From NCBI GenBank assembly GCA_944392445.1, contig CALXWT010000006.1, positions 1-44,647 of the forward strand: DNA of 44,647 nucleotides, in the 5' to 3' direction. Positions within the stretch are counted from its first letter, which is position 1. Each line of letters opens with the position of its first letter. The DNA is from an uncultured Clostridia bacterium. GTDB taxonomy: Bacteria; Bacillota; Clostridia; TANB77; CAG-508. The notes below the pieces were generated by a model. That model saw only the letters and a program-made list of their open reading frames with translations. It was not told the DNA's origin and did no database searches. Position numbers and translations under genes: made by a program. This document shows positions 1 through 44,647 of the stretch, one piece after another.

Positions 1-308
1 ACTTCAATCACATCTAATCTAACAAATTCATTTTCCAAATGTCTAGAATATAAGTAATATTTGGCTGTACTTATCAAATGTTTTTGCTTCGGTTCAGTTA
101 CAGAATCAATTGGCTTGCCATATAAAGTATTGGTTCGTGTTTTTACTTCTACAAAAACAAGTTCTTCCTTGGCATTATCTCTTGCTATTATGTCTATTTC
201 CCCTTGATTTGCCACGAAATTTCTTTCCATAATTGTGTAATCCAAGTTTTCTAAATATTTAGTAGCTAAGTCTTCTCCTATTTTTCCTATTTCATGTTGT
301 AAATACAT
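1..308 (-). CDS. yraN: YraN/UPF0102 family endonuclease-like protein (partial)
   Basis: The gene reads leftwards and runs off the window at base 1, so only about the first 102 residues are visible. Translation gives MYLQHEIGKIGEDLA, then the family signature GEIDIIARD near residue 39 and FVEVKTR near residue 53. The D...E-x-K arrangement is the restriction-endonuclease-like core of YraN (UPF0102) proteins. The start ATG at 306-308 is preceded by AAGGAG eight or so bases upstream. Family members are small, about 115-125 aa, so only some 15-20 residues should be missing. The biochemical role of YraN is poorly established; a nuclease linked to DNA processing is inferred from the fold. The gene is divergent from the Nudix gene at 661. 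Confidence 0.9.
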   Translation of the reverse strand, partial: MYLQHEIGKIGEDLATKYLENLDYTIMERNFVANQGEIDIIARDNAKEELVFVEVKTRTNTLYGKPIDSVTEPKQKHLISTAKYYLYSRHLENEFVRLDVIE

Positions 309-545
309 GTTTTTAAAATAACTCCTTACTAATAAATTTGTTCCTTTGCTTCTATCCTATTACATTGTTTTTATTTGGATTTTTTAGATTTCGAATTAAA
401 TCTTTTTGAATTAAACTAAGTGAGCCTATTTTATTATGTTTTCCATATTTTGTCAATCATTTTATTACTATTCTCTTTACTTTTATTTATTTCATTTGAT
501 TGTACAAATTGCAATTACTTTACAGAATTGCATTTAACTTTTCAC
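309..545. other. Divergent intergenic region, no gene seen
   Basis: This AT-rich spacer lies between the divergent yraN and Nudix genes. No open frame with a ribosome binding site was found on either strand, and I see no repeat or strong hairpin. It must contain the yraN promoter, which I could not place. Confidence 0.5.
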
Positions 546-575
546 TTGACGCTTTTATTTATTTTGCTATATAAT
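546..575 (+). promoter_or_regulatory. Sigma-A promoter of the Nudix gene
   Basis: TTGACG (546-551) and TATAAT (570-575) are separated by 18 bases, close to the sigma-A optimum. The start codon follows about 85 bases downstream, with AAAGGATTG as the ribosome binding site. Confidence 0.75.
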
Positions 576-660
576 AGATAAAATATTGAGGAAATGAAGG
601 TTGAAGAAAATTTATAATTTTTCAACCAATTTTATTTTCAAGAAAGGATTGTGAGTATTT

Positions 661-1161
661 ATGGAATTGGTAAACAAACTAAATAACAAAAGACAAAGCC
701 TGAACAAAACTGCTGAACGACAAGAAAAAGTAGACGGTGAATATCGTCAATCTGTCCATACCTGGATTATGAATAGTAAAGGAGAATTTTTAATTCAAAA
801 AAGATCACCTAACAAGAAGAATTTTCCAAATATGTGGTCTCAAACAGGTGGTGCAGTAGATGCTGGAGAAACTACTTTTCAAGCAGCTTTAAGAGAGTGT
901 AAAGAAGAGCTTGGCATTTCTTTCGACCCAGCAAATATTGAGTTTATGCTATCTTTCAAAAGGAAATACGATTTTGTAGATGTATGGCTTATAAAACAAG
1001 ATATTGATATTTCTGACATTGTACTACAAAAAGAAGAAGTTTCTGATGTAAAGTGGACTACTGTAGATGAAATAAGAGGTTTAATGAAAGCAGGAAAACT
1101 TGCAAAAAGTATAGACATATATTTTGATATGTTTCTTGAATTGATTAGCTATCCTTTTTAA
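661..1161 (+). CDS. Nudix hydrolase (IPP-isomerase-like/YfcD subfamily)
   Basis: A 166-aa soluble protein. The Nudix box G-x5-E-x7-RE-U-xEE-x-GU is complete from G64 to I86 (GGAVDAGE...RECKEELGI), so the metal-binding glutamates are present. The N-terminal layout, a K-T-x-ER segment followed by DGEYRQSVHTWI and F-L-I-Q-KR, matches the group of Nudix proteins related to isopentenyl-diphosphate isomerase that are usually annotated only as Nudix hydrolases. The substrate, some nucleoside or isoprenyl diphosphate derivative, cannot be told from sequence. It is a single-gene unit with its own promoter at 546-575 and a strong hairpin after the stop. An isoprenoid role is possible but unsupported by neighbours. 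Confidence 0.9.
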   Translation: MELVNKLNNKRQSLNKTAERQEKVDGEYRQSVHTWIMNSKGEFLIQKRSPNKKNFPNMWSQTGGAVDAGETTFQAALRECKEELGISFDPANIEFMLSFKRKYDFVDVWLIKQDIDISDIVLQKEEVSDVKWTTVDEIRGLMKAGKLAKSIDIYFDMFLELISYPF

Positions 1162-1214
1162 AGGATTTCAAAAATCAAAAATGTTTTACTTACTATCATC
1201 TAATTAGAACTTTA

Positions 1215-1260
1215 AAAATGTATGTAGTTTTTTAATTAAATATAAAACTACATACATTTT
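1215..1260. terminator. Bidirectional terminator hairpin
   Basis: A perfect 17-bp inverted repeat (1215-1231 with 1244-1260), loop 12 bases, with A-runs and T-runs at the outer ends of both arms. It sits between the convergent Nudix gene and the helicase gene and can serve both. Confidence 0.85.
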
Positions 1261-1263
1261 ATA

Positions 1264-4206
1264 TTACTTAATCTTATTCGCTATTATATAACTTTTTAAC
1301 AATCCACTTGGAGAATTTTTTTCATTTTTTAAACATTCTATATCTCCAAATACAAAAAATGAATCCTCTGCTCTTGATACTGCAACATTCATAAGACTTT
1401 TATTATTATCTATGAAAAAACAACCATCTTCACTTCCATAAGTTGTTGACATTATTATGATTTTTCTTTCTCCTCCTTGGAATGTGTGTATAGTTCCTAT
1501 AGTTATTTTTTCTCTAAACGATTGCGGTAGCATTTCTTTAAATATTCTTTTTATTTCTCTAGCTTGTTCTTTAAAAGGGGTTACAATACCTATTACATTG
1601 TTTAAATTTATATCTTCCTTAATCATTTTGTAATATTTGAATATATTATCTGCATTTTTTATTATCCAGTTAGCGATTCCAATTGCTTCATTAGTATTAA
1701 TTCTGCTAGTTCCCTTTTTTTCAGATTTTTTCGTTTCAATTAAATAATAACCCATTTTAGGTAACAATTCTTCTGCACCTTTCTGTGAATTACCTCTTAG
1801 AGGTTTTAATTTTCCTTTATATACTAATTCATTACAATATTGTATTATATCATCAAAACATCTTTGATGTTCGCTAAGGAATAGCCCTTTTTCTTCAAAT
1901 TTTCTATATTTTGTAGATTTACAGGCTACTTTCATAACACTAGAATCCGAAGCAGTTATTCCACATTTTTCCAAGTTTTCAAATTCTTTTTCTTGTTCTA
2001 TTACGTGCTCTTGAATAGCTAGTGATTTATCTAAAGGTTTATCTATTCCCCACACAGGTGGAATTTGCTTTTCGTCACCTACTACAATTGCTTTCTTTGC
2101 AAGTGCAAATGAACATGCTGCTATTTCTGTAGATACTTGTCCTGCTTCATCCACTATCAGTAAGTCTATTAAATTATATAAGAATCCTTTAGTCCCATCA
2201 AATGATGCTTCAAACTCTCTTGGAAGCATATAAAACGTCATTACTAAACAAGGTGTTATTAAACTAAGTCTATTGTATAACTTTTTTATAACATTATTAA
2301 AATTTGTGCCCTTTTGTTTTGGACTAAGCTCATTTTCACCTTCAATCCATCGTGCTTCATAGTAATGAACTGCAAGCCAAAACGACACATATCTTAAGTT
2401 AGTATCTAGCCATAATTCTAACTCTTCACTATTCATTACATTTTCTTTGATATTATCTACTTTTACAAAACATTTTTCTGATTCTTTCATGTAATTTTTG
2501 TATTTCATTTGATAGTTATTTATCTTTTCTAACTTATTTTGTAATTCGTTTATTCTTCCGTTTAGTTCTTTTATATTTAAAGCATAATACTCTTCAATTG
2601 TTGATAAATCTATAATATCATTATCAAATTTTTCCTTTTCGTTTTTATATATTTTTAGTCTGTTTGATATTTTTACTTTATAAGTTTTTATGAAAGAAAA
2701 AATTTTCCAAACAAATGGAATTTGTTTATATTTTTCATTCCAAAATTCTACTCTATCTATATAACTATCTCTTGTATTTTTTATATTCTCTAGGATATTA
2801 GTTGTGTTACTTACCATTTCTTCAAATTTTTTTCCTTCTAGTAAATCGTCTAATTTTTTCACAATATCTATTAGACAATTTTTCAAATATTGTAATCTAC
2901 AAAGTTTTTCGTGAATAGCACTTTTATATGGCCTAATATTTCTTATTATTTTTTCATTTATCGTATCAAAAAGCTTCTCTGCTTCATCTAAAAACTTTTC
3001 TTTTGATGCTTTAATATTTTCCTCATTATCTACGTTTGCCACAAAATAATTTCCCCTGTTATCAGTATATTGAAACCCTCTCGCCTTAGCACTCATCATT
3101 TTTTGTTTAGATGGAAAATATGTTGCAAAACTATTAACTTTTTCTATCCATCTTGTTTCTAAATTATTATTAAATTTCGGTGTTATTTTTCCAAAAGATT
3201 GAATTATATTTGTCACCGCTTGATTGTTTGTTGATGCTGCTACTATTAAATTTGGAATTTCTTCTTTTAAAGCTGTTTCTACATATTTACTAGCAACAAT
3301 AGATTGAAGCAATGTCGTTTTTCCTGTCCCTGGTGGTCCTTTAATAGCTAAAATATCACCATTCTTCATTTGATTAAAATGATTTATTCCTTCTCTTTGC
3401 GAATTTGAAAGTCCAAACTTTCCTCCCATTTGTCCTAGATGTGCTTTTTTGCTTTCTAACGTATTTTCTATCAGTTTTTCATCTTCATTTTCTTTAAGTG
3501 AAATAAAATTATCATATAGTGGTAAATTTTCTTCTTGCTTTAAAATATCCGTATATAGATTTTTTATAAAATATGTTGGATTTATTGTTTTATCTACAAA
3601 AATATATATATTATTTTCTAATGGTATTGCTTGCTTTGGTCCATTCATATTATAAATAATATCTTTATCAAATTCGCAATTTGTAGTCTTTTCGTATATA
3701 CTCTTGCAATATTTTATATATTCGCTCCACTCTTGAATTGTATAAATATTATAAATCTCATCACTTACAACTTCATCATATACAGTTCCATCTCCAATAG
3801 CGAGTTCTGGCTCTATCATTGGTTTTAGAAGTTCTCTTGGAAACCATGGTAGTTTATTATCTTCTATTGTTGGTATAAGGCACGAATTCTTTTTATTTAG
3901 CAATGCAGGCACATAAAAAATTCCAGTTAAGTCTTCTAAGTCCTCATCTTTTTTTTGACTGCCCTCTACAATCGTTCTAATAACTTTTACAGCTAATATA
4001 ACATATAAATTCTCATCTATTTGCTGATTTGTTTTCTCTTCTTTTCTTTTATTTTGAAAAAGTTTTAATGTTATATTCGGGTCAATTATTCCATTATAAA
4101 AATTTTCTTTTGAAATTTTAAAAAATTCGTCACTTTTAAAGTCAATTTTTTTGTCTACTTGCGCTAATACTACTTTTCTTAAATACTTCGTAATTTCTTC
4201 TTTCAC
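1264..4206 (-). CDS. Superfamily 1 (UPF1/Dna2-like) helicase
   Basis: A 980-aa cytoplasmic protein. Walker A is GPPGTGKT at residues 290-297, motif II is DEAGQ at 686-690 followed by VVGDEKQIPPV (motif III). The C-terminal RecA-like half contains TIHTFQGGERK and VAVSRAEDSFFVFGD (motifs V and VI). This order is that of AAA_11/AAA_12 SF1B helicases. Between the Walker A region and motif II lies an insertion of about 200 residues (roughly 410-620) that is rich in K, E, N and L and looks coiled-coil. The first 280 residues match no domain I recognise. The gene stands alone with its own promoter (4238-4266). I see no nuclease or other defence partner, so housekeeping and defence roles are both open. 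Start ATG has AGGAG upstream. Confidence 0.85.
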   Translation of the reverse strand: MKEEITKYLRKVVLAQVDKKIDFKSDEFFKISKENFYNGIIDPNITLKLFQNKRKEEKTNQQIDENLYVILAVKVIRTIVEGSQKKDEDLEDLTGIFYVPALLNKKNSCLIPTIEDNKLPWFPRELLKPMIEPELAIGDGTVYDEVVSDEIYNIYTIQEWSEYIKYCKSIYEKTTNCEFDKDIIYNMNGPKQAIPLENNIYIFVDKTINPTYFIKNLYTDILKQEENLPLYDNFISLKENEDEKLIENTLESKKAHLGQMGGKFGLSNSQREGINHFNQMKNGDILAIKGPPGTGKTTLLQSIVASKYVETALKEEIPNLIVAASTNNQAVTNIIQSFGKITPKFNNNLETRWIEKVNSFATYFPSKQKMMSAKARGFQYTDNRGNYFVANVDNEENIKASKEKFLDEAEKLFDTINEKIIRNIRPYKSAIHEKLCRLQYLKNCLIDIVKKLDDLLEGKKFEEMVSNTTNILENIKNTRDSYIDRVEFWNEKYKQIPFVWKIFSFIKTYKVKISNRLKIYKNEKEKFDNDIIDLSTIEEYYALNIKELNGRINELQNKLEKINNYQMKYKNYMKESEKCFVKVDNIKENVMNSEELELWLDTNLRYVSFWLAVHYYEARWIEGENELSPKQKGTNFNNVIKKLYNRLSLITPCLVMTFYMLPREFEASFDGTKGFLYNLIDLLIVDEAGQVSTEIAACSFALAKKAIVVGDEKQIPPVWGIDKPLDKSLAIQEHVIEQEKEFENLEKCGITASDSSVMKVACKSTKYRKFEEKGLFLSEHQRCFDDIIQYCNELVYKGKLKPLRGNSQKGAEELLPKMGYYLIETKKSEKKGTSRINTNEAIGIANWIIKNADNIFKYYKMIKEDINLNNVIGIVTPFKEQAREIKRIFKEMLPQSFREKITIGTIHTFQGGERKIIIMSTTYGSEDGCFFIDNNKSLMNVAVSRAEDSFFVFGDIECLKNEKNSPSGLLKSYIIANKIK

Positions 4207-4237
4207 TTTAATTTCTCCTAATTTAATTATAGATTTT

Positions 4238-4266
4238 ATTTTAACATAACTTTATACTTTTGTAAA
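4238..4266 (-). promoter_or_regulatory. Sigma-A promoter of the helicase gene
   Basis: On the minus strand TTTACA (4261-4266) and TAAAAT (4238-4243) are 17 bases apart, about 30 bases before the start codon. Confidence 0.6.
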
Positions 4267-4383
4267 AGCAATTTTATTAAATTAAGAAAAACTTCTTCGT
4301 TATTTTAATAAGAGAACAATCTATGCATTTTTTAATATATTACTTTGAAAATATTCTTAATTTAATATTGTTGTTAAAAAAAT

Positions 4384-4424
4384 AAAAAAGATAAATTAAG
4401 TTTCAAACCTAATCTATCTTTTTT
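4384..4424 (-). terminator. Terminator of the two-component operon
   Basis: On the minus strand an imperfect stem (with G-U pairs) ends in a run of six T, 26 bases after the histidine kinase stop codon. Confidence 0.75.
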
Positions 4425-4449
4425 ACCAATCTAACCGCCATCTCTTTAC

Positions 4450-6465
4450 TTACTTCTTCTCAAATTCTATAGTTACCTTAAACAAATCTCCATCTAAATA
4501 AATGTTAAATTTACCTTTTTGAAGCTCTGTTAAGCTTCTTGCTATAGATAATCCAAGTCCACTTCCTTCTGTGTTTCTTGAAGCTTCTCCTCTAACAAAT
4601 CTTTGCATTAGTTCATCTGCACTTATGTTTAGTTTTTGTTTAGATACATTTTTTAGTTTAATATATATTTTATTATCTTCATCTACTATGTCTATATATA
4701 CTCGTGTGCCTTCTAATGCATATTTTGCAATATTTGAATACATATTTTCTAATACTCTGTATAGGTATCTGCTATCTGCTTCTATATATGCCTCTTCCTC
4801 TGGGAAACTAATTATTTCTTCTAACTTGTGTGCTTCAAATTTATCTTGAAATTCTCCAGATATTTGCTTTATAAGTTCGTTTACATTTAGTTTTTCCATA
4901 TTTAATTTTATTGCTCCTGAAGATGCTTTTGAAGCTTCTACCAAGTCTTCTGTTAATTTCTTTAATCTTTGTGACTTATTATCTAATATGCCAAGGTATT
5001 CATTTGCTTTTTCTCCCTTTATGTTTTCTTTCTTTAACAAGTCAACATAGTTAATTATTGAAGTAAGTGGTGTTTTTATATCATGTGATACATTTGTTAT
5101 AAGCTCTGTTTTTAGTCTTTCGCTTTTTAGTCTTTCATTTATAGCATTAGAAAGTCCTCCTGCTATATCATTTATTTCTTTAGACGTAGCTTTATCTTCT
5201 TTAGAAAAATCGTTTTCGTTTAATTGTATGTCTGTTTTTCCACTATATAAATCATTAATTGCCTGCTTTACTTTATTATAGCTTTTTATCCTGTCTGAAA
5301 TGAGTTTGTATGCATAAATGTTTATTAGAGCTAAAAGTATAATTCCAGCAAGTGGTTGAGCGAATAATATTCCTAGTGAAATTACATTGGCAACTAAATA
5401 TATTGTAAAAAATACTATAAAGTTACTTGTAATTTTTATATTTTGAGAAAAGTTCTTTATTTTTTTATACAACCAGTAAGCAAATGTAGTTTTCATAAAT
5501 GTATGTGTTTTTAATCTTTTTATAACTGTCTCGAAGAATAGTATGCACGCAAGATATATTATAAGGATTCCAACTCCTACAAATGTTATTCCCACAATAA
5601 ATGTTAGCATATCATTCACACTTGATATTATGCTCATAAACAATAATCCTATGGAGCCAATAAATAGTGCTATAAAAAACGCTATTTCTATTAATATTTT
5701 ATCAAACCAATTAAGTGTTATTCCTTCTACTCCCTTTTTCTTTCCAACTCCCATAACTGCAATAGGTATAAAGGCAATAAGTATTATAACTAATATTGGA
5801 ATTAAATACATTGCATTTGGTGTAATTACTAAAAGAATATTATATAGAATTTGAGCTTGATATATTCCATCTGGATGTTCTAATGGTTCTAATAAAGATG
5901 AATAGATTATATAATTATTTGCATTTTCGGTATTTTCTTCGATTCTACTATCCACATAATTTACATTTTGAAGTTTATTTATTGATGTTTCTAAATTGGA
6001 GTTTTCATAGTTCCAATATATCCCTTCAGAACTAATTTGCTCTTTTACTTCATCTAATGTTGTACTGCCTATTGCATAATCTATATTTGTAAATGCTTCT
6101 TTGTTTTCTTTATCTATTATGAGCCATTTTACATTACTTCCATAGTAATCATAAAAATAGTAAATTTTATTAACTTGATCATCTCCTGCAACATTTTCTT
6201 CAGTTATATAAATGTCATGCCTAACTGTAGAATAATCATCTTGCTGGAAGTTCTTAACAGAGCTAAATGCACTAATTACTTCTGTAGCATATTGCTCTGC
6301 AAATACTCTAGTATTTAAGAAATTTTCTCTGTTATTTATAGCTTCTCTCTCCATCGGGTATGATAGGCAAACTATCATAAGTATCAATGTTGCTAGAATA
6401 ATTGGTGCAACTACATATACTATATTCTTTAGTACTCTCGGCCAGCAAATTTTGCTATTATCCAT
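4450..6465 (-). CDS. Membrane sensor histidine kinase
   Basis: A 671-aa sensor. TM1 spans about 14-37 and is followed by an extracytoplasmic sensor region of about 170 residues. A cluster of four or five membrane segments lies between about 210 and 390. A HAMP-like linker then leads into HisKA with VSHDIKTPLTS (phospho-acceptor H461). The HATPase domain has the N box around LENMYSNIAKYA and the G box EGSGLGLSIA near the C-terminus. All catalytic motifs are present. It lies 112 bases behind the response regulator on the same strand and is almost certainly its partner. The multi-span membrane module with a large outer loop is a known type of Firmicute kinase, but the signal cannot be deduced. 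No transporter or resistance gene sits beside it. Confidence 0.93.
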   Translation of the reverse strand: MDNSKICWPRVLKNIVYVVAPIILATLILMIVCLSYPMEREAINNRENFLNTRVFAEQYATEVISAFSSVKNFQQDDYSTVRHDIYITEENVAGDDQVNKIYYFYDYYGSNVKWLIIDKENKEAFTNIDYAIGSTTLDEVKEQISSEGIYWNYENSNLETSINKLQNVNYVDSRIEENTENANNYIIYSSLLEPLEHPDGIYQAQILYNILLVITPNAMYLIPILVIILIAFIPIAVMGVGKKKGVEGITLNWFDKILIEIAFFIALFIGSIGLLFMSIISSVNDMLTFIVGITFVGVGILIIYLACILFFETVIKRLKTHTFMKTTFAYWLYKKIKNFSQNIKITSNFIVFFTIYLVANVISLGILFAQPLAGIILLALINIYAYKLISDRIKSYNKVKQAINDLYSGKTDIQLNENDFSKEDKATSKEINDIAGGLSNAINERLKSERLKTELITNVSHDIKTPLTSIINYVDLLKKENIKGEKANEYLGILDNKSQRLKKLTEDLVEASKASSGAIKLNMEKLNVNELIKQISGEFQDKFEAHKLEEIISFPEEEAYIEADSRYLYRVLENMYSNIAKYALEGTRVYIDIVDEDNKIYIKLKNVSKQKLNISADELMQRFVRGEASRNTEGSGLGLSIARSLTELQKGKFNIYLDGDLFKVTIEFEKK

Positions 6466-6577
6466 AATTAATTTCTCCTTTCTCCAAATTATTTCTCTTT
6501 TGAAGAGTGTATACTTTTTTAGTTTTAATGTAGTATTAAGGTAGAGCCAACAAGTTTACAAAATGTTAAACAAAGTT

Positions 6578-7282
6578 TTATAACTTCTCAATCTTATACC
6601 CAATCCCCCAAATAACTTTTAAATATTTGGGTTCTCTTGGGTTTATTTCTATTTTTTCTCTAATGTGTCTTATATGTACAGCTATAATATTTTCTGCGCC
6701 ATAACTTTCCTCTTCCCACACATTTTCATAAATTTGTTCAATTGAGTACACTATTCCTTTATTTTTGGTTAAAAATTTAAGTATATTATATTCTGTTGGA
6801 GTTAACTTAACATCCTTACCGTCAACTTCTACTGTTTTTGTTGCATCATTTATTATTAAATCTCCAGATTTGTATATATCTTCATTATTCTCTTCTTTTT
6901 TTACCATAGAGCCTAAACTTGTGTATCTACGTATTTGCGAGTTAACTCTTGCTATAAGTTCCAATGGGTTAAAAGGTTTTGTAACATAATCATCTGCTCC
7001 ATTGTTTAGTCCTGCTATTTTATCATAATCTTCAGATTTTGCAGATAGCATTATAATTGGAATTGATTTGTCCTGTCTTATAATATTTGCAGTTTCAATT
7101 CCATCTAACTTTGGCATCATTATATCTAATATAATAAGTTGAATATCATCATTATTTTTTAATATTTCAAGTGCCTCATACCCATCATAAGCTTTTAATA
7201 TGTTATATCCTTCTTTACTTAAATAAATTTCAATTGCTTTTACTATTTCTTTATCATCATCACAAACTAAAATATTGTACAT
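6578..7282 (-). CDS. OmpR/PhoB-family response regulator
   Basis: A 234-aa protein with an N-terminal receiver domain: acidic pocket DDD at 8-10, phospho-acceptor D53 in ILDIMMPKLDG, and conserved K102 in VTKPF. A C-terminal winged helix (about 135-234) contains LTPTEYNILKFL and ends in a VWGIGYKI motif typical of the PhoB group. It is the first gene of the two-component operon; the kinase follows. Upstream, at 7373-7390, a small palindrome (TATACTA, 4-base spacer, TAGTATA) could be a binding site for it, but this is speculative. The targets are unknown. Confidence 0.95.
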   Translation of the reverse strand: MYNILVCDDDKEIVKAIEIYLSKEGYNILKAYDGYEALEILKNNDDIQLIILDIMMPKLDGIETANIIRQDKSIPIIMLSAKSEDYDKIAGLNNGADDYVTKPFNPLELIARVNSQIRRYTSLGSMVKKEENNEDIYKSGDLIINDATKTVEVDGKDVKLTPTEYNILKFLTKNKGIVYSIEQIYENVWEEESYGAENIIAVHIRHIREKIEINPREPKYLKVIWGIGYKIEKL

Positions 7283-7478
7283 AAAATTTTTTCCCCTTTT
7301 CGTAAAAATAGCTACATAACTATTATATCATATTATTTTCTTTAATTATATAGAAATCCAAAGCTTTTTGCTTATACTAAAAATAGTATAGCATAATTTT
7401 ATTAAGAAAAAAGTGTATAATTATTAAATTTTTATTAATTATGAGTCCTGAGTGTCGAATTTTGTCAGACGATTTTTC

Positions 7479-7534
7479 TTGTTTAAAGTGCAAAAGTATG
7501 TTATACTTTTGATATTAAATTTAAAAGGAGGTGA
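7479..7534 (+). promoter_or_regulatory. Promoter and unusually strong ribosome binding site
   Basis: TTGTTT (7479-7484), 17 bases, TATACT (7502-7507). AAGGAGGTGA at 7525-7534 is a full complement to the 16S rRNA 3' end and lies six bases before the ATG. It is among the strongest ribosome binding sites in the window, which suggests high expression of the repeat protein. Confidence 0.65.
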
Positions 7535-7540
7535 CCCCTG

Positions 7541-8155
7541 ATGGAACAAGAAACTCTAACTCTTATATTATCAAAATTAAACGAAATGAATACTAAAATG
7601 GATGCTTTAGACACAAAGATTGATTTTGTACATAAAACTCTTAACGATAAAATCGATAATGTTTTTAATGTGCTTAATAAGAGAATTGATGATGCTGTTA
7701 TCGAACTTAACAAAAGGATAGACGATGTTAACGAATCTCTTAATAAGAAGATAGACGATGTTAATGAATCTCTTAATAAGAAAATCGATGACGTTAATGA
7801 ATCTCTTAATAAGAAAATCGACGACGTTAATGAATCTCTTAATAAGAAAATCGACGACGTTAACGAATCTCTTAATAAGAAAATCGACGACGTTAACGAA
7901 TCTCTTAATAAGAAGATAGACGATGTTAATGAATCTCTTAATAAGAAAATCGACGACGTTAACGAATCTCTTAATAAGAAAATTGATGACACTGCTACTT
8001 CTTTAATAGAGAGAATGGATTATAGAATTGATGATGCCTCATCAACATTAGATGCAAAAATGGATTTCTCATATAAAAGTTTGTCTAATTCTATTAATCG
8101 ACTTGAATCTTATACAAAGAACAACTTTGCTCAAATACTTAATGGAAATGGTTAA
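7541..8155 (+). CDS. Hendecad-repeat coiled-coil protein, function unknown
   Basis: A 204-aa charged protein without signal peptide or membrane segment. Its core is a tandem array of an 11-residue unit, NKKIDDVNESL. Hydrophobic residues at unit positions 4, 7 and 11 give the 3-4-4 spacing of a hendecad coiled coil. Degenerate units extend the array on both sides (NDKIDNVFNVL before, DAKMDFSYKSL after), so almost the whole protein should be one helix, probably oligomeric. I do not recognise a named family. Possible roles include a cytoplasmic filament or scaffold, but nothing around it says which. It is a monocistronic gene with its own promoter and a near-perfect ribosome binding site, lying between the divergently read two-component operon and the convergent exonuclease gene. 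Confidence 0.85.
   Translation: MEQETLTLILSKLNEMNTKMDALDTKIDFVHKTLNDKIDNVFNVLNKRIDDAVIELNKRIDDVNESLNKKIDDVNESLNKKIDDVNESLNKKIDDVNESLNKKIDDVNESLNKKIDDVNESLNKKIDDVNESLNKKIDDVNESLNKKIDDTATSLIERMDYRIDDASSTLDAKMDFSYKSLSNSINRLESYTKNNFAQILNGNG
7709..8005 (+). repeat. 33-bp coding tandem repeat, nine units
   Basis: Nine in-frame 33-bp units start at 7709. Units 1-8 encode IDDVNESL and unit 9 is diverged (IDDTATSL). Units 2 and 7 are identical, as are units 5, 6 and 8. Units 2-8 differ from one another only at silent third positions. A degenerate unit precedes them at 7676-7708. Confidence 0.95.
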
Positions 8156-8192
8156 GTTTTTATCTTTTGTTTGATTTTTATAATATAACAAC

Positions 8193-8247
8193 CTAAAGTG
8201 GCTTACAAATGTAGTCTATTTAAAACTATATCTGTAAGCCACTTTAG
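8193..8247. repeat. 15-bp perfect inverted repeat
   Basis: Arms 8193-8207 and 8233-8247 match perfectly around a 25-base loop, between convergent genes. Neither side has a clear U tract, so it is at best an atypical terminator for the repeat protein and the exonuclease gene. Confidence 0.7.
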
Positions 8248-8266
8248 TAGCTAACTCCAATTTACA

Positions 8267-9034
8267 CTAAAAATCTATATCCAATCCTACTGGGCAGTGG
8301 TCACTTCCCATAACTTCAGAATAAATATAACTTTCTTTTATTTTATCTTTAATGCTATTTGAAACTATAAAATAATCTATTCTCCAACCTGCATTCTTTT
8401 CTCTTGCTTTAAACATATATGACCACCACGTATATGTATCAGTTTTGTCTGGATATAAATACCTAAAGGTGTCGGTAAATCCTGCGTTCAATAATTCTGT
8501 CATTTTTTCTCTTTCTTCATCAGTAAATCCTGCATTCTTCCTATTAGTTTTAGGGTTTTTCAAGTCTATTTCTTTATGAGCTACATTTAAGTCTCCGCAA
8601 ACGATAACAGGCTTTTTCTTGTTAAGTTCTAAAAGATAATTTCTAAAAGCATCTTCCCAAACCATTCTATAATCTAATCTTTCTAATTCTCTCTTGGAAT
8701 TTGGTGTATAGCAGTTTACCATATAAAATTTATCAAATTCTAATGTAATTACTCTTCCTTCTTTATCATGCTCTTCTATTCCGATTCCAAATTTAATGTT
8801 TAATGGTATGTTTTTTGTTATAATAGCTGTTCCCGAATATCCTTTTTTCTCAGCACTGTTCCAATATGTATTATATCCTTTAAATATTTCTCTTATCTTA
8901 TCGTCTATTTGGTCCTCCTGCATTTTTATTTCTTGTATACAGAAAATGTCTGCATCTGCTTCTTTAAAAAATTCTTCAAAACCTTTATTTATAACTGCTC
9001 TCAATCCATTAACATTCCATGATACTAATTCCAT
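8267..9034 (-). CDS. exoA: Exodeoxyribonuclease III / AP endonuclease
   Basis: A 255-aa soluble enzyme of base-excision repair that cleaves DNA 5' to abasic sites and has 3'-5' exonuclease and phosphatase activity. Family motifs appear in order: SWNVNGLRA at the N-terminus, FCIQEIKMQ with the metal-binding Glu, NCYTPNS, VCGDLNVAHKEIDL, WRIDYF and, at the end, GSDHCPV with the catalytic Asp-His pair. Length is normal for ExoA/XthA. The ribosome binding site AAGGGAG precedes the ATG. The gene appears monocistronic. It ends just past the inverted repeat at 8193-8247. Confidence 0.96.
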   Translation of the reverse strand: MELVSWNVNGLRAVINKGFEEFFKEADADIFCIQEIKMQEDQIDDKIREIFKGYNTYWNSAEKKGYSGTAIITKNIPLNIKFGIGIEEHDKEGRVITLEFDKFYMVNCYTPNSKRELERLDYRMVWEDAFRNYLLELNKKKPVIVCGDLNVAHKEIDLKNPKTNRKNAGFTDEEREKMTELLNAGFTDTFRYLYPDKTDTYTWWSYMFKAREKNAGWRIDYFIVSNSIKDKIKESYIYSEVMGSDHCPVGLDIDF

Positions 9035-9181
9035 ATATTACTCCCTTTCCTACAAAACCTGTTTTACAAGTATGTACATTAATCTTAAATTTTTTGATAT
9101 TTGCTATCTACACAATAAATTATAAATTTTACAAATAAGTATTTTAATAGCATACAATATATATACTTTCTATATATCACT

Positions 9182-9207
9182 AAAGGAGATAGTTTCCCAT
9201 CTCCTTT
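9182..9207. terminator. Short hairpin behind the SleB-type hydrolase gene
   Basis: AAAGGAGAT (9182-9190) pairs with ATCTCCTTT (9199-9207) over an 8-base loop, 22 bases after the hydrolase stop codon. The T-rich side faces the plus strand, so its action for the minus-strand gene is uncertain. Confidence 0.5.
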
Positions 9208-9229
9208 TAATTTTGTTATTATTAAATTT

Positions 9230-10231
9230 CTATAATGAGTTGAAATATACATTTCCACCTATTATTTCTCCTGAATGGTATCCTGCAGCTCTAAATGATA
9301 AATATGTGTGATTTCTTTTACCATTTAACGCATCTAAAACAGCTTGTTTAACATATGATGGATAATTTCCATTTAACCTCTTTCTCCAATGATTATCTAT
9401 TGAATAACAGAATTGACTAGGTGCCATATATTGGCTTAATGGATCTGATCCATATCTTTTCCAACTACTGCTTACTGTTCTATTACATGCTGTTGTTATA
9501 ACTGCTAAAGCACCTTCATAACTTGAACTACATTCTTGAGCTGTTATTGCACATAATAAATCTAATTCACTGTCAGAATATGTCCATTTGCCACCACTAT
9601 AAGTTGTTTTTGAACTACTTCTTGTAGTAATTTGTTTTGTTCTTATTTCTACAATTTTATCAACAGGCTCTTTTATAACCTCTGATTTAATTTCTGTTTT
9701 TTCTATTTCTTCACCATTTTGATATTTTATCTTATATGTTACTTCTCTTACTCCATTTTTTCCCTCTTGTACAACTCTGTCTTGTTTTGTTCCACTTCCT
9801 GTAGTGACATCTTTTGTTATTGTTTCATAAGGTATAGTTTCTTTTTCAACAATTATTTTTTCTATAATCTTTGAATAATTATCTAATATATCTTCTGTAG
9901 AAACTTCTGAAGATTTTTCAACTTTTTCAAAAACCTCAACATTTTCTGTTTCTTTTGATATTATAATTGTGTTATTATCAGATAACTCTTCTGTTGTATC
10001 TGGTGTTACCTTTTCATCCTCTAATAATACAATATGGTTTTCGTCTAAAATATCTTTGACACTTGTCTTAGTTGTAAAAACATCCATCTCATATCCACTT
10101 GATAGAACAATTTTTACATTATTTACTTTGACATTACCTGCCATTACGCCAATGCTAAGTAAGAATATTAGTATAATGCTTATACATACTATTTTTTTCA
10201 GCGATATTGACGCCTTATCATCTTTTTTCAT
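9230..10231 (-). CDS. DUF348/G5/SleB-type cell-wall hydrolase
   Basis: A 333-aa exported protein. An N-terminal membrane anchor or signal (about 12-32) is followed by a DUF348-type segment (about 38-95: VNNVKIVLSSGYEMDVFTT). A G5 domain lies at about 130-200 (ETIPYETITKDVTTGSGTKQ). The C-terminal Hydrolase_2/SleB domain (about 220-333) reads ELDLLCAITAQECSSSYEG...QFCYSI, with the conserved Glu in AQE. The protein should bind and cut peptidoglycan outside the membrane. The N-terminal half is that of YabE/Rpf-like proteins, which usually end in a 3D domain; here a SleB domain takes that place. SleB itself is a spore-cortex enzyme, but the strong sigma-A promoter suggests use during growth. Confidence 0.88.
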   Translation of the reverse strand: MKKDDKASISLKKIVCISIILIFLLSIGVMAGNVKVNNVKIVLSSGYEMDVFTTKTSVKDILDENHIVLLEDEKVTPDTTEELSDNNTIIISKETENVEVFEKVEKSSEVSTEDILDNYSKIIEKIIVEKETIPYETITKDVTTGSGTKQDRVVQEGKNGVREVTYKIKYQNGEEIEKTEIKSEVIKEPVDKIVEIRTKQITTRSSSKTTYSGGKWTYSDSELDLLCAITAQECSSSYEGALAVITTACNRTVSSSWKRYGSDPLSQYMAPSQFCYSIDNHWRKRLNGNYPSYVKQAVLDALNGKRNHTYLSFRAAGYHSGEIIGGNVYFNSL

Positions 10232-10267
10232 ACGAAATTTGTTCCCTCCTTTAAAAGCAACATCTTA

Positions 10268-10296
10268 ATTGTACCATAATAATTTTCCTTTGTCAA
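10268..10296 (-). promoter_or_regulatory. Consensus sigma-A promoter of the cell-wall hydrolase gene
   Basis: On the minus strand TTGACA (10291-10296) and TACAAT (10268-10273) are exactly 17 bases apart, about 37 bases before the start codon. The rest of the divergent spacer (10297-10533) has a small hairpin, AATGGCT/AGCCATT at 10316-10335, and TATAAT hexamers at 10464 and 10475 that may belong to the lemA promoter. Confidence 0.85.
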
Positions 10297-10533
10297 ATTT
10301 TGGTTAATTCCCTAAAATGGCTTAATTTAGCCATTCTTCTTTTTTCCAGTTTTCTATATTACTCCATAAAAGCCTTATATTACTATTATATTCAGCTTGT
10401 ACAAAAAATATTACCAATTTTTAATTTTTTGTTACAATTCACAATAAGTTCACATATATTTACTATAATTGTTGTATAATAAATAGTAATATGTTATTAT
10501 ATTTATATATTTTATTTTAAGGAGGAGAATTTT

Positions 10534-11088
10534 ATGTGGTGGATTATATTAGCAATAGTAGTAATAATTATTATAGCAATAATCGCAATGTACAACAGCT
10601 TAGTAACAATGCGCCAAAGAGTTAAAAACGCATGGAGTCAAATTGATGTGCAATTACAAAGAAGATTTGATTTAATTCCAAATTTAGTGGAAACAGTAAA
10701 AGGATATATGGAACATGAAGCTGATGTTTTAACTAAAGTTACAGATTTACGTTCTTCTTGGGCAGAAGCTAAGACTGTTGACGAAAAAGCTAAATTAGAT
10801 AATCAATTATCTGAATCTTTAAAAACAATTATGGCTGTTGCTGAAAACTACCCTGATTTAAAAGCAAATCAAAATTTTAGTGAATTACAGACAGAATTAA
10901 CAAATACTGAAAATAAAATATCTTATTCAAGACAATTTTATAACGATACTGTAACAAGGTACAACATTAAGCTAGAGACATTTCCTTCTAATGTTATAGC
11001 ATCAGTATTTAATTTTAAATCAGAGAATTTATTTGAAGTAGACAACCAAGAAGCTAGGCAAAACGTTAAAGTAGATTTTAATAAATAA
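10534..11088 (+). CDS. lemA: LemA family membrane protein
   Basis: A 184-aa protein with one N-terminal membrane helix (about 2-22) and a long helical-bundle domain. The signature [44 protein letters not shown] is the LemA hallmark, and [11 protein letters not shown] and [21 protein letters not shown] follow. The protein is membrane-anchored with a helical domain; its molecular job is not established. The htpX gene follows on the same strand after 127 bases, a pairing seen in many bacteria, which suggests a shared envelope quality-control role. The ribosome binding site AAGGAGGAG is strong. Confidence 0.95.
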
Positions 11089-11099
11089 TTTATAACTAA

Positions 11100-11186
11100 A
11101 TGGCCACACTATTATAAAAGTAAGTTATAATCTTGTTTACTTAATACAAACTTATTATTACATACTTTTTAATAATTTGTGGCTAT
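11100..11186. repeat. Imperfect foldback between lemA and htpX
   Basis: A left arm from 11100 (ATGGCCACA...) and a right arm ending at 11186 (...TGTGGCTAT) pair imperfectly along about 30 bases, with further pairing near the apex (GTTT/AAAC). It fills most of the gap and would form a long hairpin in a lemA-htpX transcript. Confidence 0.6.
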
Positions 11187-11215
11187 ATTATATATTAAAA
11201 GGATTGGTACAAAAT

Positions 11216-12118
11216 ATGTATGAAGATATTAGAAACAATAAAATAAAAACAGGTTTGATAGTATCGTTATTTATAGTAGTAATTGCTTTAATTATATATT
11301 ATATATGTATGGCGTTTGACTTAGGTGTCATGTCAATCATTATAGCAATGATATTTTCCATAGGTTCTGCTTGGGCTTCATACTATTATAGTGATAAAAT
11401 AGTTTTATCTATAAATAAAGCTCATCCCGCTTCGCCTGAGCAGTATGAAAAATTAAATAATATTCTTGATGGCCTAATGGTAGCATCAGGTTTATCAGAT
11501 AGACCTAAATTGTATGTTGTCGATGACCCTCAACCAAATGCTTTTGCGACAGGCAGAAATCCACAAAATGCCGTAATTTGCGTTACAACTGGATTGCTAG
11601 ATATTATGGATTATTACGAGCTTGAAGGTGTTATAGCACATGAATTATCTCATATAAAAAACTATGATATACGTTTATCTGCTGTTGTTAGCGTAATGGT
11701 AGGTTTCATGGTAATCTTAACAGACTGGGTTAGCCGTGCTTTGTTCTGGGGTGGAAGCAGAGATAGCGATAATGACAGGAATGCTAATCCAATACTAATG
11801 CTAATTGGTCTTATATGCTTAATATTAGCTCCAATATTTGGTAAACTTATGCAATTAGCATTATCTAGACGTAGAGAGTTTTTGGCTGATGCTAGTGCCG
11901 TTGAACTTACTAGAAATCCAGATGGCTTAATTTCAGCTTTACAAAAACTAGATGCAGACACACATACATTAAAAACTGCAAATAATTCTACTGCTCATAT
12001 GTATATTTCAGACCCTTTTAAATCTAATTTGAAAGATGGCAAGAAAAAGAAAACAAGCTTGTTCTCGACTCACCCATCTATAGATGACAGAATTGAAGCA
12101 ATTAGGAATTTGAAGTAA
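11216..12118 (+). CDS. htpX: HtpX-family M48 zinc metalloprotease
   Basis: A 300-aa integral membrane protease that degrades damaged membrane proteins. The zinc site is HELSH, with H142 and H146 as ligands and E143 as the catalytic base; the third ligand is E221 in RRREFLADASA. Hydrophobic helices lie at about 13-33, 38-57, 155-175 and 195-213. I place the start at the ATG at 11216 (MYEDIRNNKIKTG), which has AAAGGATTGG upstream and matches the family N-terminus. A longer frame opening with TTG at 11177 has no ribosome binding site and overlaps the foldback. It is probably cotranscribed with lemA. Confidence 0.95.
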   Translation: MYEDIRNNKIKTGLIVSLFIVVIALIIYYICMAFDLGVMSIIIAMIFSIGSAWASYYYSDKIVLSINKAHPASPEQYEKLNNILDGLMVASGLSDRPKLYVVDDPQPNAFATGRNPQNAVICVTTGLLDIMDYYELEGVIAHELSHIKNYDIRLSAVVSVMVGFMVILTDWVSRALFWGGSRDSDNDRNANPILMLIGLICLILAPIFGKLMQLALSRRREFLADASAVELTRNPDGLISALQKLDADTHTLKTANNSTAHMYISDPFKSNLKDGKKKKTSLFSTHPSIDDRIEAIRNLK

Positions 12119-12160
12119 AAATAATTTAAAGTAAAAATCGTGCAATTAAAACTTTAACAC

Positions 12161-12343
12161 ATAGAGAAAGCATGTATATTTTTATTTATGTTTCCGTTCC
12201 CCCAACGGCATAACAATCTGTAGTAAAAATTACAATAGTTCACTACTATTTCTACCTTTAAGAAAATTTTTCCACAGATTGTAATTTGTTGGTCCCCACC
12301 TTGAGAACTTCAACATAAATAAAAATATACATGCTTTCTCTAT
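12161..12343. repeat. 183-bp foldback element with 32-bp perfect arms
   Basis: Bases 12161-12192 are the exact reverse complement of 12312-12343. The 119 bases between them carry further pairing (CAATCTGT with ACAGATTG, AAAAATT with AATTTTT), so the whole segment can fold into one long hairpin with an internal bulge. It lies between the convergent genes htpX and tatD. No flanking duplication is evident. Confidence 0.85.
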
Positions 12344-12399
12344 ATGATACTACTTATTGTATATACATAAGTTTACTTGTTATTAAACAGCTTTACCTA

Positions 12400-13194
12400 T
12401 CACTCAATTTCAAACACTCTACATGCATTTTCATACGTAATTTTAGCAATTTCATCCACAGGCATTTGCCTTACACTAGCAATCTTCTCTGCAATAAATC
12501 TAACATTCCTAGAATCATTTCTCTTTCCTCTATTAGGTTCTGGAGAAAGGTATGGACAATCTGTTTCAATTAACATCCTATCTAATGGCACCAATTCTAT
12601 AATTTCATTAGCATTTTTCGAATTTTTAAATGTAACTGGTCCTGCAAATGATATATAATATCCTAATTTAAGTGCTTCTTTTACTAATTCTCTATTTAAT
12701 GGGCAACAATGGAATACTCCTCTTTTTATAACTTGATATTCTTTTAAAATTTCTAAAGTATCCATTACTGCTTCTCTTGTATGAATTACAATAGGAAATC
12801 CTAATTCATTTGCAATTTCTATCTGTCTAATAAATACATTTTTTTGTATTTCTCTCTTTGCAATGTCTTTTTCCCAATAATAATCAAGACCTATTTCTCC
12901 TATTGCCACAATTTTTTTACTGTCTTTTTCCGTTTTTATAAATTCTACTAACTTGTTTAATTGTGCTTCAATTTCTTGTTTAGAATCCGGAATATCATTT
13001 GGAGAAATTCCAGAAATAGTATACATCCAATTATACTTTTTAGCTATTTGCAATGCATAAATTGATGATTCTAGACTATATCCAGCATTTATTAGTTTTG
13101 TTACTCCAGAATCATAAACCCCATTTATTACTTCTTCTCTATCTTCATTAAATTTGTTGTCATTATAATGTGCATGCGAATCAAAAAGTTTCAT
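12400..13194 (-). CDS. tatD: TatD-family metal-dependent hydrolase/DNase
   Basis: A 264-aa cytoplasmic TIM-barrel enzyme of the amidohydrolase type. Metal-binding and family motifs are FDSHAHYND at the N-terminus, IGEIGLDYYW, IVIHTREA, GVFHCCP and ETDCPYLSPEPNRGKRN. The family has 3'-5' DNase activity and is often called YcfH/TatD. I place the start at the ATG at 13194, because the ATG four codons further upstream is part of the ribosome binding site ATGGAGGTTAAG; the shorter form opens with MKLFDSHAH as in the family. It is on the same strand as acpS, with a 112-base gap. Confidence 0.95.
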   Translation of the reverse strand: MKLFDSHAHYNDNKFNEDREEVINGVYDSGVTKLINAGYSLESSIYALQIAKKYNWMYTISGISPNDIPDSKQEIEAQLNKLVEFIKTEKDSKKIVAIGEIGLDYYWEKDIAKREIQKNVFIRQIEIANELGFPIVIHTREAVMDTLEILKEYQVIKRGVFHCCPLNRELVKEALKLGYYISFAGPVTFKNSKNANEIIELVPLDRMLIETDCPYLSPEPNRGKRNDSRNVRFIAEKIASVRQMPVDEIAKITYENACRVFEIE

Positions 13195-13306
13195 CTTAAC
13201 CTCCATTCAAGCTTATTTAGCTCTATAAAATTGTTACATTTTATTCTACTAACCAATATATATTTCAATCTATAAATAGTACCTTTTTCTAAAACTTTTC
13301 CAATAA

Positions 13307-13708
13307 TCAACTAAATACTGCAACCACACTAGCCACGGCATAATCTTTTATATGAGAAATACTAACATCTATGCTTTCTAATTTTAAATTATCTGCAGAT
13401 TTCTCAATATTATTCTTTAGTTTATCCACATTTATTACAGGCTTTCCACCTTCTATATTCATTATTTCTATGTTCTTCCACAGAGCATCTTCTCGGCCAT
13501 GGATAAATTCCGAAATAGCTTTGAAAATTGCTTCTTTTGCAGCAAATCGTGCAGCAAAGTGCTGATACTTTATTGCTTCTCCTGATTTATTACAATAATC
13601 TATTTCTTTTTGAGTATAAATTCTATTTAAAAAGGAGTTCCCTAACTCCTCTATAGAATTCTTTATTCTATTAACTTCTATTATATCTATGCCTGTTGTA
13701 ACCCTCAT
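13307..13708 (-). CDS. acpS: Holo-[acyl-carrier-protein] synthase
   Basis: A 133-aa enzyme that transfers 4'-phosphopantetheine from coenzyme A to a serine of acyl carrier protein, activating it for fatty-acid synthesis. The family signature GIDIIEVNRI opens the protein (magnesium-binding D8), and FAARFAAKEAIFKAIS carries the conserved Glu and Lys residues near position 57. ISHIKDYAVASVVA closes it. Length is standard. TAGGAGG lies just upstream of the ATG. A 17-bp hairpin upstream separates it from the next gene. Confidence 0.96.
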   Translation of the reverse strand: MRVTTGIDIIEVNRIKNSIEELGNSFLNRIYTQKEIDYCNKSGEAIKYQHFAARFAAKEAIFKAISEFIHGREDALWKNIEIMNIEGGKPVINVDKLKNNIEKSADNLKLESIDVSISHIKDYAVASVVAVFS

Positions 13709-13738
13709 TCCGTCCTCCTACTTTTATTTTATCATGAA

Positions 13739-13780
13739 TGAAGATATATATTTTTTATCAAAGAAAAATATATATCTTCA
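13739..13780. repeat. 17-bp perfect hairpin upstream of acpS
   Basis: Arms 13739-13755 and 13764-13780 are perfect complements with an 8-base loop, lying 13 bases after the stop of the upstream minus-strand gene and 31 bases before acpS. It probably ends the upstream transcript, although the T tract is internal to the stem. Confidence 0.7.
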
Positions 13781-13792
13781 ATAAACAATATT

Positions 13793-15043
13793 CTATTTTA
13801 AGCTTACATACAATATTGTCAAAATATTAACAACTAATATTGTAATAACCACAACTCTAGTTATTTTATTATTTTTACTTAACTCTTCAACATTATGTTT
13901 TTTATATGATACATCATATTCATTCTTTATCTTTGAATATGTTGTTTCTATTCCTAAGTTTTCCATCCAAGCTGATTCTAATTTTTTTCCAAATTCTTCA
14001 TTAGTTATATCTTGTATCCATATTTGTTTTGTAAAATTTATTAGCCCTTCCTCTGCCTTTTTAAATTTTGATTTGAAATCATAATTTAATTTATTTAGTA
14101 ATATTTTTTTATATAATACTAATATGTATGTATAAAAATATTCACTTTCAAATTTTTGTGGTACAATTGTAAAATTAGAAGTATTTATATTTGATGTAAA
14201 AAGCACAGTACTTGTAGATGTAAAACCATATTTTATATATTGATTTTTATAAATTATTTTCTTCTCATTTGCATTTTCTGTCTTCCTTGCATATTTATCA
14301 TCTAATATTTGTGAATTAGATGGAAGTACAGAACGATATTTTTCAAACAAATTGTCAAGATCTTCTTCATTTGTATTCTCGTTCCAATCTTTTTGATCTA
14401 AGCATGAATACGAATATACAAAAAACTTTTCACTTCCAATATTGGTTTCATTAGTAATGTTTTCAGTCCCTGTTATTTCTTTAATTAATGTTGTAATATC
14501 TTTTACATTTTTAAATGAACTTGACTGTATTTTTATATTTTCATACTCTTTTAAATTATATGCTATAGAGTTTACTTCTCTAAATTTATAATTAAAATTT
14601 AAGATATCTGAAAAATTTTCACTATTTTCAAGGTTTGTTTTAAAAACCAAAAAACATACGCCTGTCTTAAAACATATAATTTTAATTCCTGTTATTTCAA
14701 AAAATATACAATTATTATCATCTACTTTACCTTGCAAATTTTCTTCAAGTTCATAATTAAACACATTGCAATCACGCTCTGCAAGTAATGTTGCCTTAAC
14801 AGATGTATCTAATTTATTGAAATCTTTTATTCCTTGTCTATTGGTATCGAAAGACCAAAACATATACTCTCGAATATTAGGTAAAAAATATGTATATAAA
14901 TGTATGTCTTTTTGTTTGTCAAATATTCTTAATTTGCATTTCTTATTTCTTAATAAACCTTGTAAATATTTTTTATATTTTTCTTCTTCTATCATATATG
15001 GATAGATAAAATATGTATATTGATATTTTGTCATAAGTTCCAT
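13793..15043 (-). CDS. Tail-anchored protein of unknown function
   Basis: A 416-aa protein I do not recognise. There is no signal peptide; the only membrane segment is at the extreme C-terminus (about 394-414, VVVITILVVNILTILYVSLK), with a short charged stretch before it. The bulk should therefore be cytosolic and tail-anchored. The N-terminal half has alternating hydrophobic and aromatic runs (YTYFIYPYMI, YMFWSFD, FFEITGIKIICFKTGVCFLVF) that look like beta strands. The region before the anchor (about 320-390) looks helical. The helix-then-membrane ending superficially recalls CorA-type proteins, but there is one helix, not two, and no GMN motif. AGGAGG precedes the ATG. It follows the WG-repeat gene by 65 bases and may share its transcript. 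Confidence 0.75.
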   Translation of the reverse strand: MELMTKYQYTYFIYPYMIEEEKYKKYLQGLLRNKKCKLRIFDKQKDIHLYTYFLPNIREYMFWSFDTNRQGIKDFNKLDTSVKATLLAERDCNVFNYELEENLQGKVDDNNCIFFEITGIKIICFKTGVCFLVFKTNLENSENFSDILNFNYKFREVNSIAYNLKEYENIKIQSSSFKNVKDITTLIKEITGTENITNETNIGSEKFFVYSYSCLDQKDWNENTNEEDLDNLFEKYRSVLPSNSQILDDKYARKTENANEKKIIYKNQYIKYGFTSTSTVLFTSNINTSNFTIVPQKFESEYFYTYILVLYKKILLNKLNYDFKSKFKKAEEGLINFTKQIWIQDITNEEFGKKLESAWMENLGIETTYSKIKNEYDVSYKKHNVEELSKNNKITRVVVITILVVNILTILYVSLK

Positions 15044-15108
15044 TATTTTTCCTCCTAAGTTTTTATACGGTTAACTTCTTTTAGGTTATTATTTAATTGG
15101 CTTTTATA

Positions 15109-16638
15109 TTATTCATCGGTAAAATAGTATAAATTCAAATCTTCTCCCAAATGCCATTTACCAATAAATTCTACCAAAATATTATTATCTAGATTATATG
15201 ATGGTGAAACTGCAATTTGACCTAGAGAATCTACTGCTCCCCATAATCCATTTTGTTTAACACTAGCATAACCATAATCGTTTTGCTCTCTTGCCTCATC
15301 ATAAATATAATTTACCACAACATTTCCATTTGCATCCACAAATCCGTATTTTCCGTCTTCATTTCTACTTAAGAAAATTGTGTTTCCATTTAGTATTTCG
15401 CTACTAGTTCTCTCCTCAAATCTAAAATTATAATATTTATATTCATTGCTTTCTCTTACTCTAAAATAGCCTTTTGATTCGTTTACTTCTGATAATATAA
15501 CACTAGATAATCGTACATTCAAATCCGTATCTAATAAATCTGATGTATAATCCTCATTTGTTGCTTCATAGAAATTACCTGTGCTTCTATATACTATATT
15601 TGAATATTTAAGGTCAAGAACAGTATTACCACTTGCATCCACAATTCCATATTTAGAATCATTTTGTACTATGTAGTGGTTGCCTTCTGCATAACTGATT
15701 GAATCATATTGCGTATCGATTATACTTCTATCATCTGTTATAGATACGACACCGAATTTTCCTCCTTCTTCTACTATTGCATTTTCTCCAGCAATATCTA
15801 TAATATCGTCATAGTCTCCTTCTAAGTATTTATTTCCGTCTGTATCTACAATTTCCCAGTTATTGTTTTCATTAACTATATAGTATTTTCCTCCACCATA
15901 TACACTCTTAATGTTATCATAGTTTTCTTGTACAGCAACTGTTTTTGTATATGTTATTACACCATATTTACTATCTTCATTCCTTACTATATATCCATCT
16001 TCAAACCTATCTGAAATAGGTATTATTTCTTCATAATTATTATCTATTATAGTAGACCCAACATTATCTATTAGTCCATATTTGCCATCTTTTTCAGTAA
16101 GTAAACTATTTTCTACTCCAGCTAGTGCTGTAATAGAATCATATTCGCAACTAGCTATTTGACTACCATTTGTATCAATCAAACCATATTTGCCATCTTT
16201 TGAAACTTTTAATAATCCTGATTGATACCACAAATTATTACTTTCGTCGTGATTTTCTATTGCTTCTACCAAGTCATAATCTGTAAATAATTCTTCACCT
16301 TTTTCATTTAATACTTTTGTATCATAAGTATTGTCCGCATAATTTACGTTTATTGTACATATAAATATAGGTTTTTGATTGTCTGGTATCACTATATATT
16401 CGTCATATGTATGTTCTATTATAATATTGCCTCTCGAATCTATAACTCCCCATTTACCATCTGTATATACTGGAAAATATCTCAAAGCCACAACTTTCTC
16501 TTGTGGGGTATCTTCTGTATTTAATAACTCTCTAATACCAATAACAAACATAACTATTACTGCTATTGCTATTAAAACCGCAAAGACTTTTTTTACATTC
16601 AGCTTTTGTTCTCCGTCATATCTTTTACCTCTACTCAT
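15109..16638 (-). CDS. Membrane-anchored WG-repeat protein
   Basis: A 509-aa protein with a short basic N-terminus (MSRGKRYDGEQK), one membrane helix at about 18-40, and then about nine to ten WG-type repeats to the C-terminus. Each repeat has the form (W/Y)G-(V/L)-(I/V)-D-x-x-G-x-x-(I/V) followed by YD, for example KWGVIDSRGNIIIE, KYGLIDTNGSQIA and GLWGAVDSLGQIA. WG repeats form extracellular beta structures of uncertain function; a binding role outside the membrane is inferred. I place the start at the ATG at 16638, with GGAGG seven bases upstream; a TTG-initiated longer form would begin inside that site. Confidence 0.88.
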   Translation of the reverse strand: MSRGKRYDGEQKLNVKKVFAVLIAIAVIVMFVIGIRELLNTEDTPQEKVVALRYFPVYTDGKWGVIDSRGNIIIEHTYDEYIVIPDNQKPIFICTINVNYADNTYDTKVLNEKGEELFTDYDLVEAIENHDESNNLWYQSGLLKVSKDGKYGLIDTNGSQIASCEYDSITALAGVENSLLTEKDGKYGLIDNVGSTIIDNNYEEIIPISDRFEDGYIVRNEDSKYGVITYTKTVAVQENYDNIKSVYGGGKYYIVNENNNWEIVDTDGNKYLEGDYDDIIDIAGENAIVEEGGKFGVVSITDDRSIIDTQYDSISYAEGNHYIVQNDSKYGIVDASGNTVLDLKYSNIVYRSTGNFYEATNEDYTSDLLDTDLNVRLSSVILSEVNESKGYFRVRESNEYKYYNFRFEERTSSEILNGNTIFLSRNEDGKYGFVDANGNVVVNYIYDEAREQNDYGYASVKQNGLWGAVDSLGQIAVSPSYNLDNNILVEFIGKWHLGEDLNLYYFTDE

Positions 16639-16674
16639 AGTGACCTCCAAAAAAAGATATTTTTTTACACGTAT

Positions 16675-16704
16675 ACTATATCATATTTTTGGGTCTAATT
16701 ACAA
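16675..16704 (-). promoter_or_regulatory. Probable sigma-A promoter of the WG-repeat gene
   Basis: On the minus strand TTGTAA (16699-16704) and TATAGT (16675-16680) are 18 bases apart, 37 bases before the start codon. It lies clear of the foldback element at 16732. Confidence 0.55.
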
Positions 16705-16731
16705 CATTATTATGTATTTTTCCTAAAAATA

Positions 16732-17015
16732 GTTGCAAGTTAGCGCTTTAATATTATAAAAATTATATAAGTTAGAGTAAACTTCTAAAAAAAGTATTTC
16801 AAATATGTCGGTCCAGCTGATTTTCATAGAAATTCTAAATGTATTTTATGGCACCCTTCCATCAAAGATGAACTCTTTCCATAAAATACATTAAGAATTT
16901 CTATACTCAAATCACTCTCCATTCCATATTTTCATACTTTTTTTAGAAGCCTACTCTAACTTGTCCAAAATTAGTTATAATGCCAAATCATAATATTAAA
17001 GCACTAACTTGCAAC
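16732..17015. mobile_element. 284-bp MITE-like foldback element
   Basis: The ends form 25-bp terminal inverted repeats (16732-16756 and 16991-17015) with 24 matches, beginning GTTGCAAGTTAG. Inward, further blocks pair in register: AAGTTAGAGTA with its complement, CTTCTAAAAAAAGTAT, and an ATAGAAATTCT...TATTTTATGG block close to the apex, so nearly the entire element can fold back on itself. AAAAATA occurs directly at both outer edges (16725-16731 and 17016-17022; AAAAATAGT if the GT is counted), consistent with a target-site duplication. It carries no open frame. A non-autonomous transposed element fits best; a large structured RNA is the alternative. Confidence 0.75.
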
Positions 17016-17041
17016 AAAAATAGTACCTTTCGGTACTATTT
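17016..17041 (-). terminator. spoIIE terminator overlapping the stop codon
   Basis: On the minus strand AAATAGTACC, loop GAAA, GGTACTATTT, then further T residues. The stem begins within the last codons of spoIIE and includes its TAG stop. The foldback element abuts the T tract. Confidence 0.85.
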
Positions 17042-19525
17042 CTTACTAATTTTAGCTACAATCACACTCATGTCGTCTTTTTGTTTTCCATAATCATTGT
17101 CTATCGCTTCTCCGATTATTAAATCTGCAATTTTCTGTGCATCAGTTGCTTCTATGTCCTCCAATAAGTATTGTAGCCATAACTGCTTATTAACATATTC
17201 TTTGTTTGAGTCTATTACTCCGTCAGTACACATTACTAGAATATCTCCATCTTGTAAATCATAATCATATACTATTAAATCCACATTGTTTAATATTCCT
17301 GTTGGTAATGACATGGATTTTAACATTTGTACATTTCTTCCTCTCTTTACATAGGTTGGACAAGCACCATTTTTGATAAATTCCATATTTCCATTAAATA
17401 AATCTAATATCTCTATATCTAAAGTCGCATACATATCTTCATCTGTATTTGCTGAAAGTGTAGAATTTATCAGTTTTAGAGATACTTCTTTTTCGAATCC
17501 AGCTGATAATAGTCTTTCTAACATTTTTACTGCTATCTTACTGCTCTTCATAGCTTCTGGTCCTGAACCCATTCCATCGCTTAATGCAAGTAAATATTTT
17601 CCATCTTGTAATTTTATTTGCAAACTACTATCTCCAGATACAGGTGAACCTTCCTTAGTTGATTTTGCTATACCTATTTGTATTTTATATTTGTCATCAG
17701 AAATATATATAAATTTACATGTATCTTTATTCATTCTTAGCCCACATAGTTGATTTTGTAGAATTAAAGTTTGATTTAAAACCTTATTTAAAATTTTATT
17801 TATTCTTCTTACATCACACTCTGTTCCATCCGCATTTTCGCATATATCTGTATATATGTCTACAATAAATCTTCCTGAACTTTTTTGTTTTATATCTATA
17901 TTTTTTATTTCTATATCTTTTTGCTCTAATAATTTAATTATTTCTTGTTTTTGAGTAGCAAACTTGTCCTCTTCCTTGTCTATATCATCTGCCATTTTTG
18001 AAATAGCTTCAGACACTCCTCTTAATTGCTCTGATATATTCTTTTTGCTCTCATCTAGTTTTTTCTTCCAAATAAAATTTATTTTACTTACTCTATATGA
18101 ATAATTTATGGCTTTTACAATTCTATAAATATCCTCATTTGCTTGACTTTTTATATTCTCAAAACCTACTATATAATTGTTATTTTTTTCTAAAATTTTA
18201 ACAAATTCTTTTTCAGTAATCACGTCATTTTCTAATAAATAATCAAATATATCTGTTATTAACTCTTGTGTTGGGTAATAAATTTCCTCATATAGCATAT
18301 TGTCCTCTAAGTCTTCTAAGTTTTTCTTTAATTCTTCCATAAATATATCAATATTTGCTTTTTCTTGCTCTTTCAATTCTTTTTCAGAAAGTATAGTTGC
18401 AGCTGCTTCACTATAACTTTCTGCCATATCATATATAGTATCAGACATACTATTTAGTTTAAATATTGTATCTTTATTTTCTTCTAAATCTCTTTCTGTT
18501 TTTTCTGGTAAAAGTGGTGTTTTCCCTACTAAATCTTCTATATCTATCTCTATATTCTTAGGAATAATTAGTAGTCCCAATGAAGCAATTAGTATTTCTT
18601 GAAATAGTATAAGGTCTACTGTATTTCCATTTGCTGCGTATGCTAGTACTACATTTCCTAAAGTGAATCCTACTATGACACCTAATCTTCCAAATCTGTT
18701 TAACAGACCCGCAATTAAACCAGATATAGCATATGCTGCAATCATAATAGGCTCTGTTCCTGTAATTATTCCTAGTACTACTCCTATTGTTATACCTCCT
18801 GTTGCACCAACCAGCATACCATTCTTCCAACCAAGTATTAATACTATTAGTATGCTTAAAATATTTTTAATAGAAAACCCAAATATATTTAAACTTCCAA
18901 ATGCTGTTATAGTTATTGCAAGTAATAAACTTGTCCCTGTTACCTCTTCTATTGAAAATGCTCTTCTTTTTCCAAAATCTATTATCATTGTAATTGAGTT
19001 TGTAAAAATTTTATAAAATATATATGTAGTCATACTAAGCATTATGCTTGTTAATAAATCAAATACATAGAAATCTCTAAAAAGCATTGGTACTAGTTGT
19101 ACAAGCAATACAGCAATAAATAAATGAACTCCAATTTTTCTTATCTCATTAACATTATCTTGTAGCTTTGGCCTTATGATTAAAATCAATGCAAAAAAGA
19201 TTAATGAAGTTATGAAAAATGTAACTAAACTATTAAACCCAAAACCAATAAATGTTCCTATTAGTGATAGTACATACATTATGCCAATAGGTCTATTGTT
19301 ACTTAGAGCCCCTGCAATAATAGCTAATCCAAATGGTGATATATTAAACATTAGTGTATTTTCATTAAAACCAACCATTGATATTAAAAATGTAACAACA
19401 TATAGTATTATGTTTTGCTTTGCAAATAGTTTATTTAACACATCTTTTGCATTAACTTTTTTATTTTCTTCTATCTCCTCATCATTTTGATTATCCAACG
19501 AGTCTCTTGTTATATTTTGAAACAT
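17036..19525 (-). CDS. spoIIE: Stage II sporulation protein E (PP2C phosphatase)
   Basis: An 829-aa membrane phosphatase that dephosphorylates the anti-anti-sigma factor SpoIIAA and so activates sigma-F in the forespore; it also acts at the polar septum. About ten membrane segments occupy residues 40-340. A helical, charged linker with coiled-coil character (about 350-590) follows. The PP2C domain contains LLALSDGMGSGPEAMKSS (metal-binding D650) and VMCTDGVIDSN, and ends KQKDDMSVIVAKI. Length matches known SpoIIE proteins. I place the start at the ATG at 19525, with AGAGGTGG upstream. It is monocistronic. Its presence is the strongest sign that the organism forms endospores. Confidence 0.96.
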   Translation of the reverse strand: MFQNITRDSLDNQNDEEIEENKKVNAKDVLNKLFAKQNIILYVVTFLISMVGFNENTLMFNISPFGLAIIAGALSNNRPIGIMYVLSLIGTFIGFGFNSLVTFFITSLIFFALILIIRPKLQDNVNEIRKIGVHLFIAVLLVQLVPMLFRDFYVFDLLTSIMLSMTTYIFYKIFTNSITMIIDFGKRRAFSIEEVTGTSLLLAITITAFGSLNIFGFSIKNILSILIVLILGWKNGMLVGATGGITIGVVLGIITGTEPIMIAAYAISGLIAGLLNRFGRLGVIVGFTLGNVVLAYAANGNTVDLILFQEILIASLGLLIIPKNIEIDIEDLVGKTPLLPEKTERDLEENKDTIFKLNSMSDTIYDMAESYSEAAATILSEKELKEQEKANIDIFMEELKKNLEDLEDNMLYEEIYYPTQELITDIFDYLLENDVITEKEFVKILEKNNNYIVGFENIKSQANEDIYRIVKAINYSYRVSKINFIWKKKLDESKKNISEQLRGVSEAISKMADDIDKEEDKFATQKQEIIKLLEQKDIEIKNIDIKQKSSGRFIVDIYTDICENADGTECDVRRINKILNKVLNQTLILQNQLCGLRMNKDTCKFIYISDDKYKIQIGIAKSTKEGSPVSGDSSLQIKLQDGKYLLALSDGMGSGPEAMKSSKIAVKMLERLLSAGFEKEVSLKLINSTLSANTDEDMYATLDIEILDLFNGNMEFIKNGACPTYVKRGRNVQMLKSMSLPTGILNNVDLIVYDYDLQDGDILVMCTDGVIDSNKEYVNKQLWLQYLLEDIEATDAQKIADLIIGEAIDNDYGKQKDDMSVIVAKISKK

Positions 19526-19613
19526 AATAACCACCTCTACCTTTTTATTTATGCATTAAAGTTTCTCCTTTTAGTTTATCCTTTGTGTTAGTAGCATTTT
19601 TTAATGCTACTTT

Positions 19614-19646
19614 ATTATAGCTTTTTTAAAAATAGTTTTTTGTCAC
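19614..19646 (-). promoter_or_regulatory. Probable Spo0A-dependent spoIIE promoter
   Basis: On the minus strand GTGACA (19641-19646) and TATAAT (19614-19619) are 21 bases apart. That wide spacing is known for Spo0A-activated sigma-A promoters of spoIIE and spoIIG in Bacillus. TGACAAA over the -35 differs at one position from the 0A box TGNCGAA. A perfect hairpin (GTAGCATT/AATGCTAC, 19591-19610) follows in the leader. The rest of the spacer to 19804 shows nothing else. Confidence 0.5.
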
Positions 19647-19804
19647 ATTTAATCCATAATATAAAAAAGTTTTTTACAAAATGTGATGTGCCCCTTATTA
19701 TTTTTCTTTTTTTTAACATTTTACTTGTATTATTTTATCCTATAATAGCAGTTTTTTCAATAATTTGTAGAGAAAAACTTAAGAAAAGTACTACTACATA
19801 GCAA

Positions 19805-19845
19805 AAAAATTGGACAAAGGGTAATTTCCCTTTTGTCCAATTTTT
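19805..19845 (-). terminator. Terminator of the surface-protein operon
   Basis: On the minus strand TTGGACAAAAGGGA...CCCTTTGTCCAA followed by seven T residues, ten bases after the stop of the giant surface protein. The stem core GGACAAAAGGGA also occurs in the palindromes at 40326-40430. Confidence 0.9.
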
Positions 19846-19854
19846 ATTTAGCAA

Positions 19855-22800
19855 CTAGTTCCTCTTTTTAAGTACAAATACTTTAATCAATACAATTCCT
19901 GCTACTAACATTACTGATACTACTCCAGCTATTATGTAGTAGAATGTGTTCTCACCAAATGGTGTTAAGATAACTATTCTTTCTGCCATGCTTGTGTCTA
20001 TTTCTGATGGGTTGTCTAACGTTGGGTCTTGGTTACCTACTACTGAGAATGCCATTCTTCTACCATTTTCGTTAGAGGTTTTTACAATCTCAACCATATT
20101 GTTGTATTGTAAATCATCTTCAGTATTTTCTGGTGTAATTAATTGTGATAGTATTAATGTTTGACTTATTTCTTCACCAGGTAATAATGCTGTTGCAAAG
20201 CTTTCTGTTTGTATTATTGTATTGAATTGTGCTATGCCGTCTGTTAATCTTGCATTTACTAAGTCTCCTCCTAGTATGTCTGCTGAAGATATAACTGACC
20301 ATCCAGCTTCACTATTTGTTTCGTTAATTGCCTCAAATTGTAAGTTGTTGCCTACATAGTCTAATACTTGGTTTGGTGTAGTTGTTGATACATGTGCTCC
20401 TGAAATGTCACCTTTGTAATAGAAGTTCTTACTGTCTCCATCTACATAGTCTGTTTCACCTACGTTTGTAATCTTAATTTCGTACGTTATTTGTATTGTA
20501 GCACCATGCATTAACTCTTCGTCCATTGTAAGCTGTATTAAACCTTTATCTGTGCTTTGTATTATTCCTTCTATTTCGTCTCTAAATGAGTATCTGTCTT
20601 TTCCAGATTCTCCATAATAGTTATCATACATTCCGTCACTCATTTCTTCATCTACATTATACTCGCTATGGTCTTGCCATATAGCATTGTTTGCTGCTTC
20701 ATTTATATCAAATAGTATACTTGTATTTGCAAGTGTTACTTTAACATTAGTTACAGATTTGTCTATTTCTAATTGAGATTTTGGTCTTTCTGTTAATCCT
20801 AAGTCTATGTTGTTTAATTCATAATTACTATTATATCTATTATCTGGATCTACATAGTCTTTACTTGAGTTAGATGAGTTATTCTCTTCGTCCTTACTTC
20901 CTTCTGATTGTTGTCTATCATACTCAAACTCTACTACTATAATACCAGTCTCTGCTGTCATATAAGTATTGTCCATTAGTTCTCCGTATAGACTTGAATC
21001 TCCACTATAAGGTGAAGCTAGAACCTCTGCAATGTGGTTAGTTACATTCTCTTGGCTGTACTCTATTACTCTATCTCTTCCTGCAACTTCTCTTGCTGAG
21101 CTTACAGGTCCTATTATATTTAGACCTTCTCTGTTAGATGAAGTCCAAATATCTTTTGCATCTGAATAATTTGTTGAGTCACTATCTGATTTATAGATGT
21201 CATATCCATAAGTGTCTTCAGTTGGTGCACCTACATTTGGATTATATGTTCCACTAACATTTTGCGATGCTGTGTTAATGTATCCTTGGTACCTTCCGTC
21301 TAAGTCTGTTTGTCCGTTTTGATCTATACCATCTTGATATGTTGTAGACTTAAAGTCTTGACCATTATATGATGTTTCTTGTCCTTCTGATGGTACTACA
21401 GTTGCTTCTGTATCACCATAGTAGAATCTTATTACGTAATCACCTGGTATATACTTTTCAAAGTTGTAGGTACCATCTTCACCTGTTGTAGTTTCTTGCC
21501 AGATATATTCTGATCCGTCTACGCATTTTTCAACTAGCTGTACAGTTACTCCTTTTATTCCTATTTCTCCGTCTTGCCTTATACCGTCACCTATAACTGC
21601 TTCGCCTGATGTCTCAGTTCTTTCGTCCTCCCATACAGTACCGTTTGCTTTTCTTATTGCTTCCTCGTCTATTAGTACTCTAAGTGATGGTGCTCTATCT
21701 GTATCGTCTTCGAAGTTCTTCTCATATTTTGTTCCTGGCACTACGTCTTCATTTTCTAGGTTACCTGGGTTAGAATCTCTATCTAATAATCCGGCAATAT
21801 CTCCAGAACCTTTACTTATACCATTTGGAAGCGATGTACCATCTGCATAGTATGAAATAAATCCGTTAATTTCTGCAATATTCTCTTTTGGACTGCTTTC
21901 GTCATCTAGTATTATTCTATTTCCTTCTTTATTTACTTCAAATGTTAGGTAAATATATGCTGTTTCACCTGTTGCTAATTTCTTATCTTCTAATCCATTT
22001 ACATATAGATTTTGATATCCACTTATGCTCTTTTCATCACCATATCGGCTTGAGCCTTCGGTTGCATTTGCATCTTGTGCATTGTCAATAAATTGGGTTG
22101 CTGATGTGCTTTCTGCATCTATAATTTCTTGGTCTTGATCCATCATTTCGTAATATTTATCTTTATCTATTCCTGTACGTGAGTTACTTGATGTTTGATA
22201 AATTACCCATGATAGATTTGGCTTATATGTGTAGTCTACATCATAGTAGTCTACTACTTCTTGTATTTGTGCCATTATACTCATTGATTGGTTTCTAAGT
22301 GTTATTTTGTATGTTATATATACCTCTAAGTCTGTACCAGGGTGTCCCATTTGCGCCGAGTCATAACTATAATCTGTTTCGTATAGTTCTCTGTTATATC
22401 CACTATTATAGTATGCCTCGTAGTCTGACATTCTGACGTTTATATCCCAATATGTATTATTGTCATTTCCGTCTGCACTATTTGCTCCCTCTTCTTCCTC
22501 TGCTCTCTTTTCGTAAGTGTATATTACTGTTTTGTCATTTATTTTTAATGCTGCTTTATATATATCTTTTCTAAGAGCTAAGTCTAATTCTTGTCTTCTC
22601 CATAAACCTAAGTTTATGTATAACTGTCCTGGATAAATAGGTTTAAATTCTGTTCCTGCTATTGTAATTGAGCTTGTGTCATACTCTACTGCCCATGGAT
22701 CTTCTGCCTTTCTATCTTCTTCACTTTCATTTATTACAAATTGCTCATATACTGGATATAAGTCAGGTTCTCCTGCTCCTTGTGATGCTGTATATGCTTG

Positions 22801-25800
22801 TATTGCACTGTCCTCAAGGAATTGTGCTATTCTTGTTCCTTCTTCGCTACCATCTATTGATGAGTAAATACTCTTCATTGCTTCATCATCAGGATATTCT
22901 TGATTACTTTCTATATATTCTCTTATTGCTTGTGATACTGCACCTTCAGTCCATTCATCTGTTTCAAGTCCGTTTTCGTCAAATTCGTATCCGTCAATCC
23001 ATTGAGTTTTTGACTTAGAATAAGTTCCATTTTCTGTTAATTCATAACCCATTAAGTCTAATTGGTTATATGCTGCATTTTCTGAGCCAGCACCCATTGA
23101 ATTACTTGATGGATAGTTACTTGGATATGCTGCAATTTCTTGGAATCTTTCGTCATATTCGTTTCTTCCAATTTCTATACCTTCCGTTCCTGCTGTTTCA
23201 GGCTCTGTTGCCTTTGAAGTTACCTCCCATTCTTCTGTATTGTATGCATCTATGTTCATATTGTAATCTGTTGGTAAGTAACGTTGTCCATTATATTCAA
23301 ATACTACATAGTATTTCTTTAATGGGTCTAATCCTAAGAATAAGTATCTACCTTCTTCATCGGTATAGGTTGGGTTTATACAATAATATATGTTTCTTTC
23401 TTTGTCTTCATCTTCTACAGATAACTCTACTAAGTTTCCTTCTTCATCATATAGTGATACTTTTATATTTTTGTATCTTCTATCTCCTTCTGTTGTACTT
23501 ACACCATCAGCCAAGTTTTCCTTACCAGATAGAGTTTCTTCCCATACATAACCTCCAAGTTTCATTGTAATGTCATATCCTTCTGGTGGTGTATCTGTTG
23601 TACCTGTATCAATACCAATTTCTAGAGATGTTGCATGTAATTGTCTTTCCATATATAGTACTATAAAGTGATCCTGTACCTCTATTGGTTTTAAACGAGA
23701 GTAGTCTTCGTTATATCCTGTATGTTGGTATATATCAAATGGTACTGCTCCTGGTGGGAAAGGAAGAGGTGTTCCTTGTGGAATAAGAACTGTACTATTT
23801 TCTATTATTGGAATTGATTTCCATTCCACCTCATATACATATCCTAAAGCTTCACAAATTTCTGCTCCTGCTGTCATCCACTTAAAATCTATGTGTAATA
23901 CAAGTTTACTTACTCTTTCCGACTCTGTTGTTACACCTTCATTTGGGTTTTCTATTCTTAAATAAAATTCTTCTTCTCCAGCAGATACTCCTTTTGGATA
24001 TACCTGTTCATCATAGCTCACATAAGATTTATCATCTTCTCTTGGTTCAAAAAAGTCTAAATCAAATTCTTCATCATTATATATGTATTTTTCTATTTCT
24101 ATTTTTTCTTTTACTACTTCATCATCTGAATTAAGTCCTATAAAGTACATGTCAGAAATACCTCCAACAGTTACTTCATCATATACTCCACAGATATAGT
24201 CTATAGAGTAAGGTCCTATTGTTATTTTTTGTGAATCATAGTCAGCATATATTCTTACTTCTTCTGGGTCTGTTAAATCTTCAGGCATAACACTTAATTC
24301 TTCTTGTCCTTCTTCTTTTGCTTCTTCCATTTTATCATGGAAATCTTCATATCTTAAAGCTTCTTGGTATAAATCTTTACCTTCTTGACTTATGTCTGTA
24401 GATTTACCTTTTTGTTTACCATAGTCTGTACACCAAACTGCATTTTGTTTTTTAGCATCCCATTCACTAAAAGTTGGGTATGTTATTATGTATGCTAAGT
24501 CTGGATGATATTGTTCTCCATTTTTATCTGTTAAATCATAATGGTAACCATCACCTTGGCAATGTAAAAAAGGATATGTTCTTTCTCCATTTTTTTCTTG
24601 CCAATTTTCAATATGAAGTGGGAATTCACCAATTGCATCACCACTTATCACAGATCCGATTGCATCACTTATTATGTCCCAAAAATCTTCTAAAAGTCCC
24701 TCTGGGTCTTGGATAAAATCTAGAAGTCCACTTATTCCGCCTACAACTATATCAGGGTCTAAAGTACCTACACCCATTCCTTGTTGTGCATCTCCTTGAT
24801 GAATCCATTCTTTAAAATTTTTTCCTCCATTTGTTTTTACCCAATAGTATCCATATTCTATTGCATCTTTATATGATAAATCTCCTGATAAAGCCTCAAA
24901 TTTTGCTCCATGTTCAGAACAGTATGCTAGCATAACTACTGTTGACTTAGCCATACCAGCTTCTTCATCTGCCTCTGTAGTATATTCTTTTATTTCATAT
25001 CCTTCTACTACACTTCCATCTTGTTGTGTAAATGTATTGCCTGGATGGTTTGCTGTATAATCTTTTGTGCTCTCTGTTAATAGTGCTATTTTAAAAGTTC
25101 CATCTTCATTTTTTTCAATTTGTAGTATTTCTCCAGTTTCTGTATCAACTATTGTACTATTTCCTGCGTTTCCAGAGCCTCCTGTGCTTCCAGATCCACC
25201 CGAACCTCCAGAGCCTCCTGTGCTTCCAGAACCTCCTGAACCACTAGAACCTCCTGTACTTCCAAATTCTATGTCGATGCTTCCTATATCACCTAAATCA
25301 ATTGTAATATCAAATGAATCGTCTGGTAATATTTCTGATACAGCATCACTTACTTTGTCTATTACTTTATCTTTTATATTTGTAAGGCCATCATTTGCTA
25401 AGTCAGTTACTATATTTGTTAAACTATCTTTTATTTGCTCTGGTGTTATGTTTGTTACTGTATCAACCATATTCTTAATATCGTCTATTGTTGTGTTTGA
25501 TATTTTATCAATTACAATGTCTACTACTGTATCTGATATTGAGTCTGGTAATATTTCTGATACTATATCCGATGCCATATTTGTTAATATATCTTCCACA
25601 ACATTCTTAGATAAATCTTTAAATACATTTGTTAATTTATCTGTAGATAAGTCTGTTAATACATCTGATATTTTGTCTCCTATATCACCAGATAATATAT
25701 CTGGTAATTCTCCTGATAAAACATCGGATACAATGTTTGGTAGTTCTTTTTCTAGAGCATCTGTTAAATATTCTGTTATTTTGTTGCCTGGTAAATCTTC

Positions 25801-26367
25801 TGTTATATTTCCTAATTGCTCTTGTAGAAAATCTGTAACTTTGTCTTCTACAATATTTGTTAATTGTCCTTTTAATGCTTCTGTTAAATCTTCTCCAGAA
25901 ATTTGGAAGCCTTTATCTAAGAATTCTGCTATTTCTTCTGGATCTATTTCTATTACTGTACTATTTCCACTTGGATCTGTGTATGTAATATCATAAGATA
26001 CATCTCCTACTTTAGTAAGTTCTTTTATTATCTCAGTTACAGTTGTACCATCTTCTTTTTCCTCTGTAATAGTTTCGGTTACTACTACAGTTCCATCTGG
26101 AAGTGTGGTTGTTGTTTTCTCGCTTGAACTTTGTACACTCTCTGTCTCTTCTGATTCTCCTGCCGCTTTAAAATCCGAACTACCACTTGTACTTGTTACC
26201 TCTTCTGTCAAAGCATCAATATTTTGTTCTCCAATAATAAGTTCATTTACTTTTTGATAATCACTTGCTAATATTGGACTGCAAAGAACTGACAAAGTTA
26301 TTAACATAATCGAAATAATTATTGTACTAATAATTCTTTTATGCTTCTTGCTTTTTAATGACTTCAT
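19855..26367 (-). CDS. Giant secreted surface protein with Cna_B/SdrD-like domains
   Basis: A 2170-aa cell-surface protein. A signal peptide (about 10-30, ending near SPILAS) leads to an acidic low-complexity region. Residues 150-360 are made of short amphipathic segments rich in I, L, D, S and T (motifs such as SDVLSGELPDILSG). A Gly-Ser linker lies at about 369-403. Two Cna_B/SdrD-like folds can be seen: about 930-1030 (GYVWEETL...YVVFEYNGQRY) and about 1570-1650 (GTVWEDERTE...YVIRFYYGD). A single membrane helix (about 2140-2163) and the tail VLKKRN finish it. There is no LPXTG; TPFGEN precedes the helix. It follows the 1708-aa protein by 19 bases, in one operon. Adhesion or surface-layer function is inferred. 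Confidence 0.85.
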   Translation of the reverse strand: MKSLKSKKHKRIISTIIISIMLITLSVLCSPILASDYQKVNELIIGEQNIDALTEEVTSTSGSSDFKAAGESEETESVQSSSEKTTTTLPDGTVVVTETITEEKEDGTTVTEIIKELTKVGDVSYDITYTDPSGNSTVIEIDPEEIAEFLDKGFQISGEDLTEALKGQLTNIVEDKVTDFLQEQLGNITEDLPGNKITEYLTDALEKELPNIVSDVLSGELPDILSGDIGDKISDVLTDLSTDKLTNVFKDLSKNVVEDILTNMASDIVSEILPDSISDTVVDIVIDKISNTTIDDIKNMVDTVTNITPEQIKDSLTNIVTDLANDGLTNIKDKVIDKVSDAVSEILPDDSFDITIDLGDIGSIDIEFGSTGGSSGSGGSGSTGGSGGSGGSGSTGGSGNAGNSTIVDTETGEILQIEKNEDGTFKIALLTESTKDYTANHPGNTFTQQDGSVVEGYEIKEYTTEADEEAGMAKSTVVMLAYCSEHGAKFEALSGDLSYKDAIEYGYYWVKTNGGKNFKEWIHQGDAQQGMGVGTLDPDIVVGGISGLLDFIQDPEGLLEDFWDIISDAIGSVISGDAIGEFPLHIENWQEKNGERTYPFLHCQGDGYHYDLTDKNGEQYHPDLAYIITYPTFSEWDAKKQNAVWCTDYGKQKGKSTDISQEGKDLYQEALRYEDFHDKMEEAKEEGQEELSVMPEDLTDPEEVRIYADYDSQKITIGPYSIDYICGVYDEVTVGGISDMYFIGLNSDDEVVKEKIEIEKYIYNDEEFDLDFFEPREDDKSYVSYDEQVYPKGVSAGEEEFYLRIENPNEGVTTESERVSKLVLHIDFKWMTAGAEICEALGYVYEVEWKSIPIIENSTVLIPQGTPLPFPPGAVPFDIYQHTGYNEDYSRLKPIEVQDHFIVLYMERQLHATSLEIGIDTGTTDTPPEGYDITMKLGGYVWEETLSGKENLADGVSTTEGDRRYKNIKVSLYDEEGNLVELSVEDEDKERNIYYCINPTYTDEEGRYLFLGLDPLKKYYVVFEYNGQRYLPTDYNMNIDAYNTEEWEVTSKATEPETAGTEGIEIGRNEYDERFQEIAAYPSNYPSSNSMGAGSENAAYNQLDLMGYELTENGTYSKSKTQWIDGYEFDENGLETDEWTEGAVSQAIREYIESNQEYPDDEAMKSIYSSIDGSEEGTRIAQFLEDSAIQAYTASQGAGEPDLYPVYEQFVINESEEDRKAEDPWAVEYDTSSITIAGTEFKPIYPGQLYINLGLWRRQELDLALRKDIYKAALKINDKTVIYTYEKRAEEEEGANSADGNDNNTYWDINVRMSDYEAYYNSGYNRELYETDYSYDSAQMGHPGTDLEVYITYKITLRNQSMSIMAQIQEVVDYYDVDYTYKPNLSWVIYQTSSNSRTGIDKDKYYEMMDQDQEIIDAESTSATQFIDNAQDANATEGSSRYGDEKSISGYQNLYVNGLEDKKLATGETAYIYLTFEVNKEGNRIILDDESSPKENIAEINGFISYYADGTSLPNGISKGSGDIAGLLDRDSNPGNLENEDVVPGTKYEKNFEDDTDRAPSLRVLIDEEAIRKANGTVWEDERTETSGEAVIGDGIRQDGEIGIKGVTVQLVEKCVDGSEYIWQETTTGEDGTYNFEKYIPGDYVIRFYYGDTEATVVPSEGQETSYNGQDFKSTTYQDGIDQNGQTDLDGRYQGYINTASQNVSGTYNPNVGAPTEDTYGYDIYKSDSDSTNYSDAKDIWTSSNREGLNIIGPVSSAREVAGRDRVIEYSQENVTNHIAEVLASPYSGDSSLYGELMDNTYMTAETGIIVVEFEYDRQQSEGSKDEENNSSNSSKDYVDPDNRYNSNYELNNIDLGLTERPKSQLEIDKSVTNVKVTLANTSILFDINEAANNAIWQDHSEYNVDEEMSDGMYDNYYGESGKDRYSFRDEIEGIIQSTDKGLIQLTMDEELMHGATIQITYEIKITNVGETDYVDGDSKNFYYKGDISGAHVSTTTPNQVLDYVGNNLQFEAINETNSEAGWSVISSADILGGDLVNARLTDGIAQFNTIIQTESFATALLPGEEISQTLILSQLITPENTEDDLQYNNMVEIVKTSNENGRRMAFSVVGNQDPTLDNPSEIDTSMAERIVILTPFGENTFYYIIAGVVSVMLVAGIVLIKVFVLKKRN

Positions 26368-26386
26368 TTTTTCTTTCCTCCTTTCT

Positions 26387-29300
26387 TTATTTTTTCTTAT
26401 CTAGTATATATTTTTTTATTCCATATATGCCAAATCCTAACATTGTAATTACTACTAATGCTATTGCTGTATACATTATTACAGCACCTGTTACTAATCC
26501 TAGTATAACTTCTGCTTTTCCCATGTCGTCTTCTTCGCCATCATTATTGGCAATTGTTGAGTCTATATCTTCTAGTCCCATTTCGTTATAGCTTTCGTAT
26601 ATTTCTGCATTGTTAGTTAATATTCCTAAAGTACTTTCTGTTATATTTACACTTACTATTAATGTTAATTCTTTTGTTTCTCCTGGGTTTATTATTTGGT
26701 TTGACAAGCTAGAGTTATATATGTTTCCATTGTCTGATAGATACCAGTCCGGGTTTAATTCTGTGCTAAAGTTTACATCATCTGGTAAGTAATCTACTAT
26801 TCTGCTAGCATACCCAGGTACTGACCCCTCATTTGTAATTACTATTTTGTATTCTATTACTGCACTACTTTGTCCTACATTCCTATCTAGTACTTCTACT
26901 TTTCCTAAAGTTGTATTGCTTTCGTACTCGTCAACTCTTGTTCCTATTGTAGGTGTTGTAAGAGTAATTTGGTCTACATATTTATCTAGTCTTAAATCAA
27001 ATTTAGTTGCCGTGTATATACCAATATCTATATCTCTTACATTTTCTCCATTTACTGTTAATACGTCTGTCATACCTGCTAGTCTTCTCTCTCCATCTAT
27101 TGTTATATTAACATCTATTGCATCTGAATTAAATCTTGTGTTTACATCATCTTTTTGGTACTCTGTTAAGCTATAGTTTGATGAGTCATATACAAATACT
27201 ACAACATATTCTCCATTTGGTAAGTTACTAAATGTATATGTTCCATTATCAGATGTTGTTGTTCTTTTTTGTTCTCCTGAGTCTGGATCTGTAATTATTG
27301 CACTCGTGTCTTTATTTAATAGTATTACTTCCATACCCGATACTTTTTGCTCAGAGCTGTCTCTTTCTCCATCACCATCTGCATCTATCCATGCTGTACC
27401 TGTTATTCTATATCTGTTTGGCTTATCATCAGTTCCTCCGCCACTGCTTCCGTTTCCACCTTGGTTATGGTTTGCATTTGGGTCGTATTCTATTATTGCT
27501 GTTACTTCGTTTGAAGTTACTTGGTCAAAGCCAAATGCCTCTACTGTTGCAGATGTTTTTACTTCTTTATCGTTCTCATCTGGTAATAAATCTGCTCTAA
27601 CTTTAACTTCTACTTCTGCTGTTGCTCCGGCTGCTATTTCTGGAATATCTACTGTAAAAGTTCCATTAGAAGAATTTGTTGTTTTTCCTGTATCTTCTCC
27701 TATTGTATATATAGCTTCTACAAGTGTTAAACCTTCAGGAAGTGTCATTTTCATTTTGTTTGTCATTGAAGCTGTTTCGCTATTATTTGTAATTCTAAAA
27801 TGATAACTATATTCTGTACCTTCTTTAATGTATATATCTGATAATTCGTCTTGCACTATACTTAAATCTATTTTTTCTGTACTGTATCTTCTTACATTTG
27901 AATAATGTGTTTCCATTCCGTCTGCTGTTGCAGTTATTATAGAAGTTAAGTCTCCTTTGAAGTCTATTACTTCAAATTTTATAGATGCTTGTGTGCTAGT
28001 TTTTAAGTCACTTCCAAAATTTCCAAGTGTTCCTATATTCATAGAAATATTTTGTCCATTTATAGTAACACCATCTGTAGTTGCCTCTCCATTTGAGTTT
28101 GTATAAGAAGCTTCTTTAATTTCTATTCCATCTGGGAAACTTAAATTTAATGTTATATTTGATAAATCTTTACTTCTAGAAATATTTTCTACAGATATTG
28201 CATATTCTACAATTCTTCCTTTACGTAATACTTCGTCTGCATCTGCATTTGGTATATTTAATATTTCTAAATCTCCTTCTGTTACTGTAAATGTATATGG
28301 AGTTGCTTGAATTTCTCCTGTTATATTATCTGCTATTAATGAAGCATTATTTTCTTTTGTTATAGTATATCCTTCCATAGCTATTATTTGATTTACTCTT
28401 AATTCATATCTTACAGTTGCTGTTTCACCAGCCTTTATAGTTCCTACATCTATTATTTTTTCAGAATTATCACTATCAACATAAGCTCTCTCTCCTATTG
28501 GCAATTCTGTATGTACTGTTCCTGTTGGGGCAATTGCTTTTAATTTTGCATTTTCTATGTCTGTATCTCCTGTATTTTTAATTGTAGCTATCATTTCTAC
28601 AATTTGTCCACCTCTTACTGCATCTGTTGCTGTTGAAAGTGTTATTTCTGCTTCTGGTCCATCTCCTGTAGAGAAACCTATTACTGATGAAGCTTTGCTC
28701 TCTACCATAGAGCCTATATTAGAATTGTTTGTATAGTATACTTTATACATTGTATATGCATCATTATCTGGTGTTAAGTTTTCTGGCATTACCATATCAT
28801 AACTTATATCTATTTTTGTACCAGATTCCATTTTGTAATCTGCGTTAAATACTATTAAGTAAGATTTTGAAGTTGTTCTTGCTGTTGTTGACCAACCATT
28901 ATTACTGTCTTGTAAATCATTTGTTGCATTAGCATTATCTGAATAGTATACTGTATAATTTGAGTTATCTACTCCTTCTACTTGTATTTGCGTTTGTAAT
29001 GGCATTGAGAAGGTCGAACCTAAATCGTTATTTGTATCAATTTGTGTGTTTCCTTGTGCTGGAATTCTTCCTAATATAGAAATGTTGCTTATATCATTTT
29101 CGTAGTTATTTATTACTGTTCCTTCTACTGTAGTTGTTCTTTCATCTGAGTATGTGTCTATTGGTAATGTTATTGGTTCTTCTGATATAGATAGTACATC
29201 ATCTTCTCCATCTTTGTAGTTGCTTACTCCATTTGCTGTAACTACTCCACTTGGTGCAACATAATTAATGTCTGCCGATACAGTTCCTTCTGTATTTGTA

Positions 29301-31513
29301 GCTACCTCATTTTCGTTTGTGTATTCTAATGTAATTTTATCACTTCCACTTGGTGTTAATGTGTCTGTTGTTAAGTCTGTGTTTAATACTATTATTGCTC
29401 CTTTATATTCCGCATCTATTGCATATTCTGTTTGGGTTCCCTTTAATTCTATTGTAATAACTACTTGTCCATTTTCTCCTGTTAGTGTTGCATTTTCTAA
29501 TTCTAGTCCATTACCTAGTAATATATTTGTACCTTTTAAATTAACTCTTTTTATGTATGAAGGCAATGTAAATCTTAATGTTGGATTTTCAAATAATCCA
29601 TTATATACACTAGAGGTATTAAGTATTGCTCTAATTTCTACATTTTCATTTGTTAAAACTGTAGTTAAGTTTGGTTTATTTATCTCTAGTTCTACTTTTG
29701 TTTCTGGTTCTTTAAGCTCTGTTTCTATCGTTCCGTTGTATGTTGTTGTATTTGTTTTTCCTTCAACTTCTGCTCTAAGTTCTACAAAGCTTTGCATTTG
29801 AGTTCTTGAGTAATCTATTTGTCCTTTTAGAGCTTTTACTATTTTTATTTCGATTTTTCCTTCAGAAACAGGTGCTGTTGTAGTTATAACTAATCTATTG
29901 TTGTTGCTTTCACTTATGTCTAAGCTGTAAGTTCCATTTTCTAAATTAGATTCTTTATTTATTTTCCCAAGTTCTGTTCCGTCTGACGATTTTACTGTAA
30001 TTTCTCCATCTTCTCCTAGTATTTTATTAAATACCTCTTGGCTTATTTCTATTCTTTTATTGTATGCATAATTTGTTTCTTCTATTGTTGTATATGCTTG
30101 TGCTTCTTCCTCTGTTAGGAATTTATCATATTCTTGTGCAAATTCTATTAATGTAGTTAATTTTGTACTATATATTGTTGCGGTATAGTTTGTGTAGTAT
30201 TCTGTTTCTACTTTATCTTCTGCTTCATAGTTTGCGTATACATATCCTTTACTTATATCTTTAGTAGCAGAAATATTAAAGTCTTCTATTTCTCCTACTG
30301 GCTCTGTATATGCTATTTCTGTAATTGCATTTGTTGTTACTGTGCTTTCTTCATTATTATATAATGTTAAGTTTGCAACTGTTGTTGTAGCACAATTTAA
30401 TCCGTTTTGCATTACATAATCGTATATATCTTTTCCTTCAAATATATATGTAACTAAGTATTCGTCTGTAACATTCTTTTTCCAAGAAATACTATCTTGT
30501 AAGTTTGCTGTGTTTATAGTTACTTTTCCTTCTTCTATATTATATGAGTAGTTACTATTTGTAAATTCTAAACCATCTGTTTTTCCATTAGTAGCTTCTG
30601 TTTTGTTTGCTACAACGGTTACTACTGTAGGCTTAGCACTATTTATTTCTGGTGCTGTTATTTCTATTGTTGTATTTTTTATAGGTAAACTACTATCTTT
30701 TACATTTGAATTTACTTTTGTTTGTACCATTACTCCGTAGCAATCGTCTATGCTTTGCTCTGGTTCTGCACTAGTCTCTGTGTTGGTTTCTGCATTTTCT
30801 CCTGTTCCTATGTCAACACCTATTTCTGGAGTAGTGTTTTCGTTAGCATTAGTTTCTGTGCTTTCATTAGAATTTATATTTACACTTTCACTTGCATTTC
30901 CTTCTATATTATATGGAATGTATTTTATGGCTTCTACATTTAGTTCTGCTTCTGCTGTTCCTCTCCAAGAAAGTTTATTTACTATTTCTTTTTCAACAGA
31001 TTGCTCTTCTCCTTCTCCATCCATGTATGTTCCAGAAAGTTTAGTTGTCGACTCTTTTGCGAAGTAGTCTAACGTTACGTTGTCTCCTTCTAAGATTTCT
31101 ATTGGAATTTCTATAATAACGTTTGAACCGTTATTTATTTTATTTAGAACAATTTTGTTATTTGCTATGTCAATGCTTTTAATATATTCGTTTTCTAGCC
31201 CTTCTTTTATTCTAAAGTTTGCATTTTGAAATTCAACCATTGTTCCTTCTGCTACATATCCAGCATTATTAACTGTAACCCTTAAATATATTCTGGCATC
31301 TTCTGCGCCTATATCAAAGGTTTGGTTATGAATTTCTCCATAAAAATACGAGTTAAATTCAACATTTTTTTGATTAGTTCTAGTTGTTTGTTTATTTAAC
31401 TCTTCATCACTTAATGCTTGAGCAATAGTGAACTCACCTATTATTAATAGGTTAGCGCTCATTAATATTACAACCATAATTAGTGCAATAATTTTTTCAA
31501 ATAGTTTACTCAT
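26387..31513 (-). CDS. Large secreted surface protein with DUF11-like and SdrD-like domains
   Basis: A 1708-aa protein. The start ATG at 31513 follows GGAGG; an ATG four codons earlier is part of that site. A signal peptide covers about 1-34 (IIALIMVVILMSANLLIIG). The long middle part consists of beta-rich, Thr/Asn/Glu-rich modules, several of the DUF11 type (VEYAISVENIS..., VRYELRVNQII). An SdrD-like B domain lies at about 1368-1445 (GTAWIDADGDGERDSSEQ, with aspartates suited to calcium binding). Another DUF11 module at about 1545-1631 is followed by a membrane helix (about 1675-1700) and the tail ILDKKK. No LPXTG is present. It is the first gene of the surface operon, behind a consensus promoter. 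It is likely an adhesin or stalk; function is not proven. Confidence 0.85.
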   Translation of the reverse strand: MSKLFEKIIALIMVVILMSANLLIIGEFTIAQALSDEELNKQTTRTNQKNVEFNSYFYGEIHNQTFDIGAEDARIYLRVTVNNAGYVAEGTMVEFQNANFRIKEGLENEYIKSIDIANNKIVLNKINNGSNVIIEIPIEILEGDNVTLDYFAKESTTKLSGTYMDGEGEEQSVEKEIVNKLSWRGTAEAELNVEAIKYIPYNIEGNASESVNINSNESTETNANENTTPEIGVDIGTGENAETNTETSAEPEQSIDDCYGVMVQTKVNSNVKDSSLPIKNTTIEITAPEINSAKPTVVTVVANKTEATNGKTDGLEFTNSNYSYNIEEGKVTINTANLQDSISWKKNVTDEYLVTYIFEGKDIYDYVMQNGLNCATTTVANLTLYNNEESTVTTNAITEIAYTEPVGEIEDFNISATKDISKGYVYANYEAEDKVETEYYTNYTATIYSTKLTTLIEFAQEYDKFLTEEEAQAYTTIEETNYAYNKRIEISQEVFNKILGEDGEITVKSSDGTELGKINKESNLENGTYSLDISESNNNRLVITTTAPVSEGKIEIKIVKALKGQIDYSRTQMQSFVELRAEVEGKTNTTTYNGTIETELKEPETKVELEINKPNLTTVLTNENVEIRAILNTSSVYNGLFENPTLRFTLPSYIKRVNLKGTNILLGNGLELENATLTGENGQVVITIELKGTQTEYAIDAEYKGAIIVLNTDLTTDTLTPSGSDKITLEYTNENEVATNTEGTVSADINYVAPSGVVTANGVSNYKDGEDDVLSISEEPITLPIDTYSDERTTTVEGTVINNYENDISNISILGRIPAQGNTQIDTNNDLGSTFSMPLQTQIQVEGVDNSNYTVYYSDNANATNDLQDSNNGWSTTARTTSKSYLIVFNADYKMESGTKIDISYDMVMPENLTPDNDAYTMYKVYYTNNSNIGSMVESKASSVIGFSTGDGPEAEITLSTATDAVRGGQIVEMIATIKNTGDTDIENAKLKAIAPTGTVHTELPIGERAYVDSDNSEKIIDVGTIKAGETATVRYELRVNQIIAMEGYTITKENNASLIADNITGEIQATPYTFTVTEGDLEILNIPNADADEVLRKGRIVEYAISVENISRSKDLSNITLNLSFPDGIEIKEASYTNSNGEATTDGVTINGQNISMNIGTLGNFGSDLKTSTQASIKFEVIDFKGDLTSIITATADGMETHYSNVRRYSTEKIDLSIVQDELSDIYIKEGTEYSYHFRITNNSETASMTNKMKMTLPEGLTLVEAIYTIGEDTGKTTNSSNGTFTVDIPEIAAGATAEVEVKVRADLLPDENDKEVKTSATVEAFGFDQVTSNEVTAIIEYDPNANHNQGGNGSSGGGTDDKPNRYRITGTAWIDADGDGERDSSEQKVSGMEVILLNKDTSAIITDPDSGEQKRTTTSDNGTYTFSNLPNGEYVVVFVYDSSNYSLTEYQKDDVNTRFNSDAIDVNITIDGERRLAGMTDVLTVNGENVRDIDIGIYTATKFDLRLDKYVDQITLTTPTIGTRVDEYESNTTLGKVEVLDRNVGQSSAVIEYKIVITNEGSVPGYASRIVDYLPDDVNFSTELNPDWYLSDNGNIYNSSLSNQIINPGETKELTLIVSVNITESTLGILTNNAEIYESYNEMGLEDIDSTIANNDGEEDDMGKAEVILGLVTGAVIMYTAIALVVITMLGFGIYGIKKYILDKKK

Positions 31514-31547
31514 AATAACCTCCATTTATTATCTTAACATATAATAT

Positions 31548-31576
31548 ATTATACGACATTTTTGTTGTTTTTTCAA
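31548..31576 (-). promoter_or_regulatory. Sigma-A promoter of the surface-protein operon
   Basis: On the minus strand TTGAAA (31571-31576) and TATAAT (31548-31553) are 17 bases apart, about 35 bases before the start codon. It would drive about 11.7 kb of transcript for the two giant proteins. Confidence 0.85.
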
Positions 31577-31929
31577 TACTTTTCGGTCTTTTCCTCAAAT
31601 TTCATAAACTTTTTATGTACATCTTGGTTTACTTTCTACATTTTCATTGCTTTGTATAGAAAATGTGTTCCAAAATATACCTTTTTAGACAATATAACAT
31701 ATTATAACCCTATTTTAGCATTTTTTATTAATATTTCAACCTTTACTCTATTTATTATATATTCTCTTTTCAAAAAAGCTTTACGGAGACTCAAAATTAA
31801 GAGAAATATTAAATTTATATTACATTTTTGTTACAGTTTTACAAAGTTTTTTTACAAGCACACTTTTAATTTTTTCAACATATTATATTATAGCTTTTTA
31901 AACATATATTAATATAGGGGTGATTATTT
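31577..31929. other. AT-rich divergent spacer, no convincing gene
   Basis: The region separates the surface operon from the small-gene cluster. A plus-strand frame through it is rich in Phe, Tyr and Ile, has no ribosome binding site and looks like chance. TATTAT-like hexamers near 31881 may belong to the promoter of the gene at 31930, but no -35 element was convincing. Confidence 0.4.
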
Positions 31930-32100
31930 ATGAGTGATAATAACAATTCTAATAGTGGCAATATGAATATAGCTCAGCTTATGTCTATGCTAGCAAAAAT
32001 GGATAAGAAAGATTTAGAACAGGGAATTAGTAAAGTTAGCCAAATGCTAAAGAATAATGATACAAATTCTATTATAAATGAGATTAAAAAGAATAAGTAA
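31930..32100 (+). CDS. 56-aa protein of unknown function
   Basis: A 56-aa protein: an Asn/Ser-rich start (MSDNNNSNSGNM) followed by one predicted helix (IAQLMSMLAKMDKKDLEQGISKVSQML) and a Lys/Asn-rich end. The ribosome binding site AGGGGTGAT lies seven bases before the ATG. It is followed on the same strand, after 43 bases, by a protein with the same composition. The three genes 31930-32963 look like one operon. I do not recognise the family. Confidence 0.7.
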   Translation: MSDNNNSNSGNMNIAQLMSMLAKMDKKDLEQGISKVSQMLKNNDTNSIINEIKKNK

Positions 32101-32143
32101 TATGACATATTGCAGAATAATTTTTTATGTTGGAGGGATTTAA

Positions 32144-32572
32144 ATGAACAATAACGATATGAATAATATAATGGAGCAGTTTAATAAAATGTTGCAGAAT
32201 AATGAGTTTCCAGATGAACTTAAGAATGCTTTAAATAGTTTTACAAATTCCTCTAATAGCAATAATTCTAATAAAGATTTTGGTAGTCCTAATAATTCTG
32301 GCAATAATACTAAGAATTCTAATAATAGTTTTAATGATTCTAATTCTGCCATTCCAGATATAGACATAAACACAATTTTAAAGATGAAACAAATAATGGA
32401 TTCTATGAAAACAAATAAAAATGACCCGAGAGCAAACCTTTTAATTTCTTTAAAGCCTTATTTAAAAGAAAGTAGGCAGAAGAAAGTAGATCAGTATATA
32501 GGTCTATTTGGTTTAGGAAAAGCCTTTGAAATGTTTAATTCCCTAGGTGGTGAGAATAAAAATGACATATAA
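32144..32572 (+). CDS. 142-aa Asn-rich protein with a conserved-looking C-terminal helical module
   Basis: A soluble 142-aa protein. The N-terminal 35 residues form a helix (NDMNNIMEQFNKMLQNNEF). Residues 36-70 are low-complexity Asn/Ser. The C-terminal 70 residues have ordered, charged helices (ILKMKQIMDSMKTNKNDPRANLLISLKPYLKESRQKKVDQYIGLFGL). I believe this last module occurs in other Clostridia, but I know no function. The ribosome binding site TGGAGGG is strong. The stop overlaps the start of the next gene by 11 bases, which implies translational coupling. Confidence 0.8.
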   Translation: MNNNDMNNIMEQFNKMLQNNEFPDELKNALNSFTNSSNSNNSNKDFGSPNNSGNNTKNSNNSFNDSNSAIPDIDINTILKMKQIMDSMKTNKNDPRANLLISLKPYLKESRQKKVDQYIGLFGLGKAFEMFNSLGGENKNDI

Positions 32573-32963
32573 TTTTCCTTTTTATCCACATTTTCCTACT
32601 AAATCGTATAGGAGTTATCCACAAAGTGTTAACAGTTCTAATATTTCTACGGATTATGGTCATTATTATAGAAAATCTACTATAAATAATAAGAATAAAA
32701 ATGGTAATTTTATTGGAAATACGGCTAGAATTCAGACTAACAATAGCAATTTTAATCGAATTAGTCAGAATACTCCTCCTACTGCCTCTAGAGAAAATAA
32801 AGATAAAAATAATAAAGTTGATGAAGAAAATTTTTTTGAAATCTTAGGTATTAAGCTTTACTCAGACGATATTTTGCTGTTATGTCTTATTTTCTTTTTA
32901 TATAAGGAAGGTGTGCAAGATGAGTATTTGTTTATTGCTTTGATTATGTTACTATTATCTTAA
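32562..32963 (+). CDS. 133-aa Asn/Tyr-rich protein with a C-terminal membrane segment
   Basis: A 133-aa protein starting MTYNFPFYPHFP at the ATG at 32562, with AGGTGGTGA nine bases upstream inside the previous gene. Residues 1-85 are disordered and rich in Asn, Ser and Tyr. The C-terminus has a conserved-looking block (FFEILGIKLYSDDILLLCLIFFLYKEG) followed by YLFIALIMLLLS, giving two short hydrophobic stretches. It may sit on a membrane or in a coat-like layer. Co-translation with the 142-aa protein suggests the two act together, and sporulation is a guess only. A terminator follows directly. Confidence 0.75.
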   Translation: MTYNFPFYPHFPTKSYRSYPQSVNSSNISTDYGHYYRKSTINNKNKNGNFIGNTARIQTNNSNFNRISQNTPPTASRENKDKNNKVDEENFFEILGIKLYSDDILLLCLIFFLYKEGVQDEYLFIALIMLLLS

Positions 32964-32998
32964 AACATCCCATTTAAATTAAGTGGGATGTTTTTTTA
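32962..32998. terminator. Bidirectional terminator
   Basis: AAACATCCCA (32963-32972) pairs with TGGGATGTTT (32984-32993), followed by T residues on the plus strand and preceded by A residues. It ends the small-gene operon and can also end the minC transcript. Confidence 0.9.
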
Positions 32999-33026
32999 TT
33001 TTTAGATATTTCTTTTTTCAAACATT

Positions 33027-33644
33027 TTATTCTAATATAAGTTCGTCCTTATCGTTTATATATGCAGACGTTTTTATTTGCTTAATTTCGCTATCGTCTT
33101 TTTCTATTTCTTTAATTTTATCTGCTATTCTAATTTGTACTGCATCTATTTCAGAAGCCTCTATTATTGCATCTTTATTTCCTTTTGCTCCTGCATGTGC
33201 TAGTCCCCTTAATATTCCAAGCACTACTATGTTTTCACTAGCTATAACTTCGGCTCCAGCATTTACATCACCTATTATTACTAAACTTCCTTCAAACTCG
33301 AGCCTTTGTCCAGATCTTAATGAGCCTTTATGAAATTTAGTTTCTGAAGTAGCTACTTCTTTATAAAAAGTCTTTTTTATTCCGTGTAAGCCTAAAACCT
33401 TAGGACTATCAAACTCAATTTGTACATCTATAAATTTCTTTATTATAGCTTGTATTTCATCCATTTCTTTGTTTTTTAATACTTTTCCAGTAATTAATAT
33501 TGGTGTAGTATCTTCTTTATACAAATTTTTTAATTCAATTATTTTCTTCTTTAAGTCGGATATAATTTCTCTTTGTTCAGCATTTTCGTCTATTCTAATA
33601 ACTACCTGATGTTTCTTTATACTTATATTAATACAATTGCTCAT
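33027..33644 (-). CDS. minC: Septum site-determining protein MinC
   Basis: A 205-aa inhibitor of FtsZ assembly that keeps division away from the poles. The N-terminal domain (about 1-95) is followed by the C-terminal beta-helix domain with the signature SLRSGQRLEFEGSLVIIGDVNAGAEVIASENIVVLGILRGLAHAGA, which binds MinD. It is the last gene of the mre operon, 75 bases behind mrdA. In most Firmicutes minD follows directly; here a convergent transcript begins instead. MinC needs MinD to reach the membrane, so minD should be elsewhere, or this MinC works differently. Confidence 0.95.
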   Translation of the reverse strand: MSNCINISIKKHQVVIRIDENAEQREIISDLKKKIIELKNLYKEDTTPILITGKVLKNKEMDEIQAIIKKFIDVQIEFDSPKVLGLHGIKKTFYKEVATSETKFHKGSLRSGQRLEFEGSLVIIGDVNAGAEVIASENIVVLGILRGLAHAGAKGNKDAIIEASEIDAVQIRIADKIKEIEKDDSEIKQIKTSAYINDKDELILE

Positions 33645-33719
33645 AATTTGTTTTACCCTTTCTTAGCTAATAAAGCTAGTAAAAAAATTAATATATTTTG
33701 ACTTTCTTGCATCATTAGT

Positions 33720-35801
33720 TTATCTTACACTTTCTGTACTTGATTGTGCATTCTTATCTTCTGTTACTTTTTCTGAGTTCATGCCAAAGTATTCTTCCAT
33801 TATTTCTTTTGCAACTATAGCTGTATTACCTCCAGATCCTGCTTTTTCTACTAATACTACTACTGCAATTTCTGGTTCATCATAAGGTGCAAATCCAACA
33901 AACCATCCATGTGCTTCTCCGTCAATTCCAGTTTGTGCAGAACCAGTTTTTCCTGCTATGGCTATATCGAAATCTGCAAATGTTGAGTATGCAGTTCCTC
34001 CTGCTTCGCTTGTAACACCTTTCATTCCTTCTCTAATTGCATCTAAGTTCTCTTCAGTTATATTTAAATCTTCTGTAAGCTCATTTTCTGTGCCTACTGT
34101 ATCTTTTACGAAGTTTTCTATTTCTTCTCTTGATACTTCTGTACCGTCAGGATTTATTATTGATTTTATAATACTTACATCTACATTTTTGCCACCATTT
34201 GCAACCATGCTTATATATCTTGCCATTTGAATAGGAGTATATGAGTTAAAACTTTGACCTATTGCTGCAGATAATGTATCTGCTGGGTACCATGTTGTAT
34301 ATCCTATACTATTTGCATACTCTCTACTTGCTACTATTCCACTACTTTCTCCCATTAACTCAACACCTGTTCTTTTCCCTAAACCATAACGTCCTGCATA
34401 TTTTGCTATTATATCTATTCCCATTCTATAACCTAAATCATAGAAGAAATAGTTACATGAGTATTTTATAGCCTGTGTTAAGTTTAAGTAGCCATGTCCT
34501 ACACCATAACTTCTATAATACCAACAAGCTTGTCCATCTCCATAAGGGTATACTCCTGTATCATTTATTCTAGTTTTCGTTGTTATTTCTCCTGTATCTA
34601 AAGCAGCTGATGCCACAACCATTTTAAAAGTAGAACCTGGAGCGTAAATGCTTCTTATTGCTCTGTTATAGTATTTCCCCGTTTCATCATTTGGATCGTA
34701 TTCTTCCGAGTACCTTTCTGGATTATAGTCTGGATAACTTGCCATTGCTAGAATTTCTCCAGTATTAACATTCATAACTACCACAGCACCAGCATCTGCA
34801 TCATTTCCTTCTCCGTATTTTCCATCTGCAATATCTTTTATATTCTGCTCTAATGCATCTTCTGCTACTTTTTGCAAGTTTGCATCTATTGTAAGTATTA
34901 CATCAGAGCCTGCCACAGCCTCTTCTGATATATACTCACTAGTTATTGCTCCATCTACTGTCATATCCACTTGCTTTACACCATCTGTGCCTTTTAGGTA
35001 TTCTTCAAATACTTTTTGTATTCCGTCTTTGCCTATTATGTCATCATTTCTATATGTATCTTTTCTTGTGCTATATTCCTCTCCACTTATTGCTCCTACA
35101 TACCCTAAAATGTGTGAAGCTAAATTTCCAGATGTATATGAAACTATTGGTTCTGTAATAACATTTATACCTGCTAATTTTGCATTTTGTTCTCTTATTT
35201 GTACTGCTGATGTATTGCTTATATTTTTTGCAATTGTAACTGACCTCGTACTACTATAACCTATACTAGAAATTTCATACCTTACCGTCATAATTTTTCT
35301 TGCAATAGCAACATCTTCTTCTGTAATTTCATATTTTTCTTTTAAAGCATAAAATACTTGTTCTGCTGTTAAATTTTCGTCCAATTCATTCTCTGCTTTC
35401 CACTGTTTTTGAGTTTCTTCATCTGTTGATGTAAATTCAAACGGATCTACTGTAATCGGCAAATTGTCTATATAGCTATCTTCATTATCTTCTAATATTT
35501 CTATAAATAGCTTAATTGCCGAGTTTAACTCTTCGTTGCTTACTTTTGTGCTATATATTTCTACACTATACCCTGTTTCTGTTCTAACTAGTTCTACACC
35601 TGTTCTATCTTTTATAGAGCCTCTGGCTGCTTTAACTACAGATTCTCTGGTAAGCCTTGAGTTTGATGTTTCTCTATATTCTGCTCCATGTATAATTTGC
35701 AAATTAAACAGTTGTATTAACAATATTATCCCAGCTATGTATACTATTGTTGTAAGTATGTTGTACCTTACTCTATCATTTCTATTTTTTTCTTTATTCA
35801 A
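33720..35801 (-). CDS. mrdA: Penicillin-binding protein 2 (elongation transpeptidase)
   Basis: A 693-aa class B PBP that cross-links peptidoglycan during cell elongation with RodA and MreBCD. It has a short cytoplasmic tail, one membrane helix (about 18-38), a dimerisation domain, and a transpeptidase domain with PGSTFK (catalytic S390), YSCN (SxN) and GKTGSAQ (KTG). I favour the TTG start at 35801 because GGAGG lies seven bases upstream. An ATG at 35840 is in frame but has no ribosome binding site, and its codons 10-12 are themselves the site. The C-terminal 25 residues after EEYFG are charged and disordered. It sits between mreD and minC, typical of the shape operon. Confidence 0.95.
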   Translation of the reverse strand: MNKEKNRNDRVRYNILTTIVYIAGIILLIQLFNLQIIHGAEYRETSNSRLTRESVVKAARGSIKDRTGVELVRTETGYSVEIYSTKVSNEELNSAIKLFIEILEDNEDSYIDNLPITVDPFEFTSTDEETQKQWKAENELDENLTAEQVFYALKEKYEITEEDVAIARKIMTVRYEISSIGYSSTRSVTIAKNISNTSAVQIREQNAKLAGINVITEPIVSYTSGNLASHILGYVGAISGEEYSTRKDTYRNDDIIGKDGIQKVFEEYLKGTDGVKQVDMTVDGAITSEYISEEAVAGSDVILTIDANLQKVAEDALEQNIKDIADGKYGEGNDADAGAVVVMNVNTGEILAMASYPDYNPERYSEEYDPNDETGKYYNRAIRSIYAPGSTFKMVVASAALDTGEITTKTRINDTGVYPYGDGQACWYYRSYGVGHGYLNLTQAIKYSCNYFFYDLGYRMGIDIIAKYAGRYGLGKRTGVELMGESSGIVASREYANSIGYTTWYPADTLSAAIGQSFNSYTPIQMARYISMVANGGKNVDVSIIKSIINPDGTEVSREEIENFVKDTVGTENELTEDLNITEENLDAIREGMKGVTSEAGGTAYSTFADFDIAIAGKTGSAQTGIDGEAHGWFVGFAPYDEPEIAVVVLVEKAGSGGNTAIVAKEIMEEYFGMNSEKVTEDKNAQSSTESVR

Positions 35802-35862
35802 TGACTCACCTCCATTAGTTTTAGTAGTTGTTCTAAACATAGTATATTTTTAATTTATATTA

Positions 35863-36396
35863 TTAAAAATACCTCGTAAGTATATTTTTGGTTTTGAAAA
35901 TTTCCTCTAGAGCATGTCCTAATCGCTGAATTAGAGGATATATTACTATTGTAATTAGTAAATTGTATATTATTTCTATAAGTAATATTTTTATAAATGC
36001 TAATATTTCTACATTAACACCTAAAACTATTATATTAAATATGTAACAACCTATTTCGTATGCGCCTGTAGATGTAGCTATCATGAGCATTATTGTGATT
36101 CTACTTTCTTTTGAAAAGTTTTTGTCTAAATACTCTCCAAATAGTCCAATTATGCCAAGCATAATTCCCGATATTCCTATTTGGCGCCCTATTACTACAT
36201 CTAGAAAAAAGCCAAATATTACTCCAAATATTAAACCTAATTTTTTACCAGCAAATAAACCGATACATAATATAAATATAACGAATAAGTTGGGTTTTAC
36301 ATTTGCTATAGTAAACCACGAGAAAAGGTTTGACTGAATAAAATATATTATTAAAAAGCTTAATATTATTAATACTATTGATAATACTTTTTTCAA
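35863..36396 (-). CDS. mreD: Rod shape-determining protein MreD
   Basis: A 177-aa protein with five or six membrane segments, starting MKKVLSIVLIILSFLIIYFIQSNLF from a TTG codon. AAAGGAAG is upstream, with a slightly long spacing. LFAGKKLGLIFGVIFGFFLDVVIGRQIGISG is the MreD signature. MreD links MreC to the RodA/PBP2 synthase complex. It lies between mreC and mrdA in the operon order expected for the family. Confidence 0.92.
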   Translation of the reverse strand: MKKVLSIVLIILSFLIIYFIQSNLFSWFTIANVKPNLFVIFILCIGLFAGKKLGLIFGVIFGFFLDVVIGRQIGISGIMLGIIGLFGEYLDKNFSKESRITIMLMIATSTGAYEIGCYIFNIIVLGVNVEILAFIKILLIEIIYNLLITIVIYPLIQRLGHALEEIFKTKNILTRYF

Positions 36397-36472
36397 ATTT
36401 CTTGGTCTTCCTTTCTATGTTTACTTTTTATTTTCCTTTACTTCTTAGCCCAAATGTTTTTTCTTCTACCTT

Positions 36473-37300
36473 TTATTGTTCTACACTATTGGTTATAACC
36501 AACACCGTATTTAATTTATTAAAATCAACTGCTGTTTGTACTATTGCATATCTATCTGTTATGTTGCTTGTGTTTACTACTTCTGTTATTGTTCCTATAT
36601 GTATTCCTTTTGGGTATATTCCACCTATTCCAGAGGTTTCCACACTATCTCCTTGCAAAACAACTGCATCTGTAGGTATAAATGTAGCTCGTAAGGTAGA
36701 TTTGTCTTCTAAAGTTCCTTGAACCACTATTGTGTCGTCTGTTGTACTTATAGTACTTGTAACAGCACTAGCTGTGTCCACTATTGTTTGCACTTTTGCA
36801 GTATTATTTGTTACTGATATTACGTGACCTACTAATCCACTATCTGCTATAACTGTCATTTCTTCTTTTATACCATCATCAGAACCTACATTTATAATTA
36901 TAGTGCTACTATAATTACTAATGTCCCTATTTATTACATCTGCTGGAATAGTGTTATAATCTGCATACTTATCTTTTAAATTTACATATTCTTTTAAAGT
37001 TTCGTTTTCGGCTTTTATTATTTCTAACTCTCTTAGAGATTGTTCTAATTCACTATTTTTTTTCTTTAGTTCTTCGTTTTCGGCTTTTAAGGTGTCCATA
37101 TCAGCAAAAAAGCTATTATTTCCAGATATTTTATTTTTTAGATAGGTAAATCCATTTTGAATTGGCATGACAAATATATTGCATATATCTTGAATATACG
37201 AAACTTGATTAATATTGCTATTAGTAAATACTACTAATAAAATAATAATTATTATTGTTATAATAATACCTGCTATACCCTTTTTCTTGTTTTTATACAT
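36473..37300 (-). CDS. mreC: Rod shape-determining protein MreC
   Basis: A 275-aa protein with one membrane helix (about 8-27), a coiled coil (about 68-108, LKAENEELKKKNSELEQSLRELE) and a C-terminal beta domain with VGSDDGIKEEMTVIADSGLVGHV and GGIYPKGIHIGTI, all standard for MreC. It acts outside the membrane as an activator or scaffold of PBP2. It starts 20 bases after mreB and 77 bases before mreD, in one transcript. AAAGGAATG precedes the ATG. Confidence 0.95.
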   Translation of the reverse strand: MYKNKKKGIAGIIITIIIIILLVVFTNSNINQVSYIQDICNIFVMPIQNGFTYLKNKISGNNSFFADMDTLKAENEELKKKNSELEQSLRELEIIKAENETLKEYVNLKDKYADYNTIPADVINRDISNYSSTIIINVGSDDGIKEEMTVIADSGLVGHVISVTNNTAKVQTIVDTASAVTSTISTTDDTIVVQGTLEDKSTLRATFIPTDAVVLQGDSVETSGIGGIYPKGIHIGTITEVVNTSNITDRYAIVQTAVDFNKLNTVLVITNSVEQ

Positions 37301-37320
37301 CTTAGCTAATCATTCCTTTT

Positions 37321-38349
37321 TTATTTCCTTTTTCGTGCATTTATTAAAATTGTTTTTAATCTTTCTAAGTCTTCTAGTGTTTTGCCTGTTCCCTTAACTA
37401 CACAGTCCAATGGTGTTTCTGCAACATATACAGGCATTTCGGTTCTTTCTGCTACTAATTTATCTAAATTTTTTATTAAGGCTCCTCCTCCACAAAGTAC
37501 TAAACCTTTTTCCATAATGTCAGATGAAAGCTCTGGTGGAGTTCTTTCTAATGTTTGTTTTATTACTTCTATAATTTTCTCAATGGATTCTCTCATTGCT
37601 TCTTCTACTTGGCTTGAGGTAATTTGTACAGTTTGTGGTAAGCCAGAGCTTAAGTCTCTACCTCTTACTTCAATAGTAAGTTCTGTTAATAATGGTTTAG
37701 CACATCCAATTTCCTTTTTTATTTGTTCTGCAGTTGTATCTCCTATTGCCAGATTCATTTCTTTTCTTACAAAGTTTACTATATCTTCATCTAATTCATC
37801 TCCAGCAATCCTTATAGAATTGCTTACAACAATTCCCCCTAACGAAATTACCGCAACTTCAGTTGTACCTCCACCTATATCTACCACAATGTTTCCAGTT
37901 GGCTCTGCAACCTCTAGTCCTATTCCTATTGCTGCTGCCATTGGCTCTTCTATTAAATAAACCTCTCTTGCTCCTGCCTGTAAAATAGCTTCTTCAACTG
38001 CTCTTTCTTCTACTTCTGTAATTCCTGATGGTACACCTACCACTACTCTTGGTTTATTGACATTATATCTTTTACATATTTTATATATTATATTTTTTAG
38101 CATTAACTGAGTTGCAGTAAAATCTGCTATAACGCCATCTTTCATTGGTCTAATAGCTTTTATTCCATCTGGCGTTCTGCCAAGCATTTCTTTTGCTTCA
38201 TGCCCTGTTGCAAGTATTTTATGTGCTTTTTTATCTATAGCAACAACCGATGGCTCTTTTAACACTATCCCCTTTCCTTTTAGTGTAACCAAAGTATTAG
38301 CTGTACCTAAGTCTATTCCGATATCTTTTGATCTTCCAAATAAATTCAT
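37321..38349 (-). CDS. mreB: Rod shape-determining protein MreB
   Basis: A 342-aa bacterial actin that forms membrane-bound filaments guiding side-wall synthesis. Nucleotide-binding motifs are IGIDLGTANTLV (phosphate 1), IVVDIGGGTTEVAVISLG (phosphate 2) and GLVLCGGGALI (adenosine). EEPMAAAIGIGLEV is the connecting motif. Length is normal for MreB. It follows radC by 22 bases and is followed by mreC, so the protein is made together with its complex partners. GGAGGGG precedes the ATG. Confidence 0.97.
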   Translation of the reverse strand: MNLFGRSKDIGIDLGTANTLVTLKGKGIVLKEPSVVAIDKKAHKILATGHEAKEMLGRTPDGIKAIRPMKDGVIADFTATQLMLKNIIYKICKRYNVNKPRVVVGVPSGITEVEERAVEEAILQAGAREVYLIEEPMAAAIGIGLEVAEPTGNIVVDIGGGTTEVAVISLGGIVVSNSIRIAGDELDEDIVNFVRKEMNLAIGDTTAEQIKKEIGCAKPLLTELTIEVRGRDLSSGLPQTVQITSSQVEEAMRESIEKIIEVIKQTLERTPPELSSDIMEKGLVLCGGGALIKNLDKLVAERTEMPVYVAETPLDCVVKGTGKTLEDLERLKTILINARKRK

Positions 38350-38371
38350 TTAAACCCCTCCATGATGGCAA

Positions 38372-39073
38372 TTATATTTTTTTCTCATCCTCTAGCATTA
38401 TTTGAAAAATGCTTCTGTACCCATACTCTCCAATTACAATGTGGTCTAAAAACTCTATTCCTATAATTTTAGACGCTTTTAATAGTCTTTCTGTAAATTC
38501 TATATCTTTTTTGCTTGGTGTTGGATTTCCACTTGGATGATTATGTACTAAAATAATCTTTGGTGCTCCTAATTTGATAACTTCTTGTAGCACATCTTTT
38601 GGCGAAATAATTGTAGAATTTGTTCCTCCAAAGCAGATGTCTACAATTTTAATTATTATATTTTTAGAATTAAGGATTATAGCTTTTACAATCTCTCGTT
38701 TTTCATACTTCATTTCATTAGTTAGTATTTTGGCTACATCTTTTGGTGAATTAATTTGTATTTGACTAGCATCAAAAGGTTTTGACATTCTTTTTGTGAG
38801 CTCACAGATAGCCTTTAATTGTATAGCTTTTACCTTGCCAACCCCTTTTATACTCATAAATTCTTTTATTGACACATTTTGTAAAAAGCTTAAGTTGTTT
38901 TCTCCGTTTTTATCTAGTGCTAATATTCTTTGTGCTATATTTACACTACTTTCTTCTTTTGTTCCACTTTTTATTATAATAGCTATTAATTCCGCATTTG
39001 ATAAAGCTTTTTCTCCATACATTTCTAGTTTTTCATATGGTCTTTCTGATATAGGAAGCTCTTTAACTTTCAT
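38372..39073 (-). CDS. radC: RadC/UPF0758 family JAMM protein
   Basis: A 233-aa protein. The N-terminal part has a helix-hairpin-helix-like segment (FMSIKGVGKVKAIQLKAI, about 70-90). The C-terminal JAB/MPN domain contains ILVHNHPSGNPTPSKKD, the H-x-H-x(7-10)-D metal site of the JAMM family. Despite the name, a DNA-repair role is not established. Linkage to mreB is widespread in Firmicutes, and the gene is second in this operon. Length is as usual for the family. Confidence 0.95.
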   Translation of the reverse strand: MKVKELPISERPYEKLEMYGEKALSNAELIAIIIKSGTKEESSVNIAQRILALDKNGENNLSFLQNVSIKEFMSIKGVGKVKAIQLKAICELTKRMSKPFDASQIQINSPKDVAKILTNEMKYEKREIVKAIILNSKNIIIKIVDICFGGTNSTIISPKDVLQEVIKLGAPKIILVHNHPSGNPTPSKKDIEFTERLLKASKIIGIEFLDHIVIGEYGYRSIFQIMLEDEKKI

Positions 39074-39120
39074 TTTTTTCAGTCCTTTCCTTTATGCCCC
39101 CTATATATAAATTTATATAT

Positions 39121-39378
39121 TTAGATTTTTTTATAAATAAATATCGCAAGCACCATTCCTATAATACTTGATATGTTAATTTCAAACATAAGTCCAAATG
39201 TTAGTTGTATAACTTGTAAATCTAGTGTTATTGGCTCCGATAGTCCAAAGGTTTCTCCATAAGATAGCCACCATAAAAAATCAACACGTCCTGCAAGATT
39301 TCCAAGTAATCCTCCTACTACTATTCCAGATAAAATGAACACTATTAGTATCCATATATTTTTTTCTCTTGTTGCCAT
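39121..39378 (-). CDS. DUF4321 membrane protein
   Basis: An 85-aa protein with two membrane helices (about 9-30 and 62-82) around a short loop (GNLAGRVDFLWWLSYG). This is the pattern of DUF4321 proteins, which are commonly found beside radC and mreB in Clostridia. Function is unknown; the setting suggests a link to elongation. It is the first gene of the shape operon, with GAGGAGG upstream of the ATG. Confidence 0.8.
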   Translation of the reverse strand: MATREKNIWILIVFILSGIVVGGLLGNLAGRVDFLWWLSYGETFGLSEPITLDLQVIQLTFGLMFEINISSIIGMVLAIFIYKKI

Positions 39379-39429
39379 ATTTATTATATCCTCCTCTTTT
39401 GCATATATTCACATATTTATACACAGAGT

Positions 39430-39458
39430 ATTATATCTTGTATATGGATTTTTTTCAA
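39430..39458 (-). promoter_or_regulatory. Sigma-A promoter of the shape/division operon
   Basis: On the minus strand TTGAAA (39453-39458) and TATAAT (39430-39435) are 17 bases apart, about 50 bases before the DUF4321 gene. It is the only convincing promoter found for the seven-gene run down to minC. Confidence 0.8.
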
Positions 39459-39560
39459 GATTTCTAGGAAAGTTTTTCTATTTATTTTTTTATTTTATTA
39501 TGTTACAATAAATTTATTAAAATATCTTTTATTTTATTTATTTTTGTGTTATATTTGTAG

Positions 39561-39589
39561 TTACATTTTTACAATATATAAAATATAAT
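39561..39589 (+). promoter_or_regulatory. Probable sigma-A promoter of mecA
   Basis: TTACAT (39561-39566), 17 bases, TATAAT (39584-39589), some 90 bases before the mecA start. The -35 match is weak. Nothing else is seen in the divergent spacer 39459-39678. Confidence 0.5.
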
Positions 39590-39678
39590 AATGTAGTAGT
39601 TTTATTTCTGTGTTTCAAAACATATAGATGCGTAGCTCAAGAAATACTATTTTTAAATTTATGGAGGATTTTTAGTTA

Positions 39679-40320
39679 ATGAAATTTGAAAAACTTAGTG
39701 ATAACAAAATAAGAATAACCTTATCAATTCGTGATTTGGAGGAAAAAGATATAGATTTTCACGATTTTATGTCTAATTCTATTGAGTCTCAAGACCTATT
39801 TTTAGATATGCTTGAAGAAGCAGAGGAAAAAGTAGGCTTTAAAACTAGAGATTGCAAGGTTAAAATAGAAGCTTTAGCTATGACAGAAAACGATTTTGTT
39901 TTGACTATTACAAGAATTGTGCCAGAGGGAAATAAAAAGACTTTATATGCTACTCCAAAAAAAAGGCCTAAAATAAAGAGAAAAGTAAATAATGTAAATG
40001 AGACTTGCCTTGTTTATAAATTTAACACGTTTGATGATTATTGTAATTTTATTGAATATATGACTAGAAACCCACTTATAGATTCTGCAAAGTTAGCAGG
40101 AAATATATGCTTATATACATATAATAATGGATATTATTTAGTATTATCTGACATAAATACAGAATACAAAAACATAACTGGCTTCTTTACAGCAATTACT
40201 GAATTTGCAGTATATGTGCCAGAACCAGATTTATATGTTCATAGAATATATGAGTCTGGAGCATTGTTTATAAAAAATAATGCTTTTAAAAAGAGTTTTA
40301 ATTACTTTTCAAAAAAATAG
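39679..40320 (+). CDS. mecA: MecA-family adaptor protein
   Basis: A 213-aa cytoplasmic adaptor that delivers substrates to the ClpCP protease. The opening MKFEKLSDNKIRITLSIRDLEEKDID matches the MecA N-terminal substrate-binding domain. The C-terminal ClpC-binding domain (about 115-213) has the family's strand pattern (CLVYKFNTFDDYCNFIEYM, YYLVLSD, EFAVYV). The central linker is short and basic (ATPKKRPKIKRKV). In Bacillus MecA controls competence and sporulation. Here it is a single gene, divergent from the shape operon. GGAGG lies 12 bases before the ATG. Confidence 0.9.
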   Translation: MKFEKLSDNKIRITLSIRDLEEKDIDFHDFMSNSIESQDLFLDMLEEAEEKVGFKTRDCKVKIEALAMTENDFVLTITRIVPEGNKKTLYATPKKRPKIKRKVNNVNETCLVYKFNTFDDYCNFIEYMTRNPLIDSAKLAGNICLYTYNNGYYLVLSDINTEYKNITGFFTAITEFAVYVPEPDLYVHRIYESGALFIKNNAFKKSFNYFSKK

Positions 40321-40325
40321 ATGTC

Positions 40326-40365
40326 GTGGACAAAAGGGACACTCCTTTTTGTCCACACTTTTTTA
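40326..40365 (+). terminator. mecA terminator (left half of a double palindrome)
   Basis: GTGGACAAAA pairs with TTTTTGTCCAC around GGGACACTCC, and the stem is followed by TTTTTT. It starts five bases after the mecA stop. Bases 40326-40357 recur as a perfect inverted copy at 40399-40430. Confidence 0.9.
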
Positions 40366-40398
40366 ATGATTTGTAATAAATACGAGAAAAAGAAATTA

Positions 40399-40430
40399 TG
40401 TGGACAAAAAGGAGTGTCCCTTTTGTCCAC
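40399..40430 (-). terminator. M23 peptidase terminator (right half of a double palindrome)
   Basis: The exact reverse complement of 40326-40357, so the minus-strand transcript of the M23 gene meets the same hairpin five bases after its stop codon, followed by a T-rich tract. Together the two halves form a 105-bp foldback with a 41-base centre. Confidence 0.85.
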
Positions 40431-40435
40431 ATTCT

Positions 40436-41443
40436 CTAATATGTATAATATTGTGGGTTTAATGTAACCCCATTTTTTCTTACTTCGAAGTGCAAATGAT
40501 TTCCTGTTGAGTTTCCTGTTGAACCAACTCTAGCTATTGCTTCTCCTTGGCTAACTGTTTGCCCTGCTGAAACTAGTAATGAGCTACAATGAGCATATAC
40601 TGTTGTTACTCCGTTTCCGTGTGAAATTATTACATAATTTCCGAAACCGTCTCCGGCATTTCCAGAATATGTTACTGTACCAGAAGCTGCTGCCTTTATT
40701 GTTGTGCCATAAGGTGCTGCTATGTCAAGTCCTGAATGAGAGTGGTCTCTTACACTGTCGTTACTTCCAAATCTTGAAGTTATAATTCCCGATACAGGAT
40801 TTATAAGGCTTATACCTAAACTAACGTTTCCTGATGAAGAACCAGTACTATAGTTTGATGCTGGTGCATATGAGTAAGAATATGATTGAACTACTACTTT
40901 TTTTTCATAAAGTTCAGATACACAAGTTTCTACACTTGCAAATTCTTTTAGCTCTTTACCATATTTTTCTACTATGCCTAAATCGTCTTGGTTAGCACTA
41001 TCTTTTTCTTCAAGTTGCTCTATTACCTCTTCTGCATCCTTAAATGATGATAAATAAAATTTTTCTTTTTTCCCTTCTGTTATTGCATAATACTTGTAAT
41101 ATGGTGTTCCATTTTCTGTGACTTTTGCATATATTTCATCATCATTTGTTTCTACATCTTTTTTTAGTAAGCATAGTTTATATGTAGGCATTGCATCAAT
41201 TTGAATAAATGCTATGTTGTTTTCTTCATCCTCTTGTGTGTATGCATTTATTTTTTCTTGTAACTCGCTTTTATTTGAAGTATAGCCAACAACTTCTCCA
41301 TTCAAACTTACCTCATAGGTTGGATTATAAAATAATACTACAAGTCCAATTAAAACAACAGCTGCTAAAAACATTAAAATTAATAGTTTGATAGATTTTC
41401 TAGTAGTTATTGCAATTTTCCTTAAAATATTAATAATAAACAT
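40436..41443 (-). CDS. M23-family peptidoglycan endopeptidase
   Basis: A 335-aa exported protein: membrane anchor at about 18-40, an extracellular region (45-190) of unknown fold containing YEVSLNGEVVGYTSNKSELQ, a Ser/Tyr-rich linker, and a C-terminal LytM domain. Zinc and catalytic motifs are SHSGLDIA (H and D ligands) and HLHFEVRKNG; GNYVIISHGNGVTTVYAHC lies between them. It should cut peptide cross-links of peptidoglycan. It is a single gene with promoter TTGTTT-17-TACAAT at 41507-41535 and a hairpin in its leader. Similar proteins act in growth or in sporulation engulfment; sequence alone does not decide. Confidence 0.9.
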   Translation of the reverse strand: MFIINILRKIAITTRKSIKLLILMFLAAVVLIGLVVLFYNPTYEVSLNGEVVGYTSNKSELQEKINAYTQEDEENNIAFIQIDAMPTYKLCLLKKDVETNDDEIYAKVTENGTPYYKYYAITEGKKEKFYLSSFKDAEEVIEQLEEKDSANQDDLGIVEKYGKELKEFASVETCVSELYEKKVVVQSYSYSYAPASNYSTGSSSGNVSLGISLINPVSGIITSRFGSNDSVRDHSHSGLDIAAPYGTTIKAAASGTVTYSGNAGDGFGNYVIISHGNGVTTVYAHCSSLLVSAGQTVSQGEAIARVGSTGNSTGNHLHFEVRKNGVTLNPQYYTY

Positions 41444-41456
41444 TCCTTTCTTTAAT

Positions 41457-41484
41457 AAAAAGTCCTATTTCCGTAAGACTTTTT
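41457..41484 (-). promoter_or_regulatory. Terminator-like hairpin in the M23 leader
   Basis: On the minus strand AAAAAGTC (41484-41477) pairs with GACTTTTT (41464-41457), ending in a T run, between the promoter at 41507-41535 and the start codon at 41443. It could attenuate the gene. Confidence 0.45.
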
Positions 41485-41506
41485 ACATTAGATTTTTGAC
41501 AGTGTT

Positions 41507-41535
41507 ATTGTATATTAAAAAAGAATTTTAAACAA
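41507..41535 (-). promoter_or_regulatory. Probable sigma-A promoter of the M23 gene
   Basis: On the minus strand TTGTTT (41530-41535) and TACAAT (41507-41512) are 17 bases apart. The -35 overlaps the hairpin at 41517-41563. Confidence 0.6.
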
Positions 41536-41563
41536 TTTTTAAATATGTTTAAAATTCTTTTTT
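41517..41563. terminator. Terminator hairpin behind the coat-protein genes
   Basis: A perfect 17-bp stem (41517-41533 with 41547-41563), 13-base loop, A-run and T-run at the outer ends. It lies 122 bases past the CotF-like gene. Confidence 0.8.
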
Positions 41564-41684
41564 ATTTTAATTATCTTTAACTTTCCTTTTAATTGCTCTT
41601 TTTTTCTTTATTTTTCTGTTAATGTTTCGTTTAGTGCATTAGATTCTAAAACTTTTTTGCTTATTAGCCTTTATATGCCTTATT

Positions 41685-41927
41685 TTATTGCATCTCGCTC
41701 TTTACTGTTTGTATTTCCGTAACTGTTGCAGGTTGTGCTGGTTTATAGTAACCTTTTGCTTGAGCTGTTTTAAAAAGCTCGTATTGAAAGCTTTCATCAC
41801 TATTTCTTATTTGTTGTAATGCTTGTCTTAACTGCATATTCTCTGTTTCCGATATTGCTGTTTGGTATGATCCAAGATTTGCTTTTACTCCTGACAAAAT
41901 ATCATTTACCATTGTTTTTTCGTCCAT
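41685..41927 (-). CDS. CotF-like spore coat protein
   Basis: An 80-aa helical protein beginning MDEKTMVNDILSGVKANLGSYQTAISETENMQLRQALQQIRNSDES. This resembles the CotF domain (a ferritin-like helical pair with the LxxYxxAxxE and LRxxL...I pattern), and QAKGYYKPAQPAT near the end is also typical. I place the start at the ATG at 41927 with GGAGG ten bases upstream; an ATG five codons earlier is part of that site. It probably sits in the spore coat. The 62-aa relative lies just upstream on the same strand. Confidence 0.8.
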   Translation of the reverse strand: MDEKTMVNDILSGVKANLGSYQTAISETENMQLRQALQQIRNSDESFQYELFKTAQAKGYYKPAQPATVTEIQTVKSEMQ

Positions 41928-41989
41928 TATATATACCTCCATTTTATTTTTTTAACATAGATTAATGTTTCTTGCAATTTAACCTTATT

Positions 41990-42013
41990 AAACTAAAATT
42001 TATAAATTTTAGT
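41990..42013. repeat. 24-bp perfect palindrome at the end of the 62-aa gene
   Basis: AACTAAAATTTA followed at once by its reverse complement. It overlaps the stop codon at 42009 and lies between the two coat-type genes. It could be an operator for the downstream gene or a weak stem. Confidence 0.6.
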
Positions 42014-42197
42014 TATTTAAGAACGACATTAATTTTTGTTTTGTGTTTAGGCTGTCTTGTGCAGCCTTTGTAAACATTTGCTTTATTTGTGGGTCTACAG
42101 CTTGAGATGCATAAGTATTTAGTTTTTGATAAGATGTTTCATGCGCTCCTATAAAGTGTCTTAAGTTTTGTAATTCTACTTGACTTAAATTTGGCAT
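42009..42197 (-). CDS. Small CotF-related coat protein
   Basis: A 62-aa helical protein, MPNLSQVELQNLRHFIGAHETSYQKLNTYASQAVDPQIKQMF, ending KQKLMSFLNN. The LRHxIGAHE and DPQIKxMFxxAAQD patterns match short proteins annotated near CotF in Clostridia, and the HE pair recalls ferritin-like helices. GGAAGGAA precedes the ATG. It lies 81 bases upstream of the CotF-like gene. A role in the spore coat is inferred from the relative. Confidence 0.7.
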   Translation of the reverse strand: MPNLSQVELQNLRHFIGAHETSYQKLNTYASQAVDPQIKQMFTKAAQDSLNTKQKLMSFLNN

Positions 42198-42262
42198 TTA
42201 AATTCCTTCCTTTCATTATTTATTTCTATTTTATTATGTGTGTTTTTTCTAAATTTATACAA

Positions 42263-42354
42263 AAAATTTGCAAAAGGGGACGGGCTTAAATTGTAAAAAA
42301 TTTTAATTATGTTACCTTTTTTACAATTTAAGCCCGTCCCCTTTTGCAAATTTT
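42263..42354. repeat. 92-bp foldback with 38-bp perfect arms
   Basis: Bases 42263-42300 are the exact reverse complement of 42317-42354, with a 16-base loop. The arm contains GCAAAAGGGGACGGGC, GC-rich against its surroundings. It lies between the broken AbiE toxin gene and the coat genes and may act as a terminator, but the perfect arms suggest a repeat family. Confidence 0.85.
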
Positions 42355-42362
42355 AAAAATAT

Positions 42363-42751
42363 TTAAATTTGTGTAACTGCTGATTTGATTTCATTATTAG
42401 AAAAGATAGTTTCTTCTATAATCTTTATAGCCTTAATTGTATCGTTAAAACTTACATTCTTTGAATATTCATGTTTTTGAGAATAATCTAGCCATAACCT
42501 ATTTAAAAACGGATTATTCTCTAATATTCTAATGGTTTCTTTTATATTTCTTAACTCAGTTATACTATTCCCATTATTGAAGATAATAGCAAACCGCCTT
42601 TTATAATAAAATTCTCTCTATATTCTGATTTTGATAATCTTTCTAATACTCTTTCAAACATATAATTTTGCAATACTTGTTGAATCGAAATAGCATTCTC
42701 ACTAGCTACATTTCTAGCTTTATCTTTTAATGATTTTGCATTTTTTATCAT
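42363..42751 (-). pseudogene. abiEii: AbiEii-type toxin gene with internal deletion and frame change
   Basis: The frame opens at the ATG at 42751, overlapping the antitoxin stop in the ATGA form usual for coupled toxin-antitoxin genes. It encodes an AbiEii N-terminus (MIKNAKSLKDKARNVASE...FIIKGGLLLSSIMGIV) and then stops at 42560. From about 42575 another frame continues to a TAA at 42363 (ITELRNIKETIRILENNPFLN...FNDTIKAIKIIEE), which resembles the AbiEii C-terminus. Intact toxins are about 250-300 aa; only about 125 residues remain here. The central part with the nucleotidyltransferase metal-binding D-x-D is missing. The toxin should be inactive. Confidence 0.8.
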
Positions 42752-43335
42752 ATAATCCACTCCATTACTGTTTCTAATTGCTTGGTACATTTTAGTTCTT
42801 TTGCATATTCCCATATTTTATTTAAATCTACTTGATTATGTACAATCATATTCCTAATAAATTTATTTGTTTGTTCTTTATCTACACCTGTATTTCTATC
42901 TTTTAGAATATCACATATAGTTCTTTCCATGTTATAAACTTTTACTTTGAAGCCAGATGGAGAATTTACTATAGCTACTCCGAGATTAAGTAAATTTTTC
43001 TTTACATAATGTACCTTCATGTTGTTAGGGAATCTCTGTACATTATATCCACTATATACTGTTACATCAATTTTGTCTGGTGTTCTTTCACTTGCTCTAA
43101 AAAGATACATGGCAGTATTATATGAGAATATGGCATTTTTATTTTTAAGTTGAAATATATAAAATTCATCTTCTAACATATCTCTTGAAATGTATATACC
43201 TTTTTTTACTCTTTCAATAGTACCACTTTCTATAAATTGTTTTATATGAACTCTTGAAATACCTATTTCTTCAATTTGCTTAGTTGTAATTATTCCATTA
43301 TTTTGTTTTAGAAGTTCTTTTATTTTTTCTTCCAT
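42748..43335 (-). CDS. abiEi: AbiEi-type antitoxin / transcriptional repressor
   Basis: A 195-aa protein. A winged helix-turn-helix (about 5-50: GIITTKQIEEIGISRVHIKQFIESGTIERVKKGIY) is followed by the AbiEi domain (FSYNTAMYLFRASERTPDKIDVTV, then ERTICDILKDRN). Type IV AbiEi antitoxins neutralise the AbiEii nucleotidyltransferase without direct binding and repress their own operon; in Streptococcus they bind inverted repeats upstream. Here the frame is complete, the ribosome binding site GAGGTGAT is good, and a 16-bp inverted repeat surrounds the promoter. Its toxin partner is degenerate, so it may now act only as a repressor. Confidence 0.88.
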   Translation of the reverse strand: MEEKIKELLKQNNGIITTKQIEEIGISRVHIKQFIESGTIERVKKGIYISRDMLEDEFYIFQLKNKNAIFSYNTAMYLFRASERTPDKIDVTVYSGYNVQRFPNNMKVHYVKKNLLNLGVAIVNSPSGFKVKVYNMERTICDILKDRNTGVDKEQTNKFIRNMIVHNQVDLNKIWEYAKELKCTKQLETVMEWII

Positions 43336-43346
43336 ATTATCACCTC

Positions 43347-43392
43347 TTTACAATTGTACTTATATTGTAACATATTTAAGTACAATTGTAAA
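43347..43392 (-). promoter_or_regulatory. abiE promoter with AbiEi operator palindrome
   Basis: On the minus strand TTTACA (43387-43392), 17 bases, TACAAT (43364-43369). A perfect 16-bp inverted repeat (43347-43362 with 43377-43392, core TACAATTGTA) covers the -35 and the start site, a layout suited to autorepression. Confidence 0.8.
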
Positions 43393-43447
43393 TATCGTTA
43401 ATTTAGCAAATCTTCATACAAACCAATTCTCATATAAAAAAATTCAA

Positions 43448-44647
43448 TTATTTACCAATATACTCTCTAATTTCTCCAAGTAAAGGTATTGGGCTAAGCA
43501 GTGAATTGCTGGTTAGTGTTCCCACTGTGCTTTCTGCCTCATAATATGTTATGTCTATTACATACACATTAGTAAACATAGCTGATTTTAAGTCCATATA
43601 ATATCTTCCATTTTCTTGAATTACAGTTGATGAGGCTAATAGCTCTTGTAATGTGTATTCTTGTGATTGATTATCTAAAACAATGGTAATATTCTCATTA
43701 GTATCCAAGTTTTCAAATTCTATTCTATATACATCCATATTTATATTTGAGGTTTCTACTGTAGTTGTTTCATACACTTTATTAATCTCTTCAATTATTC
43801 CAGCAAAAATTTCATCTAATTCCTCTGCAGTCATTTCTCCAATATATGCACCATCAGCATAATTGTACTCTGTATATGGGTTTCGCACTTCTTTTCCATT
43901 TATTATGTATTCAATTCCGGTTAAATAGTTATACAAGGTTGTTGCCTCTGCTTGCCCTGATTCAATACAAGCATTTACATTTTCCTCGCTAGGATTTAAT
44001 AATGTTTGCGCAGTAATACTTGTTAAGTCGAATCCAATTGTATACATTAAAGCCTCTGCATCTTTGTAATGTTCGGTCACTTTATTTTTATAATAATTTG
44101 CAGTCAATATTGTTAAATAATTGTTTATTGCAAAGTCTTGATATATTTCAGTACAGTTGTCACTTGTTACATTATCATACTCTGTAGTTGAATACCATGG
44201 TACACCATCAGATAATAGTATAGTTATAGGTTGACGATTTTCAGTATCTTCTTGTTGTAATAACATATCTGCACCTTTTGCTAGCCCTATCTGCATGCTT
44301 TCGTCTCCCGTAACCTCAGTGGTGTTTTGTGCCATTCCAGTTACATTTGCATTTATGAAATACAAGTCATGTCCGTCAGCATCTTCATGCGTTGTATATT
44401 GTATATATTGTCCTATTCCATTAGAAGTTGTTCTTGCTGTATATACATTTAGTGGTAATAGTACTGTAGCATCGGTAGTAAATAATACTATTCCTACTTT
44501 ATTATTTCTATCTTTCATAATCTCTGTCATAGCTTTATTAACTGCATTTACCATTGATATTACTTTTGGTATACCTTCAATACTATCTTTTCTCATACTT
44601 CCTGAAATATCTAGCACAAATACTACGTCAAGTCCTACTTCTCTTTG
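43448..44647 (-). CDS. Von Willebrand factor A-domain protein (start outside window)
   Basis: The frame is open to the right edge, giving 399 visible residues. It begins ...GLDVVFVLDISGSMRKDS: the DISGS is the first part of a metal-ion adhesion site (MIDAS). NKVGIVLFTTDATVLLPL and ITILLSDGVPW (second and third metal-binding elements) follow, all within the first 170 visible residues. The remainder is a beta-rich domain of unknown type (NMDVYRIEFENLDTNENITIVLDNQ). The end IPLLGEIREYIGK has no membrane anchor or sorting signal in view, so either the protein is released or the gene has lost its 3' part. The missing N-terminus probably carries a signal peptide. A surface adhesin role is inferred. 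Confidence 0.8.
   Translation of the reverse strand, partial: QREVGLDVVFVLDISGSMRKDSIEGIPKVISMVNAVNKAMTEIMKDRNNKVGIVLFTTDATVLLPLNVYTARTTSNGIGQYIQYTTHEDADGHDLYFINANVTGMAQNTTEVTGDESMQIGLAKGADMLLQQEDTENRQPITILLSDGVPWYSTTEYDNVTSDNCTEIYQDFAINNYLTILTANYYKNKVTEHYKDAEALMYTIGFDLTSITAQTLLNPSEENVNACIESGQAEATTLYNYLTGIEYIINGKEVRNPYTEYNYADGAYIGEMTAEELDEIFAGIIEEINKVYETTTVETSNINMDVYRIEFENLDTNENITIVLDNQSQEYTLQELLASSTVIQENGRYYMDLKSAMFTNVYVIDITYYEAESTVGTLTSNSLLSPIPLLGEIREYIGK

Follow-up and report, generated by a model that had tools for sequence, protein, structure and literature searches.

A foldback MITE family in uncultured Clostridia and its probable IS66-type transposase partner

Introduction

A 284-nt foldback lies between two genes of an uncultured Clostridia bacterium, and the question raised by this locus is whether the foldback is a transposed element of a non-autonomous kind or a very long structured RNA. 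Both readings were offered in an earlier note, made from the letters of the window alone (the window being the whole stretch of DNA that was analysed, 44,647 nucleotides of contig CALXWT010000006.1). We examined the foldback itself, its copies within the same genome and genus, and the sites that it occupies in related species. We conclude that it is very probably a non-autonomous DNA transposon, a foldback of the MITE type served in trans by an IS66-family transposase, with inversion of its interior and joint change of its arms following insertion.

The foldback downstream of spoIIE

The element (16732..17015) is located between spoIIE (17036..19534, minus strand; Pfam PF19732 and PF07228) and a gene for a WG-repeat protein (15109..16650, minus strand; PF14903). 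It is present in the sequence as first described, and its predicted single-strand DNA fold has an energy of -65.3 kcal/mol, compared to a mean of -16.1 (sd 3.1) for shuffled sequences (z = -15.7); none of 200 shuffles folded as well. No open reading frame of at least 80 amino acids is found inside it, in agreement with the earlier description. The terminal arms had been given as 25 bp with one mismatch; the mismatch is there, and the arms measure 26 bp, the left one (GTTGCAAGTTAGCGCTTTAATATTAT) at 16732..16757 on the plus strand and the right one at 16990..17015 on the minus strand. Between them is a near-palindromic core of 190 bp (GTTAGAGT...ACTCTAAC; 16771..16960, plus strand), which is the part shared with other copies. 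An alignment of 58 copies shows two conserved asymmetric loops within this core: internal loop 1, with its 5' side (GTCGGTCCAGC) at 16807..16817 and its 3' side (ACTCTCCATTCCA) at 16914..16926, and loop 2 in the apical part (GGCACCCTTC ... GAACTCTTTCC; 16850..16880), all read on the plus strand.

The motif AAAAATA was correctly reported on both sides of the element. The left copy, a putative target-site duplication (TSD), is at 16725..16731 (plus strand), and the right one is contained in AAAAATAG at 17016..17023 (plus strand). The duplication in the window is imperfect (TAAAAATA / AAAAATAG); the best reading is an 8-bp TSD, AAAAATAG, from which one G was probably lost at the left junction, as the 8-bp duplications of recent copies suggest. 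The right copy doubles as the A-tract of a terminator-like stem-loop of spoIIE (AAAAATAGTACCTTTCGGTACTATTTCTT; 17016..17044) that adjoins the element. The earlier note had placed this copy in the spoIIE terminator; a consensus terminator scan did not pick up the stem-loop. Taken alone, a duplication within an A-tract would be weak evidence of transposition.

Copies within the genome and the genus

The genome to which the window belongs (G000; 1.64 Mb in 92 contigs, assembly 97% complete) has dozens of matches to the element. By an nhmmer profile search about 24 of these are near-complete cores, and the rest are fragments or foldbacks that have only the apex in common with the element; copy counts here are based on genome searches and retrieved loci. 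The copies share the inner ~170-190 bp, while on either side the outermost 30-50 bp vary by locus. The outer arms of each G000 copy pair with one another and not with the arms of other copies: own-pair scores range from 9.5 to 42, mismatched arms average 9.9, and the 99th percentile of the mismatched scores, 15.7, is exceeded by most own pairs. Because the arms seemed locus-specific in this genome, insertion of the core into palindromes, or inverted duplication of its flank, was at first suggested. All 22 copies examined in G000 are intergenic, with 17 of them between tandem open reading frames.

For most G000 copies, an ortholog is present in G020, G029 or G007. Further copies are found in sister species across this genus of uncultured Clostridia, and several sister species are without the element altogether. 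A scan of a public genome collection with the loop-1 pattern returned 83 stretches. Nearly all of them carry the label uncultured Clostridia or Clostridium, and viral contigs gave no match; as far as searched, the family is confined to one group of uncultured Clostridia. The pattern was also seen in one Bacilli contig and, probably by chance, on a contig of a Methanophagales archaeon (L281).

We compared the spoIIE site in 29 species belonging to the genus. The element is present there in G000, G020, G029 and G007; G018 has a decayed or divergent relative, G011 a copy whose arms are different, G016 a short arm-like hairpin that lacks the core, and several other species different hairpins. The site is empty, with only an ordinary terminator-like stem-loop, in G002, G014, G024, G027 and others, so that the empty site between spoIIE and the WG-repeat gene which the earlier note had proposed to look for does exist. 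This distribution indicates that the insertion predates the separation of the four species and is not universal in the genus. At other loci, putative distant empty sites in G005 (L092, L096) lie in intergenic regions too diverged for alignment, and a site in G020 (L008) was rejected as empty: part of the arms is retained and, because the element is present there in G007, a deletion is the better reading.

The 3' region of spoIIE carries a differing hairpin or element in many of the 29 species (L135-L162), and terminators and foldbacks turn over rapidly at this single position. Hairpins of the GTGTGGACAAAAGGGACA / GGGGACGTACG type are abundant between genes (L131 ~2571-2686, L092 ~1663-1820 and several locus flanks), frequently in positions occupied by the MITE in a sister species.

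Ends and target-site duplications of recent copies

The arms are near-identical among copies that occupy unrelated sites in G023 (CALXWQ). In G023 and other genomes, recent copies are ~253-272 bp long, start with GTTACAATTCACGGC and finish with GCCGTGAATTGTAAC, which gives both ends the terminal repeat GTTACAATTCAC[AG]GC. A search of G023 for the exact 14-base end pattern returned 37 occurrences, compared to 0 for its reversed control. The flanking duplications, in G023 and relatives, are exact over all 8 bp in six cases (TACTGATT, TATCTAGT, CATACCAT, TTTCTGAA, TACAGGAG and ATTATTCT); two more have one mismatch, another has two, and a further three have three or more. They vary from site to site. 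Copies with the same ends and different flanking duplications, proposed earlier as a check of mobility, are thus at hand. Tn3 elements generate duplications of 5 bp. A clean empty site with a single TSD was sought in G001 and G012 for one recent G023 insertion (L273), and none was obtained because the neighboring gene differs.

Since identical arms are found at unrelated sites and end at 8-bp duplications, they represent terminal inverted repeats (TIRs). The terminal repeat of the window copy (GTTGCAAGTTAGCGC) keeps 10 of the 15 outer bases of the family consensus GTTACAATTCACGGC, about two-thirds, as counted by eye. The arms of the window copy, an old and diverged member of the family, are therefore the element's own TIRs, diverged with age.

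Several other small foldbacks were seen in the same material. Tiny derivatives consisting mainly of the outer arms (L341:954-1053, 100 bp; L342:1325-1392, 68 bp) have exact 8-bp duplications, AGCATGTA and GTGTCAGT. A second foldback family of ~204 bp has the same or similar ends (GTTACAATTCAC; L215:2656-2859, L109:2718-2921), with a GTCGGTC-like motif (GACCGACAAG / TTGTCGGTCCCCACC) in its interior as well; the L215 copy is flanked by a 9-bp direct repeat, TTTAAGATG. Foldbacks in L170, L171, L182 and L183 have only the apex in common with the MITE family (ATGGCACCC..GAACTCTTTCCAT) and combine it with another lower module (CTCGGCTCAATACG / CTCCAATCACATTTCGG), which looks like an exchange of modules.

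A probable partner with an IS66-type transposase

An element of 1936 bp in G025 (G025:C30) carries GTTACAATTCACAGCC at both ends and encodes a single long open reading frame of 530 amino acids; the MITE and this insertion sequence (IS) have the same 16-bp ends. The predicted protein matches the DDE_Tnp_IS66 domain (PF03050; E 1.3e-17, 64.6 bits) and the IS66 equivalog of NCBIfam (NF033517; 184.9 bits with a cut-off of 180). A second copy of the IS, in G005, is 88% identical at the amino acid level, has the same ends and is flanked by an exact 8-bp TSD (AAATTTGA); the flanking repeat of the G025 copy lies in an A-run and reads as 9 bp. There are no accessory open reading frames upstream of the transposase gene, only the one long frame between the IS ends. 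IS66 relatives with a single open reading frame exist.

IS66 elements have been reported to yield 8-bp duplications (PMC11946415, PMC3281130), and GTAAGCG is the reported typical start of their terminal repeats (PMC11946415). The ends of the present IS start with GTTACAATTCAC and not with GTAAGCG, and therefore it is named IS66-type by its transposase only. The IS was found in 2 of 30 genomes of the genus, with one additional weak partial match. There is no detectable copy of this transposase in the 97%-complete G000 assembly, and no copy of the MITE was seen in G025, which carries the IS. Despite the differing IS ends and the lack of the transposase in G000, the link between MITE and IS66 is strong at the level of sequence, and an IS66-type transposase is very probably what moved the MITE. 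The transposase gene with the same terminal repeats that was to name the family has been found, and the likely name that it gives is IS66.

Inversion and paired changes at orthologous sites

When G000 copies are compared to their orthologs in G020, G029 or G007, 13 of 28 comparisons show a core turned round with respect to its flanks, even among pairs with flank identity of 95-99%. Part of these flips could be chimeric, given the fragmented state of the draft genomes and the repetitive core. The spacers are inverted along with the core in 8 of the 13 cases, and most of the remaining five involve copies that have no spacer. Most of the genomes are metagenome-assembled, so that core swaps as well as flips may in part be assembly chimeras, and the inversion is deduced from comparison between species only. 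Internal deletions occur at several sites.

The arms of orthologs change in a coordinated way. At 27 paired positions both sides have changed with complementarity kept, while 7 positions changed on both sides without complementarity and 66 on one side; by a hand estimate, about 1-2 paired changes are expected if the sides are independent. Inversion and paired arm changes would be jointly explained by exchange between the arms.

Conserved loops of the interior

Pairing has been kept through changes on both sides in 27 of the 43 pairs predicted for a set of 58 diverse cores, and the loops GTCGGTC../..CCATTCC and GCRCCCTC/..CC are asymmetric in nearly all copies. A third loop, which neighbors loops 1 and 2, is symmetric in several copies. 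Since symmetry is thus easily reached, this suggests that the asymmetry of loops 1 and 2 is maintained. The excess of wobble contexts that an RNA would leave on one strand was not significant, either in the core (G-T versus A-C contexts 11:22, p 0.08) or in the arms (39:49, p 0.34), and an Rfam search with eight loci gave only sub-threshold matches, none of them to the element.

Discussion

The family brings together shared TIRs, TSDs that vary by site, no coding capacity, a length below ~500 bp and multiple copies, to which relatives add empty sites (at spoIIE) and a partner with the same ends (in G025 and G005). The earlier proposal of a non-autonomous transposed element is borne out by its copies, duplications, empty sites and partner IS. 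Of the observations that were named in advance as speaking against mobility, compensatory changes in the arms do occur; however, the element is not a single copy, and empty sites are not lacking. In the explanation that we favor, an IS66-family transposase would recognize the terminal repeat GTTACAATTCAC[AG]GC(C) in trans and the element would be inserted with 8-bp TSDs; the ends and the duplications are observed, and from them we infer the role of this transposase. The insertion of the window copy at the spoIIE A-tract would date from before the separation of G000, G020, G029 and G007, and the ends of the copy would have diverged afterwards. The segment between the arms would then flip repeatedly at its fixed site, the arms would change jointly, for which crossover, conversion or template switching between them is the simplest route, and deletions within the hairpin would leave small remnants.

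It is improbable, in our judgment, that the foldback is instead a conserved structured RNA, or a protein-binding cruciform used by the host or the element, with mobility secondary. The covarying helices of the core and the two loops that stay asymmetric, next to one that became symmetric in several copies, are what such a function would predict. However, a structured RNA would be expected to have strand-specific wobble and a fixed orientation, and neither was found: the wobble bias was not significant, and 13 of the 28 orthologous comparisons show a flip relative to the neighbors; no Rfam family matches, several sister species live without the element, and the paired changes could come from arm conversion alone. 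We also put forward, tentatively and as an unlikely elaboration, a self-maintaining hairpin transposon in which frequent inversion and arm-to-arm copying preserve the palindrome and the two selected loops bind something (the transposase, a host factor, or a partner when present as RNA), the conserved structured module being partly common to several unrelated-looking foldback families of the genus (TGTCGGTC). That the copies are kept as transcription terminators, or as replacements of terminators, in intergenic regions of high hairpin turnover would fit their positions between genes, mostly tandem ones, and the other hairpins at the same positions in sister species. We find this rather improbable, because the window copy stands beside an intact terminator-like stem-loop and not in its place, and because purifying selection on any insertion would also produce an intergenic bias.

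The remaining alternatives concern the mode of insertion. If the core had entered existing palindromes, or duplicated its flank in inverted form, then the arms would belong to the target; this agrees with G000 cores that each lie inside a different long inverted repeat and with the arm-like hairpin without a core at the spoIIE site of G016. It was dropped once the common arms of recent copies were seen, since these are identical at unrelated sites and end at 8-bp TSDs, and outgroups are without both arms and core; we regard it as highly improbable. That a different transposase, not the IS66-family one, moved the MITE is also unlikely. The link consists of 12-16 bp of end sequence and the 8-bp TSDs, and the IS is rare in the genus and absent from G000, yet two diverged IS copies have the same 16-bp sequence at both ends, the duplication length fits IS66 (PMC11946415, PMC3281130), and a non-exhaustive search found no other transposase with these ends. 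Non-autonomous transposition with the IS66-family enzyme in trans thus remains our preferred explanation.

Comparison with known systems

Prokaryotic MITEs, including Chunjie, ERIC, QMITE2, SPRITE and others, were reviewed in 2024 with no mention of IS66 (PMC10969869), and in the open literature (subscription journals being mostly outside this search) we found no paper on an IS66-linked MITE. The kind of element is known; the family, its IS66 link and its invertible interior appear undescribed in the literature searched. About two dozen orthologous palindromes provide a natural series in which inversion, arm homogenization and hairpin deletion can be read directly, and which makes the survival of long palindromes in bacterial chromosomes and selection on MITE interiors testable. 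Annotation can be misled by such elements, because the TIRs of old foldbacks can seem locus-specific.

The inverted interior resembles invertons and phase-variable inversions, in which a segment between inverted repeats occurs in both orientations; here, unlike in invertons, the interior is itself palindromic, and no invertase gene or promoter switch is shown. Like the reviewed prokaryotic MITEs (PMC10969869), the element is short, AT-rich and mostly intergenic, lacks an open reading frame, has TIRs and TSDs that fade with age, forms a strong stem-loop and is probably moved in trans. Unlike them, it folds back over its whole length as a single near-perfect hairpin that holds two conserved asymmetric loops, and its interior appears to invert at fixed sites. 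The partner resembles the IS66 family in its DDE_Tnp_IS66 transposase and 8-bp TSDs, with ends that match the MITE, and differs from it in ends that start with GTTACAATTCAC instead of GTAAGCG and in the single transposase frame. As with MITEs named after the transposon that mobilizes them, although the transposase family there is a different one, this MITE family gains a named partner, IS66.
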